Shown here in pieces: positions 1-64,000 of a stretch of 64,000 bases of DNA. The translations under genes and the position numbers were made by a program. Origin of the DNA: Thermobifida fusca NBRC 14071 = JCM 3263. GTDB taxonomy: Bacteria > Actinomycetota > Actinomycetes > Streptosporangiales > Streptosporangiaceae. The DNA lies in assembly GCF_001592045.1 (NCBI RefSeq), contig NZ_BCWB01000014.1, positions 1-64,000 of the forward strand, read 5' to 3'. The notes beneath the pieces are model-generated. The model made no database searches. It saw nothing but the letters and a program-made list of their open reading frames with translations, and had not been told where the DNA came from. Numbering within the stretch: the stretch's first letter is position 1; every line of letters starts with the position of its first letter.

Positions 1-38
1 CGTCTTCTTCACTCCCGAGTCACCGCGACGACGCTTTC

Positions 39-74
39 CTCCACTTGGCTCCACTGTACTCCACTTTCCTCCAC
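39..74 (-). promoter_or_regulatory. Four-box MraZ-type operator (GTGGAG repeats)
   Basis: On the minus strand GTGGAG occurs four times, at 69-74, 59-64, 49-54 and 39-44, with an exact 10-bp period. Known MraZ proteins bind short GTGG-containing direct repeats with this phasing in front of mraZ, the first gene of the division and cell wall (dcw) cluster. The MoxR-DUF58-transglutaminase operon that follows is often found next to dcw in actinobacteria. I infer that mraZ starts just left of the window on the minus strand. The gene itself is not visible. Confidence 0.7.
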
Positions 75-135
75 CGTCAACAGCAAACCGCCCTCTAAAC
101 CCGGAGAAACACGACAAAACCGCAGGTGATACGGG

Positions 136-151
136 GTGGATGAAGGTGGAG
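136..151 (+). promoter_or_regulatory. Two further GTGGA boxes on the plus strand
   Basis: GTGGAT (136-141) and GTGGAG (146-151) again have a 10-bp period, but point towards the MoxR operon. They could be a second MraZ site acting on the divergent operon, or chance. The rest of 1-298 holds no convincing gene. It contains a perfect 10-bp palindrome GTTTGCAAAC near 236-245. Confidence 0.35.
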
Positions 152-298
152 GAACTGTGCGAGCCCTGGTGGTTTCCCGGCCGCGCGCGGCCGACACCGG
201 CGCCGCGCCACGGCGTGTCCCCGCCCCGTTCTTGTTTGCAAACCTCCGCTTTGGCCCTAGCCTCGTGTTGGACAGTCACGACATGACGAGGGGGACAC

Positions 299-1285
299 GT
301 GTCGCTCGACACCTGGGTGGGCGGTCCCGCCGACAGTCCCGTAGGCGTCAGCGGCCTTCTGGCCCCCGCCCACCGGGTCCGGTCGGCGATCGAAACCGTG
401 ATCACCGGAAAACCTGAGGTCATCCGGATCACGCTGACCGTCCTGCTGGCCGAGGGGCACTTGTTGATCGAAGACGTCCCAGGCGTGGGAAAGACCATGC
501 TGGCCAAGGCGTTGGGGCGGGCCGTCGACTGCACAGTGAGCCGGGTGCAGTTCACCCCTGACCTGCTGCCCAGCGACATCACGGGGGTCAGCGTCTACCA
601 CCAGCAGCGGCGGGAGTTCGAGTTCCGTCCCGGGCCGGTGTTCGCCAACATCGTGCTGGGCGACGAGATCAACCGGGCCTCCCCGAAAACCCAGTCCGCG
701 CTCCTGGAGTGCATGGAAGAGGGGCAGGTCAGTGTGGACGGGGTCACGCGGCGGCTCGCCAGGCCGTTCATGGTGATCGCCACCCAGAACCCCGTAGACA
801 CCGAGGTGGAGGGCACGTATCCGCTCCCCGAAGCGCAGCGGGACCGGTTCATGGCGCGCGTCTCCATGGGGTACCCCGACCCGCGCGCGGAACTCGCCAT
901 GATCGACGCCCACGCGGCGCACTCCCCCCTCGACCAGCTCACCCCGGTGACCACGGTCGCCGAAGTGAACGCGATGATCGAACGGATCCGGCGCATCTAC
1001 GTCGCCCCCGCCATCAAGCGCTACGCTCTGGACCTGGTCACCGCCACGCGGACCACGCCGGCCCTGTCCCTGGGGGCGTCCCCGCGGGCGACGTTGCACT
1101 TGGTGCGGGCCGCCCGCGCCTACGCTGCCTTGGACGGCCGCGACTACGTGCTCCCCGACGACATCCAGGCGCTCGCCGTTCCCGTGCTGGCGCACCGCCT
1201 GCTGCCCAACCCTGCGCTGCATCGGCCGCCCGCCGAAGTGGTCAATGAACTGGTGGCCCAAGTTCCCATCCCCACCCACAGTTGA
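299..1285 (+). CDS. MoxR-family AAA+ ATPase
   Basis: A 328-residue AAA+ ATPase of the MoxR group. These act as chaperone-like ATPases that mature or regulate partner complexes, usually encoded beside DUF58 and transglutaminase or VWA proteins. Walker A is GVGKT at residues 62-66, Walker B is the LGDEINRA segment with D122 and E123, and sensor 1 is ATQNP near 160. The GTG start at 299 has GAGGGGG at 289-295. The stop overlaps the start region of the DUF58 gene, so the two are probably translated together. The specific partner and substrate are unknown. The family assignment is very secure. Confidence 0.93.
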   Translation: MSLDTWVGGPADSPVGVSGLLAPAHRVRSAIETVITGKPEVIRITLTVLLAEGHLLIEDVPGVGKTMLAKALGRAVDCTVSRVQFTPDLLPSDITGVSVYHQQRREFEFRPGPVFANIVLGDEINRASPKTQSALLECMEEGQVSVDGVTRRLARPFMVIATQNPVDTEVEGTYPLPEAQRDRFMARVSMGYPDPRAELAMIDAHAAHSPLDQLTPVTTVAEVNAMIERIRRIYVAPAIKRYALDLVTATRTTPALSLGASPRATLHLVRAARAYAALDGRDYVLPDDIQALAVPVLAHRLLPNPALHRPPAEVVNELVAQVPIPTHS

Positions 1286-2532
1286 CGCTTGGTAAGGACA
1301 CGACCGGGACGGTGGACGTACTGCGTGCTCTCACCCCGCGCGGGTGGACCTTGGTGGCTGTGGGGGCAGCGGTCGGGGTCGGCGCGCTGCTGCTTGCCGA
1401 ACGCGACCTGCTGCGCGTCGCCGTCCTCGTCGTCTCGCTCCCGCTCGTCAGCCTGGTGCTGCTGGCGGTGAGCGCGCCCCGGCGTGTGACGCACACCCGC
1501 ACGCTGTCCGCGGCACGCCTCCCCGTGGGGACGGAGTGCCAGGCCACGGTCACCCTGTCCTATTCGGACAACCGGTGGCCGCTGCCCGCCGGGCCAGTCC
1601 TCGTCGAAGACCGGCTGCCGCCCGCGCTCGGCGCATCGCCTCGCTTCACTCTGGGACTGCTCCGTCCCGGGGAGCAGCGGACCCTGTCCTATCTGCTGGC
1701 TGCGCAGGTGCGCGGCCGCCACTCGATCGGCCCGCTCGTCGTGGGGGTCACCGATCCGCTGGGCTGTGCCCGGCTCACTCGGACCCTCGACCCGCAGACG
1801 CCGCTGCTGGTGTTCCCCCGGACCGTGGACCTGCCTGCCGTCCCGCTGCCCGGTACAGCCCTGGTGGACGGCCAGCGGCCCCGCCCGGTGCCCACCGGGC
1901 CGGAGGCGGGGACCATGCCCCGCCCCTACCGCCCCGGGGACGATGTACGCCGCGTGCACTGGCGGTCCACAGCGCGGCGCGGCCACCTCATGGTGCGCGG
2001 GGAAGAACAGCCCTACCGCGATCGCAGTACCCTTCTCGTGGACCTTCGCGCTGCCGCGCACACCGTCCTCCCCGCCGCGTCGTCGCTGGAGGAGACGGTG
2101 GCCCTGGCCGCGTCGATCGCGGTCCACCTCGTGGACCGGGGACACCAGCTCAGACTGCTGGGCGTGGCTGCCGCAGCCGCGTCCCCCGCCCACCGCGACG
2201 CCGTGCTGGACCTGTTCGCCCTCGCCCAGCCCGTGCCGGAGCCGTCCCTGCTGGCGGAGATCACCCGCCTGTCGCGCAGCCCGGCCGAGGGCCGCGGCGT
2301 CCTCGTCGCCGTGGTGGGAGCGCTCACAAGCGACGAAGTCGCCGCCCTCGCGGCCTGCGCGGCCGACCGGACCCGGCCGCGGATCGCGGTGCTTGCGCCG
2401 CAGGCCGCGTGGACCGACCAGGAGCGTGACCGTGCCGCAGGCCGCCTCGCGGACGCGGGATGGCGGGTGCTGTGTCCCCATCGGCTCGACGACTTGCCTG
2501 ACCTGTGGCGGAGTTCGGGGGAGGCACGGTGA
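1282..2532 (+). CDS. DUF58 domain-containing protein
   Basis: A 416-residue membrane-anchored protein. Two hydrophobic helices lie at about residues 18-60. The DUF58 core follows, with the characteristic DDVRRVHWRSTARR segment near residue 220. DUF58 proteins are standing partners of MoxR ATPases and transglutaminase-like proteins, but their biochemical role is not established. The TTG at 1282 overlaps the preceding stop. An in-frame GTG at 1312 with AAGGA about 13 bases upstream is a possible alternative start. The 3' end runs into the next gene by a GTGA overlap. Confidence 0.9.
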   Translation: MTLGKDTTGTVDVLRALTPRGWTLVAVGAAVGVGALLLAERDLLRVAVLVVSLPLVSLVLLAVSAPRRVTHTRTLSAARLPVGTECQATVTLSYSDNRWPLPAGPVLVEDRLPPALGASPRFTLGLLRPGEQRTLSYLLAAQVRGRHSIGPLVVGVTDPLGCARLTRTLDPQTPLLVFPRTVDLPAVPLPGTALVDGQRPRPVPTGPEAGTMPRPYRPGDDVRRVHWRSTARRGHLMVRGEEQPYRDRSTLLVDLRAAAHTVLPAASSLEETVALAASIAVHLVDRGHQLRLLGVAAAAASPAHRDAVLDLFALAQPVPEPSLLAEITRLSRSPAEGRGVLVAVVGALTSDEVAALAACAADRTRPRIAVLAPQAAWTDQERDRAAGRLADAGWRVLCPHRLDDLPDLWRSSGEAR

Positions 2533-4895
2533 GACCCGTCAAGGAGGCGCTTCTAGCGGCCCTGCTCTCGCTCACCACGGCGGCTTCCGCTCTGTGCATG
2601 CTCCCCCTCTTGGGACCGCTGTTCGCGGACGCGGACTGGTGGACGCGGCCGGCGAGCGCAGCGGTCACCGTGGCAGCCGCGGGCGCGGTCACCCAGTGGA
2701 TCCGCGTCCCCGCAGTGGTCACCCCTCTCGTGCAACTGGTGGCGCTGGCCATCACCGTGACCGCGCACGTGCTGCGGGACACCGCACCCTTGGGCATCCT
2801 CCCCACACCGGGCGTGGTCGACCAGATCATCGCGCTCGCGTTCTCCGGGGTCGCGGACATTCAGACCCATGTCATCCCGGTGCCGGCCACGGACGGAATC
2901 GTCCTGCTGGTGACGTTGCTGCTGGGCGTCCTCACCATTTCTGCCCACTGGATCGCGGTCACCCTCCGTGTGCCCGGTGTGGCCGCGGCCGCCCTGTTGT
3001 CCCTGATCGCGGTACCCTTGACCGTCCACCACGAAGGGGTGGACGGGGCCGCGTTCACCTGGGCCGCGGTGGGGTTCCTGCTGCTGTTCGCCGGGGACTC
3101 GCTGGTCCGGACCGTCTCCTGGGAGGCGGGGGCGTGGACCGCTGCCGCGGCAGGGCTGTGGGGCCTGGGCGTGACCGGAACCGCCGCGGTCTGCATCGTG
3201 CTGGCCCTGCTGGTGCCCGCGCTCCTGCCCGGCGTCAGCAACGGCTCCGTGTTCTCCCTGATCAACCAGTTGCGGTCGGGTGGGCGCACGGTGAGCACCG
3301 TGGACCCGCTGACGAGTCTGCGGGGCACACTCACCTCGACCGGGAACCGCCGTGTCCTGGAGTACCGGACCAGCGACCCCGCCCCCGAGTACCTGCGCAC
3401 CCACGTGCTCGACTCGTTCAACGGGGAAACCTGGACCATGTCCCCGGTCGAAGCCTCCACCAAGGACCTGCTCAACGGGACTATCCCGCACCCGCCAGGG
3501 TTCTCCACCGGCTCGGATGCGGAATCGGTGGTCACCGACATCACGATCTCCACCGAGGCGCGGGGTATGGACTTCCTGCCGCTGCCCTACCCCAGCCGGG
3601 ACGTGCAGGTGAACGGCGAATGGTATGTGGACCCTGAGACGCTCATGGTGTTCTCCCCCAACGACGACGCCGCCGGGCTCACCTACCGGGTCACCAGCAT
3701 CTCGTCCGTGCCGGACGAGGACGCGCTGCGCGCGGCCCCCGCCGCCACCGCGTTCCGGGTCGACCAGCGGTACGTGGACCTTCCACCGCTGTCGCAGGAG
3801 GTCACCCAGCTGATCGAGGAGATCACGTCGGGCGCGGACTCCCCCTTCGACCAGGCGCTCGCGCTGCAAGCGTGGTTCACCAGCGGGGAATTCACCTACG
3901 ACCTGGACCCGCCCCGGGTCCCCGACAACGCGGACCCGCTCGCCTACTTCCTGCTGGACAGCAAGACCGGGTACTGCCAGCATTTCGCGTCAGCGATGGC
4001 GGTCATGGCCCGGTACGTGGGGATTCCCGCGCGGGTCGCCGTCGGGTACACCTCGGGGGAGCGCATCGGCTCCGGGCATTGGATGGTGCGGGAGAGCGAC
4101 GCCCACGCCTGGCCGGAACTGTACTTCGCGAACTACGGCTGGCTGCGTTTCGAACCCACGCCGGGTGAAGGCCAGCCTAACGCTGCGGTCCCCGAGTACG
4201 CTGCGACCGTCCCGGAGCGGGCCCCCGTCCACGAGCCGTCGCCGCACGACTCGGAGCCTGCGTCGCCGTCTGCTCCCGCACCGCAGGACACTCCTGCGCA
4301 GCCGTCCGCCCCGGAAGAAACCCGCGAGCCCGCGGAGCCTTCCGCGGCAGAATCCACTCCTGCGCCGGGCACAGGAGCGCCCCGCACGGATGCCGTCCTC
4401 ACCAACGCCGGGATCGTTGCGGCAGCAGCAGCCCTGATGCTGGTGCTGCCCGCGCTCCTGCGCCGCCTGGTGCGTCTGCTGCGGTGGCGGCGGGCTGCCG
4501 ACGTGCCCGCACACGTGCGTGCCGCCTGGTCAGAACTGCGCGACGACTTGATCGACCTGGGCTGGGAGTGGAACCCGGCGCACAGCCCGCGCACCGTGGA
4601 ACGCCTCTTGGTCTCCCAGGGGCGGGTCACCCCGCAGGCTCGGGACGCGCTGCACCGGATCGTGACAGCCGAGGAGGCGGCACGCTACGCCCCGCGTCCT
4701 CCCGCTGCTTCCCACCTGGCCGACGACTGCCGTACTGTGCGGCGGGCGCTCGCCGCATCGTTTCCCCGCACGTCCCGGATTCGCGCGCTGTTCCTCCCCC
4801 GCTCGCTGTGGCAGGCCCCCCACCTGCGCAGCCCGGAGGTTTCGGGCACAGCCGGGCGTGTGGGCCGTGCTCCCCGCCGCGACCCACACGCGTGA
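2529..4895 (+). CDS. Transglutaminase-like membrane protein (TgpA type)
   Basis: A 788-residue protein with a hydrophobic N-terminal third of several membrane helices, then an extracytoplasmic transglutaminase-like core, a Pro/Ala/Glu-rich linker, one more helix near residue 635 and a cytoplasmic tail. The probable catalytic pair is Cys483 in TGYCQHFAS and His526 in SDAHAW. The usual third acidic residue is Glu in FEPTPG, where many relatives have Asp. I chose GTG 2529, which overlaps the DUF58 stop and follows GGGGGAGG. A frame-compatible GTG at 2505 lacks this signal. This is the third gene of the MoxR-DUF58-TgpA operon. Such proteins probably act on cell-envelope peptides or proteins, but the substrate is unknown. 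Confidence 0.88.
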   Translation: MRPVKEALLAALLSLTTAASALCMLPLLGPLFADADWWTRPASAAVTVAAAGAVTQWIRVPAVVTPLVQLVALAITVTAHVLRDTAPLGILPTPGVVDQIIALAFSGVADIQTHVIPVPATDGIVLLVTLLLGVLTISAHWIAVTLRVPGVAAAALLSLIAVPLTVHHEGVDGAAFTWAAVGFLLLFAGDSLVRTVSWEAGAWTAAAAGLWGLGVTGTAAVCIVLALLVPALLPGVSNGSVFSLINQLRSGGRTVSTVDPLTSLRGTLTSTGNRRVLEYRTSDPAPEYLRTHVLDSFNGETWTMSPVEASTKDLLNGTIPHPPGFSTGSDAESVVTDITISTEARGMDFLPLPYPSRDVQVNGEWYVDPETLMVFSPNDDAAGLTYRVTSISSVPDEDALRAAPAATAFRVDQRYVDLPPLSQEVTQLIEEITSGADSPFDQALALQAWFTSGEFTYDLDPPRVPDNADPLAYFLLDSKTGYCQHFASAMAVMARYVGIPARVAVGYTSGERIGSGHWMVRESDAHAWPELYFANYGWLRFEPTPGEGQPNAAVPEYAATVPERAPVHEPSPHDSEPASPSAPAPQDTPAQPSAPEETREPAEPSAAESTPAPGTGAPRTDAVLTNAGIVAAAAALMLVLPALLRRLVRLLRWRRAADVPAHVRAAWSELRDDLIDLGWEWNPAHSPRTVERLLVSQGRVTPQARDALHRIVTAEEAARYAPRPPAASHLADDCRTVRRALAASFPRTSRIRALFLPRSLWQAPHLRSPEVSGTAGRVGRAPRRDPHA

Positions 4896-4934
4896 CGTCA
4901 CACGGGCGACTGGTCAGCGCCTGCGGGGGTGTTC

Positions 4935-5312
4935 TTACTGTTCGCCTTCCTGGCGGCGACGCCAGCGTTCTTCCAACCGATCCATCATGCCGGGGCGCTG
5001 CTGGCGCTTGGACCCTCTGTCGATGGTGAAAGAGCTGCTTCCGGCGGCACGCCGCCACCCGGACAGCCCCCACAGCGCGCACACCAACATGATGAGGAAG
5101 CCGGCAACACTGACCGGTACTGTCTGGAAGACCATGCCTCCCAGGAGGAGGCCGATGCCGGCCACGAAGCCGATCGACGCCTTGATGAGCCGACGCTTGT
5201 AGTGGACCTGCGGGTTCGTCTGCCGCACGGTGTGAGCGAACTTCGGGTCCTCCGCATACAGCGCCCGCTCGATCTGTTCGAGCATGCGCTGCTCGTGTTC
5301 AGAGAGCGGCAC
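4935..5312 (-). CDS. DUF3040 membrane protein
   Basis: A 125-residue protein of the actinobacterial DUF3040 family. The N-terminus PLSEHEQRMLEQIERAL is the family hallmark. Two closely spaced membrane helices follow at about residues 45-85, then a basic tail rich in Arg. The GTG at 5312 is preceded by GGGAGG at a good distance, so a longer reading starting at 5360 is unlikely. It converges with the transglutaminase gene, with 39 bases between the stops. The function is unknown. In some actinobacteria DUF3040 genes lie close to mraZ and dinB, as seems to be the case here. Confidence 0.85.
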   Translation of the reverse strand: MPLSEHEQRMLEQIERALYAEDPKFAHTVRQTNPQVHYKRRLIKASIGFVAGIGLLLGGMVFQTVPVSVAGFLIMLVCALWGLSGWRRAAGSSSFTIDRGSKRQQRPGMMDRLEERWRRRQEGEQ

Positions 5313-5580
5313 GGCGCCTCCCAAAAGCAGTCCCCGGGTGGGGCAACGGGTGCTGAACAACTATCTGATGGCCAGTGATATGCCCAGAATACGGGGACTT
5401 AGCGCTCGGTGAAAAGAAAAGATGTGCGCACGAGCCCCTTCCGTCTACCACAGTACCTTCGACCACACTGGCTTCCACTCGCCTGCCCGCCCTCCCGTCA
5501 CTCCGGGGAATCGTATTCCTGGTCCGCCTCTCGGACCGCCTCACCCTCTACAACGCTCGCAGGGGGGAAAACCTGCCGCG
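5313..5580. other. Intergenic region, dinB to DUF3040
   Basis: These 268 bases separate the end of dinB from the start of the DUF3040 gene, both on the minus strand. The region is relatively AT-rich around 5370-5420 and probably contains the DUF3040 promoter. I could not place the -35 and -10 elements with confidence, and I see no small gene. Confidence 0.4.
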
Positions 5581-6855
5581 TCATACGTCATCTTCCTCAC
5601 ATAATGCCAGTGATGCTGGTCGGAGGGCACCGGTTCCGAAACGGCGCACCACTTCGTCTTGCAGCCGCTCCACGGCGCGCCACCCCGGGCCTTCCTCATC
5701 CAGCGCCAACTGGTGGTGGACACGGTCGGCACTGACCAGCCCTTCCACCCGCACCCCGACGAGACGCAGCGGGGCGCCCACCAGTCCGGAGGCAGCATAG
5801 AGCTCCCGGGCCACCGCGGCGATCTGCCGGGCCACATCGGTGGGCTCCGGCAGGGTGCGGGAACGGGTAACTGTGCTGAAGTCAGCGCGGCGCAGTTTGA
5901 CCCCCACGGTACGTCCCGCCTGTCCGGAGGCGCGGAGCCGCCGGGCGACTTTCTCGGACAGGCGCAGCAGTTCGCGGCGGATCCGCTCAGGGTCGTGGAT
6001 GTCGGTGGGGAAGGTCTCCTCCGTGCTCACGCTCTTGTCCGCGGTCTCCGGGGTGACCGGCCGGGGATCGTATCCCCACGCGAGTTCCGCGAGCTGGTTT
6101 CCGAGCGCCTGCCCCAGTTCGTGGCGGAGCGTATCAGGCGGGGTCCGAGCCACGTCGCCGACCGTGCGCAGCCCCATGCGCCGCAGCGCCTGCTCGGTCC
6201 GCTCCCCCACCCCCCACAGGGCGCCGACCGGCAGCGGGTGCAGGAACGCGGTGACGTGCCGGGTGGGGACCACCAGCAGCCCGTCGGGCTTGCAGCGGGT
6301 GGAGGCGAGCTTGGCGACGAACTTGGTGGCGGCGATCCCCACCGAGCAAGTCAACCCTTGTTCTGCGCGCATCCGGGCACGGATGAGCTGGGCGATGTGG
6401 AGCGGTCCGCCGCCGAGTCGGCGGTCTGCCCCGGCCACGTCCAGGAACGCTTCGTCCACCGAGAGCTGCTCCACCTGCGGGGTGATCGAACGCAGCAGGT
6501 CCATCACGCCGGCGGAGACGCGCCGGTACGTCTCGTGGTCGGGCGGGAAGACCACCGCGTGCGGGCAGAGCCGCAGGGCACGGGACATCGGCATCGCAGA
6601 GTGGATGCCGTAGCGGCGAGCCTGGTAGTTGGCGGAGGCGACGACCCCGCGCGGCCCGGTGCCGCCGACGAGCACGGGACGCCTGACGACGTCGGGGTGG
6701 CGCAGCTCCTCCACGCTCGCGAAGAAGGCGTCCATGTCGATGTGCAGGATGGTGCAGTCGGCGTCGTTGACGGGGTGACCCTCGTACGGGACAATGCCGC
6801 GGTCGGTCATGACCCCGCGCATCGGTTCGCCGCGTTCCAACTGTCGACGACTCAT
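5581..6855 (-). CDS. dinB: DNA polymerase IV (Y family)
   Basis: A 424-residue translesion DNA polymerase of the DinB subgroup. The palm motif HIDMDAFFASVEE near residue 35 and SVDEAFLDV near residue 130 carry the metal-binding acidic residues. The helix-hairpin-helix and little-finger regions follow. I chose ATG 6855, which has GGAGGG seven bases upstream. The open frame extends further upstream to 7176, but that extension is antisense to the methyltransferase reading and shows no family similarity. Family Y polymerases copy past damaged bases at the cost of accuracy. I did not see a clear beta-clamp binding motif at the C-terminus. Confidence 0.95.
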   Translation of the reverse strand: MSRRQLERGEPMRGVMTDRGIVPYEGHPVNDADCTILHIDMDAFFASVEELRHPDVVRRPVLVGGTGPRGVVASANYQARRYGIHSAMPMSRALRLCPHAVVFPPDHETYRRVSAGVMDLLRSITPQVEQLSVDEAFLDVAGADRRLGGGPLHIAQLIRARMRAEQGLTCSVGIAATKFVAKLASTRCKPDGLLVVPTRHVTAFLHPLPVGALWGVGERTEQALRRMGLRTVGDVARTPPDTLRHELGQALGNQLAELAWGYDPRPVTPETADKSVSTEETFPTDIHDPERIRRELLRLSEKVARRLRASGQAGRTVGVKLRRADFSTVTRSRTLPEPTDVARQIAAVARELYAASGLVGAPLRLVGVRVEGLVSADRVHHQLALDEEGPGWRAVERLQDEVVRRFGTGALRPASLALCEEDDV

Positions 6856-6926
6856 CCCACGCCCTCCTGCCCAGCATGGTAGTGGTGCCGGGGCCGCGGA
6901 GCAGGGGTAGTGCGCCGAAGCGGGGG

Positions 6927-7685
6927 CTAGGCGGGACGCCGCGCCATCACATGCAACTGGGTGGCGATTCGCGACAGTTCCGCGTGGGCGGAGGCTGCCT
7001 TCTCTACGGCCAGCAGGGTGTCGGGGGTCTGCGGGTCTTCGAACACGCGGCCGGGCAGGAGGTCGCCGAGGATCCGCACCCCGCGTAGTTCGTGCACTTC
7101 CAGACCGGCCTCGCGGACGAGTGCGGTGAGCTGCTCCGCGGTGTAGCGGCGCGGCATGGGGTCGCTCGGCCCCCACCGGCCTTCGTTCGACTGCAGGAGG
7201 GCCAGCGCATCGGCGAGGTGCCCGGCCAGCGCCCGGTGCAGGACCGCGGCGACCGCGTTCGTCGCGAGCACGCTGACTGCTCCCCGAGGCTGGGTGATGG
7301 AGACGACGTCGCGCAGCGCGGTTAGCGGATCGTCCACGTGCTCGACGACGTTGTGCACCAAGACCAGGTGCGCGGACGCTTCAGGCAGCAGTTCCCGCAG
7401 GCCTTCCGCGTCCCCTTGGACCGCGTTCACCCGCACCCCGGCTTCGGCAGCGCGGCGTTCCAACGCTGCCAGGGAGTCCGGGCTGGAGTCGACGACCGTG
7501 ACCCGGTGGCCGAGTCTCGCGAGGGGCACGGCGGCACCCCCGGTGCCGCCGCCCGCATCGACGATGTTCAACGGCTCGACGAACTCCTCTGCCAGGCGTG
7601 CCAGCTCGGCGGTCAACGCCTCCCAAACCACTGCGGTGCGTGCGGCGCTGGAGGCGCGCCCGGAGCTGACCTTGGAGGAGTCCAC
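6927..7685 (-). CDS. Class I SAM-dependent methyltransferase
   Basis: A 252-residue Rossmann-fold methyltransferase. Motif I is VDAGGGTGG at about residues 42-50, followed by the acidic end of strand beta2 in VTVVDSS and the motif IV-like region LVLVHNVVEHVDDP. The C-terminal part, with PRRYTAEQLTALVREAGL, resembles the SmtA-type enzymes annotated in actinobacteria near DNA polymerase IV. The GTG start at 7685 follows AAAGGA. It lies between nusB and dinB on the same strand with short gaps. The substrate cannot be read from the sequence. Confidence 0.88.
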   Translation of the reverse strand: MDSSKVSSGRASSAARTAVVWEALTAELARLAEEFVEPLNIVDAGGGTGGAAVPLARLGHRVTVVDSSPDSLAALERRAAEAGVRVNAVQGDAEGLRELLPEASAHLVLVHNVVEHVDDPLTALRDVVSITQPRGAVSVLATNAVAAVLHRALAGHLADALALLQSNEGRWGPSDPMPRRYTAEQLTALVREAGLEVHELRGVRILGDLLPGRVFEDPQTPDTLLAVEKAASAHAELSRIATQLHVMARRPA

Positions 7686-7725
7686 GTTGAGTCCTTTCCC
7701 TCCCGCCCCGCTCGGTGGGGCGACG

Positions 7726-8154
7726 CTACAGCGACAATGATGGCTTCTTTTCCATCAGACGGGAGAGCAGACCGTTGACGAAGACCGGCGATTCGTCAGT
7801 GGACAGCTCCTTCGCCATCGCCACTGCCTCCGCGATCGCTACCCCGTCGGGAATGTCATCGGCCCACAGCAGTTCGTAGACGCCGATCCGCAGGATGTTG
7901 CGGTCCACCACCGGCATGCGGTCCAGTGTCCAGCCGATGGCGTAGGTCTCCAGGAGTTCATCGATCCGCGCGCGGTGCTCGTCCACTCTGGTGGCGAGCT
8001 GCTCGGTGAATTCGTTGATCGGCGGTTCGGTCTGCGCCCGGCGGCGCTCGATGACCTCGGAGACCGGTACCCCGCGGACTTCGGCCTCGTAGAGGATCTC
8101 TACCGCACGCACTCGGGCCTTGTGCCGTGACCCACGGCGCCGTGACCCACCCAT
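7726..8154 (-). CDS. nusB: Transcription antitermination factor NusB
   Basis: A 142-residue all-helical protein. With NusE (S10) it binds boxA RNA and supports antitermination on rRNA operons. The N-terminal SRHKARVRAVEILYEAEVRG and the C-terminal DESPVFVNGLLSR segments are typical. Its ATG shares one base with the efp stop codon (TGATG), so translation is coupled. The efp-nusB order is usual in actinobacteria, but bldD and pyrR, which follow nusB in Streptomyces, are 45 kb away here. Confidence 0.96.
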   Translation of the reverse strand: MGGSRRRGSRHKARVRAVEILYEAEVRGVPVSEVIERRRAQTEPPINEFTEQLATRVDEHRARIDELLETYAIGWTLDRMPVVDRNILRIGVYELLWADDIPDGVAIAEAVAMAKELSTDESPVFVNGLLSRLMEKKPSLSL

Positions 8155-8717
8155 CAGTTGACGCGACCCAAGTATTCGCCAGTCCGAGTGTCGACCTTGA
8201 CCTTGTCTCCAGTGGTGACGAACAGCGGCACCTGGATGACGGCCCCGGTCTCCAGCGTGGCGGGCTTGGTGCCGCCGGTGGAGCGGTCGCCTTGCAGACC
8301 GGGCTCGGTCTCGGCGATCGTCAGCTCCACGGAGGCCGGAAGCTCGATGTAGAGCGGCGTGCCCTCGTTGACGGCGACCGTCACAATGGCGCTCTCCAGC
8401 AGGTAGTTGGCGTTGTCGCCGACCACCTCGCGGGGAACGTAGATCTGGTCGTAGGTCTCGGTGTCCATGAAGATGTAGGAGTCGCCGTCCGAGTAGAGGT
8501 ACTGCATCTCCCTCTTGTCGACGGTGGCGACCTCGACCTTCACCCCGGCGTTGAAGGTCTTGTCCACGATCTTGCCGGTGGTGACGTTCTTCAGCTTGGT
8601 GCGCACGAAAGCGCCGCCCTTACCCGGCTTGACGTGCTGGAATTCAACGACGTTCCACAGCTCACCATCGTCGAGCCGGAGGGTCATGCCGTTCTTCAGG
8701 TCGTTCGTCGTCGCCAC
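8154..8717 (-). CDS. efp: Translation elongation factor P
   Basis: A 187-residue EF-P, the usual length. It binds ribosomes stalled at proline runs and promotes peptide bond formation. The loop that reaches the peptidyl-transferase centre is [13 protein letters not shown], with Lys33 at the tip. No lysine-modifying enzyme gene is seen nearby. GTG 8717 gives the conserved start [14 protein letters not shown] ten codons earlier would add unrelated residues. The 8718-8870 region in front should hold its promoter. Confidence 0.97.
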
Positions 8718-8870
8718 TTCAGTCGTCTCTCTCAGCCAGTAGGGCACAGTTTCGTGGTTCGCGGCCGCGCTCTTGGGGTGCGCGGCTCCCCGACAAGGGA
8801 TTCGCTATCCGGTCTGCCCGGTCGAATGCGGGCGATTGTGATGAGCTGCCGGAACCGCTCATGGGTGAGT

Positions 8871-9977
8871 CTAGTCGGTGTCGGGCGCGTCCGGCGCGAC
8901 GCCACTCACCGCCTGGTAGGCCTGGGCCAGCAGGGCATCGGAGGGACCGGCCAGGATCGCGGGTGCGGCCACGTCGTCGAGGACGACGAAGCGCAGGGTT
9001 GCGCCGCGGGTCTTCTTGTCCACCCGGATCGTGTCCCGCAGGGCGGGCCAGGCGTCGGCGCGGTAGCGCACCGGAAGTCCCACCGATTCCAGGATACGGC
9101 GGTGCCGGGCCACGAGCGCCGCATCGATCCGGCCGTCCAGGCGGGCCAGTTCGGCGGCAAAGACCATGCCGATGGAGATCGCGTAGCCGTGCCGGAACGT
9201 GTAGTTCTCGGCGCGTTCAATGGCGTGGCCGAGCGTGTGCCCGTAGTTGAGGATCTCGCGGCGTCCGCTTTCGCGCAGGTCAGCGGAGACCACCTCGGCT
9301 TTGACCGCGATGGCCCGTTCGATGAGTTCCCGCGTGTGTGCGCCGTCGGGCCGGGTGGCGGCCTCCGGGTCGGCTTCGACCAGGTCCAGGATGACCGGGT
9401 CGGCGATGAACCCGGCTTTGATGACCTCGGCGAGGCCGCCGATGTAGTCCTCCCGCGGCAGGGACGGCAGGGTGTCGAGGTCGCACACGACTCCGGCGGG
9501 CGGGTGGAACGCGCCGACGAGGTTCTTCCCTTCAGCGGTGTTGATCCCGGTCTTCCCGCCGACCGCGGCGTCGACCATGCCGAGGAGGGTGGTGGGCACG
9601 AGGATGGCGCGCACCCCCCGCAGCCAGGTGGCTGCAACGAATCCGGCCAGGTCGGTGGTGGCCCCGCCGCCCACGCCCACGATCACGTCGGTGCGGGTGA
9701 AGGCAGCCTGGCCGAGCCGAGCCCACAGGTCTGCGGCCACGGAGACGTCTTTGGCGGCCTCCCCGTCCGGGACGGGGAGCGGGAAGACGTCGTATCCGGC
9801 GGTGCGCAGGATCTCGCACACGGGCCGGGCCTTCTCCTCCAGGGTGTCGGGGTGGATGACTGCGACCCGCTGGGCGCGCTCCCCCACGAGGGCGGGCAGT
9901 TCTCCCAGGATGCCGTTGCCCACGACTACGTCGTAGGGCGTGGAGGTGCCCCCGACTCCGATGCGGGTGACCGTCAT
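8871..9977 (-). CDS. aroB: 3-dehydroquinate synthase
   Basis: A 368-residue NAD- and zinc-dependent enzyme for the second step of the shikimate pathway, converting DAHP to 3-dehydroquinate. Visible family marks are the nucleotide-binding VGVGGGATTDLAGF, the conserved MVDAAVGGKTGINT, and the zinc ligands in EVIKAGFI, NYGHTLGHAIE and FRHGYAIS. The ATG at 9977 has GGAG six bases upstream. It lies downstream of aroC and aroK on the same strand, separated from aroK by 209 bases in which I see no gene. Confidence 0.97.
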   Translation of the reverse strand: MTVTRIGVGGTSTPYDVVVGNGILGELPALVGERAQRVAVIHPDTLEEKARPVCEILRTAGYDVFPLPVPDGEAAKDVSVAADLWARLGQAAFTRTDVIVGVGGGATTDLAGFVAATWLRGVRAILVPTTLLGMVDAAVGGKTGINTAEGKNLVGAFHPPAGVVCDLDTLPSLPREDYIGGLAEVIKAGFIADPVILDLVEADPEAATRPDGAHTRELIERAIAVKAEVVSADLRESGRREILNYGHTLGHAIERAENYTFRHGYAISIGMVFAAELARLDGRIDAALVARHRRILESVGLPVRYRADAWPALRDTIRVDKKTRGATLRFVVLDDVAAPAILAGPSDALLAQAYQAVSGVAPDAPDTD

Positions 9978-10186
9978 GGCTGCTCCACTCGCTGCTGTAC
10001 GCCTTGGGTGTTCTCCCCCGGGCAACCGGGAGCGCGGGCGGGCATGCGTTCACCGCAGCGCTGTGTGCCGCCCGTGCCGGTTGCGGGGTGGGCTCAATTT
10101 CTGTCGGTTGGGGACGGGCCCCGGGCGTGGGGGATGGCGTTCCCCGGTTTCCGCAGGGCCCGTCGGGTGCCGCGATGGCGGACGTT
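9978..10186 (-). other. aroK-aroB intergenic gap
   Basis: This is a 209-base gap inside the aro cluster. It is very GC-rich and has no convincing small gene or U-rich terminator. It could hold a secondary promoter for aroB, but none could be identified. Confidence 0.3.
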
Positions 10187-10705
10187 TCAGTCGCCGGCGG
10201 CGGGCAGTTCTTTCGCGATCAGTTCGGCGGCCTCTTCAGGGGTGTGCTCGCTCGTGGAGACGGTGAGCGTGGCGAGGCTCTGGTAGATGGGCAGCCGTTC
10301 GCGGAGCAGAGCTTTGAGGCGGGCGCGCGGGTTGCCGAGGAGGAGTGGGCGCGCCGTGTCCAAGCCCACTCGCTTGGCCGCGTCGGCGAACTCCACTTCG
10401 AGGTAGACGACGCGGTGGCCGGCGAGGTCGGCGCGGGTCTGCTCGTTGAGGATCGCCCCGCCGCCGAGGGCCACGACCCCGGGGTGGCTGGCCAGGGCTT
10501 CTGCGACGACCTCCCGTTCCAAGGCCCGGAACGCTTCTTCACCGTCCTCGACGAAGATGTCGCTGACGGTTTTACCGGCGCGCCGTTCGATCTCGGCGTC
10601 GGTGTCGAGCAGGTCGACACCGAGTCGCTCGGCGAGGGCCCGGCCCACGGTGGTCTTGCCCGCACCGGGGGAGCCAATCAGGACCGCGAGGGGTCGGCTG
10701 CTCAT
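10187..10705 (-). CDS. aroK: Shikimate kinase
   Basis: A 172-residue P-loop kinase that phosphorylates shikimate at the 3-hydroxyl. The P-loop is GSPGAGKTT at residues 11-19. The shikimate-binding [12 protein letters not shown], the GGGAI Walker B-like loop near 81-85 and the lid arginine region TARPLL are all present. The ATG at 10705 follows AAGGAG. It sits 33 bases downstream of aroC, so the two genes are likely co-transcribed. Confidence 0.96.
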
Positions 10706-10738
10706 CGGGAACTCCTTGCACTTCCCAGAGGGGCGCGA

Positions 10739-11920
10739 TTACCGGACGATCAGCGAGTCCAGGTAGCCGCGCAGGTTGCGGACGGTTTCCGCGACCGAGT
10801 CTCCACCGAACTTCTCCAGGGCGGCGTCGGCCAGCACCAGGGCGACCATCGCCTCGGCGACGACTCCCGCAGCCGGGACCGCGGTGACGTCGCTGCGCTG
10901 GTGGTGGGCCTGGGCGGGCTGGCCCGTGCTCACGTCGATGGTGTCCAGGGCCCGGGGCACGGTGGCGATGGGTTTCATTGCGGCGCGGACCCGCAGCGGG
11001 TCGCCGGTGCTCATGCCGCCTTCCACGCCGCCGGCCCGGTTGCTGCGGCGGCGGATCCCGTCGGGGCCGACGTCGATCTCGTCGTGGGCGGCGGAACCGC
11101 GCCGGGCAGCGGTGCGGAAGCCGTCGCCGAATTCCACGCCTTTGATCGCCTGGATGCCCATGAGGGCCCCAGCCAGCCGCGCGTCGAGGCGGCGGTCCCA
11201 GTGGACGTGGCTGCCCAGGCCGGGCGGCAGCCCGTAGGCGATGACTTCGACGACTCCGCCGAGGGTGTCTCCGGTCTTGCGGGTGTCGTCTACTTCGGCG
11301 ACCATGCGGGCGCTGGTCTCCGGGTCGAAGCAGCGCACCGGGTCGGCGTCGACGCGGGCGAGGTCCTCCGGGGCGGGGATGGGGGCGTCGTCGGGGACGG
11401 AGACGCTGCCCATCGCCACGACGTGGCTGACGATTTCCACGCCGAGCGCCTGGCGGAGGAACTGGCGGGCGACTTCACCCAGGGCGACGCGCGCGGCGGT
11501 CTCGCGGGCGCTGGCGCGCTCCAGGATCGGGCGGGCTTCGTCATAGCCGTACTTCTGCATGCCCACGAGGTCGGCGTGCCCAGGCCGGGGGCGGGTCAGG
11601 GGGGCGTTGCGCGCCACCCCTTCGAGCTCCTCGGCGGGCACGGGGTCGGGGGACATGACTTTCTGCCATTTGGGCCATTCGGTGTTGCCCACCTGGATCG
11701 CCACCGGCCCGCCGAGGGTGCGGCCGTGACGGATCCCTCCAATGATGGAGACCTCGTCCTTCTCGAACTTCATGCGGGCGCCCCGGCCGTACCCGGCGCG
11801 ACGACGGAGCAGGGCGGCGGCGATGTCGTCCGAGGTGACGGACACGCCGGCCGGTAGGCCCTCCAGGATCGCGACGAGTGCCGGCCCGTGGGACTCCCCA
11901 GCGGTCAGCCAGCGCAACAT
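10739..11920 (-). CDS. aroC: Chorismate synthase
   Basis: A 393-residue enzyme that eliminates phosphate from EPSP to give chorismate, the branch point to aromatic amino acids and folate, using reduced FMN. The signature start [17 protein letters not shown], the [17 protein letters not shown] block and the late [14 protein letters not shown] and [11 protein letters not shown] segments are typical. The ATG at 11920 has CGGAG five bases upstream. A frame extension to 11968 is not supported. It lies downstream of the prepilin peptidase gene. Confidence 0.97.
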
Positions 11921-12002
11921 GACTCCGATCTTTTCACGTCCTGTCCCGCACAGCGACATCGATCTCACCCTTTGACCGGTTTCCCGCGTGCGGCGGGCGG
12001 GG

Positions 12003-12809
12003 CTAGGCGGCGAGGAGCAGCGGGATCGGGTCGCCGAAAAGGAGGACAGCGAGGGCCCCGCCCACCATGAACGGGCCGAGGGGCAGGTGGCTTTTCAGGC
12101 TGGCCCGGCCGAGCAGGACCAGTCCGAGGCCCACGCAGGAGAAGGCGAGGAAGGCGAGGAAGGTGCCGCTGACCACGGGGGTCCAGCCGTCCCAGCCCAA
12201 GTAGAGGCCGATCAGGCCGGAGAGGGTGACGTCGCCCCATCCCATGCCGGGCGGGTAGATGGCCCGCAGGAGCCGGTAGAAGCCCCACAGGGCGGCCATG
12301 CCGCCGAGGGCGTGCAGGAAGGCGGTGCCGCCGTGGGGGGTGGTGAGGGCAGCGGCCCCGAGCAGGGCGAGGGCGATGGGGTAGGCGGGGCGGACGAGGA
12401 GGCGGGGCAAGCGTGTGACCCGCAGGTCGATGCTGGAGAGCAGGGTGCCCCACAGGGCGAGGAAGGCGAGGGCCGCGATTTCGGCGGCGGAGCGGTGCGC
12501 GGCGCCGAAGCCGACTGCCGCGAACGCGGCGGCCGCGGCGGCCACGGTGGGCCAGGGGGCGCGGACGGTTTCACCGCCGGGGCCGCGTCCGGTCAGCACG
12601 AGCCGCCACGGCAGGGGGGACCAGGGCGGCCAGGGCACGACCTGTCCCGAGCGGGGCAGGGTGGGCGGCGGCGGACCGGGTGAGGCGGGGTCGTCGCTGG
12701 GCGGGTAGTCGGGGAACAGCACGACGACGCGCCCGGTGAAGAAGGCGAGCAGGCCGCCGAGGGGGGCCATGGCGAGGGCGAGCGGCAGCGCGGAGGACAT
12801 GTCCGGCAT
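12003..12809 (-). CDS. A24-family prepilin peptidase
   Basis: A 268-residue polytopic membrane protein of the type IV prepilin peptidase family. The two aspartates of the aspartyl protease are visible in [11 protein letters not shown] and in [11 protein letters not shown] (the GxGD motif). There are about seven hydrophobic segments. The N-terminal part lacks the cysteine cluster and methyltransferase region of bifunctional PilD, so it probably only cleaves leader peptides. No pilin, tad or flp gene lies in the window, so its substrates must be encoded elsewhere. Its place beside aroC recurs in other actinobacteria as far as I recall. Confidence 0.85.
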
Positions 12810-12890
12810 TCTGCCGCTTTCCCGCCCCCGGCGGCAGCGGGATCCGCGCGGCTGTGGACACCGGGACCGCTGCGGGAGGTGAGATGCGTC

Positions 12891-13595
12891 TCACCGGTCG
12901 CGGCGGGCGCGGACCACTGCGCTCAGCTCGACGCCCCCGGGCAGGATGACGGCGAGTTCGGTAGCGAGCCGTTTGGCTACTTTGCGGATCACTTCGTCGT
13001 CGCGCCGCTCCAGTTCCAGCCGGATGCCGATGTCGGCCCGCTCGGAGTCGTGGATGCGGACCCGCTCGATACCGAATTCGGTGTGGGTGATCCGGTAGAT
13101 CAGCGCGAGGACCTGCGGGTCGTCTTTGGGCTCGGGCACCATGCCGTGCTCGGCGAGGGCGCTCAGGAAGCGGCCTTGGATCGCGTAGGTGACGGGGCCT
13201 GCGACGTCGATGACGACGGCGTCGGCTTTGTCTTCGTAGGCGGCACGGCAGGCGTCCTGGGTGGTGACCGGGATGGGCCGGGCGTCTTCCCGCCAGCGTT
13301 TGACCGTGTCGACCGAGGTGAAGGCGAGGACACCGCGCCGCCCGTCCTTGCCGATGAGCACGGGCATCGCGACTTCGCTGCGTTTTTCGCGGACGCGGCC
13401 GTCGGGGCCGGTGGCGGTTTTCACCGGCCGTGCCACCACAGGGACGAGGAGCCGCGAGTGGCGCAGCGTTTCGAGCACCTGGCGGTCGCCGACCCTGCCT
13501 CGGGCATAGGCGTCGAGTTTCTCCCGGACGCGGGGGTCAGCACTGCCGTCGTCGTTACGGAACTGCTGCGCGCCGATAATGGTAGGTCCAGCCAC
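12891..13595 (-). CDS. SseB-like protein
   Basis: A 234-residue cytoplasmic protein whose N-terminal half (about 20-140) resembles the SseB N-terminal domain. Recognisable parts are LVPVVARP, the VLAFTSVDTVKRW segment and ADAVVIDVAGP. The C-terminal part, with YRITHTEFGIERVRIHD, is typical of actinobacterial members near infC or aro genes. The biochemical role is unknown. The GTG start at 13595 has only a weak ribosome-binding site. The next gene downstream is the prepilin peptidase, 81 bases away. Confidence 0.75.
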   Translation of the reverse strand: MAGPTIIGAQQFRNDDGSADPRVREKLDAYARGRVGDRQVLETLRHSRLLVPVVARPVKTATGPDGRVREKRSEVAMPVLIGKDGRRGVLAFTSVDTVKRWREDARPIPVTTQDACRAAYEDKADAVVIDVAGPVTYAIQGRFLSALAEHGMVPEPKDDPQVLALIYRITHTEFGIERVRIHDSERADIGIRLELERRDDEVIRKVAKRLATELAVILPGGVELSAVVRARRDR

Positions 13596-13664
13596 AGTGG
13601 TGACTCTACTGCGTAGTGGCGGGTCCCCTGAGTGTACTCCCAGGGAATGCGCGGGTGTCGCGGT

Positions 13665-14141
13665 CTAGTGCGCGGTGGGGTCGCGCAGTCCGCGTTCGAG
13701 GACCGCCAGGATGTCGCGGAGTTGGGCGGTCTGTTCGTCGGTCAGCCGACCGAAGAGGTATTCGCGCACCTGCGCGACGTGGCCGGGAGCGGCGGCCCGC
13801 AGCACTTCAGCGCCTTTGTCGGTGAGGACCGCCCAGAAGCCGCGCCGGTCCTCCACGCAGTCTTCCCGGCGCACGTATCCGTCCCGCTCCAGGCGGGCCA
13901 CCTGGTGGGAGAGGCGGCTTTTGGAGACGAGGACCGTCTCGGCGAGGGTGCGCATGCGCATCCGCCGTCCTTCCGCCTCGGACAGGTGGACCAGGATGCC
14001 GTATTCGACCAGGGTGAGCCCGTTCCTGCGCCGCAGGTCCCGGTCGAGCCGCTCCTGGAGCAGGGAGTTGACTGTGAGGAAGCTGCGCCAAAGGCGCTGC
14101 TCTTCCTCAGTGAGCCAGTTGACCGCGTCCATGGCGGCCAT
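13665..14141 (-). CDS. MarR-family transcriptional regulator
   Basis: A 158-residue winged-helix regulator. The recognition region AETVLVSKSRLSHQVARLER and the wing DGYVRREDCVEDRRGFWAVLT match MarR proteins. I chose ATG 14141, which has GAAGG upstream. ATGs at 14132 and 14165 are alternatives. It is divergent from the YceI gene, and the 126 bases between them contain three inverted repeats of MarR-operator size. It probably represses itself and yceI, perhaps in answer to an organic ligand or oxidant. No regulatory cysteine is obvious near the N-terminus. Confidence 0.9.
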   Translation of the reverse strand: MAAMDAVNWLTEEEQRLWRSFLTVNSLLQERLDRDLRRRNGLTLVEYGILVHLSEAEGRRMRMRTLAETVLVSKSRLSHQVARLERDGYVRREDCVEDRRGFWAVLTDKGAEVLRAAAPGHVAQVREYLFGRLTDEQTAQLRDILAVLERGLRDPTAH

Positions 14142-14186
14142 CGTACTTACGCCTTCTCTCTCCATGCACTCACTTTTTCTTCTCAG

Positions 14187-14230
14187 GAAGAAAATTCTTC
14201 GGATGTTGTTGTATATTAAACAACGTTGTT
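14187..14230. promoter_or_regulatory. Probable MarR operator region and yceI -10
   Basis: Three palindromes lie between the divergent starts. They are GAAGAA-aa-TTCTTC (14187-14200), GTTGTT-N8-AACAAC (14205-14224) and the perfect 12-mer AACAACGTTGTT (14219-14230). A TATATT at 14212-14217, inside the second repeat, is a good -10 element for the YceI gene. A bound repressor dimer would cover it. Confidence 0.65.
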
Positions 14231-14267
14231 CCACGGATCCATCCATCACCCCTGGGAGGAAACCACC

Positions 14268-14813
14268 ATGACCGAACAGCAGCTCCCCGCAGGCACGTGG
14301 ACGATCGACGCCGCCCACTCCGAGGTCGGCTTCAGCGTGCGGCACATGATGGTCAGCCGGGTGCGCGGCCGCTTCGAGAAGTTTGACGCCACGCTGACCG
14401 TGCCGGAAGACCCGCTCCAGTCCTCGGTGGTCGCCACCATCGACGCCAGCTCCATCAACACCAACAACGCGCAGCGCGACGAGCACGTCCGCTCCGCCGA
14501 CTTCCTCGACGTCGCCAACCACCCCGAGTTCACCTTCACCTCCACCGGGCTGCGCCAGGAGGGGGAGAACTTCGTCCTCACCGGTGACCTGACCATCAAG
14601 GGCAACACCCGCCCGGTGGAACTGGCGCTGGAGTTCAACGGCTCCACCACCGACCCCTACGGCCTGAAGCGCGCCGGCTTCCACGCGTCCACTGAGATCA
14701 GCCGCAAGGAGTTCGGCGTGGACCTCCACATGCCGATGGACGGCGGCGGTGTCGTGGTCGGCGACAAGATCACGATCGAGATCGACGCCGAGTTCACCCT
14801 CAAGCAGGACTGA
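14268..14813 (+). CDS. YceI-family lipid-binding protein
   Basis: A 181-residue YceI-like beta-barrel (lipocalin-like) protein. Relatives bind polyisoprenoid or other long-chain lipids. The family pattern is complete: WTIDAAHSEVGFSVRHMM at the start, RSADFLDVANHPEFTF in the middle and the late KEFGVDLHMPMDGGG segment. There is no signal peptide, so it is cytoplasmic as in most actinobacterial members. The ATG at 14268 follows GGGAGG. It is divergent from a MarR gene and followed by a strong hairpin. Confidence 0.93.
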   Translation: MTEQQLPAGTWTIDAAHSEVGFSVRHMMVSRVRGRFEKFDATLTVPEDPLQSSVVATIDASSINTNNAQRDEHVRSADFLDVANHPEFTFTSTGLRQEGENFVLTGDLTIKGNTRPVELALEFNGSTTDPYGLKRAGFHASTEISRKEFGVDLHMPMDGGGVVVGDKITIEIDAEFTLKQD

Positions 14814-14855
14814 CCCTCCTCGACAGGCTTTCTCCAGCGCTCTCGCTATCGTGAT

Positions 14856-14883
14856 GGGGCCGCCGGTGCACACCGGCGGCCCC
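14856..14883 (+). terminator. Hairpin after yceI
   Basis: A perfect 13-bp stem, GGGGCCGCCGGTG paired with CACCGGCGGCCCC around a 2-base centre (14869-14870). It lies 43 bases past the YceI stop. There is no proper T run after it, which is common for actinobacterial terminators. Confidence 0.7.
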
Positions 14884-14914
14884 GCATTCATTCCGCACAC
14901 GAAAGGACGTCAGC

Positions 14915-15241
14915 GTGTCTGCCACCCCGTTCTCCCCCGACGTCGTCGCCGCAGTCACGCAGCACATGAACGACGACCACCCGGACGACACCCTGCTCAT
15001 CGTCCGCGCTTTCGGCGGCTATCCGGAGGCGACTGCGGCGCGGATGACCGGTCTGGACGGCACCGCGGGAGAGTACTCCGCCACCGTCGACGGCCGAGAG
15101 GTCGCCGTGCGCATCCCCTGGTCCCAGCCGCTCACCGAACGCGCCCAGATCCGCACCGAAGTGGTGCGGCTGTACCGGGAGGCCTGCGCGCGGCTCGGCG
15201 TCGCCCCGCGCGGGGAAGCCCAGGAGGGGACGGAGCACTGA
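14915..15241 (+). CDS. DUF2470 domain-containing protein
   Basis: A 108-residue protein that is almost entirely one DUF2470 domain. The hallmark HMNDDHPDDTLLIVRAFGG is near residue 17. The same domain forms the C-terminal part of HugZ-like heme-utilisation proteins, but the flavin-reductase-like N-terminal domain is missing here. A heme or iron role is possible but not shown. The GTG at 14915 follows AAAGGA. Confidence 0.85.
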   Translation: MSATPFSPDVVAAVTQHMNDDHPDDTLLIVRAFGGYPEATAARMTGLDGTAGEYSATVDGREVAVRIPWSQPLTERAQIRTEVVRLYREACARLGVAPRGEAQEGTEH

Positions 15242-15396
15242 GCTGCCTGGCGCGGTCCCGTGCCCTTGCGACGCATCCGCGGCGCGCTCCACTGCGTCTC
15301 ATCGGATGACCGGAAAGCGCGCCTGGGCCGCGCCCGGTCACCTACCCTGAGAAGGGCCGACAGTTCGGCCCACCGTTCCTGGAGCGTCGCTTCCCG

Positions 15397-17898
15397 ATGA
15401 CAGTTCCCCAACCCTCTGACCCTGAGTCGCCCACCCGCAAAATCGAGGCGGTCGAGCCGACCGTCCAGCTCACCCCCTCGGAGCCGGGTGTCACCCGCAA
15501 GCTCACCGCGCTGCTGCGGCCCGGCGCCACGCGGCGCCTTCCCGCGGCCGAGCCGCGCACCGCGGTGCTGACCAGGCCGGTGCGGCGCCGGGGAAGGCTG
15601 GGGCGGCTCGCCTGGCGGGTACTGGAAGGACCGGCCAGCGAAGTCGAATACCGGATCCCTGCGGAGCTGCGGGAACGCTACACCGTCCAGGAGTATGTCG
15701 GCGCGGGCGGCGAGGCGGTGGTCTACCGGGCCGTGCCGGTGGGCCGCGACGGACCGCCGATCGCGCTCAAGCTGTACCGGTCCGGACACGACATCAACCG
15801 GGACCTGCTGGACCGGATCAGCGCCCTGGGCACGGTCAGCCCGCACATCCCCGTGCTGCACGGCTACGGGTATGCCCGCGCTCCGTGGGGGGAGGAGATC
15901 GCCTGGGAGGCGCAGGAGTACTTCGCGCTGGGCTCGCTGCGCACCCTTATCGACCAGGCCCCGCTCCCCGACGACCAGGCCCGCGCCGTCATCGCGGCCC
16001 TCAGCGATTGCCTCGGCTACTGGCAGCAGTCGCTGAACTACAACCACACCGACGTCAAACCGGAGAACCTGCTGATCCGCTCCCTGGATCCTCCGGTGTT
16101 CGCGCTGACCGACTTCGGCGGAGCCGTCCGCGCGACGATGAGCCAGATCTACGGCGGGCAGGCCATCACCGAGGCCTACGCCGCGCCCGAGGTGATCGAA
16201 GGGCGCCGGGAAGCCCCGGCCGCGTGGTGGTCGCTGGGGGTGATCGCGCACGAGCTGGTCACCGGGCAGCGTCCCCCGCGCAGCGGCAACTGGTTGACGG
16301 CCCGCAGTACCGCGGTGGACCTCTCCGCGGTCGCCGATGAACGCTGGCGGCTCCTGATCCGCGGCCTGCTCACCCCGGACCCTAAGACGCGCTGGGGTGA
16401 CGCCCAGGTGCGCCAGTGGCTGCGCGGGGAGCGCCCCAGCGTGGCCCGGCCGCGCAAGCACCGGCCCATCACATTCGAAGGCGTGGCGCACGAGGACCCG
16501 CCCAGTCTCGCCTTCGACTTGATGGACCGGTTCGATAAGGGGGCGGTGTGGCTGCAACGCCGCCACCAGGAGGTGGAGACGTGGCTGTCCCGCGAAGTCC
16601 ACGACCTCACCTTCGACCCGGCCCCGCTGAAGCAGCTCCGCACCCGCCCGGAGCGGGCGCACGTCGCGATCAGCGCCCTGGCCGCCCAGTACGTGCCAGG
16701 GCTGCCCCCGCGCTACCGGGGCCACCAGATCACCGCCGAAGGCGTCTTGGAGCTCGCCCGCGGGGAAAGCACCCAGCAGGCGGTTCTGCGCGAGGCGATC
16801 GAGTGGGGGGCCGTGCAGTCGGCGGCTCGGCACTGGTGCACCCACCCGCGGTGCCGCAGCCACGAAACCCGGCGCTGCCAGCTGCTGGAACTGGTGCACC
16901 ACGAGGTTCCGCTCATCATGCGGCAGGTGCGGGCCACCGTGGACGGGCTGGCGCAGACACCCGACTTCACCCCGCCGGAAGAACACGACTGGGATGCGGC
17001 CTGGGCGCGCGCCGCCGAACTCGTCTTGGACCCCGAGGCCGCGGCACGCTACCGGCGGCTGCTGCTGACCCGCTCGTGGCTGCCCGGCCGCTACGGTGAT
17101 GCTGCCCGCGCCCGGTGGTGGACCGAGCAGCGCACGACTGCGCTCCGCGGCGACCGCACGGCCCGGAGCACCCGGGCGGCCCTGGTCACCGCGGTCCTGC
17201 TGCTGCCCAGCGCGGTGCAGGCGGGGGCCGCGCAGCGGGCCCGGGCGGCGACCGAGTCCCGGGAGCGGCGCCAGCAGCGCTGGGAGCGGTTCACCTCGTC
17301 GGTCGAGTCCCGCTGGTCGGCGACGCGGGCTCGGCTGGCCCGGCAGTGGGAGAAGCGGCGTACCGGCCCGTTCGAATGGCATACGCCGGAGGCGCGGGAG
17401 GAGCGGCGGCGCCGCCGGGAAGCGCGGCGGATGGAGCGCGGGATGGCGCGGCTCCAGCGGGCCATGGCGGCGGGCCGCTGCCGCCGTTTCGCCCGGCCCG
17501 CGGCGCTGGCCGGGCTGCTGGACGGGTGCGGGCTGTGGCTCTGGGAGTCCCAGGGCGGCCTGTTCACCGACCAGGAGTGGGTGGTGACCGCGTTCGGGTG
17601 GGCGGAGGCGATCCGCGACAACAGCCTGGTCACCTTGGCCGCCCAGCTCTGCTCGTCGCTGCTGGAGCTGCTGCCGGGCGGGATCGGCCTGGTCTGGTGG
17701 TTCCCGGTCCTGCTGGGGGTGCTGCTGTTCGCCTTGGGGCGGACCGCGGCCAATCAGCACCGCAGTGCCCGCACCCGGCTGGTCGCCTACCGTCTCGCGG
17801 TGGTCGCCAGTGTGCTCGTCGTGGTCAGAGCACTGGCCCACGGGCTGTTCTTCCTGTTCATGGGGGTGCTGATTCCCGCCGCGCTCTTGGCCGGCTGA
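15397..17898 (+). CDS. Large Ser/Thr protein kinase with C-terminal membrane helices
   Basis: An 833-residue protein. A kinase domain spans about residues 93-335. It has a glycine loop VGAGGEAVVY, Lys125 in IALKLY, the catalytic loop HTDVKPEN with Asp219, Lys221 and Asn224, DFGG at 239-242 and APE at 263-265. The usual Arg of HRD is Thr, making it a non-RD kinase. The 60-residue N-terminal tail is rich in Thr, Pro and Arg. After the kinase comes a long helical region (about 350-620) with Cys and His residues in HWCTHPRCRSHETRRCQ, an Arg-rich coiled stretch (about 610-700) and two to three membrane helices at the end (about 755-833). I know no named family with this whole architecture. Confidence 0.8.
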   Translation: MTVPQPSDPESPTRKIEAVEPTVQLTPSEPGVTRKLTALLRPGATRRLPAAEPRTAVLTRPVRRRGRLGRLAWRVLEGPASEVEYRIPAELRERYTVQEYVGAGGEAVVYRAVPVGRDGPPIALKLYRSGHDINRDLLDRISALGTVSPHIPVLHGYGYARAPWGEEIAWEAQEYFALGSLRTLIDQAPLPDDQARAVIAALSDCLGYWQQSLNYNHTDVKPENLLIRSLDPPVFALTDFGGAVRATMSQIYGGQAITEAYAAPEVIEGRREAPAAWWSLGVIAHELVTGQRPPRSGNWLTARSTAVDLSAVADERWRLLIRGLLTPDPKTRWGDAQVRQWLRGERPSVARPRKHRPITFEGVAHEDPPSLAFDLMDRFDKGAVWLQRRHQEVETWLSREVHDLTFDPAPLKQLRTRPERAHVAISALAAQYVPGLPPRYRGHQITAEGVLELARGESTQQAVLREAIEWGAVQSAARHWCTHPRCRSHETRRCQLLELVHHEVPLIMRQVRATVDGLAQTPDFTPPEEHDWDAAWARAAELVLDPEAAARYRRLLLTRSWLPGRYGDAARARWWTEQRTTALRGDRTARSTRAALVTAVLLLPSAVQAGAAQRARAATESRERRQQRWERFTSSVESRWSATRARLARQWEKRRTGPFEWHTPEAREERRRRREARRMERGMARLQRAMAAGRCRRFARPAALAGLLDGCGLWLWESQGGLFTDQEWVVTAFGWAEAIRDNSLVTLAAQLCSSLLELLPGGIGLVWWFPVLLGVLLFALGRTAANQHRSARTRLVAYRLAVVASVLVVVRALAHGLFFLFMGVLIPAALLAG

Positions 17899-18062
17899 GC
17901 TGGGCTGCGGGGGTGCCGAAAATCTAACCAAACTCTTGTGGAACACAATGTGCCTGGTAGGCAGCCCAGAGTAACTGACCGCCCCCGGCCACCCCGGTTT
18001 CCGGGAAGCGGAAAAGGGTTATATTCGCAAACGGTTCGTCAGCCCCACAAATCGGAGAACTG
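17899..18062 (+). promoter_or_regulatory. Upstream region of the aldose epimerase
   Basis: This 164-base gap contains a -10-like TATATT at 18020-18025. It also has a small inverted repeat TTGTG-GAA-CACAA at 17936-17948. The arms CTGGGCTGC and GCAGCCCAG flank the first 70 bases and may end the kinase transcript. No -35 element stands out. Confidence 0.4.
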
Positions 18063-18980
18063 GTGCAGAAAATGGCCGAGGGTTCGCATTCCGCTATCAC
18101 GTTGGAAGCGGGAAAGTACCGCGCCACAGTCGACCCGCTCGGTGCCGCCCTGCGCACGCTGCACTGGGGTGAGCGGGAACTCGTCTGGGGATACCCGGAG
18201 GGCCGCCCCCAACTCGCGCAGGGACAGATCCTCCTCCCCTGGCCGAACCGGATCGACCACGGTCGGTACTCCTTTGGCGGGACCACCTACCAACTGGAGA
18301 TCACCGAACCGGAACTCGACAACGCGATCCATGGGCTGACCAGCACACTCCTGTGGCAGCCGAGCCAGATCACCGCGGACTCGGTCCGTTTCACCCTTGC
18401 GTTCGACGGCGCGCCCGGCTACCCCTTCCGCATGGAGTTCTGGGTGTGCTACAGCCTCGACCCCGACCACGGGCTGCACGTCCGCATCGGGGCGCAGAAC
18501 ACGGGGGACGGCCCGGCACCCTACGGCCACGGCAGCCACAACTACCTCACTCTGGGACTCCCGGTCGACGAGGTCACCCTGCAGCTTCCCGCCGCGGAAT
18601 GGCAGCCCGTCAACGAGCGGATGATCCCCACAGGACCGGTCCGCTCCGTGGCCGGCACCGACTACGACTTCCGCACTCCCCGGCAGGTCGGCCCCACCGT
18701 CTTGGACACGGCGTTCACCGGCCTGCGCTTCGACGAGGCGGGGCGTTCCTGGACGGTGCTGAGCGCCGGGGAGCTGTGCGTCGGCCTCTGGGCCGATGAC
18801 AGCCACCCGTGGCTCCAAGTGTTCTCCGCCGACTATCCCGGCCCGGAACGCCGCCGCCATCTGGCTGTCGAACCGATGACCTGCCCGCCCAATGCGTTCG
18901 TCACCGGAACCGACCTGATCGTGCTGGACCCGGGGCAGAGTATCGAGTCGTCCTTCGGCATCACCTCTACCCCGGAGTGA
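18063..18980 (+). CDS. Aldose 1-epimerase (mutarotase-like)
   Basis: A 305-residue galactose mutarotase-like protein that interconverts the alpha and beta anomers of aldoses. Typical features are LLPWPNRIDHGRYSF with the sugar-binding Arg, NAIHGLT with a conserved His, the second His of YGHGSHNYL and a late Glu in the LAVEPMTCPPNAF segment. GTG 18063 has GGAGAA upstream, and ATG 18072 is a close alternative. No sugar transport or catabolic operon surrounds it. The stop codon lies in a potential stem (18970-18977 with 19009-19016). Confidence 0.9.
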   Translation: MQKMAEGSHSAITLEAGKYRATVDPLGAALRTLHWGERELVWGYPEGRPQLAQGQILLPWPNRIDHGRYSFGGTTYQLEITEPELDNAIHGLTSTLLWQPSQITADSVRFTLAFDGAPGYPFRMEFWVCYSLDPDHGLHVRIGAQNTGDGPAPYGHGSHNYLTLGLPVDEVTLQLPAAEWQPVNERMIPTGPVRSVAGTDYDFRTPRQVGPTVLDTAFTGLRFDEAGRSWTVLSAGELCVGLWADDSHPWLQVFSADYPGPERRRHLAVEPMTCPPNAFVTGTDLIVLDPGQSIESSFGITSTPE

Positions 18981-19019
18981 CGCGGCACGTCATGCGGGGC
19001 GTCCGCGGCTCCGGGGCTC

Positions 19020-19136
19020 CTAGGTCAGGATCGAGGTCAGCGCCAGGACGATGATCGTCAGCCACAGCAGAGTGATGACGATCCGGTCGATCCGGCTCTG
19101 ATGGCGGTACTTCCTTCCCCAATGTTTGGAGCCCAT
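19020..19136 (-). CDS. Possible 38-residue single-helix membrane protein
   Basis: A short frame reads MGSKHWGRKYRHQSR, then a hydrophobic stretch with ITLLWLTIIVLALTSIL, and stops at once. The positive N-terminus followed by one membrane helix makes sense for a small membrane protein oriented with its N-terminus inside. AAGGA sits immediately before the ATG, which is closer than ideal. It lies 117 bases downstream of the PH-domain gene on the same strand. I do not recognise a family, and it may not be a gene. Confidence 0.4.
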   Translation of the reverse strand: MGSKHWGRKYRHQSRIDRIVITLLWLTIIVLALTSILT

Positions 19137-19253
19137 GTCCTTAGGACGTTTCCGCTCCACGGAAGGTTCTCAGTTTCGGCCAGGTTTTTACCTCGTTATG
19201 ACAGGAATTGAAGGATCCCTACCGCCCTGGCCGGGGCCGGGACGCCCGCGGAC

Positions 19254-19724
19254 TCAGCCGCGGCTGGGTTCTGCTGCTTCGCCGCGCTCCCGCAGGTGGT
19301 GCCGGAACTCTTCGAGGTAGGCCCGGGCCAGTTCCCCGTCGTTGCTCTGGATCCCCATCACCGCCAGGGTGGAGCCGTCGGCCAGGTCGATACTCGGCCA
19401 CGGCTCCCCCACCGGCATTCGGGCGTCGATGATCTCCGGCCACACCAGGACGTGGGTGCGGATCACATTGACCACGGTCACCCGGTGCTCGGTCAGCTCG
19501 AGCCGGGGCCGGGCCAGGAAACGCAGCCCGCCCCCGATCAGCGCGCCCACCAGGATCAGCGAGATGCGGTCCTGGATCCCCCAGTTCGGGGGCATGATGA
19601 CGGCGAGGAACACCATGGTCGCCATGATGAGCGCGGCGAGTCCGTAGGCGACGATGCGGAGGTTGCGTGGTCGGAAGGTCACCGGCAGCGCACGCGGCGC
19701 CTGCCGGTTCATCCCGTTCACCAT
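19254..19724 (-). CDS. PH-domain membrane protein after ribH (Rv1417-like)
   Basis: A 156-residue protein with two membrane helices near residues 25-65 followed by a bacterial PH-like domain (ARPRLELTEHRVTVVNVIRT onward). A similar small membrane protein follows ribH in Mycobacterium (Rv1417), so the link to the riboflavin operon is conserved, but its role is unknown. ATG 19724 with GGGAG upstream is preferred. The frame is open to 19754. It starts 60 bases after the ribH stop and is probably the last gene of the rib operon. Confidence 0.78.
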   Translation of the reverse strand: MVNGMNRQAPRALPVTFRPRNLRIVAYGLAALIMATMVFLAVIMPPNWGIQDRISLILVGALIGGGLRFLARPRLELTEHRVTVVNVIRTHVLVWPEIIDARMPVGEPWPSIDLADGSTLAVMGIQSNDGELARAYLEEFRHHLRERGEAAEPSRG

Positions 19725-19784
19725 GCCCCTGTCTCCCGCATCCTGGATCGGCACGCCTGGCTTCCCCTCTGTGCTCTTCTTCCG

Positions 19785-20318
<534 letters not shown>

Positions 20319-21551
20319 TCAGGAGGCCAGACCCGGCAGGTCGTGGCCCATACGGTCGCGTTTCGTACGCAGGTAGCGCAGGTTGTCGGGGGTGATGGCG
20401 GCGGGGAGCGGGATCCGCTCGTCGACCACGACGCCGTGCGCGGCCAGCCCGGCGGCCTTGTCCGGGTTATTGCTCAGCAGCCGCACCGACCGCACGCCCA
20501 GGTCGAGGAGGATCTGCGCTCCGGTGCCGAATTCGCGGGCATCGGCGGGCAGCCCCAGTTGCAGGTTGGCGTCCACCGTGTCCGCACCCTGGTCTTGGAG
20601 CCGGTAGGCGCGGAGCTTGTGCAGCAGGCCGATGCCGCGGCCTTCGTGGCCGCGCTGGTAGACGATCACTCCGGCACCGGTTTGGGCGATCCGCGCCATG
20701 GCCGCGTCCAACTGGTCGCCGCAGTCGCAGCGGTACGAGCCGAACGCGTCCCCGGTGAGGCATTCAGAGTGGAGCCGGACCAGCGCCCGCTCCCCGGTGC
20801 CGAGGTCGCCGTAGACGAGGGCCACGTGCTCGGAGTCGTCCACGACGGAGCGGTAGCCGACCGCCCGCCATTCGCCGTAGCGGTTGGGGATCCGGGTCTC
20901 CACGACCCGTTCGATGAGGGTCTCCGTGCGGCGGCGGTAGGCCACGAGCTGTTCGATGGAGACCAGGGCGAGGCCGTGCTCGTCGGCGAAGGCGCGGAGT
21001 TCCGGCAGCCGGGCCATGGTGCCGTCGTCGTTGACGATCTCCGCGATCACCCCGGCGGGGCGGCGGCCAGCGAGCCGGGCCAGGTCCACGGCGGCTTCGG
21101 TGTGCCCGCGCCGCACCAGCACCCCGCCGGGACGGTAGCGCAGGGGGAAGATGTGGCCGGGCCGGACGAAGTCGCCGGGCTCGCTGGCCTCGTCGGCGAG
21201 CAGCCGGATCGTGCGGGCACGGTCCGCGGCGGAGATGCCGGTGTGCACCCCGGTACGGGCGTCCACGGTCACGGTGTAGGCGGTGTGCAGCCGGTCCTCG
21301 TTGCGCGGTGTCATCAACGGCAGGTTGAGCCGGTCCAGGTCTTCGCCAAGCATCGGCACGCACACCACCCCGGAGGTGTGGCGGATCATGAAGGCCAGCA
21401 GTTCGGGGGTGGCCGCATCGGCGGCGAAGACCAGGTCGCCCTCGTTCTCCCGGTCGGCGTCGTCCACGACGACGACCGGGCGTCCCGCGGCGATGGCTTT
21501 GAGCGCCTCGTCGATGTCGTCCAGCGGGATGGGGCTGGCGGTGCGGTTCAC
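20319..21551 (-). CDS. ribBA: Bifunctional DHBP synthase / GTP cyclohydrolase II
   Basis: A 410-residue fusion. The N-terminal half makes 3,4-dihydroxy-2-butanone 4-phosphate from ribulose 5-phosphate, with [10 protein letters not shown] as the acidic metal site. The C-terminal half opens GTP. Its zinc ligands are the three Cys of [18 protein letters not shown], and the catalytic Tyr/Arg region is [15 protein letters not shown] 21551 with GAGGAG upstream is preferred to the longer frame at 21587. Both committed precursors of riboflavin are thus made by one protein. Confidence 0.97.
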
Positions 21552-21592
21552 GGCAAACTCCTCTGTGCGGCAGGAACGGTAGGTCACGACGG

Positions 21593-22255
21593 TCAGGCGA
21601 ACGAGTGCACTGCTGGGGCCTCAGCGTTGCGGCGGGCCCGGTAGTGGCGCATCCAGTTGCGGAGCCCGAGGACGGCGAGCACGAAGAACACGCCGTAGAC
21701 GACACCGCTCACCCACAGGCCGGACAGCACGGTGATGGGGATGCCCACCATGTCCACGACGATCCACACCACCCAGAAGTCGACGAGCCCGCGGCTTTGG
21801 GCGTACATCGCCACTGCGCTTCCCACGAAGATGAACGCGTCCAGCCACGGCGCCCAGGACCAGCCGGTGACGGTGAAGAACCAGCCCACGGCGGCGGTTC
21901 CTCCGGCCAGGACGGCGATCAGGCGGAGTCGTTCTGCCCGGTGGGCGGGGCGTACCGCGAGGTCTCCTTCGTCGCGGATTCCGCGCGCCCAGCGGTACCA
22001 CCCGTAGACGGCGAGCCCCGCGACGACCACCTGTTTGAGCGCGTTGCCGACCAGGTGGGCGTCGACCGAGACCACGAAGAGCAGGAACGTGCCGGTGAGC
22101 TGGACGGGCCAGGTCCACAGGGTGCGGCGGATCGCCAGCGCCACGGTGGCCAGGGCCGCGAGGTTGCCGATCAGGTCGGCCCAGCGGACATGCTCACCGA
22201 ACAGCGTGAACCCGGCGTAGGCCCACTCCAGCCATGCGCTGCCGGGGCCGCTCAT
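21593..22255 (-). CDS. ribM: PnuC-family riboflavin transporter
   Basis: A 220-residue membrane protein with about seven to eight helices and the PnuC-family pattern (the W-rich [16 protein letters not shown] and the late [15 protein letters not shown]). PnuC itself carries nicotinamide riboside. Actinobacterial homologues inside riboflavin operons are riboflavin carriers called RibM. Its place between ribE and ribBA behind an FMN riboswitch supports that. The ATG overlaps the ribE stop by ATGA. Confidence 0.9.
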
Positions 22256-22869
22256 CGGATACCGCCCACCCGGTCGCCCAGCAGGCGCTCCACGTATTTG
22301 GCCAGGGTGTCGACCTCGATGTTGACTTTCGTGCCTACCGTGGCGAACCCGAGGGTGGTGGCTTGCAGCGTGGTAGGGATCAGGCTGACCGTGAACGAGG
22401 AGTCGGTGCAGGCGGCAACGGTGAGGCTCACCCCGTCCACGGCGATGGACCCTTTTTCCACCACGTAGCGGGACAGGCGGGCGGGCAGGGAGAAGGTGAC
22501 GGTTTCCCAGTCCGTGCCGGGAACCCGCTCGGTGACGACGCCGGTGCCGTCCACGTGCCCTTGGACGATGTGGCCGCCGAGCCGGGAGGAGACTTTGAGG
22601 GCGCGTTCCAGGTTCACCGGGGAGCCGACGGTGAGCGCGCCCAAGTTGGAGCGGTCCAGGGTCTCCTTCATCACGTCGGCGCTGAACCGGCCGTCGGCCA
22701 GTTCGGTCACGGTCAGGCAGACCCCGTTGACCGCGATGGAATCGCCGGGAGACGCGTCTGAGGTGACGTCAGGACCGTGGATGGTGAGCCGGATCGCATC
22801 CGCGGAATCCGATCCCACCGGGGTGACCTCGACAACCGTGCCGAGTTCTTCAACGATGCCGGTGAACAT
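22252..22869 (-). CDS. ribE: Riboflavin synthase alpha subunit
   Basis: A 205-residue riboflavin synthase that dismutates two lumazines to riboflavin. The two internal repeats are visible. Each has a GDSIAVNGVCLTV- or KGSIAVDGVSLTV-like strand pair, and the N-terminus MFTGIVEELG is the catalytic hallmark. It is the first gene after the FMN riboswitch. Its ribosome-binding site GGGGGAAGG (about 22877-22885) can be covered by an upstream leader segment. Confidence 0.97.
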   Translation of the reverse strand: MFTGIVEELGTVVEVTPVGSDSADAIRLTIHGPDVTSDASPGDSIAVNGVCLTVTELADGRFSADVMKETLDRSNLGALTVGSPVNLERALKVSSRLGGHIVQGHVDGTGVVTERVPGTDWETVTFSLPARLSRYVVEKGSIAVDGVSLTVAACTDSSFTVSLIPTTLQATTLGFATVGTKVNIEVDTLAKYVERLLGDRVGGIR

Positions 22870-22875
22870 GCGAGA

Positions 22876-22912
22876 GCCTTCCCCCTAGCCAGGTCAGGCT
22901 CCGGGGTAAGGC
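22876..22912 (-). promoter_or_regulatory. Sequestering stem over the ribE ribosome-binding site
   Basis: In the mRNA, GCCUUACCCC (22912-22903) can pair with GGGGGAAGGC (22885-22876) in nine of ten positions. The second arm is the ribE Shine-Dalgarno sequence. This fits a translation-blocking expression platform for the FMN aptamer lying about 60 bases upstream. Confidence 0.6.
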
Positions 22913-22967
22913 GGCATCAGACGCCATCGGACTGCCGCGGCACACAGCAGCGAGTACCGCACAGATC

Positions 22968-23096
22968 CACCACGTACTACCTCCCATCCGGACTTTCACC
23001 GTCGGTACCGGAGTTTCACCGGTTCCACCAGCCGATGGCTTCGACTGGGTCGCGGACTGTCACCGCCGGTTCGGACTTTCACCGACCCCGGAGCAC
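22968..23096 (-). promoter_or_regulatory. FMN riboswitch (RFN element)
   Basis: Reading the minus strand from about 23096, the conserved RFN blocks appear in order: GGGGTCGGTGAAAGTCC, GGCGGTGACAGTCC, GGTGGAACCGGTGAAACTCC, and GACGGTGAAAGTCCGGATGG followed by GAGGTAGTACG. These match the six-stem FMN aptamer. The leader then runs about 100 bases to ribE. It should lower expression of ribE-ribM-ribBA-ribH when FMN is plentiful. Confidence 0.95.
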
Positions 23097-23282
23097 GCGT
23101 GTGTACTTCTTGCCCAACAGTGTGCCACGGAGGGGTATTCCGCGGCCAGACCAGGGTGGGGAACCGAATCCCGCACTATTCACTCTTCGTTGCAGGAAAA
23201 ATACTTTTTGTTCTTATTGCGTTCATCACCTGCAACAAAAGTGACGGAAAGGAAACGGATCGTGCGGGCGGGATGCCGCGGT

Positions 23283-23317
23283 GGTCGGACCAGTCGGGTG
23301 CGGGAGCCGGTCCGACC
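23283..23317 (-). terminator. Hairpin after rpe
   Basis: GGTCGGACC (23283-23291) and GGTCCGACC (23309-23317) form a perfect 9-bp stem just past the rpe stop codon. No U run follows on the minus strand, so termination here is a moderate guess. The 23100-23280 stretch between this hairpin and the riboswitch shows no gene. Confidence 0.45.
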
Positions 23318-23323
23318 GCGGGT

Positions 23324-23992
23324 CTAGCGGGCGGTGGCCCGCTCTGCGAGGGCGCGCAGGTGCTCGACGGCGGCCGCCGGGTCTTTTTCGCCGTAGACCG
23401 CGGAGCCTGCCACGAAGACGTCGGCCCCGGCTTCCGCGCACCGTTCGATCGTCTCCGCGCTCACTCCGCCGTCGACCTGGAGCCACACCGAAGCGTCGGC
23501 GTTGCGGATGAGTTCGCGGGCGCGGCGGATCTTCGGCAGCACGAGGTCGAGGAACTTCTGGCCGCCGAAACCGGGTTCGACCGTCATGACCAGCAGCATG
23601 TCGATCTCACCCAGGAGGTCGGCGTACCCGTCGACCGGGGTGGCGGGGTTGAGTGCCAGCCCGGCGCGGGCCCCGGCCGCACGGATCGCCCGGAGCGTGC
23701 GTACCGGCGCCTTGGCGGCTTCGGCGTGGATGGTGACGCTCTGCGCGCCCACTTCGGCGTAGGCCGGGGCCCACCGGTCCGGGTCCTCGATCATCAGATG
23801 GCAGTCCAACGGCAGCGGCGCCACCTTGAGCAAGGACTCCACGACGGGCAGGCCCAAGGTCAGGTTGGGCACGAAATGGTTGTCCATGACGTCGACGTGC
23901 AGCCAGTCGGCGGCACCGGCGACGGCCTCGACTTCGTCGGCCAGGCGCGCGAAGTCGGCGGAAAGGATGCTGGGTGAGATCTGGATTGCCAC
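23324..23992 (-). CDS. rpe: Ribulose-phosphate 3-epimerase
   Basis: A 222-residue TIM-barrel enzyme that interconverts ribulose 5-phosphate and xylulose 5-phosphate. [10 protein letters not shown], the metal-binding [10 protein letters not shown] and CHLMIEDP, and the phosphate loop [10 protein letters not shown] are all present. The bases before GTG 23992 are pyrimidine-rich (CTCCTTCC) with no ribosome-binding site. A TACACT eight bases upstream suggests a leaderless mRNA. Ribulose 5-phosphate is also the substrate of RibBA, encoded downstream beyond the riboswitch. Confidence 0.96.
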
Positions 23993-24000
23993 GGAAGGAG

Positions 24001-24006
24001 AGTGTA
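24001..24006 (-). promoter_or_regulatory. -10 element for a leaderless rpe transcript
   Basis: TACACT on the minus strand ends eight bases before GTG 23992. With the usual distance, transcription would start at or next to the start codon, which explains the missing ribosome-binding site. No good -35 is seen. Confidence 0.45.
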
Positions 24007-24035
24007 TTGGGGCCGAATCTCAAGGTCAGACCGGC

Positions 24036-25466
24036 TCAGCGTTTCCGCAGCAGCGCCAGGAACATCGCGTCGGTGCCGTGACGGTGCGGCCAGAACTGCA
24101 CGAAGCGGTCGGCGGCGACGTCGGGGACTTCCGGCAGGTGGCGGGCAGCGTTGAGCAGGTCCGCGTCGTCGCGTCCGGCGAGGACGTCGGTAACGACGCC
24201 GCGGGTCTCCGCGAGGTGCGGTGAGCAGGTGACGTAGCCGACCACTCCGCCGGGGCGGACCGCGTCCAGGGCCCGGTTGAGCAGGGCGCGCTGCAGCGGG
24301 ACGAGTTCGGCGAGGTTCTCCGGGGTGCGCCGCCACCGCGACTCGGGGCGGCGGCGCAGCGCGCCCAGGCCGGTGCACGGCGCGTCGACGAGCACCCGGT
24401 CGAAAATGCCGTCCCGCCACGGCGGCTGGGTGGAGTCGGCCACGATGACGCGGGCGGAGTTGCCGAGCGACCGGTGGACGGCGCGGGCGACCAGTCCGGC
24501 CCGTGCGGGCTGCACTTCGGCGGCGAGCAGGCGTCCGCCGCGCTCCCCCACGAGTCCGGCCATGAGGGCGGCTTTTCCGCCCGGTCCGGCGCACATGTCC
24601 AACCACTGCTGGTCAGGGCCGGAGACCGGCACCCGGCTCAGGGCCAGAGCGACGAGCTGGCTGGCTTCGTCCTGCACGACGGCGCGGCCTTGGCGGACCA
24701 GGCGCAGCATGCCGGGGTCCCCTTCCGGGAGGACCGCCCCGTACGGCGAGTAGCGGGCGGCGACAGCGCCTTCGTCGACCAGGTCGGTGACGGTGGCGCG
24801 CCCGGGTTTGGCGAGCAGGGTGACGCGGGGCCGCTCGTTGTGGGCGGTGAGGAGCCGTTCGGTCTCTTTCAGGCCGCTGCTGGTCTCGTCGCCGAGCGCT
24901 TCCGCGAACGCCTGGACCACCCAGCGGGGATGGCTGTGGGTGATCGCGAGGTGTCCGACAGGGTCGGTCTTCCGGTCGGGGGCGAGCACGCTCAGCCATC
25001 CGGTGAGGTCGCGTGCGGTGACTTTGCGCAGGACCGCGTTGACGAATCTGGCGCGGTGGTGGCCGACGATCCGGCGGGCCAGGTCGACGGTGCTGCTGAC
25101 CGCGGCGTGCGGGGGGACGTCCATGGACAGCAGTTGGTGGGCGCCCATGCGCAGCAGGGGGAGGACTTCGGTGTCGACGGAGCGCAGGGAGCGGTCCACG
25201 CAGGCGTCCAGGACAGCGTCGTAGGAGCCTTGGAGGCGCAGAGTCCCGTAGGTCAGCTCGGTGGCGAGCCCGGCGTCCCGTCCGGTGATCCCCCGTTCGC
25301 GGAGGAGGACGGGCAGCAGCAGGTTGGCGTAGGCGTCGCGGGTCTGGACTGCGTACAGCACGTCGTAGGCGACGCGGCGGGCCGGGTCCCGGGGGCGGGT
25401 CCGCGACGCGGAACCGCGAGGGCTGCGCCGGGTCGTGCGGTACGGGGATGAGAATCTCTGGGTCAC
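24036..25466 (-). CDS. rsmB: 16S rRNA (cytosine-5) methyltransferase
   Basis: A 476-residue enzyme that methylates C967 (E. coli numbering) of 16S rRNA. An N-terminal NusB-like RNA-binding domain covers about residues 27-165. The SAM domain has MCAGPGGKAALM (motif I), DAPCTGLG (motif IV with the releasing Cys) and VTCSPH (motif VI with the catalytic Cys). GTG 25466 follows GAGGCGG. It lies directly after fmt, an old conserved pairing in bacteria. Confidence 0.96.
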   Translation of the reverse strand: MTQRFSSPYRTTRRSPRGSASRTRPRDPARRVAYDVLYAVQTRDAYANLLLPVLLRERGITGRDAGLATELTYGTLRLQGSYDAVLDACVDRSLRSVDTEVLPLLRMGAHQLLSMDVPPHAAVSSTVDLARRIVGHHRARFVNAVLRKVTARDLTGWLSVLAPDRKTDPVGHLAITHSHPRWVVQAFAEALGDETSSGLKETERLLTAHNERPRVTLLAKPGRATVTDLVDEGAVAARYSPYGAVLPEGDPGMLRLVRQGRAVVQDEASQLVALALSRVPVSGPDQQWLDMCAGPGGKAALMAGLVGERGGRLLAAEVQPARAGLVARAVHRSLGNSARVIVADSTQPPWRDGIFDRVLVDAPCTGLGALRRRPESRWRRTPENLAELVPLQRALLNRALDAVRPGGVVGYVTCSPHLAETRGVVTDVLAGRDDADLLNAARHLPEVPDVAADRFVQFWPHRHGTDAMFLALLRKR

Positions 25467-25554
25467 GGTTGAGCCGCCTCGTCCCTGATCGTGGTGACGC
25501 TGTGTCTTGCGGTACGTCCCTCACCAACGAGGGTATCGGTCTGCCTCGGCATTC

Positions 25555-26487
25555 TCAGTCGTCTCCGAAGCGTTCCCCGTCGCCGATCCGGGCACCGCGG
25601 GCCCAGTCGGCGGCGGGCATGGCTTTCTTGCCTTGCGGCTGGACTTCGCCGAGCCGCACCGGGTGGGTGGCGGTGCCGACCAGCACGTCCCGGCTGGTGG
25701 CGACGAGCTGGCCGGGGGGCAGGGGTGCAGCGTCGGGAAGGGGTTCGACGGGGCCGAGTTTGATCCGGGTACCGCGGAAGCGGGTCCACGCGCCCGGGGC
25801 AGGGGTGCAGGCGCGGATGAGGCGGTCGACGCGCAGGGCGGGGGCGGTGAAGTCGACCCGGGCGTCGTCGGGGGTGAGTTTGGGGGCGTAGCTGACGCCT
25901 TCGCTGCCCTGCGGGCGGGGGACGAGCTCGTTCTTGGCGATGCCGTCGATGGTGCGCACCAGGAGTTCCGCGCCCGATTTCGCGAGGCGTTCGAGCAGGT
26001 CTCCGCTAGTGTCGCGGGGGCCGATGGGCTCGGTGACCGTGCCGTAGACGGGGCCGGCGTCGAGTTCCCGTTCGATCTGGAAGGTGGTGGCTCCGGTGAT
26101 GTCGTCGCCGTGCAGGATGGCGTGTTGCACGGGGGCAGCGCCGCGCCAGGCGGGAAGCAGGGAGAAGTGCAGGTTGACCCAGCCGTAGCGGGGGATGTCG
26201 AGGGCTTCTTGCCGGAGCAGTGCGCCGTAGGCCACCACAGGGCAGCAGTCGGGGGCGAGCTCGCGGAGCCGGTCGAGGAAGGCGGGGTCGTCGGCCCGCG
26301 CGGGTTTGAGGACTTCGATTCCGGCTTCGGCGGCGCGGCGCGCAACCGGGCTGGCGACGAGGCGGCGGCCCCGTCCTGCGGCCGCATCGGGCCGGGTCAC
26401 GACCGCGACGACCTCGTGCTCGGAGGCGAGTAGCGCATCCAGGGACGGCACGGCCACCTCGGGCGTGCCCGCGAAGACCAGTCTCAT
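25555..26487 (-). CDS. fmt: Methionyl-tRNA formyltransferase
   Basis: A 310-residue enzyme that formylates initiator methionyl-tRNA using 10-formyl-tetrahydrofolate. [15 protein letters not shown] starts the protein and the active-site block is [18 protein letters not shown] 26487 has GAGGGGG six to seven bases upstream. The open frame to 26574 is not needed. It heads the fmt-rsmB-rpe cluster. The def gene, often its neighbour, is not in the window. Confidence 0.97.
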
Positions 26488-28380
<1,893 letters not shown>

Positions 28381-28399
28381 CCCCTCCTGGCAGTGCACT

Positions 28400-28441
28400 G
28401 GGTGGCTTAGGCCGTGCTGGGGCCTAAGCCACCCCTTTTTT
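28400..28441 (+). terminator. Rho-independent terminator of cel6A
   Basis: A perfect 14-bp stem (28400-28413 with 28421-28434) has a 7-base loop and is followed by six Ts. This is the clearest intrinsic terminator in the window and isolates cel6A from priA. Confidence 0.93.
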
Positions 28442-28487
28442 GTGACCTCCGCTGCACCACCAGCGGCTCTGGTAAGACAGAGAAGCC

Positions 28488-30521
28488 ATGTCTGACCAGA
28501 CCGATCCCGCTGAGGAAGCCCTCTTCGAAGCGCCGCGCGCCTCCAAGCCCTCGCGTCCCCGCAGCCGCCGCCCAGCCCCCACCCGGTCCGTGGCGCGCGT
28601 CGTCGTGGACACCCCGCTGCCCCACCTGGACCACCCCTTCGACTACCGGGTCCCCGAATCCTTGGACCAGGACGCCGTGCCCGGCTGCCGGGTCCGGGTC
28701 CGCTTCAACGGGCAGCTGCTCGACGGCTTCCTGCTCGAGCGGGCAGACACCTCCGACTTCCCCGGCCGGCTGGCCTACCTCCACCAGGTGGTCTCCCCCG
28801 AACCGGTCCTCACCCCGGAGATCGCCGCACTGGCCCGGATCGTCGCCGACCACTACGCGGGCACGCTCAGCGACGTGCTCCGGCTGGCCATCCCGCCCCG
28901 GCACGCCCGCGTCGAGAAAGAAACCCCGCACACCCCGCCCCCACCACCCCCGCTCCCCGAACCCGACCCCGACCCCGGGCCTTGGGCCGACTATCCGACC
29001 GGCCCGGCGTTCCTCACCGCACTCCGCGACCAGCGAGCCCCGCGCGCCGTGTGGACCGCACTGCCCGGGCCCCAGTGGCGCGACGCGATCGCGGCGGCCG
29101 CCCACACCGCGGCCGTCGCGGGACGCGGAGTCCTCATCGTCGTGCCCACCGGGCGCGACGTGGCGAGCCTCGACGCAGCGCTGACCGCGCGGCTCGGCCC
29201 CGGCCACCACGTCGCGCTCACCGCCGAGCTCGGTCCCGCCGAACGCTACCGGCGCTGGCTGTCGGTCCTGCGCGGCCACGTGCGGGTCGTGGTCGGCACC
29301 CGCGCCGCCATGTTCGCCCCCGTCCGCGACCTGGGCCTGGTGGTGCTGTGGGACGACGGCGACGACGTGCACAGCGACCCGCACGCCCCCTATCCGCACG
29401 CCCGCACCGTGCTCTCGCTGCGCGCCCACTACAGCCGCTCCGCGGTCCTCATCGGCTCCCACACACGGACCGCGGAAAGCGCCCTCCTCGTCGAATCGGG
29501 GTGGGCGCACCCGATCGTCGCCGACCGGGCCCTCGTCCGGCGCCGCGCCCCCCTGGTGCGAGCCGCGGGCGACGACGCGGAACTCGCCCGCGACGAGGCG
29601 GCCCGCACGGCCCGGCTGCCGAGCCTCGCGCTGCGGGTAGCCCGACAGGCCGCACGCCACGGCCCCGTCCTGTTCCAGGTGCCGCGGCGCGGCTACCTCA
29701 ACGCGCTGGCCTGCGCCCGCTGCCGCACTCCGGCCCGCTGCGCCGCCTGCCGGGGGCCGCTCGCCCTGCGCAGCGCCCACGCCATCCCCTACTGCCGCTG
29801 GTGCGGGCACATCGCCGGAGACTGGCGCTGCCCGTCCTGCGAATTCCCCCGGCTGCGCGCCACCGTGGTGGGGGCGCGCCGCACCGCCGAAGAACTGGGG
29901 CGGGCCTTCCCTGCCCTGCCGGTGCGCACGTCGGGCCGCGACGAAGTGCTCACCGAAGTCCCCGCCACCCCGGCACTGGTCGTGGCGACACCGGGAGCCG
30001 AGCCGACAGTGCCTGGAGGGTATGCGGCGGCGGTGCTGCTCGACGGCTGGGCCCTGCTGGGACGGGCCGACCTGCGCGCCGCCGAGGAGGCGCTGCGCCG
30101 CTGGTGCAACGCTGCCGCGCTAGTGCGCCCCGCAGCCGAGGGAGGCCAGGTCGTCGTGCTGGCGGATGCGGCGCTCCCCGCCGTGCAGGCGCTCATCCGG
30201 TGGAGCCCGGCGGCTTTCGCGGAACGGGAGCTCGCGGAACGGCGGGAGCTCGGCTTCCCGCCCGCGGTCACCATGGCGTCGGTCACGGGGGACCCGGAGC
30301 GGGTGCGGGAGTTCCTCGCGCAGCTCGACCTGCCCGAAGCAGCGGAACTGCTCGGCCCGGTCCCCGTCGGCACCGACGGAACCGAACGCGCCCTGCTGCG
30401 CATCCGGCGGGCCGCGGCCCGGGAACTGTCCGCGGCCCTCAAAGCGGCGAGCGCGGCCCGCAGCGCCCGCCGGGAAGAAAAATCGGTGCACGTGCGAGTG
30501 GACCCGCTCGACGTGCTGTAG
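28488..30521 (+). CDS. priA: Primosomal protein N' (PriA), degenerate helicase type
   Basis: A 677-residue actinobacterial PriA. In most bacteria PriA restarts stalled replication forks. The N-terminal 3'BD domain (VVVDTPLPHLDHPFDYRV) and the zinc-binding cysteines (CARCRTPARCAACRG, then CRWCG and CPSC near residues 405-450) are intact. The Walker A is absent, with WTALPGPQWRDAI in its place, and DEAH is replaced by LWDDGDD. It therefore probably cannot hydrolyse ATP and may serve as a structural loader. Such ATPase-poor PriA proteins are common in actinobacteria. In Streptomyces the gene lies between metK and fmt. Here it is inverted relative to both. Confidence 0.93.
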   Translation: MSDQTDPAEEALFEAPRASKPSRPRSRRPAPTRSVARVVVDTPLPHLDHPFDYRVPESLDQDAVPGCRVRVRFNGQLLDGFLLERADTSDFPGRLAYLHQVVSPEPVLTPEIAALARIVADHYAGTLSDVLRLAIPPRHARVEKETPHTPPPPPPLPEPDPDPGPWADYPTGPAFLTALRDQRAPRAVWTALPGPQWRDAIAAAAHTAAVAGRGVLIVVPTGRDVASLDAALTARLGPGHHVALTAELGPAERYRRWLSVLRGHVRVVVGTRAAMFAPVRDLGLVVLWDDGDDVHSDPHAPYPHARTVLSLRAHYSRSAVLIGSHTRTAESALLVESGWAHPIVADRALVRRRAPLVRAAGDDAELARDEAARTARLPSLALRVARQAARHGPVLFQVPRRGYLNALACARCRTPARCAACRGPLALRSAHAIPYCRWCGHIAGDWRCPSCEFPRLRATVVGARRTAEELGRAFPALPVRTSGRDEVLTEVPATPALVVATPGAEPTVPGGYAAAVLLDGWALLGRADLRAAEEALRRWCNAAALVRPAAEGGQVVVLADAALPAVQALIRWSPAAFAERELAERRELGFPPAVTMASVTGDPERVREFLAQLDLPEAAELLGPVPVGTDGTERALLRIRRAAARELSAALKAASAARSARREEKSVHVRVDPLDVL

Positions 30522-30589
30522 CCTGCTTCGCTCGCTGTCTCCTGCCCAGCCCGGCCACAGCGGCCGAGCCCGCCCCCCGGGGAGGTCCC

Positions 30590-31384
30590 GTGAAGCATTC
30601 CACACCGGAGTTCGCCGCTATCGCCGAACGCGGCACCGTGCTGCGGTGCCAGGTCGGCTCCGAAGTCCACGGCATTGCCGTGCCCGGGCACGGCGACCGC
30701 GACGAGATCGGCATGTGCATCGAGCCGCCCGAATACGTCATCGGGCTGCGCTCGTTCGAACAGTACCTCTACCGCACCCAGCCCGAGGGGTCCCGCTCCG
30801 GTCCGGGCGACCTCGACGTGACCGTGTACTCCCTGCGGAAATGGACCCGGCTCGCGTTGGCAGGCAACCCCACGGTGCTGATCCCGCTGTTCGTGCCCGA
30901 CACGGCGATCGTCCGCATCACCGACGTGGGACGGGAGCTGCGGGCCCATGCGGACCGGTTCGTGTCCCGGACTGCCGGCCGCCGGTTCCTGGGCTATCTG
31001 CGCGACCAGCGGGACCGCCTGCTGGGCCGCCGCGGCGGACGGCACACCAACCGTCCCGAGCTCGTCGACAGGTACGGTTTCGACGTGAAATTCGCCGCCC
31101 ACCTGGTCCGGTTGGGCATCCAAGGGGTGGAGCTGCTGGAGACCGGACGTCTCACCCTGCCGATGCGGGAACCGTGGCGGACCTGGCTGCGGGACCTGCG
31201 CCAAGGACGGCACAGCCGCGACGAGGTGCTGGACGTGGCCGCCGACTACGAGCAGCGGCTGGTCGACCTCATCGCCCGTTCCGACCTGCCCGATCAGGCC
31301 GACCATGCGTGGGCGGACGCCTGGCTGGTCCGGGTCTACCGGGAGACGTGGCGCTCCTGGGAACAGCAGGGCGCCTCCAGGTGA
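30590..31384 (+). CDS. DNA polymerase beta superfamily nucleotidyltransferase
   Basis: A 264-residue protein of the PF10127 type (RlaP/YcgL-like nucleotidyltransferases). VGSEVHGIAVPGHGDRDEIG corresponds to the GS...DxD active site, and the third acidic residue is probably in GDLDVTVYSLRKW. The family motif usually reads DSDYD. Here DRDEIG keeps only some of the acids. The middle part, with LVDRYGFDVKFAAHLVRLG, is typical of the family. GTG 30590 follows GGGGAGG. Substrate unknown. It converges with a methyltransferase gene only seven bases away. Confidence 0.78.
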   Translation: MKHSTPEFAAIAERGTVLRCQVGSEVHGIAVPGHGDRDEIGMCIEPPEYVIGLRSFEQYLYRTQPEGSRSGPGDLDVTVYSLRKWTRLALAGNPTVLIPLFVPDTAIVRITDVGRELRAHADRFVSRTAGRRFLGYLRDQRDRLLGRRGGRHTNRPELVDRYGFDVKFAAHLVRLGIQGVELLETGRLTLPMREPWRTWLRDLRQGRHSRDEVLDVAADYEQRLVDLIARSDLPDQADHAWADAWLVRVYRETWRSWEQQGASR

Positions 31385-31391
31385 CCGCCGA

Positions 31392-32111
31392 TCAGCAGCG
31401 GCGGGCCAGCCCGGCCAGTATCCCGGTTCCTTCAGCGACGACTTCCTCATCCGGGTAGGGCCACCAGGCGAGGTCGGCCACCCCCGGTTCCACCAGGCAG
31501 AAAGGGTCGAAGAGCGCGGCGGCGAGCGCTCGGGCGTACGGGTCGGCGGGGTTGGCGGGGCGCTGGCGGAGCACCAGGTGGCTGCCGGGCGCCAGGACGC
31601 GGTGCAGCGCGGGGACCAGGTCGCGGACGTCCCCGCCAGGCAGCAGGTCGACGTCGATGAGCACTGCCACCGGCTCCCCCAGGTCGATACGGCCGCGCAG
31701 GCTGAGGTGCGCGGCCACGTCGTCGGGGCGCACCTGCTCCAGCCAGAGCATGGCGGGCTGAAGCGCCGACGCCCGCGGATGCAGCGGCACCGCGGTTCCG
31801 ATGCCGACCTGCACCACGCGGGCGTCGGGACACTGCTCCGTGACCAGGGCGTGGACCCCGGTAGTGTGCGGTACCCGGGACCCGAAATCCACGTACTGCC
31901 GGATGCCCACGTCGACGATGAGGTAACTGAGACAGCGGGTGAGGAAGCGGCGCTCGGCTTCGGCCAGGCGGAGGTTCTGGGCGCGTTTCTGGGCGTCCGC
32001 CGGGGGGCGGCTGCCGGTGCGGTGGTCGTCGAGGGGGATCACCCGGGGGGCGTGCCCGCCCAGGGAGCGGGGTTCGTCGTCGAAGGGCAGTGCCTGCCGC
32101 TGTTCGATCAC
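31392..32111 (-). CDS. SAM-dependent methyltransferase of the DUF574 type
   Basis: A 239-residue protein resembling the large actinobacterial S-adenosyl methyltransferase family PF04672. Recognisable parts are the IRQYVDFGSRVPHTTGVHALV block, typically a SAM-binding DFGSGLP segment, and VAVLIDVDLLPGGD. The usual N-terminal PxxARxYDYLLGG motif is degraded here to HAPRVIPLDDH, so the substrate or activity may differ. GTG 32111 has GGAAGG upstream. It is the only minus-strand gene between 26.6 and 37.3 kb. Family members are numerous in Streptomyces with unknown substrates. Confidence 0.72.
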   Translation of the reverse strand: MIEQRQALPFDDEPRSLGGHAPRVIPLDDHRTGSRPPADAQKRAQNLRLAEAERRFLTRCLSYLIVDVGIRQYVDFGSRVPHTTGVHALVTEQCPDARVVQVGIGTAVPLHPRASALQPAMLWLEQVRPDDVAAHLSLRGRIDLGEPVAVLIDVDLLPGGDVRDLVPALHRVLAPGSHLVLRQRPANPADPYARALAAALFDPFCLVEPGVADLAWWPYPDEEVVAEGTGILAGLARRC

Positions 32112-32499
32112 GATTACCTTCCCCCAACCGTCGGCCGGCGAGGACGCGGCCGACGAGCGGGTGGCTCAACTCCGCGCTCGCCCACCGTGACCTCGGTCAC
32201 TGACCTCCTGATCGTAGCGTCTCCGCGGAGAATCCCCTATCGGGCAATTCTCACGGTGTTTCCCACTATGCTGCCTACCCGCTCTTCGGCCGCACCGCCC
32301 CCGCCTTATGGGCATTTCTCTAGGAACCCCGACCCTTGACAATGATCGGCGGCGCGCAGGCATACTGAAAAAGCCTGCCCTCTCGCCGAGGACGCCATCG
32401 AGAAGTCCCGCACTACTTCCCGCCGACGTCCTGCCAGGCGTGAGACTCCAGCGCGAGAGTCCCGTATGCCTTCCTGTGTCATGAAAGAGGGCTTTGCTC
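32112..32499. other. Divergent intergenic region with palindromes
   Basis: These 388 bases lie between the methyltransferase and the DUF3870 operon. GTGACC-tc-GGTCAC is at 32187-32200 and the perfect 12-mer TCTCCGCGGAGA at 32220-32231. A small hairpin lies around 32443-32460. No gene is seen. The palindromes may bind a regulator of either neighbour. Confidence 0.4.
32336..32366 (+). promoter_or_regulatory. Promoter for the DUF3870 / CoA-transferase operon
   Basis: TTGACA (32336-32341) and CATACT (32361-32366) form a near-consensus housekeeping promoter with a slightly long 19-base spacer. It points to the DUF3870 gene about 130 bases downstream. Confidence 0.5.
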
Positions 32500-32868
32500 G
32501 TGCTTGAGCATGCACGCCGTCTCCTGGACAACCCTGACGTCGTCCTCATTTCCGGATACGCCCGGCTGCCGGACACCGTGGCAGGCCGACACCAGTACGA
32601 ACGGCTCGGTGTCGTCTTGGCGGTAGAGCGGTCCACCGGCCGGATCGTGGCCGCAGACAGCACCCTGATCACCGAGCTGGCCCGGGAGTTCTTCCGCGTC
32701 CTCGTCGAAGGCCTGTCGATCTACGACGACCTCGCGGAGATCGTGCACCGCGTGCAGACCCGCTACGCGGGACAGTCCGGTGCCGCCCTAGCCACTGCGC
32801 TGCGCCGCTGCCTGGAGTCCGGGCTGCACCTGCGCACCACGCAGCGTGCGGGGGAGGACCGGCCGTGA
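32500..32868 (+). CDS. DUF3870 domain-containing protein
   Basis: A 122-residue protein consisting of one DUF3870 domain (LISGYARLPDTVAG, GVVLAVERSTGRIVAADSTL, ITELAREFFRVLV). The domain has no assigned chemistry. Related genes are often placed beside acyl-CoA and CoA-transferase genes, as here. GTG 32500 lies nine bases after AGAGG. TTG 32494 is a poorer option. The stop overlaps the CoA-transferase start by GTGA, which ties the two products together. It might be a small accessory or regulator of the pathway. Confidence 0.82.
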   Translation: MLEHARRLLDNPDVVLISGYARLPDTVAGRHQYERLGVVLAVERSTGRIVAADSTLITELAREFFRVLVEGLSIYDDLAEIVHRVQTRYAGQSGAALATALRRCLESGLHLRTTQRAGEDRP

Positions 32869-34100
32869 CCGCACCGCCTGCCCCGTCCTCCGCCCCGCTT
32901 TCCGGGATGCTCGTCGCCGACCTGTCCCGGGTACTCGCCGGGCCCTACGCCACGATGCTGCTGGCCGACCTGGGCGCGGACGTGGTCAAAGTGGAGCATC
33001 CCGAGCGCGGGGACGACACCCGCGCATGGGGCCCGCCGTGGGCGGGCGACCAGTCCGCCTACTATCTCGCGCTCAACCGGGGCAAGCGGAGCCTGGCCGT
33101 CGACCTCAAAGACCCGGACGGGCTGGCCGCGGTGCGGACCCTGTGTGCGCGGGCCGACGTGGTCGTGCAGAACTTCCGGCCTGGCACGGCCGAACGGCTG
33201 GGCCTGGGGTATGCCGACGTGGCCGCCGACAACCCCGGGGTGGTCTACTGCTCGATCAGCGGGTTCGGTCCCGGGCACCTCCGCCCCGACCGTCCCGGGT
33301 TCGACGTGGTCATCCAAGGTGAGAGCGGTCTGATGAGCACCACGGGCACGCCGGAGGGCGGGCCCACCAAGATCGGGATCCCGCTCGCGGATGTGCTCAC
33401 CGGCCTCAACGCCACCACCGCGGTCTGCGCGGCCCTGGTGCGGCGCGCCACTACGGGGCGCGGGGAGCACATCCACGTCTCGCTGCTCAACTCGGCGCTC
33501 TCCGCGCTCGTCCAAGTAGGCCAGTCTGCGCTGGTCACCGGGGCAGAACCGGAGCGGGTCGGGCACGCGCACCCGTCTATCGTCCCCTACCAGACGTTTC
33601 CCACTGCTGACGGCGACATCATCATCGCCGCCGGCAACGACGCGCTCTACCGCGCCCTGTGCACGGTCGTGGAGCGCCCCGACCTCGCCGAGGATCCGCG
33701 GTTCCGCCGCAACGCGGACCGGGTCGCGCACCGGGACATCCTCGTGGCGGAGCTCACCGCCGCTTTGGCGAAGCGCAGCGCCGAGGAGTGGACCGCGCTG
33801 TTGAGCGACGCCGGGGTGCCCGTGGGGAAGGTGCGCGGGGTGGCTGAAGCGCTCCGCACCGCCGACGCCTCCGGGGATGAGGCGACCATGACCGTCGACC
33901 ACCCCGTGCTGGGCGCAGTGGAGCTGATCCGCCCCGGGTTCCGCTTCACCGGCGCAGCCCCGCAGCACGGTCCTGCCGTGCTGCCTCCCCCGCTGCTGGG
34001 GCAGCACTCGGTGGAAGTCCTCCGCGAGCTCGGCTTGTCGGAGGAGCGCATCACCGCCCTGGTGGAGCGCGGCACTGTCGTCCAGCACCCCGTCCACTGA
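32865..34100 (+). CDS. Class III CoA-transferase (CaiB/BaiF family)
   Basis: A 411-residue family III CoA-transferase. These move CoA between acyl groups through an aspartyl-CoA thioester. The N-terminal PLSGMLVADLSRVLAGPYAT, KVEHPERGDDTR and the catalytic Asp in RPGFDVVIQGESG are clear. Together with the glutaryl-CoA dehydrogenase gene next door, the likely job is activation of glutarate (or a related dicarboxylate) with succinyl-CoA as donor, like mammalian SUGCT. That specificity is inferred from context. It overlaps the DUF3870 gene by four bases. Confidence 0.9.
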   Translation: MTAPPAPSSAPLSGMLVADLSRVLAGPYATMLLADLGADVVKVEHPERGDDTRAWGPPWAGDQSAYYLALNRGKRSLAVDLKDPDGLAAVRTLCARADVVVQNFRPGTAERLGLGYADVAADNPGVVYCSISGFGPGHLRPDRPGFDVVIQGESGLMSTTGTPEGGPTKIGIPLADVLTGLNATTAVCAALVRRATTGRGEHIHVSLLNSALSALVQVGQSALVTGAEPERVGHAHPSIVPYQTFPTADGDIIIAAGNDALYRALCTVVERPDLAEDPRFRRNADRVAHRDILVAELTAALAKRSAEEWTALLSDAGVPVGKVRGVAEALRTADASGDEATMTVDHPVLGAVELIRPGFRFTGAAPQHGPAVLPPPLLGQHSVEVLRELGLSEERITALVERGTVVQHPVH

Positions 34101-34174
34101 CCGCGCCATTCCGGCCAGTCGGTACCGTGCTGTTCTGCTGTCGCTGTCCGAATGTGTGGAGGAGTTGAGTTCTC

Positions 34175-35365
34175 GTGTCCACCAGTCACGGCCCTGCCGC
34201 CCCTGACCCGCTGGATTTTCTGGCCGTGGACTCTTCGCTCAGCGCGGAGGAGCGTGCTGTGCGCGACACGGTGCGCGAGTTCGGCCGTCGCGAGCTGCTG
34301 CCGCACGTCGCTGAATGGTTTGCGGCCGGCACAATCCCCGACCCGCACGGCCTAGCCCGGAAGTTCGGGCAGCTCGGCCTGCTCGGCATGCACTTGGACG
34401 GGTACGGGTGCCCGGGGGCGGGCGCGGTCGCCTACGGGCTGGCCTGCCGGGAGCTGGAAGCGGTCGACTCGGGGCTGCGCAGCTTCGTCTCCGTGCAGGG
34501 GTCGCTCGCCATGACCGCCATCCACCGCTACGGCTCGGAAGAACAGAAGCAGCAGTGGCTGCCCCGCATGGCCGCGGGGGAGGCGATCGGCTGCTTCGGC
34601 CTGACGGAACCGGACTCGGGGAGCGACCCCGGGGCGATGCGGACCCGGGCCCGCCGGGTGGGTGCTGACTGGGTGCTCACCGGCACCAAGATGTGGATCA
34701 CCAACGGGTCAGTCGCCGACGTGGCCGTGGTGTGGGCGGGCACCGAAGAGGGGATCCGGGGGTTCCTCGTCCCCGCCGGCACCCCCGGGTTCACGGCCAC
34801 GGTGATTGAACGCAAGCTCTCCCTGCGGGCGTCGATCACCGCCGCGCTCTCCTTGGACGAGGTCCGGCTCCCCGACTCCGCGCGGCTGCCGCTCGCAGCA
34901 GGGCTGCGCGCTCCCCTGTCGTGCCTGACCGAGGCCCGGTACGGCATCGTCTGGGGTGCGGCGGGCGCGGCCCGCGCCTGCTACGAGGCAGCACTGGAAT
35001 ACGCCACCTCCCGCGAACAGTTCGGCCAGCCCATCGCCGCGTTCCAGCTCACCCAGCGCAAACTCGCGGAGATGGTGGTGGACGTCAACCAGGCGTCGCT
35101 GACCGCCCTGCATTTGGGGCGGCTCAAAGAAGCGGGGGCATGCCACCACTACCAGGTGAGTTTCGGCAAACTCGCCAACGTGGCCGCGGCCCAGCGGGTA
35201 GCCGCCAAGGCCCGATCCGTGCACGGCGCCAACGGCATCACCTTGGACTACCCGGTGCTGCGGCACCTGCTGAACCTGGAGACGGTCGCCACCTACGAGG
35301 GCACGGAGGAGATCCACACGCTCAGCCTCGGCCAGGCGGTCACCGGAATCTCCGCGTTCCGGTAG
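34175..35365 (+). CDS. Glutaryl-CoA dehydrogenase-like acyl-CoA dehydrogenase
   Basis: A 396-residue FAD enzyme close to glutaryl-CoA dehydrogenase, which oxidises and decarboxylates glutaryl-CoA to crotonyl-CoA. Supporting segments are the SVQGSLAM loop preceded by an Arg that in GCDH holds the distal carboxylate (GLRSFVSVQ), GCFGLTEPDSGSDP, and the catalytic Glu in the TYEGTEEIHTL segment. GTG 34175 has GGAGGAG ten bases upstream. With the CoA-transferase it forms a two-step glutarate-to-crotonyl-CoA route. No acyl-CoA thiolase or hydratase is adjacent. Confidence 0.9.
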   Translation: MSTSHGPAAPDPLDFLAVDSSLSAEERAVRDTVREFGRRELLPHVAEWFAAGTIPDPHGLARKFGQLGLLGMHLDGYGCPGAGAVAYGLACRELEAVDSGLRSFVSVQGSLAMTAIHRYGSEEQKQQWLPRMAAGEAIGCFGLTEPDSGSDPGAMRTRARRVGADWVLTGTKMWITNGSVADVAVVWAGTEEGIRGFLVPAGTPGFTATVIERKLSLRASITAALSLDEVRLPDSARLPLAAGLRAPLSCLTEARYGIVWGAAGAARACYEAALEYATSREQFGQPIAAFQLTQRKLAEMVVDVNQASLTALHLGRLKEAGACHHYQVSFGKLANVAAAQRVAAKARSVHGANGITLDYPVLRHLLNLETVATYEGTEEIHTLSLGQAVTGISAFR

Positions 35366-35441
35366 CGGATTGCCCGGGTATGCCGCAGAGGCGAAGCATT
35401 CCACCACCCCCCACAATAGGGGTGTGAGAGGAAGGGGTGCG

Positions 35442-35906
35442 ATGGAGCACGGGACGAAACGGTTCAGAATGACCCGGGTGCGGCGGGTCCTCAACGCCGT
35501 CATCGGCGGGGCGGTCGCCTACGGACTAGGCACTCGGGACCTGCATCTACTCACCACTCGAGGGGCGAAGACCGGGTTCCTCCGCACCGTTCCCGTCAGC
35601 GTGGTGGACAACACCGACGGCCGTTTCCTGGTCGCTCCCTACGGGGAGGTGGGCTGGGTGCGCAACCTCCGCAAAGAGGGGTATGCGACGCTGCGCCGCG
35701 GTGGCTGGATTGAGCTGATCAGCGTGGAAGAGGTCGGTCCGCAGCGGGCCGCCCCGGTCTTGCGGGACTACCTCAACCATCCTCGTGCTGCCGTCGTCGG
35801 CCCCTATTTCCGGGTCGGCCCGGACGCGTCCCTGGAAGAGTTCGAACGGGAGGCGGTGCACCACCCGGTCTTCGAGATCGTGCGCAGCACCGTGGTCCGG
35901 ATCTGA
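35442..35906 (+). CDS. Deazaflavin (F420)-dependent nitroreductase-family protein
   Basis: A 154-residue split-beta-barrel protein of the Ddn group. The LLTTRGAKTGFLRTVPVSVV region and DGRFLVAPYGEVGWVRNLR bind the F420 phosphate and deazaflavin in known members. The C-terminal half has the usual RDYLNHPRA. ATG 35442 follows AGGAAGGGG. A frame open to 35370 is not supported. The substrate cannot be predicted; many relatives reduce quinones or other small molecules. Confidence 0.88.
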   Translation: MEHGTKRFRMTRVRRVLNAVIGGAVAYGLGTRDLHLLTTRGAKTGFLRTVPVSVVDNTDGRFLVAPYGEVGWVRNLRKEGYATLRRGGWIELISVEEVGPQRAAPVLRDYLNHPRAAVVGPYFRVGPDASLEEFEREAVHHPVFEIVRSTVVRI

Positions 35907-35963
35907 CCTTCCCCGGGTCCGGGCAGGGGTCTGCTGCCCCGGGCAGCAGCAGTGCGGCGTGCC

Positions 35964-35999
35964 ACCGTGCCGCGCTTCCTTGCGGAGTGGCGGCACGGT
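35964..35999 (+). terminator. Hairpin after the deazaflavin oxidoreductase
   Basis: ACCGTGCCGC (35964-35973) and GCGGCACGGT (35990-35999) form a perfect 10-bp stem with a 16-base loop. Flanking GTGCC and GGCAC extend it with a bulge. A second palindrome (TGCTGCC-ccg-GGCAGCA) lies just before it near 35932-35948. There is no T run. The 219-base gap to DUF418 holds no gene. Confidence 0.5.
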
Positions 36000-36125
36000 C
36001 CGGCACACACTCCGCCTCTGTCCTCCGAAAGTAGTACGCGGTTTCCTTCCTCTTCCTGATGTGCCGGGGACCGCGGCCCCGCGATCATCGCGGTGTCACT
36101 TGCATGCGAGAGGGGCCGCTGACAC

Positions 36126-37331
36126 ATGACCGCAACGGAACACCGATCGACCGCGCTCGCCCACGATTCTCCTCCTGTCAGCCGTCTGCCGCTGCTCGAT
36201 GTGCTGCGCGGGACAGCGATCCTCGGCACGCTCGCCACGAACGTGTGGCTGTTCACCGCCCCGCTGGGGGAGGTCACGCCGCTGTATTCCACCGAGTTGA
36301 CGGTGTCGGCCTCCGGGGTCGGGCAGGTGGTGGAGAGCGTCTTCCGTTTCCTCGCCAACGGCAAGTTCCTTGCCCTGCTGGCCATCCTGTTCGGCGCTGG
36401 GCTCGCCATCCAATACGGTTCCGCGGCCCGCCGCGGCCGGCGCTGGCCGGGCACGTACCTGGCCCGAGCCCTGTTCCTGCTGGTGGAGGGGGCCCTCCAC
36501 TTCGTGCTGGTGTTCGCGTGGGACGTGCTCATGGGGTATGCGGTGACCGGCCTGGTCGTCGCCTGGCTGCTCACCCGCTCTCCGCGGACGCGCCGCATCG
36601 TCCTGTGGACGGCGGCCACCGGGCACGTGCTGTTCATGACGCTGGTCACCGCGGCGCTGGCTACCGCCAACGTCCAGGAGCCGAGCGCCCGCGAAACCGC
36701 TGAGCTCACCGCGCTGTACGCCGAGGGAAGCTACCTGGAGCAGGTGCTGTTCCGCCTGGACCATGCGCTGCTGCTGCGCATCGAGCCGATCATCACTTTC
36801 GGGCTGCTGGTGGCGCTCTTCCTCATCGGCGTGGGCCTGCTGCGTGCCGGGGCGTTCCACCCGGACGTGTCCGGCCGACGGCTGCGGGTCCGGCTGGCCT
36901 GCTGGGGTCTGGGTGTGGGGCTTCCGCTGAACCTCGCCACCGCGCTCGGGGGTGCTGAGCTGTTCCTGCTCGACCGCTACGTGGCTGCCCCCGTGGTGGC
37001 GGTGGGCTACATCGGCCTGATCGGGGTCGTCGTGGACCGCCTGTCCAAATTCGGGGTGGTGGCGAACGCCTTCTCCGCCCTGGGCCGCACCGCTATGAGC
37101 GGCTACATCGCCCAGAACGTGGTGTGCGCCCTGCTGTGCTACGGGTTCGGGTTGGGGCTCGCGGCCCAGCTGGGCGGGGCCCAGCCGTGGTGGACGTTGG
37201 GCCTGTGGACCGCGGTCAGCCTGGGCCTGCTGGTCGGCGCTTCGCTGTGGCTGCGGCGCTTCCGGTACGGACCGCTGGAGTGGGTGCAGAAGTCCGTCGT
37301 CTCGCGGTTCACCGGTAGCCCGCGGCGTTGA
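36126..37331 (+). CDS. DUF418 family membrane protein
   Basis: A 401-residue polytopic membrane protein. The N-terminal RLPLLDVLRGTAILGTLATN and the C-terminal RFRYGPLEWV are the two marks of the DUF418 family. About ten hydrophobic helices lie between. Family members are annotated as uncharacterised and sometimes resemble acyltransferase-type membrane proteins. GAGAGGGG lies about eleven bases before ATG 36126. It converges with metK. I cannot suggest a substrate. Confidence 0.88.
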   Translation: MTATEHRSTALAHDSPPVSRLPLLDVLRGTAILGTLATNVWLFTAPLGEVTPLYSTELTVSASGVGQVVESVFRFLANGKFLALLAILFGAGLAIQYGSAARRGRRWPGTYLARALFLLVEGALHFVLVFAWDVLMGYAVTGLVVAWLLTRSPRTRRIVLWTAATGHVLFMTLVTAALATANVQEPSARETAELTALYAEGSYLEQVLFRLDHALLLRIEPIITFGLLVALFLIGVGLLRAGAFHPDVSGRRLRVRLACWGLGVGLPLNLATALGGAELFLLDRYVAAPVVAVGYIGLIGVVVDRLSKFGVVANAFSALGRTAMSGYIAQNVVCALLCYGFGLGLAAQLGGAQPWWTLGLWTAVSLGLLVGASLWLRRFRYGPLEWVQKSVVSRFTGSPRR

Positions 37332-37345
37332 TCCGGCACCACCGT

Positions 37346-37374
37346 CGGTGGGGTCCCGTAACGGGGCCCCACCG
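37346..37374. terminator. Bidirectional terminator between DUF418 and metK
   Basis: CGGTGGGGTCCCG (37346-37358) pairs with CGGGGCCCCACCG (37362-37374) through one wobble, leaving a 3-base loop. It sits between two convergent genes and can act in both directions. Confidence 0.75.
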
Positions 37375-37397
37375 GCGTTACGGCAGGAAACTCTGGA

Positions 37398-38591
37398 TCA
37401 GGCGCCCACGGCAGCCTTGAGAGCGTCGACGCGGTCGGTGCGCTCCCAGGTGAAGTCGGGCAGCTCCCGGCCGAAGTGGCCGTAGACCGAGGTCTGGGAG
37501 TAGATGGGGCGCAGCAGGTCCAGGTCGCGGATGATCGCGGCGGGACGCAGGTCGAAGACCTCCAGCACCGCCTTCTCCAACTGCTCCGGGGCGACCTTCT
37601 CGGTGCCGAAGGTCTCCAGGAACACGCCGACCGGGTGGGCTTTGCCGATCGCGTAGGCGACCTGGACTTCGACTCGGTCGGCGAGCCCGGCGGCGACGAT
37701 GTTCTTCGCGACCCAGCGGGTGGCGTACGCGGCGGAGCGGTCCACCTTGGACGGGTCCTTGCCGGAGAACGCGCCACCGCCGTGGCGGGCGTAGCCGCCG
37801 TAGGTGTCGACGATGATCTTGCGGCCGGTCAGCCCGGCGTCACCCATCGGGCCGCCGATCTCGAACCGTCCGGTGGGGTTGACGAGCAGTCGGTAGTTGT
37901 CGGCCTCCAGGTTGTAGCGGGCCACTACCGGGTCGACCACGTGCTCCTTGATGTCCGGGGTGAGCAGTTCCCGCAGGTCGATGTCGGGCGCGTGCTGGCT
38001 GGAGACCACCACGGTGTCCAACCGGACGGGCCGGTTCCCGTCGTACTCCACGGTGACCTGGGTCTTGCCGTCGGGCCGCAGGTAGGGGATGGTCCCGTCG
38101 CGGCGCACTTCAGCGAGTCGCTGCGACAGGGCGTGGGCCAGCGTGATCGGCAGCGGCATCAGCTCCGGGGTCTCGTTGTTGGCGTAGCCGAACATGAGGC
38201 CTTGGTCGCCTGCGCCCTGCCGGTCGAGGTCGTCGAAGATCTCTTCCTCCCGGGCCTCGTAGGCGTTGTCGACGCCCTGGGCGATGTCGGGTGACTGCCC
38301 GCCGATCGACACGGACACTCCGCAGGAGGCGCCGTCGAACCCCTTGGCCGAGGAGTCGTAGCCGATCTCCAGGATCTTCTCGCGGATGATGGTGGGAATG
38401 TCGACGTAGGTGGATGTGGTCACTTCGCCGGCGACGTGGACCAGGCCGGTCGTGATGAGGGTCTCCACCGCGACCCGGCTGTGGGGGTCATCCCTGAGCA
38501 TCGAGTCGAGGATCGCGTCACTGATCTGGTCAGCGATCTTGTCGGGGTGGCCTTCGGTGACCGACTCGGAGGTGAAAAGTCGACGGGACAC
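37398..38591 (-). CDS. metK: S-adenosylmethionine synthetase
   Basis: A 397-residue enzyme that makes S-adenosylmethionine from methionine and [18 protein letters not shown] with the catalytic His, [10 protein letters not shown], and the loop [16 protein letters not shown] are the family signatures. GTG 38591 lies eight bases after AAGGAG. The frame extends to 38792 but that part is unrelated to the family. It is the last gene of the pyr-mihF-gmk-rpoZ-coaBC-metK run. The 231-base leader in front shows no SAM riboswitch that I can recognise. Confidence 0.97.
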
Positions 38592-38822
38592 GGTGTGGGA
38601 CTCCTTGCAGCGGCTGCTGGCTGACTTGTCGGTGCCGGCCGGTCCGGGGGCCCGGGAGAGCGCCTCGGCTGTTCCCGACCGACGCAGTTGGTTTACTGGT
38701 TCACTGTAGTGGGGATCAGCACATGCCGGACCGATTGTGCGGGTCGGATTGTGGATCGTGGCGCACTTCTCGCGCGCCCCGGCTCCCGGCAAACCTCCTC
38801 CGGAGCTGGCCGAGCTATTGTG
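38592..38822 (-). other. metK leader / coaBC-metK gap
   Basis: This 231-base gap on the same strand contains neither a gene nor a SAM-I or SAM-IV-like motif that I can recognise. CGGCCGG-type GC palindromes near 38638-38655 may fold. It may carry a metK promoter. Confidence 0.35.
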
Positions 38823-40061
38823 CTACCGCCCAGTATCAGGGGTTTTGCTCACGGAGCCAAGACGTTCCACGACAAGATCCCATACCCGGTCGGCAAGGTT
38901 TTCCTTAGGACCGCGGGGGATCTCCACGGCTCGGCCGTCCCGGTCGAGGACCACCGCCTCGTTGTCCGGGGTGCCGAACGCGATCCCCTCTCCGACCTGG
39001 TTGACCACGATCAGGTCGCACCCCTTGCGCTGGAGCTTATTGCGGCCGTAGGCGACCGCGTTCTCCGTTTCCGCGGCGAAGCCGACGATGACCTGGTCCT
39101 TGCGGGGGCGGTTCCGGCTGAGTTCCGCGAGAATGTCCGGGTTCTCTACGAGGGTAATCGTGGGGGGCGGTCCCCCGGTCTTCTTGATCTTCCCGGCGGC
39201 CTTCGTGTCGGGGCGGAAGTCGGCGACCGCGGCAGCCATGACGACCGCGTCGGCGTCGGCAGCCGCAGCCAGCACTGCTTCGCGCATCTCCACAGCCGAG
39301 GTGACCGGAATCACGTCGGCTCCTGCCGGGGCGGGAAGCGCCACGTTCGCAGAGACGAGGGTGACGCGGGCGCCGCGCGCCACCGCGGTAGCGGCCAGTG
39401 CGTACCCTTGCCGCCCGCTCGACCGGTTCCCCAGGAAGCGGACCGGGTCGAGGGCCTCCCGCGTCCCGCCCGCGGAGACCACCACGTGCCGCCCGGTCAG
39501 GTCCGCGGCGAGGGTGCCGCGGGCGAGCACCCTGCGGGCCACGTCGAACAGCTCGGCGGGCTCCGGCAGCCGTCCTTTGCCGGTGTCGGCCCCGGTCAGC
39601 CGTCCCGTCGCCGGTTCCAGCACGATCGCTCCGCGCGCGCGGAGCGTGGCGACATTCTGCTGGGTGGCCGGGTGCTCCCACATCTCGGTGTGCATGGCGG
39701 GAGCGAACACGACCGGACAGCGCGCGGTGAGCAGCGTGTTGGTCAGCAGGTCGTCGGCCATGCCGTGGGCGGCGCGGGCGAGCAGGTCGGCGGTGGCGGG
39801 AGCCACGAAGACGAGGTCTGCCTGCTGTCCCAGCCGCACGTGGGGGACTTCGTGCACGTCCTGCCACACCTCGGTGGCGACCGGCTGGCCGGAGAGCGCC
39901 GCCCAGGTGGGCTCGCCCACGAAGCGGAGCGCGTCCCGGGTGGGGACCACCCGGACGTGGTGCCCGGACTCGGTGAGACGGCGCAGCAGTTCGCAGACCT
40001 TGTAGGCGGCGATCCCCCCGCCTACACCGAGAACGACCCGGGGTGCGCGCTGAGCCGCCAT
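38823..40061 (-). CDS. coaBC: Bifunctional phosphopantothenoylcysteine decarboxylase/synthetase
   Basis: A 412-residue enzyme of coenzyme A synthesis. The N-terminal CoaC half is a flavoprotein decarboxylase (VVLGVGGGIAAYK, the catalytic His in HEVPHVRLG, and APAMHTEMW). The CoaB half from about residue 195 (VVSAGGTREALDPVRFLGNRS) couples cysteine to phosphopantothenate. ATG 40061 is preceded by AAGGGA at a longish distance. GTG at 40070 or 40091 cannot be excluded. It follows rpoZ, a common arrangement. Confidence 0.95.
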   Translation of the reverse strand: MAAQRAPRVVLGVGGGIAAYKVCELLRRLTESGHHVRVVPTRDALRFVGEPTWAALSGQPVATEVWQDVHEVPHVRLGQQADLVFVAPATADLLARAAHGMADDLLTNTLLTARCPVVFAPAMHTEMWEHPATQQNVATLRARGAIVLEPATGRLTGADTGKGRLPEPAELFDVARRVLARGTLAADLTGRHVVVSAGGTREALDPVRFLGNRSSGRQGYALAATAVARGARVTLVSANVALPAPAGADVIPVTSAVEMREAVLAAAADADAVVMAAAVADFRPDTKAAGKIKKTGGPPPTITLVENPDILAELSRNRPRKDQVIVGFAAETENAVAYGRNKLQRKGCDLIVVNQVGEGIAFGTPDNEAVVLDRDGRAVEIPRGPKENLADRVWDLVVERLGSVSKTPDTGR

Positions 40062-40194
40062 CGGTGGCACCGTCCCTTCTTGTCGCTGCACAACTAGTTC
40101 GGCTTCCCGCCGACCGTGACCTTATCCACCGCCCGTCTGGCGGAAACGGGCGGGGTGAGGTTCTCCGGTCGGGGGAAGCCGGCAGCGGGTACGG

Positions 40195-40461
40195 CTACGC
40201 TTCCTCCTGGGTTTCCGCGGTCAGGAGTCCTTCCCGGATCTCGCGCAGCGCAATGGACAGGGGCTTCTCCTGGGGCTGCGTCTCGACGAGCGGGCCCACG
40301 TACTCCAGCAGCCCCTCGCCCAGCTGGGCGTAGTAGGCGTTGATCTGCCGGGCCCGCTTGGCAGCCATGGTGACAAGGCTGTACTTGCTGTCGACGACCT
40401 CGAGGAGCTCGTCGATCGGCGGGTTGGTAATGCCTTCGGCAACAGGTGGTGTACCAGCCAA
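40195..40461 (-). CDS. rpoZ: RNA polymerase omega subunit
   Basis: An 88-residue omega subunit that helps assemble RNA polymerase. [20 protein letters not shown] and the [18 protein letters not shown] segment match the actinobacterial omega pattern, including the PLSIALREI helix near the C-terminus. The start is TTG at 40461, with GAGGGG upstream. It follows gmk, as in Streptomyces and Mycobacterium. Confidence 0.96.
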
Positions 40462-40606
40462 GGTGCCTAACCCCTCGACGATCGGTCGGCCCCGCGCGCA
40501 CAGCGCGGCGGCCGGGAGTGCGGACGGAAGAAGGTTGCGAGGCGCGGACCGCTCCAGCGGTCCCGTGCCTGGAGTGGTCAGGCCGAGCGCCCCGGGACGC
40601 GCCTGG

Positions 40607-41197
40607 TCACTGTGTTGACGGCGCAGCTATCAAAGCTAGCAGTTCGTCGCAGACTTCGTGTACTGACGTGTTGACCAGGGTGACGTCGAATTCTTTTTCG
40701 GCGGCGAGTTCGATGCGGGCGGTCTCCAACCGGCGCTGGATGACCTCGGGGGATTCGGTGCCGCGCCCGGTGAGTCTGCGGACCAGCTCCTCCCAGGACG
40801 GCGGGGCGAGGAACACCAGGAACGCGTCGGGCATGTTGGCGCGCACCTGGCGTGCGCCGTTGAGATCGATCTCCAGCAGCACGGGCTGTCCGGCGGCGAG
40901 CCGCTTGAGCACCGGTTCGCGGGGGGTGCCGTAGCGGTTGCCGGCGAACTCGGCCCACTCCAGCAGTTCGTTCTCGGCAACCAGCCGGTCGAACTCGGCG
41001 TCGTCGACGAAGTAGTACTCGACCCCGTCGGTCTCGCCGGGACGCGGGGGCCGCGTGGTGACCGACACCGAGAGCCACACTTCGGGACGGCGGCGGCGCA
41101 GCTCTTTGACGACGGTGCTCTTTCCTACCCCGGAGGGACCAGACAGGACTGTGAGACGTTTCGGCTGGTCGTTACCGGCTCCGGACTCAACAGGCAC
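40607..41197 (-). CDS. gmk: Guanylate kinase
   Basis: A 196-residue kinase that makes GDP from GMP. The P-loop is GPSGVGKST near residues 20-28, and the GMP-binding [18 protein letters not shown] and the [14 protein letters not shown] segment are all present. GTG 41197 follows GGAGAA. A candidate -10 (TATAAA, minus strand, 41284-41279) about 75 bases upstream suggests a promoter of its own after the hairpin that ends mihF. Confidence 0.96.
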
Positions 41198-41295
41198 TGA
41201 TTCTCCGATTCCCGGCTCCCGCTGCGCACGGGATGGACGGTGGTTCGTCGCCGCGGCTTCGCGCCGCGGTGGATCTTTTTATACCAGTTCAACGG

Positions 41296-41334
41296 GGACC
41301 GGCTCGTCACCGCCGTGCAGCGACGAGCCGGTCC
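41296..41334 (-). terminator. Hairpin between mihF and gmk
   Basis: GGACCGGCTCGTC (41296-41308) and GACGAGCCGGTCC (41322-41334) form a perfect 13-bp stem with a 13-base loop. On the minus strand it follows mihF and lacks a U run. It may partly separate mihF from gmk. Confidence 0.6.
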
Positions 41335-41379
41335 ACACAGTAGCGGCGCGCACAGTGGGCGCGCCGTAGCTCCCCTGAA

Positions 41380-41697
41380 CTACTGGCCGCCGAATTCGCT
41401 TTCCAGCGCGGCACGCTGGTTGGCGCCCAGGCCGCGGATCCGCCGCGACTCGGCGATGTTGAGCCGCTCCATGATCTGCTTGGCGCGGACTTTGCCTACG
41501 CCGGGGAGCGACTCGAGCAGGGCGGAGACCTTCATCTTGCCGATGACCTCGTTGGTCTGGCCGAGCTTGAGGACCTCGGTCAGCGAGATACCGCCGTGCT
41601 TGAGGCGGTGCTTGACCTCCGCGCGCTCTTTTCTGGCCTTCGCGGCCTTCTCAAGAGCCGCGGCGCGCTGTTCAGGAGTGAGGGGAGGAAGGGCCAC
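41380..41697 (-). CDS. mihF: Actinobacterial integration host factor (mIHF)
   Basis: A 105-residue nucleoid-associated protein of the mycobacterial IHF type, unrelated to E. coli IHF. The basic N-terminal helix (AAKARKERAEVKHRLK) and the helix-two-turn-helix region SLPGVGKVRAKQIMERL with the RRIRGLGANQR segment are the DNA-binding parts. GTG 41697 has GAGGTG upstream. It sits between pyrF and gmk, as in Streptomyces and Mycobacterium. The AT-rich gap in front suggests separate control. Confidence 0.95.
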   Translation of the reverse strand: MALPPLTPEQRAAALEKAAKARKERAEVKHRLKHGGISLTEVLKLGQTNEVIGKMKVSALLESLPGVGKVRAKQIMERLNIAESRRIRGLGANQRAALESEFGGQ

Positions 41698-42003
41698 GCC
41701 GGGTCACCTCGGTTTTCTCTCGTTTTCAGAGGGCGGACGCCTGCGCAAGTTAGTAGGTTCCGCCCCTCTTCGGCAACGCAAAGGCGCTTTTCATGCGCTA
41801 TTTCCTTCAAGGAATTACGCTAAGCACCCTACCAATTACCCAATGTCGTCAATTTGTAGGTTTTCTGCCTGCTTGACAATCCGGACAGAGCCCCGGACAC
41901 CACTGACGACATTGACGTGAGGTTCGCCACATCAACGCCAGAAAACCGTATTTCGGACGAAGAAACCGGGAACCGATGGATGACCGTAACAGATCCTGGC
42001 CGG
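41698..42003 (-). promoter_or_regulatory. AT-rich leader and probable promoter of mihF
   Basis: This 306-base gap is far richer in A and T than its surroundings. On the minus strand TTGACG is followed 15 bases later by TAGGGT, which resembles housekeeping -35 and -10 elements with a short spacer. TTCCTT-C-AAGGAA (41802-41814) is a small palindrome in the leader. No small gene is convincing. Confidence 0.45.
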
Positions 42004-42705
42004 TCAGGAGGGGGACGCCCCGGTTTTTTGGAGCTCTGCGGCGAGCGCCGCAGCCGCCGCCCCCGGATCCGGTGCGCGGGTAATGGGCCGTCCGATGACC
42101 AGCAGGTCCGCCCCGGCCGCCAGCGCCGCCTCGGGAGTCGCCACCCGCGCCTGGTCCCCCTGGGCGGCCCCGGCCGGCCGCACCCCCGGGGTGATGAGCG
42201 TGACGTCCGGGCCGACCTCGGCGCGGACCATAGCCGCCTCCTGCGGGGAGCACACCAAGGCCCGGGCCCCCGCCTCCACTGCGAGCACCGCAAGCCGGCG
42301 CACCGCGTCCCTCGCCGGGCCGCGCATCCCCACCGCGCCGAGCGCGGCCTCGTCCAGCGACGTCAGCACGGTCACCGCGGCGATCCGCGTCTCGGGTGCC
42401 GCCTCCACCGCGGCGCGGACCATGTCGGCGCCTCCGGCCGCATGCACGGTGAGGAACGCCGGAGCAAGCCCGGCCACCGATCGGGCAGCGCCCGCGACCG
42501 TGGCGGGGATGTCGTGCAGTTTCAGGTCGAGGAACAGCGCGGTCTCCCGCGCACCGCGCACGGCCTCCACAACCGCGGGCCCGTAGCGCAGGTACAGCTC
42601 CAGCCCGACTTTCAGGGTGCTGACGTGCGGGGCGACCGCGGCGGCCCAGCGGGAAGCGGTCTCCACATCCGGGGCGTCGAGCGCGACGGCGATGGGTGCG
42701 GCCAA
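42004..42705 (-). CDS. pyrF: Orotidine 5'-phosphate decarboxylase
   Basis: A 233-residue TIM-barrel enzyme for the last step of UMP synthesis. The catalytic Lys and Asp lie in [13 protein letters not shown]. The early VALDAPD and the late PGVRPAG phosphate loop agree with group 1 enzymes (the form common in E. coli). The start is TTG 42705, six bases after GGAGGA. A 307-base gap with a strong hairpin separates it from pyrD. Confidence 0.95.
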
Positions 42706-43012
42706 CAGTGGTCCTCCTTCGTGTCGTGGTTGTTTTCCGCGTCCCGCCGCACGCGGCAGGGCACGGAACAGGCGCGCCGCTGGATACGGCGCTCCGGCCT
42801 CCTAGCGCATCGGGCGCGGCGGACGGCAGCAGTCCGCCCGGGACACCGTATGCCGCATCCCGACCGCGTGCCGCAGAGAACCCGCTCAACGCGTTCTCTG
42901 CGGCACGGCATCCGGCGGCAGAGGAAAAAACTCGCGCGCAGCAGCGCAGGACGTTACCGCGCGTTTCAGCGCGGTGTGGGTGCCCGCCACGCCGGGGGAA
43001 GCGGCAGGCCGC
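42706..43012 (-). other. pyrD-pyrF gap with hairpins
   Basis: This 307-base interruption of the pyr operon holds no gene that I can support. Besides the 15-bp hairpin listed separately, GCGGAC and GTCCGC near 42820-42838 can fold. The gap is the longest inside the pyr cluster. Confidence 0.45.
42867..42907 (-). terminator. Strong hairpin between pyrD and pyrF
   Basis: CGTGCCGCAGAGAAC (42867-42881) and GTTCTCTGCGGCACG (42893-42907) make a perfect 15-bp stem with an 11-base loop. No U run follows on the minus strand. It may end or attenuate the long pyr transcript. Confidence 0.6.
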
Positions 43013-44011
43013 TCATCCCGCGGCCACACCGAGGCCTCCCATCCCGTGGTGGGCGGCCCCGATCAGCGACTCGACCCGCTCCACTCCCCGGTCGATCAGC
43101 TCCCGCTCCAGTTCCCGCAGCACGCGCATGCACGCCGAAGGGTCGTGGAAGAGCGCGGTCCCGACCGCTACTGCGCTCGCCCCGGCTAGCAGGAACTCCA
43201 GCGCGTCCCGGCCGGTGCCGATCCCGCCCATCCCGATGATGGGCACCTCCGGGTATGCGGCATGCACCTGGTAGACGCAGGCGACCGCGATCGGCCGGAT
43301 CGCGGGACCGGACAGGCCGCCCATCCCCCCGGCCACGGCGGGACGCATCGTGTCGACGTCGATGACCATGCCCCGCACCGTGTTGACGAGGGCCAGCCCG
43401 TCGGCGCCCGCAGCCACGCACTTGCCGGCGAGCGCCACCAGGTCGGCGACGTCCGGGGAGAGTTTCGCGAACACCGGGATGTCGGACCGTGCGGTCTCCC
43501 GCACCGCCGCCACCACCTGGGCTGCGGCCTCGGGGTCCGCGGTGAAATGCTCGCCCCCGCGGCTCAAGTCCGGGCTGGACAGGTTCACTTCGATCGCGGT
43601 GACCCCGGGAGCTTCGGAGAGCCGCTGGGCGAGCGTGACGTACTCGTCGACACTCCCCCCGGCCACCGACACCACGGCACGCGCCCCGCGGGAGAGCAGC
43701 CACGGCAGGTCCCGCTGCACGAACACGTCGATGCCTGGCCCCTGCAAGCCAACCGTGCTGAGCACCCCGCTCGGGGTCTCGGCGATACGCGGCGCAGGCC
43801 AGCCGGCCCGCGGCTCCACGGTGACCGACTTGGTGACCACCGCGCCGATCCGCGCAATGTCGAAGAACCGCGCCAGCTCCCGCCCGGCCCCGGCGCATCC
43901 GGCCGCGGTCACCACCGGGTTGGCCAGCTCCAGTTCCCCCAGCCTGACCCGCAGATCGGGAATCATCGCCGCTGTCTCCGCCACCGTCTCCGCGTCCAAG
44001 GGCATCGTCAC
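43013..44011 (-). CDS. pyrD: Dihydroorotate dehydrogenase, class 1B type
   Basis: A 332-residue FMN protein that oxidises dihydroorotate to orotate and works with PyrK to pass electrons to [30 protein letters not shown] and the phosphate loop [22 protein letters not shown] are clear. In class 1 enzymes the catalytic base is the Cys of NxSCPN. Here the position is Ser146 (NLSSPD). The GTG follows the pyrK stop with no gap. Its length and partner fit class 1B. Confidence 0.92.
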
Positions 44012-44902
44012 TCACCCAGCCTCGCGGGCCTGGTCCTCGACGCTCCGCGCCTTCCAGCCAGGGGCTCCTAGAGCGTCGAACGGAACTGTACCGACGTCGT
44101 CGAACCGCACCCGCTCGCCCCGGAACACGGGGCCGTCCACGCAGGCGCGCGCCATCCGGGTGATCCCGTCCTCGCCGACCACCGGGACCACGCACGACAT
44201 GCAGATCCCGGTGCCGCAGGCCATGGTCTCCTCCACGGACACCTGGATCGGGATGCCGTAGTGCATCGCGATCGCAGTGACTTCGCGCAGCATCGGCATC
44301 GGGCCGCACGCGTACACCACGTCGGAGTAGGCTTCCTCGATCACCTGGGCGAGCACGTCGGTGACCCGGCCCTTGGTGCCCAGCGAACCGTCGTCGGTGG
44401 TGAAAGTCGCGGTCTCCGCGATCCGGCGCGCGGTCATCGCGTTGAACACCCGTGAGGCGGTGGCCCCGCCCAGGACGAAGTCCACGCGGCAGCCGCGCCG
44501 CCGCAGCGCGTGGGCGAGCGGGAACAGCGGGACACTGCCGGAGCCGCCGCCGACGAGGACGCAGTTGACCGGGTCGCGCGGCAGCGGGAACGGCCGCCCC
44601 AGCGGGCCGATGATGTCGAGCAGGTCGCGGGAGCGCCGCTCCGCCAGCCAGGCGGTCCCCTTGCCGCGCACCGTGAACAGGAACTCCACGGTGCCGCCGT
44701 AGTCGGGTTTGACCTCGTGGATCGCGAACATCCGCCGGGTGAGCATGGCGGAGTGCTCGCCGCCGACCGCCACAGCCACGAACTGCCCTGACCGGAACCG
44801 CTCCGCAATCCCCGGAGCGACCACCGTGATGGCGTGGTAGGCGTCCACCTGCCGCACCGTCAGTACCGGGCTGCTCATCTGCACCGGCCGCACGTCACTC
44901 AC
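44012..44902 (-). CDS. pyrK: Dihydroorotate dehydrogenase electron transfer subunit
   Basis: A 296-residue flavo-iron-sulfur protein that takes electrons from PyrD to NAD. An FAD-binding domain with MLTRRMFAIHE and a nucleotide-binding domain with LVGGGSGSVPLFPLA precede the 2Fe-2S site, whose cysteines are in CGTGICMSCVVPV and RACVDGP. GTG 44902 follows GGGAGGGG. ATG 44878 is a possible later start. The presence of PyrK makes this a NAD-linked rather than quinone-linked pathway. Confidence 0.93.
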   Translation of the reverse strand: MSDVRPVQMSSPVLTVRQVDAYHAITVVAPGIAERFRSGQFVAVAVGGEHSAMLTRRMFAIHEVKPDYGGTVEFLFTVRGKGTAWLAERRSRDLLDIIGPLGRPFPLPRDPVNCVLVGGGSGSVPLFPLAHALRRRGCRVDFVLGGATASRVFNAMTARRIAETATFTTDDGSLGTKGRVTDVLAQVIEEAYSDVVYACGPMPMLREVTAIAMHYGIPIQVSVEETMACGTGICMSCVVPVVGEDGITRMARACVDGPVFRGERVRFDDVGTVPFDALGAPGWKARSVEDQAREAG

Positions 44903-45084
44903 TGAGAGGGTCCCCTCCCGGTCTCCACCATCGCTTCGAGCGCTTCCCGGACGTCGTTGCGACGGGCCGCGAGGGGGCCCGCGGAGAAACCCCGCTCCCC
45001 GGGCGCTCGCTGTCCCATTGTTCCGCAACCGGCTGCCCCTCGGGGACGGGAATGCCCGCCCGCCCCGAGGGGCAGCGGTCGACC

Positions 45085-48396
<3,312 letters not shown>

Positions 48397-48488
48397 AGTC
48401 GTCGGTATTCCTCAGGTATCGCAAATCACGTCAGGGGTGGCGGCCCGCCAGCAGTCCCGGCGGGCAACGCCGAGCTGCGCGACACAGG

Positions 48489-49628
48489 TCAGGCGCGCGC
48501 GGCCTCGCGGGCCTGCCGGTGGGCGGTCATCATCTCCACGAAGGTGTCGAACACGTCCGCGGCGTCGTGGGGCCCGGAGGCGGCCTCCGGGTGGAACTGG
48601 GTGCTGAGCGCGGGGCGGTCGAGCAGCCGCAGTCCTTCCACCACGCCGTCGTTGAGGCCGATGTAGCTCACTTCGGCGCGGCCGTAGGGAGTGTCGAACG
48701 GGCCGTCGAGGGGCGCGCGGACCGCGAATCCGTGGTTCTGGCTGGTGATGTAGACGCGCCCGGTCCGGGTCTCGCGGACCGGGTGGTTGGCGCCGCGGTG
48801 GCCGAAGGGCAGCTTGTAGGTCTCCAGGCCGAGGGCGCGTCCCAGGATCTGGTTGCCGAAGCAGATGCCGAGCAGCGGGGTGCCCGCGTCCAGGATGCCG
48901 CGCATGGTCTCCACCACGGCGTCGGCGGCGGCAGGGTCGCCGGGGCCGTTGCTGAAGAACACGCCGTCCGGGTTGAGGGCGAGGATCTGCTCGGCCGTGG
49001 TGTGGGCGGGCAGCACCCGCACTTCGCAGCCGCGTTCGGCGAGCCGCTGCGGGGTCATCGCTTTGATGCCGAGGTCGACCGCTGCGACGGTGAAGCGGAC
49101 GGGGACGCCGTCCGGCGGGCGGACCGTGTACGGCTCGGCGGTGGTGACCTCTCCGGCCAGGTTCGCGCCGACCATCTGCGGGCTGGCGAGGACGCGTTCC
49201 CGCAGCTTGTCCGGGTCGGTTTCCACGGTGCTGATGGCGGCGCGCATCACGCCCTTGTCGCGCAGGTGGCGGGTGAGCGCCCGGGTGCCGGAGAGGGCGA
49301 TGCCGACGACTCCTTGGCGGCGCAGTTCCTCTTCGAGGGTGCGCTGGGCCCGCCAGTTCGAGACGATGCGGGAGGGTTCGCGGACGACGTATCCGGCCAC
49401 CCAGATCCGGTGGGATTCGGCGTCGTCGTCGTTGACCCCCGTGTTGCCGATGTGCGGTGCGGTCATCACCACGATCTGGCGGTGGTAGGAGGGGTCGGTG
49501 AGGACCTCCTGGTATCCGGTCATTCCGGTGTGGAACACGATTTCACCGAAGGTCTCCCCTTCTGCACCGAAGGAGACCCCGTGGAAGACTCGGCCGTCCT
49601 CCAGGACCAGGATCGCGGGTACCTGCAC
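48489..49628 (-). CDS. carA: Carbamoyl-phosphate synthase small subunit
   Basis: A 379-residue glutaminase subunit. The early [20 protein letters not shown], the Cys nucleophile in [12 protein letters not shown] and the catalytic His in [11 protein letters not shown] are as expected. I prefer GTG 49628, nine bases after AGAGGGG, which gives the usual length. Two other starts in frame are ATG 49652, and GTG 49739, which overlaps the pyrC stop by GTGA and would add 37 residues. If the last is used, carA is translationally coupled to pyrC. Confidence 0.95.
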
Positions 49629-49735
49629 GTTCTTGTTCCCCTCTGCGGGCATGGTGGTTGTCTGGTCGCTCTGGCGCTGGGCGTCCGCTGCTGCGGTGGG
49701 CAGGCGGACGGCTGCTGGGGCGTGGTGACTGGTGC

Positions 49736-51031
49736 TCACTGAATCTTCCCGTCGAGAACGGTGGGTACCCCGCGGAGGAAGGTGGCGAGGACACGTCCGG
49801 GCAGGGTCATTCCGGCGAAGGGCGTGTTGCGGCTCTTCGACACCATCGTCGCAGGGTCGATCACGCGCGTCGCCGTGGGATCGTACAAGGTGAGGTTGGC
49901 GGGTTCTCCCACGGCGATGGGGCGGCCCTGGTCGGTGAGGCGTCCGATGCGGGCGGGGGTGGCGGACATGCGCTGCGCCACTCCGGCCCAGTCGAGGAGG
50001 CCGGTGTCGACCATGGTGTGCTGGACCACCGACAGCGCGGTTTCCAGGCCGATCATGCCCATGGCGGCCTGGTTCCACTCGGTTTCTTTGGCTTCGCTGG
50101 GGTGGGGGGCGTGGTCGGTGGCGACGATGTCGATCGTGCCGTCCGCCAGTCCTTCACGCAGCGCTTCGACGTCTTCCGCGGTGCGCAGGGGCGGGTTGAC
50201 CTTGTAGACCGGGTCGTAGCTCTCGGCGAGCTCGTCGGTGAGCAGCAGGTGGTGCGGGGTCACTTCGGCGGTGACGTCGCAGCCGCGGCTCTTGGCCCAG
50301 CGGATGATCTGCACCGACCCCTTGGTAGAGACGTGGCAGACGTGCAGCCGCGAGCCGACGTGCTCGGCGAGCAGGCAGTCCCGGGCGATGATCGCTTCTT
50401 CGGCGACGGCGGGCCAGCCGGCGAGCCCCAGGCGGTCGGAGACGACGCCTTCGTTCATCTGGGCGCCTTCGGTGAGGCGCGGTTCTTGGGCGTGCTGGGC
50501 GATGACGCCGTCGAACGCTTTGACGTATTCCAGGGCGCGGCGCATGAGCTGGGCGTCGGAGACGCACATGCCGTCGTCGGAGAAGACCCGGACTTTGGCC
50601 GGGGAGTCCGCCATGGCGCCGAGTTCGGCGAGGCGTTCGCCTTTCAGGCCGACGGTGACCGCCCCGACCGGGTGGACGTCGCAGTATCCGGCGTCCCGGC
50701 CCAGCCGCCAGACCTGTTCGACGACGCCGGCAGTGTCGGCGACGGGGTCGGTGTTGGCCATGGCGAAGACGGCGGTGTAGCCGCCCATGGCGGCGGCCCG
50801 CGACCCGGTGGCGACGGTTTCTGCGTCTTCGCGTCCAGGCTCCCGCAGGTGGGTGTGGAGGTCGACGAGGCCGGGCAGGGCAATGGCCCCGGCGGCGTCG
50901 ACCACTTCGGCGCCGTCAGCGGGGAGGTCGGGGCCGATCGCGTCGATACGGCCGTGGGCGAGCAGCAGGTCGGTGGGCTCGCCCCCGAGGATGCGGGCGT
51001 TGCGGATCAGGTAGCGCGTGGTGGTCGTCAT
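49736..51031 (-). CDS. pyrC: Dihydroorotase
   Basis: A 431-residue zinc amidohydrolase that closes carbamoyl aspartate to dihydroorotate. The metal ligands are in [15 protein letters not shown], and further His residues in LHVCHVST and TPHHLLL, with the Asp in [10 protein letters not shown]. It is the long type I form, usual in actinobacteria. Its ATG overlaps the pyrB stop by ATGA. Confidence 0.97.
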
Positions 51032-51969
51032 CGGGGCTCCCCCTGGTTTCCCGGTCTGTGGATGGCACCGCCGAGCAGCAGGTACAGCACGGCCATGCGG
51101 ACGCTGACACCGTTGGTCACCTGTTCGGTGACGGTGGAGCGGGCGGAGTCGGCGACCTCCGCGGAGATCTCCATGCCGCGGACCATGGGGCCCGGGTGCA
51201 TGACGATGGCGTGGTCGGCCATCCGTGCCAGGCGGTCGGCGTCCAGGCCGTAGCGGCGGCTGTATTCGCGCGCGGAGGGGAAGAACGAGGAGTGCATCCG
51301 CTCGGCCTGCACCCGCAGCATCATGACGACGTCGCTCTTGGGCAGGACTTCGTCGAGGTCGTAGGAGACCGCGCAGGGCCAGGTGTCGACGGAGACGGGC
51401 AGCAGGGTGGGCGGGGCGACCAAGGTGACCTCGGCGCCGAGGGTGGTGAGCAGCAGCACGTTGGAGCGGGCGACGCGGCTGTGCCGGATGTCGCCGACGA
51501 TGGCGACCCGCAGGCCTTCGACGCGGCCGAGCCGTTCCCGCATGGTGTAGGCGTCGAGCAGCGCCTGGGTGGGGTGCTCGTGGGTGCCGTCGCCGGCGTT
51601 GATGACGACGCCGTCCACCCAGTCGGCGAGGCGGCGCGCCGCTCCGGGGGCGCTGTGCCGGATGACGACCCCGTCGGCGCCCATGGCCTGCAGGGTCAGC
51701 GCGGTGTCTTTGAGGCTTTCTCCTTTGGAGACGCTGGAGCCGCGTGCGGAGAAGTTGATGACGTCCGCCGACATGCGTTTGGCGGCGGCTTCGAAGGAGA
51801 TCCGGGTGCGCGTGGAGTCTTCGTAGAACAGGTTGACGACGGTGCGGCCGCGCAGGGTCGGCAGCTTCTTCACGGAGCGTTCGCTGACCTGGGAGAGTTC
51901 CCGCGCGGTGTCGAGGATGAGCAGGGCCTCGTCTCGGGTGAGGTCTCCGGCGGAAAGCAGGTGCTGCAT
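51028..51969 (-). CDS. pyrB: Aspartate carbamoyltransferase catalytic subunit
   Basis: A 313-residue transferase that joins carbamoyl phosphate and aspartate. [16 protein letters not shown] binds carbamoyl phosphate, and SSVSKGES and [16 protein letters not shown] complete the active site. No pyrI regulatory subunit is present. Control is instead likely through PyrR. The ATG shares one base with the pyrR stop. Confidence 0.97.
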
Positions 51970-52592
51970 CAGCGTGCTCCTCCCGGGGTGGCTGCGGCGG
52001 ACTCGGGCGCTCCGGGACGGGGCTTGGCGGGGCCGATGAGGACCGCGTCGCGCCCGTGGAGTTCTTCGAGCAGCACGGTGACGCTTTCGCGGAGCGAGGT
52101 GGGCAGGTTCTTCCCCACGTAGTCGGCGCGGATGGGGAGTTCCCGGTGGCCGCGGTCGACGAGGACCGCCAGTTGCACGGCGCGCGGGCGTCCCAGGTCG
52201 TTGAGGGCGTCCAGGGCGGCGCGGACCGTGCGGCCGGAGAAGAGCACGTCGTCGACGAGGACTACGGTCCGCCCGTCGACGCCTTCGGGGGGAATGTCGG
52301 TGCTGCCGAGGGCGCGGGCCGGGGCGAGCCGCAGGTCGTCGCGGTACATGGTGATGTCGAGGGCGCCCCAGGGGACCGGGCGCTGTTCGACGCGTTCGAT
52401 GCGTTCGGCGAGCCGCTGCGCGAGGGGCACGCCTCCGGTGCGGATGCCCAGAAGGGTGAGGTCGTGGCCCCCTTTGGTGCGTTCGAGGATCTCGTGGGCG
52501 ATGCGGGTCAGCGCCCGGGAGATCTCGGGGCCTTCCAGAACCGCTCGTCGCTGGTCTGGTCGCTCACCGCCGGCATGGTTGTGGGCATGCAC
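51969..52592 (-). CDS. pyrR: PyrR regulatory protein / uracil phosphoribosyltransferase
   Basis: A 207-residue bifunctional PyrR. The PRPP loop [21 protein letters not shown] is intact, as are [15 protein letters not shown] and [11 protein letters not shown]. PyrR with bound UMP binds pyr mRNA and lowers expression of the operon. The start is GTG 52592 with AGGAGG seven bases upstream, and a PyrR-type RNA loop lies right against this ribosome-binding site. A C-terminal Pro/Ala tail extends past the usual end. Confidence 0.97.
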
Positions 52593-52599
52593 AAGCGGA

Positions 52600-52625
52600 C
52601 CTCCTTCCCTGCCTCACTGGACAGG
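52600..52625 (-). promoter_or_regulatory. PyrR-binding RNA loop next to the pyrR ribosome-binding site
   Basis: In the mRNA, CCUGUCCAGUGAGGCAGG (52625-52608) has a CCUG/CAGG stem around UCCAGUGAGG. It matches the core UCCNGNGAGG of PyrR-binding loops. The Shine-Dalgarno AAGGAGG (52606-52600) begins one base later. PyrR binding here would block translation, as reported for mycobacteria. Confidence 0.75.
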
Positions 52626-53110
52626 TCGTTAAAGGACGTCGGACGGCTCTCACGGTACCAGCGACGACTTTCCGCGCATGACGTAGCATGGGCCCAACAT
52701 CCAGGGATTATGAGAGTAATCACACTCTTAGATCTTGACTCTGCGCAATCTTTCGGATTCGGAAGGTACGCTTTCTTTACGTGGTGACGAGATGAGCAGG
52801 GAAGGAACCTCGCAGGAGGTGACATTCAGGAAAAATCGACCAGGGTGTTATGTCCTGTTGAGGAGACCTATGAGAGTCGTCTCACTTACACACAGTTTGG
52901 CCACTGAATCGTCGCGTTTTCACCCAACGGCTTGACCTGAGCACTCTTCCCGCCCTACCGTCACTGTGCGTAACCATTGTGGGGGTGTGATGCCGCGAGT
53001 CGCCGACTGAGCCGCACTAGGTCGGTGTGATGCGACGGGGTTCTCCACCGGACCCGCAGCGGATCCCGCCTCCTGTTTCAGCCACTTTTCATGCCGGGGA
53101 GCACGAAAGA
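52626..53110. other. pyrR-bldD divergent region
   Basis: The 485-base region contains the bldD promoter (listed separately) and must contain the pyr promoter, which I could not place. It is AT-rich at 52700-52900. A frame at 52735-52935 has no family resemblance or start signal and is not called. Confidence 0.45.
52932..52973 (+). promoter_or_regulatory. bldD promoter with overlapping BldD box
   Basis: TTGACC (52932-52937) and TACCGT (52956-52961) are spaced by 18 bases. TCACTGTGCGTAA (52961-52973) begins at the end of the -10 and covers the expected start site. It agrees with the BldD consensus TNACNC(A/T)GNGTNA at all fixed positions but one. This is a good layout for autorepression. The translated start is about 140 bases downstream. 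Confidence 0.65.
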
Positions 53111-53608
53111 ATGCCACCATCGGAATACGCGAAAGCTCTGGGTGCCCGACTGCGTGCCATCCGTACGCAACAGGGACTGTCCCTGCACGGAGTAGAGGAG
53201 AAGTCGCAGGGGCGGTGGAAGGCTGTCGTCGTCGGTTCCTACGAGCGCGGTGACCGCGCGGTCACGGTCCAGAAGCTGGCCGACCTCGCCGAGTTCTACG
53301 GCGTGCCGATGTCGGAGCTTCTGCCGGGCGAGCCCGCACCCGCCCCGCTGGGTCCGACGCCCAAGCTGGTCATCGACCTGGAGCGCATGCAGCAACTGCC
53401 CAAGGAGAAGGCCGGGCCCCTCGCCCGTTACGTGGCCACCATCCAGAGCCAGCGCGGCGACTACAACGGCCGGGTGCTGTCCATCCGCCAGGAGGATCTG
53501 CGTTCGCTGGCGGTCATCTACGACCGGTCGCCCGCTGAACTGACCGAAGAGTTCATCAACTGGGGCGTCCTCGACCCCGAGGCGCGGCGCGCAGTGGAAG
53601 CCTTCTAA
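53111..53608 (+). CDS. bldD: Developmental regulator BldD, c-di-GMP-binding
   Basis: A 165-residue DNA-binding protein and global repressor of sporulation genes in actinomycetes. The N-terminal XRE-type helix-turn-helix region (GARLRAIRTQQGLSLHGVEE and the WKAVVVGSYERGDR segment) is nearly identical to Streptomyces BldD. The C-terminal domain has the c-di-GMP signature RGD-X8-RQxD, here RGD then RQED, where the Streptomyces motif is RQDD. ATG 53111 has GGGGAG upstream. The open frame from 53027 is not supported. It is divergent from pyrR, whereas in Streptomyces nusB, bldD and pyrR are neighbours. Confidence 0.97.
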   Translation: MPPSEYAKALGARLRAIRTQQGLSLHGVEEKSQGRWKAVVVGSYERGDRAVTVQKLADLAEFYGVPMSELLPGEPAPAPLGPTPKLVIDLERMQQLPKEKAGPLARYVATIQSQRGDYNGRVLSIRQEDLRSLAVIYDRSPAELTEEFINWGVLDPEARRAVEAF

Positions 53609-54011
53609 GGCTCGCGCACGGCCCGGGCACCATACCGCTGAGGGCGTCCGGGACAACGCCGCAAAGCATGGTAAAGGCGGCTGGCTGTGCAGCCAGCCGC
53701 CTTTACCATGCTTTGCCTGCATACCCCGCAGGGGGCCGTTGGGAGGGTCGGGCGAGAGGCTTCCCCTCCTCCCGCCCGACCGGCGAGGTTTCGGGACGTC
53801 AGGGGGGCGCCGCCCCGAAACGACGACCGCGGGAGCCTTCCTCACCGGCAGCGAGGAAGCCGCCGCGCACACTCCCAGTGAACACCTTCGAACACATGTT
53901 CGTCAACCCTGGCGGAAAGAGCCCCGCAGCGCACGCAGAGTGCACGGCACACCGGCAACCCCGCAGCCCGCACGCCCCGACCGCTTCCCGGACAGCAAGC
54001 CCCGCGGCAGG
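53609..54011. other. bldD downstream region
   Basis: This 403-base region between bldD and the convergent prenyl synthase holds a very long hairpin at 53661-53716. A weaker one uses TTTCGGG and CCCGAAA near 53790-53825. The rest shows no gene. Confidence 0.5.
53661..53716. terminator. Perfect 26-bp inverted repeat after bldD
   Basis: The arms 53661-53686 and 53691-53716 are perfectly complementary around a 4-base GTGC. They begin GCAAAGCATGG and end CCATGCTTTGC. It most likely ends bldD transcription and that of any readthrough from the prenyl synthase side. The stem is unusually long for a terminator. Confidence 0.8.
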
Positions 54012-55082
54012 CTAGTGCTTACGTGCGGTGGCAGCGACGATGAGGTCCGCCAACGCGGAACGCGCGTCGTCGGCGATCACGTCGTTCTCCAGGGCCTGCG
54101 TCGCATCGGCCACATAGTCGGCGATCCGGGCTTCGCAGGCTTCCAGCGCACCGCTGTCCACGATGACCGAACGCATCCAGGCGATCTCCTCGGCCCCCAG
54201 CTCGGGGTCGCCCAGCAGGCGCCGGAACTGCTCGGCGTCGTCCGCTGCCGCCCGGCGCAGCGTCTCTGCCACCAGCACCGTGCGCTTCCCCTCCCTCAGG
54301 TCGTCCCCTGCAGGCTTCCCCGTCTCCTCCGGGTCCCCGAACACCCCGAGGACGTCGTCGCGCAGTTGGAAGGCGATCCCCAACGGGATGCCGTAGGCGG
54401 TGTAGGCGGGGGCCAGCTCGGCGTACCGTCCCGCCAGCGCTGCACCCAGGTGGAGGGGCTGCTCAATGGTGTACTTGGCCGACTTGAACCGCATCACCCG
54501 CAGCGCTGCCTCCACGGTGTCCGCGCCGCGCGCCTGCTCCACCAAGTCCAGGTACTGGCCGGCCACCACCTCGGTGCGCATCAGGTCGAAGGGGCCCCGC
54601 CCCGCAGCGAGCGCTTCCGCGGGGAGCGCGCTCGACTGGTACATGTCTTCACACCACGCCAGGCACAGGTCCCCCAGCAGGATCGCCGCGCCCCGGCCGA
54701 ACTCGTCGGGGTCGCCGTGCCATCCCGACTCCCGGTGCAGGGCGGCGAGCCTGCGGTGCACGGCGGGCTGCCCGCGCCGGGTGTCGCTGTTGTCGATCAC
54801 ATCGTCGTGGATCAGCGCGCACGCCTGGAGCAGCTCCAAGGCTGCCGCGGCCGTGTAGAGGCCGGGCTCCTCTCCCCCGCCCGCGCCGCGCCATCCCCAG
54901 TAGCAGAACGCCGGCCGCAGCCGCTTGCCGCCGCTGATCATGGCTTCGAGGGCGGCCAGCACCGGTTCCCACTCCGCGCCGATCTCCAGCAGCAGCGGGC
55001 GTCGGCTCGCGACGAAGGCCGCCAGTTCGGCATCGACAAGGGGGCGCACGAAGGCGACGGGAGACAAGTGCGAGGAGCTCAT
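54012..55082 (-). CDS. Polyprenyl (geranylgeranyl) diphosphate synthase
   Basis: A 356-residue trans-prenyl synthase. The first aspartate-rich motif is [16 protein letters not shown] and the second [29 protein letters not shown] starts the catalytic fold. Chain length is not certain. The neighbourhood and length suggest a geranylgeranyl-type enzyme like the idsA products of mycobacteria. ATG 55082 has a weak ribosome-binding site. It is divergent from metF, with 85 bases between the starts. Confidence 0.9.
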
Positions 55083-55167
55083 AAGGGCAGGCTACCGATT
55101 GTTCCGCCGCCCGTCTTCACCACGACACACCCAAACCCCACCGATATGGTCGATTACAGTGGGAGAC

Positions 55168-56106
55168 ATGCTCGGATCACCCACGCCGCGCCCGGCGCCT
55201 CGTCCGCGCCGTATCAGCGAACTGTTGGCGCGTAAAGAGCCCACGTTCTCCTTCGAGTTCTTCCCCCCGAAAACGCCCGAGGGGGAGCGCATGCTTTGGC
55301 GGGCGATCCGGGAGATCGAGGCCCTACGCCCTTCCTTCGTCTCGGTGACCTACGGTGCGGGCGGCAGCACCCGGGACCGGACCGTGAACGTCACCGAGAA
55401 GATCGCCACCAACACCACTCTGCTGCCCGTGGCGCACATCACCGCGGTCAACCACTCGGTGCGGGAGCTCCGCCACCTCATCGGCCGGTTCGCGGCGGCG
55501 GGGGTGTGCAACATGCTCGCGCTGCGCGGCGACCCGCCCGGCGACCCGCTGGGCGAATGGGTCAAGCACCCGGAGGGCCTCACCCACGCCGAAGAACTGG
55601 TGCGGCTGATCAAGGAGAGCGGTGACTTCTGCGTCGGGGTGGCCGCATTCCCCTACAAGCACCCCCGCTCCCCCGACGTGGAGACCGACACGGACTTCTT
55701 CGTCCGCAAATGCCGGGCAGGAGCGGACTACGCGATCACCCAGATGTTCTTCGAAGCCGAGGACTACCTGCGGCTGCGGGACCGGGTCGCGGCCCGGGGC
55801 TGCGACGTGCCCATCATCCCTGAGATCATGCCGGTCACGAAGTTCAGCACGATCGCCCGCTCCGAGCAGTTGTCGGGAGCGCCGTTCCCCCACAGGCTGG
55901 CGGAAGAGTTCGAACGGGTCGCCGACGACCCCGAGGCGGTGCGCGCGCTCGGTATCGAGCACGCCACTCGGCTGTGCGAACGGCTCCTCGCCGAAGGGGC
56001 GCCGGGCATCCACTTCATCACGTTCAACCGTTCGACGGCGACCCGCGAGGTCTACCACCGGCTCGTGGGCGCCACCCAGCCGGCAGCGGTAGCTGCGCTG
56101 CCATGA
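55168..56106 (+). CDS. metF: Methylenetetrahydrofolate reductase
   Basis: A 312-residue flavoprotein TIM barrel that reduces methylene-THF to methyl-THF for methionine synthesis. [29 protein letters not shown] and the [10 protein letters not shown] loop bind FAD and folate. [13 protein letters not shown] near residue 225 is also conserved. ATG 55168 is just after GGGAGA. Methionine made here feeds MetK, encoded 17 kb away. The last 83 bases overlap the end of a gene on the other strand. Confidence 0.95.
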
Positions 56107-56632
56107 TGGTGAACTCCTGGTCCACTGTGCCCGGGAACCGGAATCCGGTGATCAGATCCACAAACCCTGACGAACGGTAGAGCCCGTGGGCGGGAGTGGC
56201 CCCGGTGGGAGTGGACAGCACCGCGGTGCGCTCCCGCCGGGGCTCCAGCAGCCGGTACAGGAGTGCCCGGCCGATCCCGTTGCCCTGCCACTCCGGCAGC
56301 ACGTGGACTTCGGCGACTTCGAACGAGTCGGCGAACCAGCGGCGCACCCCTTCCGGGTCGATGCGCCCCAGTTCCGCGGTGACCACGTCGTGCCACCACT
56401 GCCCGGGGCAGCCGTGGAACCCGTAGGCGAACGCGACCGCGTTGCGCTCCCCGGTCACCGCGACCACGGAATGGAACCGGGGATAGTGGGCGTGCTGGCG
56501 CATGATGGCCTGCCGCCCCGGCAGCTGCCGTGGGGGCGGTGCCATGGCAGCCGCGTAGATCTCCATCAGCGCGGGCAGGGCGCGGATGAAGGCTGGCGCG
56601 GCCAGTTCCCAGAACTCGATCTCGGTTTCCAC
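56024..56632 (-). CDS. GNAT-family N-acetyltransferase
   Basis: A 202-residue acetyltransferase. The acetyl-CoA loop is [18 protein letters not shown], with [12 protein letters not shown] before it and the LYRSSGFV end motif. The N-terminal part ([22 protein letters not shown]) resembles other actinobacterial members of unknown substrate. GTG 56632 is the likely start. The frame continues upstream without family resemblance. Its last 83 bases run antisense to the end of metF. Confidence 0.82.
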
Positions 56633-56657
56633 ACCGCCCCCAGGTGTTCCCGGTCTC

Positions 56658-57164
56658 TTAGGACGACTCTTGCCCCACGTCAGCCGGTCTTCCCCCGGTG
56701 AGGCGGCAGAGTTCCGTAAACGAGGTGGGGAATACCGCGTTGGGGTGGCCTGCGGCGGCCCACACAGTCTCGTAACGCTCCAGCCACTCGTCGACCAGGG
56801 TGGGAAGCGGCTTGGGGTGGCCGATCGGAGCGACCCCGCCGATGGGCTGGCCGGTGTGTTTCCGGACGAACTGCGGGGTGGCGCGGACGACCTCCGCTGC
56901 GTCGAGGAGGGCGGCGACTTTGCCGGTGTCGACCCGGTGGGCGCCGCTGGTGAGGACGAGTACCGGGTGGAGCGTATCGGGGGAGGTGTCCGCCGAGTCG
57001 TAGCGCGCGGCGAAAACAAGGCTGTTGGCGATCGCGCCGATCTCGCAGCCCAACTGTGCCGCGGCGTCCGCGGCGGTCCGGGCAGAGTCCGGCAGCTCTT
57101 TGACGGTGCCGGAAGCGCCGTGGGCAGCGAGCAGTTCGGCGACAGCGCGAACATTGGGGTGCAT
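56658..57164 (-). CDS. YbaK/EbsC-family aminoacyl-tRNA deacylase
   Basis: A 168-residue YbaK-like editing protein. It would remove wrongly attached amino acids, typically Cys or Ala, from tRNA. The segments IANSLVFAA, LTSGAHRVDTGKVAALL and TGQPIGGVAPIGHP are diagnostic. The Lys in the GKVAALL part is the conserved functional residue. ATG 57164 follows AGGAT. It is divergent from the SDR gene by 184 bases. Confidence 0.92.
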   Translation of the reverse strand: MHPNVRAVAELLAAHGASGTVKELPDSARTAADAAAQLGCEIGAIANSLVFAARYDSADTSPDTLHPVLVLTSGAHRVDTGKVAALLDAAEVVRATPQFVRKHTGQPIGGVAPIGHPKPLPTLVDEWLERYETVWAAAGHPNAVFPTSFTELCRLTGGRPADVGQESS

Positions 57165-57348
57165 GGCGCGATCCTAGGACATAGCCCCCGGGTTGTGCTC
57201 AGCTTCCGGCAGGCGTGCGGGCATCCCGCGCGTGTGGGGGATTCCCGGTGCCGGGGCCGCGTTGCGCGGGGCGGTACCGGCACGTTTCGCGCGCGGTCCG
57301 GCGCGCCGGTCAGTGCACGTCCGGGACTGTTTGCCGAAGATAAACACT

Positions 57349-58266
57349 ATGGGTGAGGATCTGAGAGCGGAACGTGTTATCGCGACGACTGGGGCGACCG
57401 GAGCCGTCGGCGGCAAAGTAGCCGCCCAGTTGGCACGGCTGGGCCTTGCGCAGCGGCTCATTGTCCGTGACCTCAACCGCGCCCCCGAACTCCCGAAGTC
57501 GAGCGCGGTCCTGGCCGCCTACGAGGATCCTGCCGCTTTCGGCCGCGCAGTCCGCGGCGCCGAGGTGCTGTTCCTCGTCGCCGCGGACCACGCGGAGAAC
57601 CGCGAGGAACTCCACCGGGCCGTCATCGACGCGGCCGTGGCCGAAGGGGTGCGCCACATCGTCTACCTGTCGTTCCTCAACGCGAGCGCCGCCGCGACCT
57701 GCGTCCTCGGCCGGGAGCACTACGCCACCGAGGAGTACCTGCGCACCACCGGGGTGGCCTACACCTTCCTGCGGCCCAGCCTGTACCTGGACCTCCTGCC
57801 CGAGTGGATCGGCGAGGACGGCACGATCCGCGGCCCGGCCGGGGAAGGCACCGTGGCGTGGGTGTCGCGGGACGATGTCGCCGACGTCGCCGCCGCTGTG
57901 CTGCACGCCCCGGAAGAGCACGTCAACCGCATCTACAACGTGACCGGTCCGGAAGCCGTCTCGCTGGGGCAGACCGCGACCCGCCTGTCCACGCTCACCG
58001 GACGCACCATCGTCTACGTTCCGCAAACCCCGGAGGAGGCCATCGACTTCCTCTCCTCGCAGGGGTTGACCGCCCGGGAAATCGCGGAGCGGGTGAGCGC
58101 CTGCACGGCGATCGCCGCCGGGGAACTCAGCACCGCCAACCGCACCGTACTGCGGCTGACCGGCCACCCTGCCCGCTCCCTCGAGGGCTACCTGCGGAAG
58201 AATCCGAGCGCGCTGTCCCACGCGCCGCTCTTCAGCGGCTCCGGTAGCGCGCTCGGCCCCCGCTGA
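57349..58266 (+). CDS. NmrA-like NAD(P)-binding protein
   Basis: A 305-residue atypical short-chain dehydrogenase of the NmrA/QorB type. The Rossmann motif is TGATGAVGGKV near residue 14. VRHIVYLSFLNAS and EEYLRTTGVAYTFLRPSLY follow, with a Tyr at the family position. Such proteins act as quinone or NAD(P)H oxidoreductases or as redox sensors. No substrate can be named. ATG 57349 has only a weak ribosome-binding site. It converges with thiE. Confidence 0.85.
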   Translation: MGEDLRAERVIATTGATGAVGGKVAAQLARLGLAQRLIVRDLNRAPELPKSSAVLAAYEDPAAFGRAVRGAEVLFLVAADHAENREELHRAVIDAAVAEGVRHIVYLSFLNASAAATCVLGREHYATEEYLRTTGVAYTFLRPSLYLDLLPEWIGEDGTIRGPAGEGTVAWVSRDDVADVAAAVLHAPEEHVNRIYNVTGPEAVSLGQTATRLSTLTGRTIVYVPQTPEEAIDFLSSQGLTAREIAERVSACTAIAAGELSTANRTVLRLTGHPARSLEGYLRKNPSALSHAPLFSGSGSALGPR

Positions 58267-58276
58267 GCGCCCTTTC

Positions 58277-58302
58277 CGGCCCGCCCGGGCGGGGGCGGGC
58301 CG
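58277..58302. terminator. Hairpin between the NmrA-like gene and thiE
   Basis: CGGCCCGCC (58277-58285) and GGCGGGCCG (58294-58302) give a perfect 9-bp stem in the 39 bases between convergent stop codons. It could serve both genes. Confidence 0.6.
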
Positions 58303-58305
58303 CGG

Positions 58306-58971
58306 TCAGGCTGCGGCCGCTGCCACGAGGCGGCGTTTGAGCTCCGCCGCCGCCGCACGCGGGTCTTCGGCTTCGGTGATGGCGCGGACCACGACAGCCC
58401 GGCGGGCGCCCGCGGCCAGCACCTGGTCCAGGTTGTCCTCGTTGATCCCGCCGATCGCGAACCAGGGGCGCTGCGGGTGCAGGGCGGCGACCCGCGCCAC
58501 CTCGTCGAGCCCGGCAGCGGGCCGTCCCGGTTTGGTCGGGGTCGCCCACACCGGGCCGATACAGAAGTAGTCGACGCCTTCTTCCCGGTCGGCGGCCGCA
58601 GACAGCTCCGCCGCGTTGGTGGAGCGGCCGATCAGCGGCCGGTCCCCGAGGATCGCGCGGGCGTAGCGCACGGGCAGGTCCCGCTGTCCCAGGTGCAGCA
58701 CGTCGGCGTTGACGGCGTGGGCTATGTCGGCCCGGTCGTTGACCGCGAGCAGCGCCCCGTGGCGGTCGCACGCCTCACGCACGACTTCCAGCGCGGCGAG
58801 CTCGTCCCGCGCGTCCAGGGTCTTGTCGCGCAGTTGCACGATGTCCACGCCCCCGGCGAGCGCCGCATCAAGGAACTCGGCCAGGTCGCCTCGGTCGGCG
58901 CGGGCGTCCGTGCACAGGTAGAGCCGGGCGGATTCCAACCGCTTTCGCAGAGTCTCGTCCACGGCTCCCAC
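58306..58971 (-). CDS. thiE: Thiamine-phosphate synthase
   Basis: A 221-residue TIM barrel that joins the pyrimidine and thiazole halves to thiamine phosphate. [30 protein letters not shown] and [12 protein letters not shown] are substrate-binding elements. The start is uncertain. GTG 58971 gives the whole protein but lacks a ribosome-binding site, and GTG 58962 has GGGAG too close. It is on the other strand from thiO-thiS-thiG with one gene between. Confidence 0.95.
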
Positions 58972-59034
58972 CCTAGATCGTCGCCGAGCGCCTGTCCCGC
59001 GGGGCGGGTGCAGCGTACCCGGCGACGGGGTGTC

Positions 59035-59394
59035 TTACAGCAGCATCGCCTGGGCGCGGCGGCGCACCTCGGTGCCGCGGTTGCCGCGGATCGCATCGAG
59101 CGGAGTGCCGGGCAGGCTGTCGTCTGCGGTGAACATCCAGCGCAGCGCCTCCTCCGGAGAGAAACCGCTGTCCGCGAGCACGGTGAGGGTGCCTTGGAGG
59201 CCTTTGAGGATGGTGCCGTTGGTGATGAACGCCGCGGGAATCGCCAGTTCTCCGCCGCGGACCACGCCGAGGAGCCGGTGGTTGCGGATCATCTGCCGGA
59301 CCTGGTTCTGGCTCACACCGAGGGCCGCGGCCGCTTCCTGGAGAGTGAGCCACTCTCCGACGAGCGCGTCGAGGTCGCGATCGATCTGTGTCAC
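59035..59394 (-). CDS. Rv2175c-like DNA-binding protein
   Basis: A 119-residue protein with a winged-helix region (WLTLQEAAAALGVSQNQVRQ) and the C-terminal RRRAQAMLL that closely follow Rv2175c of M. tuberculosis. Rv2175c binds DNA and is phosphorylated by its neighbour PknL at a Thr in an N-terminal tail. That tail is almost absent here. GTG 59394 is preferred. ATG 59412 would add six residues. A PASTA kinase gene is 2.5 kb away, with thiO-thiS-thiG between. Confidence 0.85.
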   Translation of the reverse strand: MTQIDRDLDALVGEWLTLQEAAAALGVSQNQVRQMIRNHRLLGVVRGGELAIPAAFITNGTILKGLQGTLTVLADSGFSPEEALRWMFTADDSLPGTPLDAIRGNRGTEVRRRAQAMLL

Positions 59395-59523
59395 GGTCCC
59401 AATCTTCCACATCTGGCGCGCGCCGAATCCTCTCGACCGACCGTGATCGCTTTAGGCGTACATGTCGGACCTTTGGCTTCCCCAGTCACGGGCGACCTAG
59501 AATGCGGACGAAAGCGAAAACCC

Positions 59524-59610
59524 GCGGGAGCCGGGGCGGAACCCGGCTGAGAGGGAGGCTGTCCGCCTCCGACCGCAGAACCTGATCCGGGTCATACCGG
59601 CGAAGGGAGT
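59524..59610 (+). promoter_or_regulatory. TPP riboswitch (thi box)
   Basis: The conserved CTGAGAGGGA (59547-59556) and GACCGCAGAACCTGATCCGG, followed by GTCATACCGGCGAAGGGA, identify the thiamine pyrophosphate aptamer. The final AGGGAG is also the thiO ribosome-binding site. With TPP bound, folding of this 3' strand should hide the site and stop translation of thiO-thiS-thiG. Confidence 0.95.
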
Positions 59611-59618
59611 GGCGCGCC

Positions 59619-60790
59619 GTGCAGTTGCGCTCAGCCCCGGACGTCCTTGTCGTTGGGGGCGGACTTATTGGCCTGGTCACCGCATGGCGTGCTGCCCGCC
59701 TCGGGATGCGGGTGACCGTCGTGTCCGCGGAGAAGGCGGGCGCCGCGTCCGGGGTGGCGGCGGGCATGCTGACCCCCGCAACCGAAGCGGTGTTCGGGGA
59801 AGAGTCGCTGATCCGTCTGGGGCTGCGGTCCCAGCAGCGCTACCCCGATTTCATCGCCGAGCTCGCAGAAGACACCGACGTCGACCCGGGCTACCGCACC
59901 GAAGGCACCCTGCAGGTGGGGTTCGACCCGGACGACATGGCCACGCTCGCGGAACTGCAGCAGCTACGCGACCGTCTCGGTATCCGCACCGAACGGCTCA
60001 CCTCACGCGAATGCCGCCGGCTCGAGCCGATGCTGGCTCCCACTGTGCGGGGCGGCTTCCTGGCCCCTGACGACCACTCGGTGGATCCGCGCCGCCTGTC
60101 TGAGGCGCTGCGTGCCGCCGCCGCTGCCCGCGGCGCACTGTTCGTCGCCGGGCACGTCCGGGAGGTGGTCGGGGGCGAGGACGCCGTGCGCGGCGTCGTG
60201 CTGGACAGCGGCGACACTCTCGACGCGGGCCAGGTGGTGCTCGCCGCGGGCGTGTGGAGCTCCGACATTGTCGGACTGCCCGAGGGAGTGGTGCCCCCGC
60301 TGCGCCCGGTCAAGGGGCAGCTGCTGCGGCTGCGCACCCCCGTGGGCGCCGAGCCGCTGGTGACCCGCACCGTGCGCGGCTTGGTCACCGGCTCCCCCGT
60401 CTACCTGGTGCCGCGGGCCGATGGCGAGGTGATCCTGGGGGCCACCCAGGAGGAGATGGGCTTCGACACCCGGTTGACCGTCGGCGGGGTCTGGGAGATG
60501 CTCCGCGACGCGCGCGAGCTCGTACCCGGGGTCACGGAACTGGAGATCGTCGAAACGTGCGTGGGGCTGCGCCCCGGGCCGCCGGACAACGAGCCGCTGC
60601 TGGGACCCACCCGTGTGCGCGGGCTGCACCTTGCGGTCGGCCACTACCGCCACGGGGTGCTGCTGGCCCCGGTGACCGGAGATGTCATGGCCGAAGTCTT
60701 GAGTACGGGGCGGCTGCCCGACTATGCGAGCCATCTCGCCGCAGACCGCTTCCTTCCCTCATCCTCACCATCGAAAGGGGTTGAAACATC

Positions 60791-60794
<4 letters not shown>
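59619..60794 (+). CDS. thiO: Glycine oxidase ThiO
   Basis: A 391-residue FAD-dependent D-amino acid oxidase-type enzyme. It oxidises glycine to the imine used for the thiazole ring. The dinucleotide motif is VLVVGGGLIGLVTAWRAA near residue 9, GVAAGMLTPATEA is typical, and GLRPGPPDNEPLLGPT lies at the end. GTG 59619 is about ten bases after AGGGAG, inside the end of the riboswitch. The stop overlaps the thiS start by GTGA. Confidence 0.95.
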
Positions 60795-61790
<996 letters not shown>

Positions 61791-61793
<3 letters not shown>

Positions 61794-61832
61794 AACCCGG
61801 GGCGGGACCGTGGTCCCGCCCCGGGTTTCTTT
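61791..61832 (+). terminator. Terminator of the thiO-thiS-thiG operon
   Basis: A perfect 18-bp stem (61792-61809 with 61812-61829) and a 2-base centre start inside the thiG stop codon. The right arm ends in GGGTTTC followed by TTT. It separates the thiamine operon from the kinase. Confidence 0.88.
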
Positions 61833-61883
61833 ACTGCTGCGTGCCGAAACTGTGGTGAGACCGTCAGTTTCCGCTTTCCCCCG

Positions 61884-61889
61884 TAAACT
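61884..61889 (+). promoter_or_regulatory. -10 element for a leaderless kinase transcript
   Basis: TAAACT ends seven bases before GTG 61897, and no ribosome-binding site precedes that codon. Transcription is therefore likely to begin at the start codon. The best -35 position reads CCGTCA and is weak. Confidence 0.5.
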
Positions 61890-61896
61890 TCCCCTC

Positions 61897-63828
61897 GTGG
61901 ACATGACGGCTGCGGACGCGCTAGTGGGAACGACCCTCGCCCATCGGTACCGGGTCGAATCGAAGATCGCCAACGGCGGTATGGCGACTGTCTTCCTCGC
62001 TCACGATCTCCGGCTGGACCGCCGTGTCGCGCTGAAGGTGATGCATGCCAACCTGGCGCGCGACCCGCAGTTCGTCCAACGGTTCATCAACGAGGCGCTC
62101 GCGGTCGCCAAGCTGTCGCACCCCAACGTGGTCCAGGTCTACGACCAGGGCAGCGACCAGGGGCACGTGTACTTGGCGATGGAGTACGTGGCGGGCCAGA
62201 CGCTGCGCGCCGCGTTGAAGGCGCGAACCCGGTTCTCCCCCGCCGAGGCGCTGCGCATCATGGTGCCGATCCTCGCCGGGCTGGGCGCCGCCCACCAGGC
62301 GGGCATGGTGCACCGGGACATGAAACCGGAGAACGTCCTCATCACCCACGACGGCCAGATCAAGGTGGCCGACTTCGGGCTGGCCCGGGCCGCGGAGGCC
62401 AGCCAGCAGGGGCTGACCAAGACCGGCACGCTCATGGGGACCGCCGCCTACCTGTCCCCGGAGCAGATCACGCACAGCACCGCGGATGCCCGCAGCGACG
62501 TCTACGCGTGCGGCATCATGCTCTACGAGCTGCTCACCGGCCGCCAGCCGCACACCGGTGACTCTCCGATCGCCGTGGCCTACCAGCACGTCAACGAGGA
62601 CGTCCCCCGCCCGTCCCGGGTGGTGCCGGGGATTCCCCCGGAAGTGGACTCGCTGGTGGTGCGCGCCACGGAACGCGACCCCGCCTACCGGCTCGCCAAC
62701 GCCGGCCAGTTCCTTGCCGCGGTCTTCGCCGCGCGGAAAGCGTTGGACGAGCAGCCGTCCGCCGCGGTGACCTCTGTGATGGAGATGGCGCCCGCCCCTG
62801 CCGGGGACACGGCGGAAGACTCGGACAACGCCACCCGCACCCTGCAGGGGGTCGAGCTTCCCCCCGTGGAGTACGACGACTACGAGGACGACCGGCCGCC
62901 GCGGCCGAGTCTCCGCACGCCGCTGCTGGTCGCCACCGTGCTGCTGCTGGTCGTGGCGGTCGGGTTCGGCTGGTGGATGGTGGACGGCCGCTATGAGACG
63001 GTTCCCGACCTGGTCGGCGTAGAAAGCGACGAGGCCCGCCGGGACCTGCGCATGCTGGGTTTCCGCGTGCAGACCGCGGAAGAGCCCGCCTACAGCGACG
63101 AGGCGCCGCCCGGTACGGTCGCTGCCACCGACCCGGAGGCTGGGAGCAGGCTGCTGCCGGACACGCTCGTCACCCTCATCCTGTCGGCGGGGCCGCAGTA
63201 TGTGGAGATGCCCGACGTCGAAGGTGCTTCGGTGGCGGAGGCCCGGGACGCCCTCAAAGAGGTGGGGCTGACCGACATCGTGGAAGACGAGATCACCTCG
63301 TTTGACAACCCTCCGGGCACGGTGATCACCACCAAGCCGGCCCCGGGCGAGAAGGCCAACCGCGAGGAGAGCGTGACGCTGACGATCAGCGCCGGGTTCC
63401 CCATGCCCAACGTGGTCGGCCAGAAGGTGGACGATGCGCGCCGCCTGCTGGAGTCCAGCGACTTGGAGGTGACGGTCGTCGAGGAGCACCACGACGAGGT
63501 CCCCGAAGGCCATGTCATCTCCCAGGACCCGGAGGCGGAGACCACCGTGGGGGCGGGGCAGAGCGTCACCCTCACCGTCTCGTCCGGTCCGGAACTGGTG
63601 GAGGTTCCCGACATCCGCGGGTGGAAGGTGGACAAGGCCCGCAAGGAGCTGGAGGAGCGGGGCTTCGAGGTCACCGTGCACCAGGTGATCGGCAACCGGG
63701 TCGGCGACTACAACCCCAAGGGCGAGGCGCCGAAGGGCTCCACGATCGAGATCTGGACGTCCCCCTTCGGCCGGGAGCGGGATCGGGACCGGGGCAGGGA
63801 GGACCGGCTCTGGATCGGGCTGGACTGA
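61897..63828 (+). CDS. PASTA-domain Ser/Thr protein kinase
   Basis: A 643-residue membrane receptor kinase. The kinase domain (about 16-280) has Lys47 in VALKVMH, Glu66, HRDMKPEN at 139-146, DFG at 159-161 and a Thr-rich activation loop. The glycine loop reads IANGGMATV, with Ala for the usual first Gly. One membrane helix (about 341-361) leads to four extracytoplasmic PASTA repeats, starting near 369, 435, 502 and 569 (VPDLVG, MPDVEG, MPNVVG, VPDIRG), which bind muropeptides or lipid II in related kinases. The basic C-terminal tail is short. By neighbourhood (metF, idsA, Rv2175c-like gene) it corresponds to PknL rather than PknB. GTG 61897 is the preferred start. Confidence 0.93.
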   Translation: MDMTAADALVGTTLAHRYRVESKIANGGMATVFLAHDLRLDRRVALKVMHANLARDPQFVQRFINEALAVAKLSHPNVVQVYDQGSDQGHVYLAMEYVAGQTLRAALKARTRFSPAEALRIMVPILAGLGAAHQAGMVHRDMKPENVLITHDGQIKVADFGLARAAEASQQGLTKTGTLMGTAAYLSPEQITHSTADARSDVYACGIMLYELLTGRQPHTGDSPIAVAYQHVNEDVPRPSRVVPGIPPEVDSLVVRATERDPAYRLANAGQFLAAVFAARKALDEQPSAAVTSVMEMAPAPAGDTAEDSDNATRTLQGVELPPVEYDDYEDDRPPRPSLRTPLLVATVLLLVVAVGFGWWMVDGRYETVPDLVGVESDEARRDLRMLGFRVQTAEEPAYSDEAPPGTVAATDPEAGSRLLPDTLVTLILSAGPQYVEMPDVEGASVAEARDALKEVGLTDIVEDEITSFDNPPGTVITTKPAPGEKANREESVTLTISAGFPMPNVVGQKVDDARRLLESSDLEVTVVEEHHDEVPEGHVISQDPEAETTVGAGQSVTLTVSSGPELVEVPDIRGWKVDKARKELEERGFEVTVHQVIGNRVGDYNPKGEAPKGSTIEIWTSPFGRERDRDRGREDRLWIGLD

Positions 63829-63848
63829 GCGGGCCCGCTCAGTCCAGC
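63819..63848. terminator. 30-bp perfect palindrome holding both convergent stop codons
   Basis: The two arms GCTGGACTGAGCGGG and CCCGCTCAGTCCAGC are exact reverse complements with no loop. The kinase TGA is at 63826-63828 and the oxidoreductase TGA at 63839-63841. Both proteins end in Leu-Asp from the same CTGGACTGA. It probably terminates both genes. Confidence 0.85.
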
Positions 63849-64000
63849 GGCGGCCCGTCCCCGGGGTCCTCCTGGTAGGAGTAGCGCTGCTCCAGCCACG
63901 GGTTGGCGAGGTTGTGGTAGCCGCGCTCCTCCCAGAAGCCGCGCCGGTCCGCGGTGAGGTATTCGATGGCGCGCACCCATTTCACGCTCTTCCAGCCGTA
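63839..64000 (-). CDS. Molybdopterin-dependent oxidoreductase, C-terminal part
   Basis: Only the last 53 residues are in the window. The segment YGWKSVKWVRAIEYL, then GFWEERGYHNLANPW, is typical of the end of sulfite-oxidase-type molybdopterin enzymes. The start, cofactor site and possible signal peptide lie beyond 64000. The acidic tail EDPGDGPPLD ends at the shared palindrome. Confidence 0.75.
   Translation of the reverse strand, partial: YGWKSVKWVRAIEYLTADRRGFWEERGYHNLANPWLEQRYSYQEDPGDGPPLD

Follow-up and report, generated by a model that had tools for sequence, protein, structure and literature searches.

A membrane-anchored non-RD protein kinase of Thermobifida fusca with an undescribed C-terminal domain and a threonine tail resembling FHA docking sites

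The window analysed here is a stretch of 64,000 nucleotides of a Thermobifida fusca contig, and the gene under study is an open reading frame at positions 15397-17898 of its forward strand. The gene starts with ATG, has a strong coding composition, and encodes a protein of 833 residues, in agreement with the original prediction. From the N-terminus, the protein consists of a disordered-looking tail rich in Thr, Pro, and Arg with T-x-x-[ILVM] repeats (residues 1-92; 15397..15672), a kinase domain (residues 95-338; 15679..16410; PF00069, E = 3.1e-22), an unnamed C-terminal domain (residues 357-588; 16465..17160), an Arg-rich, largely variable, and probably coiled segment at about residues 613-700 (17233..17496), and terminal hydrophobic segments representing two to three membrane helices (17668..17895), all encoded on the + strand. 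Conservation of the Arg-rich segment is low at residues 626-675 and rises again at 676-700, and the Kyte-Doolittle windows exceed 1.2 at residues 743-787 and 791-833. The predicted order of a Thr/Pro-rich tail, a kinase, a helical-looking region with a Cys/His cluster, an Arg-rich segment, and membrane helices is therefore present as described. Among 15 orthologues, region 350-620 is almost as conserved as the kinase domain, so that it is neither a chance reading frame nor the result of drift. Judged from sequence, the gene product is a genuine bacterial protein kinase that is anchored in the membrane and belongs to an undescribed family.

A Pfam scan of the protein detected only Pkinase and PK_Tyr_Ser-Thr, and its PF00069 score of 79.7 bits (cut-off 31.7) places it among the Hanks-type Ser/Thr kinases. 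The catalytic loop reads H217-T218-D219-V-K-P-E-N (NHTDVKPEN): as originally noticed, HTD (residues 217-219; 16045..16053, +) replaces HRD, and the absence of the Arg before the catalytic Asp, which makes this a non-RD kinase, is common to all 35 distinct orthologues. The DFG motif (residues 239-241; 16111..16119, +) is intact and occurs as TDFGG in 35 of 35. In the following, we call the window kinase and its orthologues group A, and use the letters B, C, F, and G for groups of related kinases. In the kinase tree, which was built by a quick search type with SH-aLRT support and no bootstrap, groups A, F, and G and a set of pseudokinases form one clade (SH-aLRT 98) whose members are all non-RD, and a single change from RD to non-RD suffices.

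The C-terminal domain was defined by a profile (A2) of 15 sequences from group A, its RD paralogues (group C), and the pseudokinases. No family in Pfam, NCBIfam, PADLOC, or the PDB profiles covers it, and we found no description of it in the open-licence literature; the claim of an unusual domain order with an undescribed C-terminal region thus survived the profile search proposed along with it. A PDB-profile match to a Polycomb chimera over the Cys region (E = 0.2) was judged to be due to chance. Structure prediction, also proposed, was run but did not yield a usable fold: the AlphaFold models were poor (pLDDT 42 for the full length and 46 for the domain) because each had only four input sequences, and they give the domain no fold support. 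H479, C481, H483, C486, and C494 are invariant in 15 sequences from group A, group C, and the pseudokinases, and the motif H479-x-C481-x-H483-x2-C486-x7-C494 (16831..16878, +) is found in all 35 distinct orthologues. The Cys/His cluster of the original prediction is thereby extended to a motif common to other kinase groups, and since H-x-C-x-H-x2-C-x(n)-C is invariant across them, it is probably a metal knuckle.

Beyond group A, 21 further domain matches were examined; 18 lie behind a kinase domain, and the other three are short fragments. Genome-level searches, which covered a sample of GTDB species, found the domain in 93 of 299 genomes of the order, all listed matches falling within the same family, and in 3 of 296 genomes of a phylum sample, two of the three being short matches like those of group B. 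In fact, group B kinases carry only about the first 100 residues of the domain (residues 357-456; 16465..16764, +), as detected by hhalign with a probability of 96.9 and an E-value of 1.4e-10 over 94 columns. By these profile comparisons, region 357-588 is a real unnamed domain that also stands behind kinases of other clades. The source genome itself has the domain once more, following an HRD kinase (G000:C36:2501-4045, equivalent to L079:2501-4045). This second kinase has no obvious membrane helices, and the two genes flanking it are of membrane type and have homologues next to group G kinases. The pseudokinases L054, L055, and L140-L143 (loops ELPD, PLGA, and VVGD) retain the domain with its knuckle intact, and several of them adjoin a gene of about 890-1030 aa.

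Orthologues of the window gene were found in 18 of 61 genomes of the GTDB family, with identities of 53-82%; the nearest named match is that of Thermobifida cellulosilytica (82%), and one genome of the same genus also reaches 82%. Beyond residue 665, the T. cellulosilytica orthologue (L041:8001-10489) departs from the frame that its relatives share; a frameshift, either in the draft sequence or in the gene itself, is the probable cause. Synteny is kept in group A in the order YceI-like gene, often a DUF2470 gene, kinase, and aldose-1-epimerase-like gene, with outer neighbours that are unrelated antisense genes and are also conserved. In the window, the DUF2470 gene lies upstream (14915..15241, +; PF10615, E = 1.9e-21); it is a frequent neighbour, and an inserted antisense gene intervenes in some lineages. 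The epimerase-like gene (18072..18980, +), whose name was recognised from its sequence, follows the kinase in 12 of 13 distinct orthologue loci at a distance of -1 to 324 bp, and this arrangement, together with the 1-base overlap of the two genes in L045, makes their co-transcription possible. A promoter scan found nothing. Judging by these comparisons, the group A gene is vertically inherited.

No phosphatase or transporter gene is linked to the kinase in the orthologue neighbourhoods, no FHA gene was found in positions 5001-27000 of the window or in the other group A or group C loci, and the group A neighbourhoods contain no operon with FHA, radical SAM, and ClpB-like AAA genes. The statement that the kinase stands alone is hence accurate for the Thermobifida/Nocardiopsis-like lineage as far as phosphatases and transporters are concerned, although a same-strand epimerase-like gene accompanies nearly all orthologues, and tabulation of neighbours showed that the statement fails for the relatives, which are operonic. 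Nor is the further claim of an open pathway supported as it stands: relatives with the same type of non-RD kinase and C-terminal domain form operons with FHA, radical SAM, and ClpB-like AAA genes, and RD relatives with FHA and PP2C genes.

Two groups from Actinomycetes resemble the window protein in having a kinase, a related C-terminal domain, membrane helices, and tail arrays of the T-x-x-X type. Group B kinases are RD and lack the Cys/His knuckle, yet keep the tail and the operon. According to Pfam and the neighbourhoods, their loci contain the kinase, an unnamed protein of about 420 aa, ClpB-like AAA, radical SAM, FHA, and PP2C genes in varying order and completeness, the FHA gene being present in 9 of 10 and PP2C in some. 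Group F kinases are closer to the window kinase, with which they share a clade, a non-RD loop (PTDVKPDN, PIDFKPDN, PIDVKPDN, PLDFKPAN, or PLDLTPEN), and a knuckle-bearing C-terminal domain; their tight operons comprise ClpB-like AAA, radical SAM, FHA, and kinase genes, with overlapping starts at several junctions and an FHA gene in 6 of 6 loci. In contrast to both groups, the window kinase stands by itself and has an aliphatic tail code rather than D or Q (see below). The operons of L062, L064, and L080 (group B) and of L144, L145, and L148 (group F) have in common a kinase, an FHA protein, an NrdG-like radical SAM protein, and a ClpB-like AAA protein; PP2C accompanies those of group B and large downstream genes those of group F, one of which, in L145, encodes a 1406-aa CHAT protein. 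We found no description of such operons in the open-licence literature. L080, the RD kinase of an FHA-PP2C operon, branches together with L077, also RD, just outside the non-RD clade. Both have long branches and an unsure placement, so that an FHA link ancestral to the non-RD clade is likely rather than proved.

The Thr/Pro-rich tail had been noticed originally, but not the repeated array within it. In the window protein, T-x-x-[ILVM] motifs start at T13, T22, T33, T37, T45, T55, and T59; that is, seven of nine Thr residues have an aliphatic residue at +3, compared with a mean of 1.9 in shuffled tails, only 2 of 5000 of which scored as high. The array is repeated in the orthologues. To compare groups, we counted the residue three positions after each Thr and shuffled the full tails; this test replaced a background motif count, which was unreliable because gene calls in the relatives came from a composition script and several starts were called too late. 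Position +3 is I, L, V, or M for 68 of 135 Thr residues in group A (21.6 in shuffles, maximum 35), D for 29 of 38 in group B (3.2, maximum 10), and Q for 16 of 39 in group F (2.4, maximum 7). None of these counts was equalled in 2000 shuffles, with the proviso that orthologue tails are not independent samples; the window tail, however, reaches significance by itself. Codes foreign to a group were at or near chance, save for a slight excess of Q in group A (6 against 2.5). Some arrays are tandem copies, such as PTQRD-like five times in L080, PPTRIQ three times in L148, and repeated TTR[IVL] in L089. In the group C kinases L056, L058, and L060, motifs of the T-R-V-D/E type stand at the C-terminus and not at the N-terminus.

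FHA domains follow a pT+3 rule that divides them into pTxxD and pTxxI/V readers (PMC6468809). The tail codes of groups A and B fit this rule, and the pTxxQ code of group F falls outside both of the classes given there. The FHA proteins adjoining the L062 and L064 kinases of group B contain TRRD, matching the kinase tails, and the FHA protein of L126/L145 in group F contains TVYQ, as does the tail of its kinase; these three cases are suggestive only. It is because the operons of close relatives encode an FHA reader that the tail motifs look like FHA docking sites.

PknG of mycobacteria and corynebacteria is likewise a non-RD kinase, and the window protein resembles it in having an N-terminal Thr tail that looks disordered, an additional Cys-metal module (putative here), and an FHA client (proposed here). 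The autophosphorylation sites of PknG lie in a disordered N-terminal region, to which GarA is anchored through its FHA domain (PMC8546545). However, PknG is soluble, with a rubredoxin-like domain ahead of the kinase and TPRs behind it, whereas the window protein has its Cys/His module after the kinase and possesses membrane helices; a Pfam scan detected neither the rubredoxin-like domain (PF16919) nor the TPR domain (PF16918) of PknG in it.

Four FHA genes are present in the source genome, which we assigned from sequence and position to FhaA, FhaB, a GarA/OdhI homologue carrying an ETTS motif, and an FHA-HTH protein. They belong to a minimal set of the family, and 12 of the 18 group A genomes contain no more than four. 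The GarA/OdhI homologue (L082; G000:C5, about 22413) has an N-terminal zinc-ribbon-like Cys cluster. FHA-HTH, the one gene traced as possibly tracking group A, has matches in all 61 genomes and cannot be singled out as the reader. Neither Pfam domain of PknG was found in the source genome, so its GarA homologue needs another kinase; both the window kinase and PknB are candidates for this role. A general replacement of PknG was rejected: PknG is missing from 11 of the 18 group A genomes, including the source, but present in 7, which leaves no clean complementarity.

We propose that the N-terminal tail is phosphorylated, by the kinase itself or in trans, at the repeated T-x-x-[I/L/V/M] sites, and that the phosphorylated tail would recruit an FHA-domain protein to the membrane as substrate or effector, on the model of PknG and GarA/OdhI but here membrane-tethered. 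The C-terminal domain, whose putative metal knuckle may be structural or sensory, would link kinase and membrane helices and probably serves as the regulatory input. The operons with adjacent FHA, radical SAM, and ClpB-like AAA genes would be the ancestral circuit, from which the window lineage would have kept the kinase alone, and the reader would then have to be unlinked, that is, FhaA, FhaB, the GarA/OdhI homologue, or FHA-HTH. We consider the chances of this model as a whole to be about even; counting against it are the lack of a linked FHA gene at any group A locus and the fact that none of the four FHA genes is singled out.

The alternative with the best claim is that T-x-x-aliphatic could be a mere substrate preference: the tail motifs would only be the phosphoacceptor consensus recognised by this kinase or by kinases of the PknA/PknB type, forming an array of regulatory sites with no FHA docking in this lineage. 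Mycobacterial Ser/Thr kinases are known to prefer hydrophobic residues after Thr, which agrees with such a consensus, as does the unlinked state of FHA genes in group A. Still, the +3 residue varies by clade among D, Q, and aliphatic residues, and it is the D and Q clades whose operons contain FHA genes; this pattern fits reader specificity better than the preference of one kinase, and we regard the alternative as rather unlikely.

A mainly metal- or redox-sensing kinase, whose knuckle would set kinase activity in response to zinc or the redox state and whose output would be carbohydrate metabolism via the epimerase-like neighbour, would account for the invariance of the knuckle and for the conserved co-directional gene, and the rubredoxin-like domain of PknG offers a precedent (PMC8546545). 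We find it distinctly unlikely, since knuckles of this invariance often have a structural role only, mere inheritance may account for the synteny given that the antisense neighbours are conserved too, and group B retains tail and operon without a knuckle.

The possibility of a pseudokinase scaffold, catalytically dead on account of the HTD loop and the missing F-helix Asp, arises from the motif AAWWSLG (residues 275-281; 16219..16239, +), which places Ala276 at the F-helix Asp site of other kinases and is found in 34 of 35 orthologues, with ASWWSLG in the other one; the same columns in group B read RDWWSLG. Sister pseudokinases in the same clade, with loops such as ELPDVRPED and PLGAFRPDD, point in the same direction. 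Nevertheless, some eukaryotic kinases with HTD are active, CLK and SRPK among them, and K125, D219, N224, and DFG are all kept in the window kinase and its orthologues. The protein is probably an active non-RD Ser/Thr kinase, and a pseudokinase seems very unlikely. Least probable of all is an anti-phage defence kinase like MAD6 or PD-T4-6: PADLOC mad6 (E = 2e-25) and the PD-T4-6 models do match, but in the kinase domain only, the NCBIfam MAD6 score (50.1 bits) is far below the curated cut-off of 460, and in group A the gene has been passed on vertically, as a single gene in conserved synteny, with no defence island around it and, in the window, no defence neighbours.

Some relatives do adjoin DO-GTPase2 or CHAT genes, which are typical of conflict systems (Kaur et al. 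2020, PMC7159879). That study links actinobacterial kinases with TM helices to conflict modules of the DO-GTPase/GAP1-N2 type, and the passages of it considered here contain no description of the C-terminal domain. The DO-GTPase2 genes adjoin L135 of group G, whose members are mostly HTD and about 520 aa long, and L135-L138 adjoin two genes homologous to neighbours of the HRD paralogue in the source genome. No DO-GTPase, GAP1, PP2C, or vWA gene was recognised by sequence around the window kinase. The absence of PP2C and vWA neighbours also distinguishes it from the YegI-PphC-YegL system of E. coli, although YegI has a long membrane-containing C-terminal region and an unusual catalytic loop (VGDVNQNS) as well; YegI was rejected as a relative of the C-terminal domain because it matched neither profile of that domain.

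The C-terminal domain is clearly a candidate for a family entry of its own. The operons of kinase, FHA, radical SAM, and ClpB-like AAA genes, with PP2C or CHAT in addition, would, if this interpretation is true, constitute a membrane phospho-signalling system that the open-licence papers found do not describe. More tentatively, and with less than even confidence, we suggest a clade-specific pThr+3 code, in which T-x-x-D, T-x-x-Q, and T-x-x-aliphatic arrays are each matched to a cognate FHA reader and the operonic phospho-tails scaffold a membrane machine of ClpB-like AAA, radical SAM, and sometimes CHAT peptidase; the window kinase would then be a solitary descendant, such a module turned resident gene, with an aliphatic code rewired to a housekeeping FHA protein. 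Assigning FHA readers to orphan bacterial kinases is an open problem for most of the 20-odd kinases of such genomes, and this code, if true, would let sequence alone contribute to solving it.
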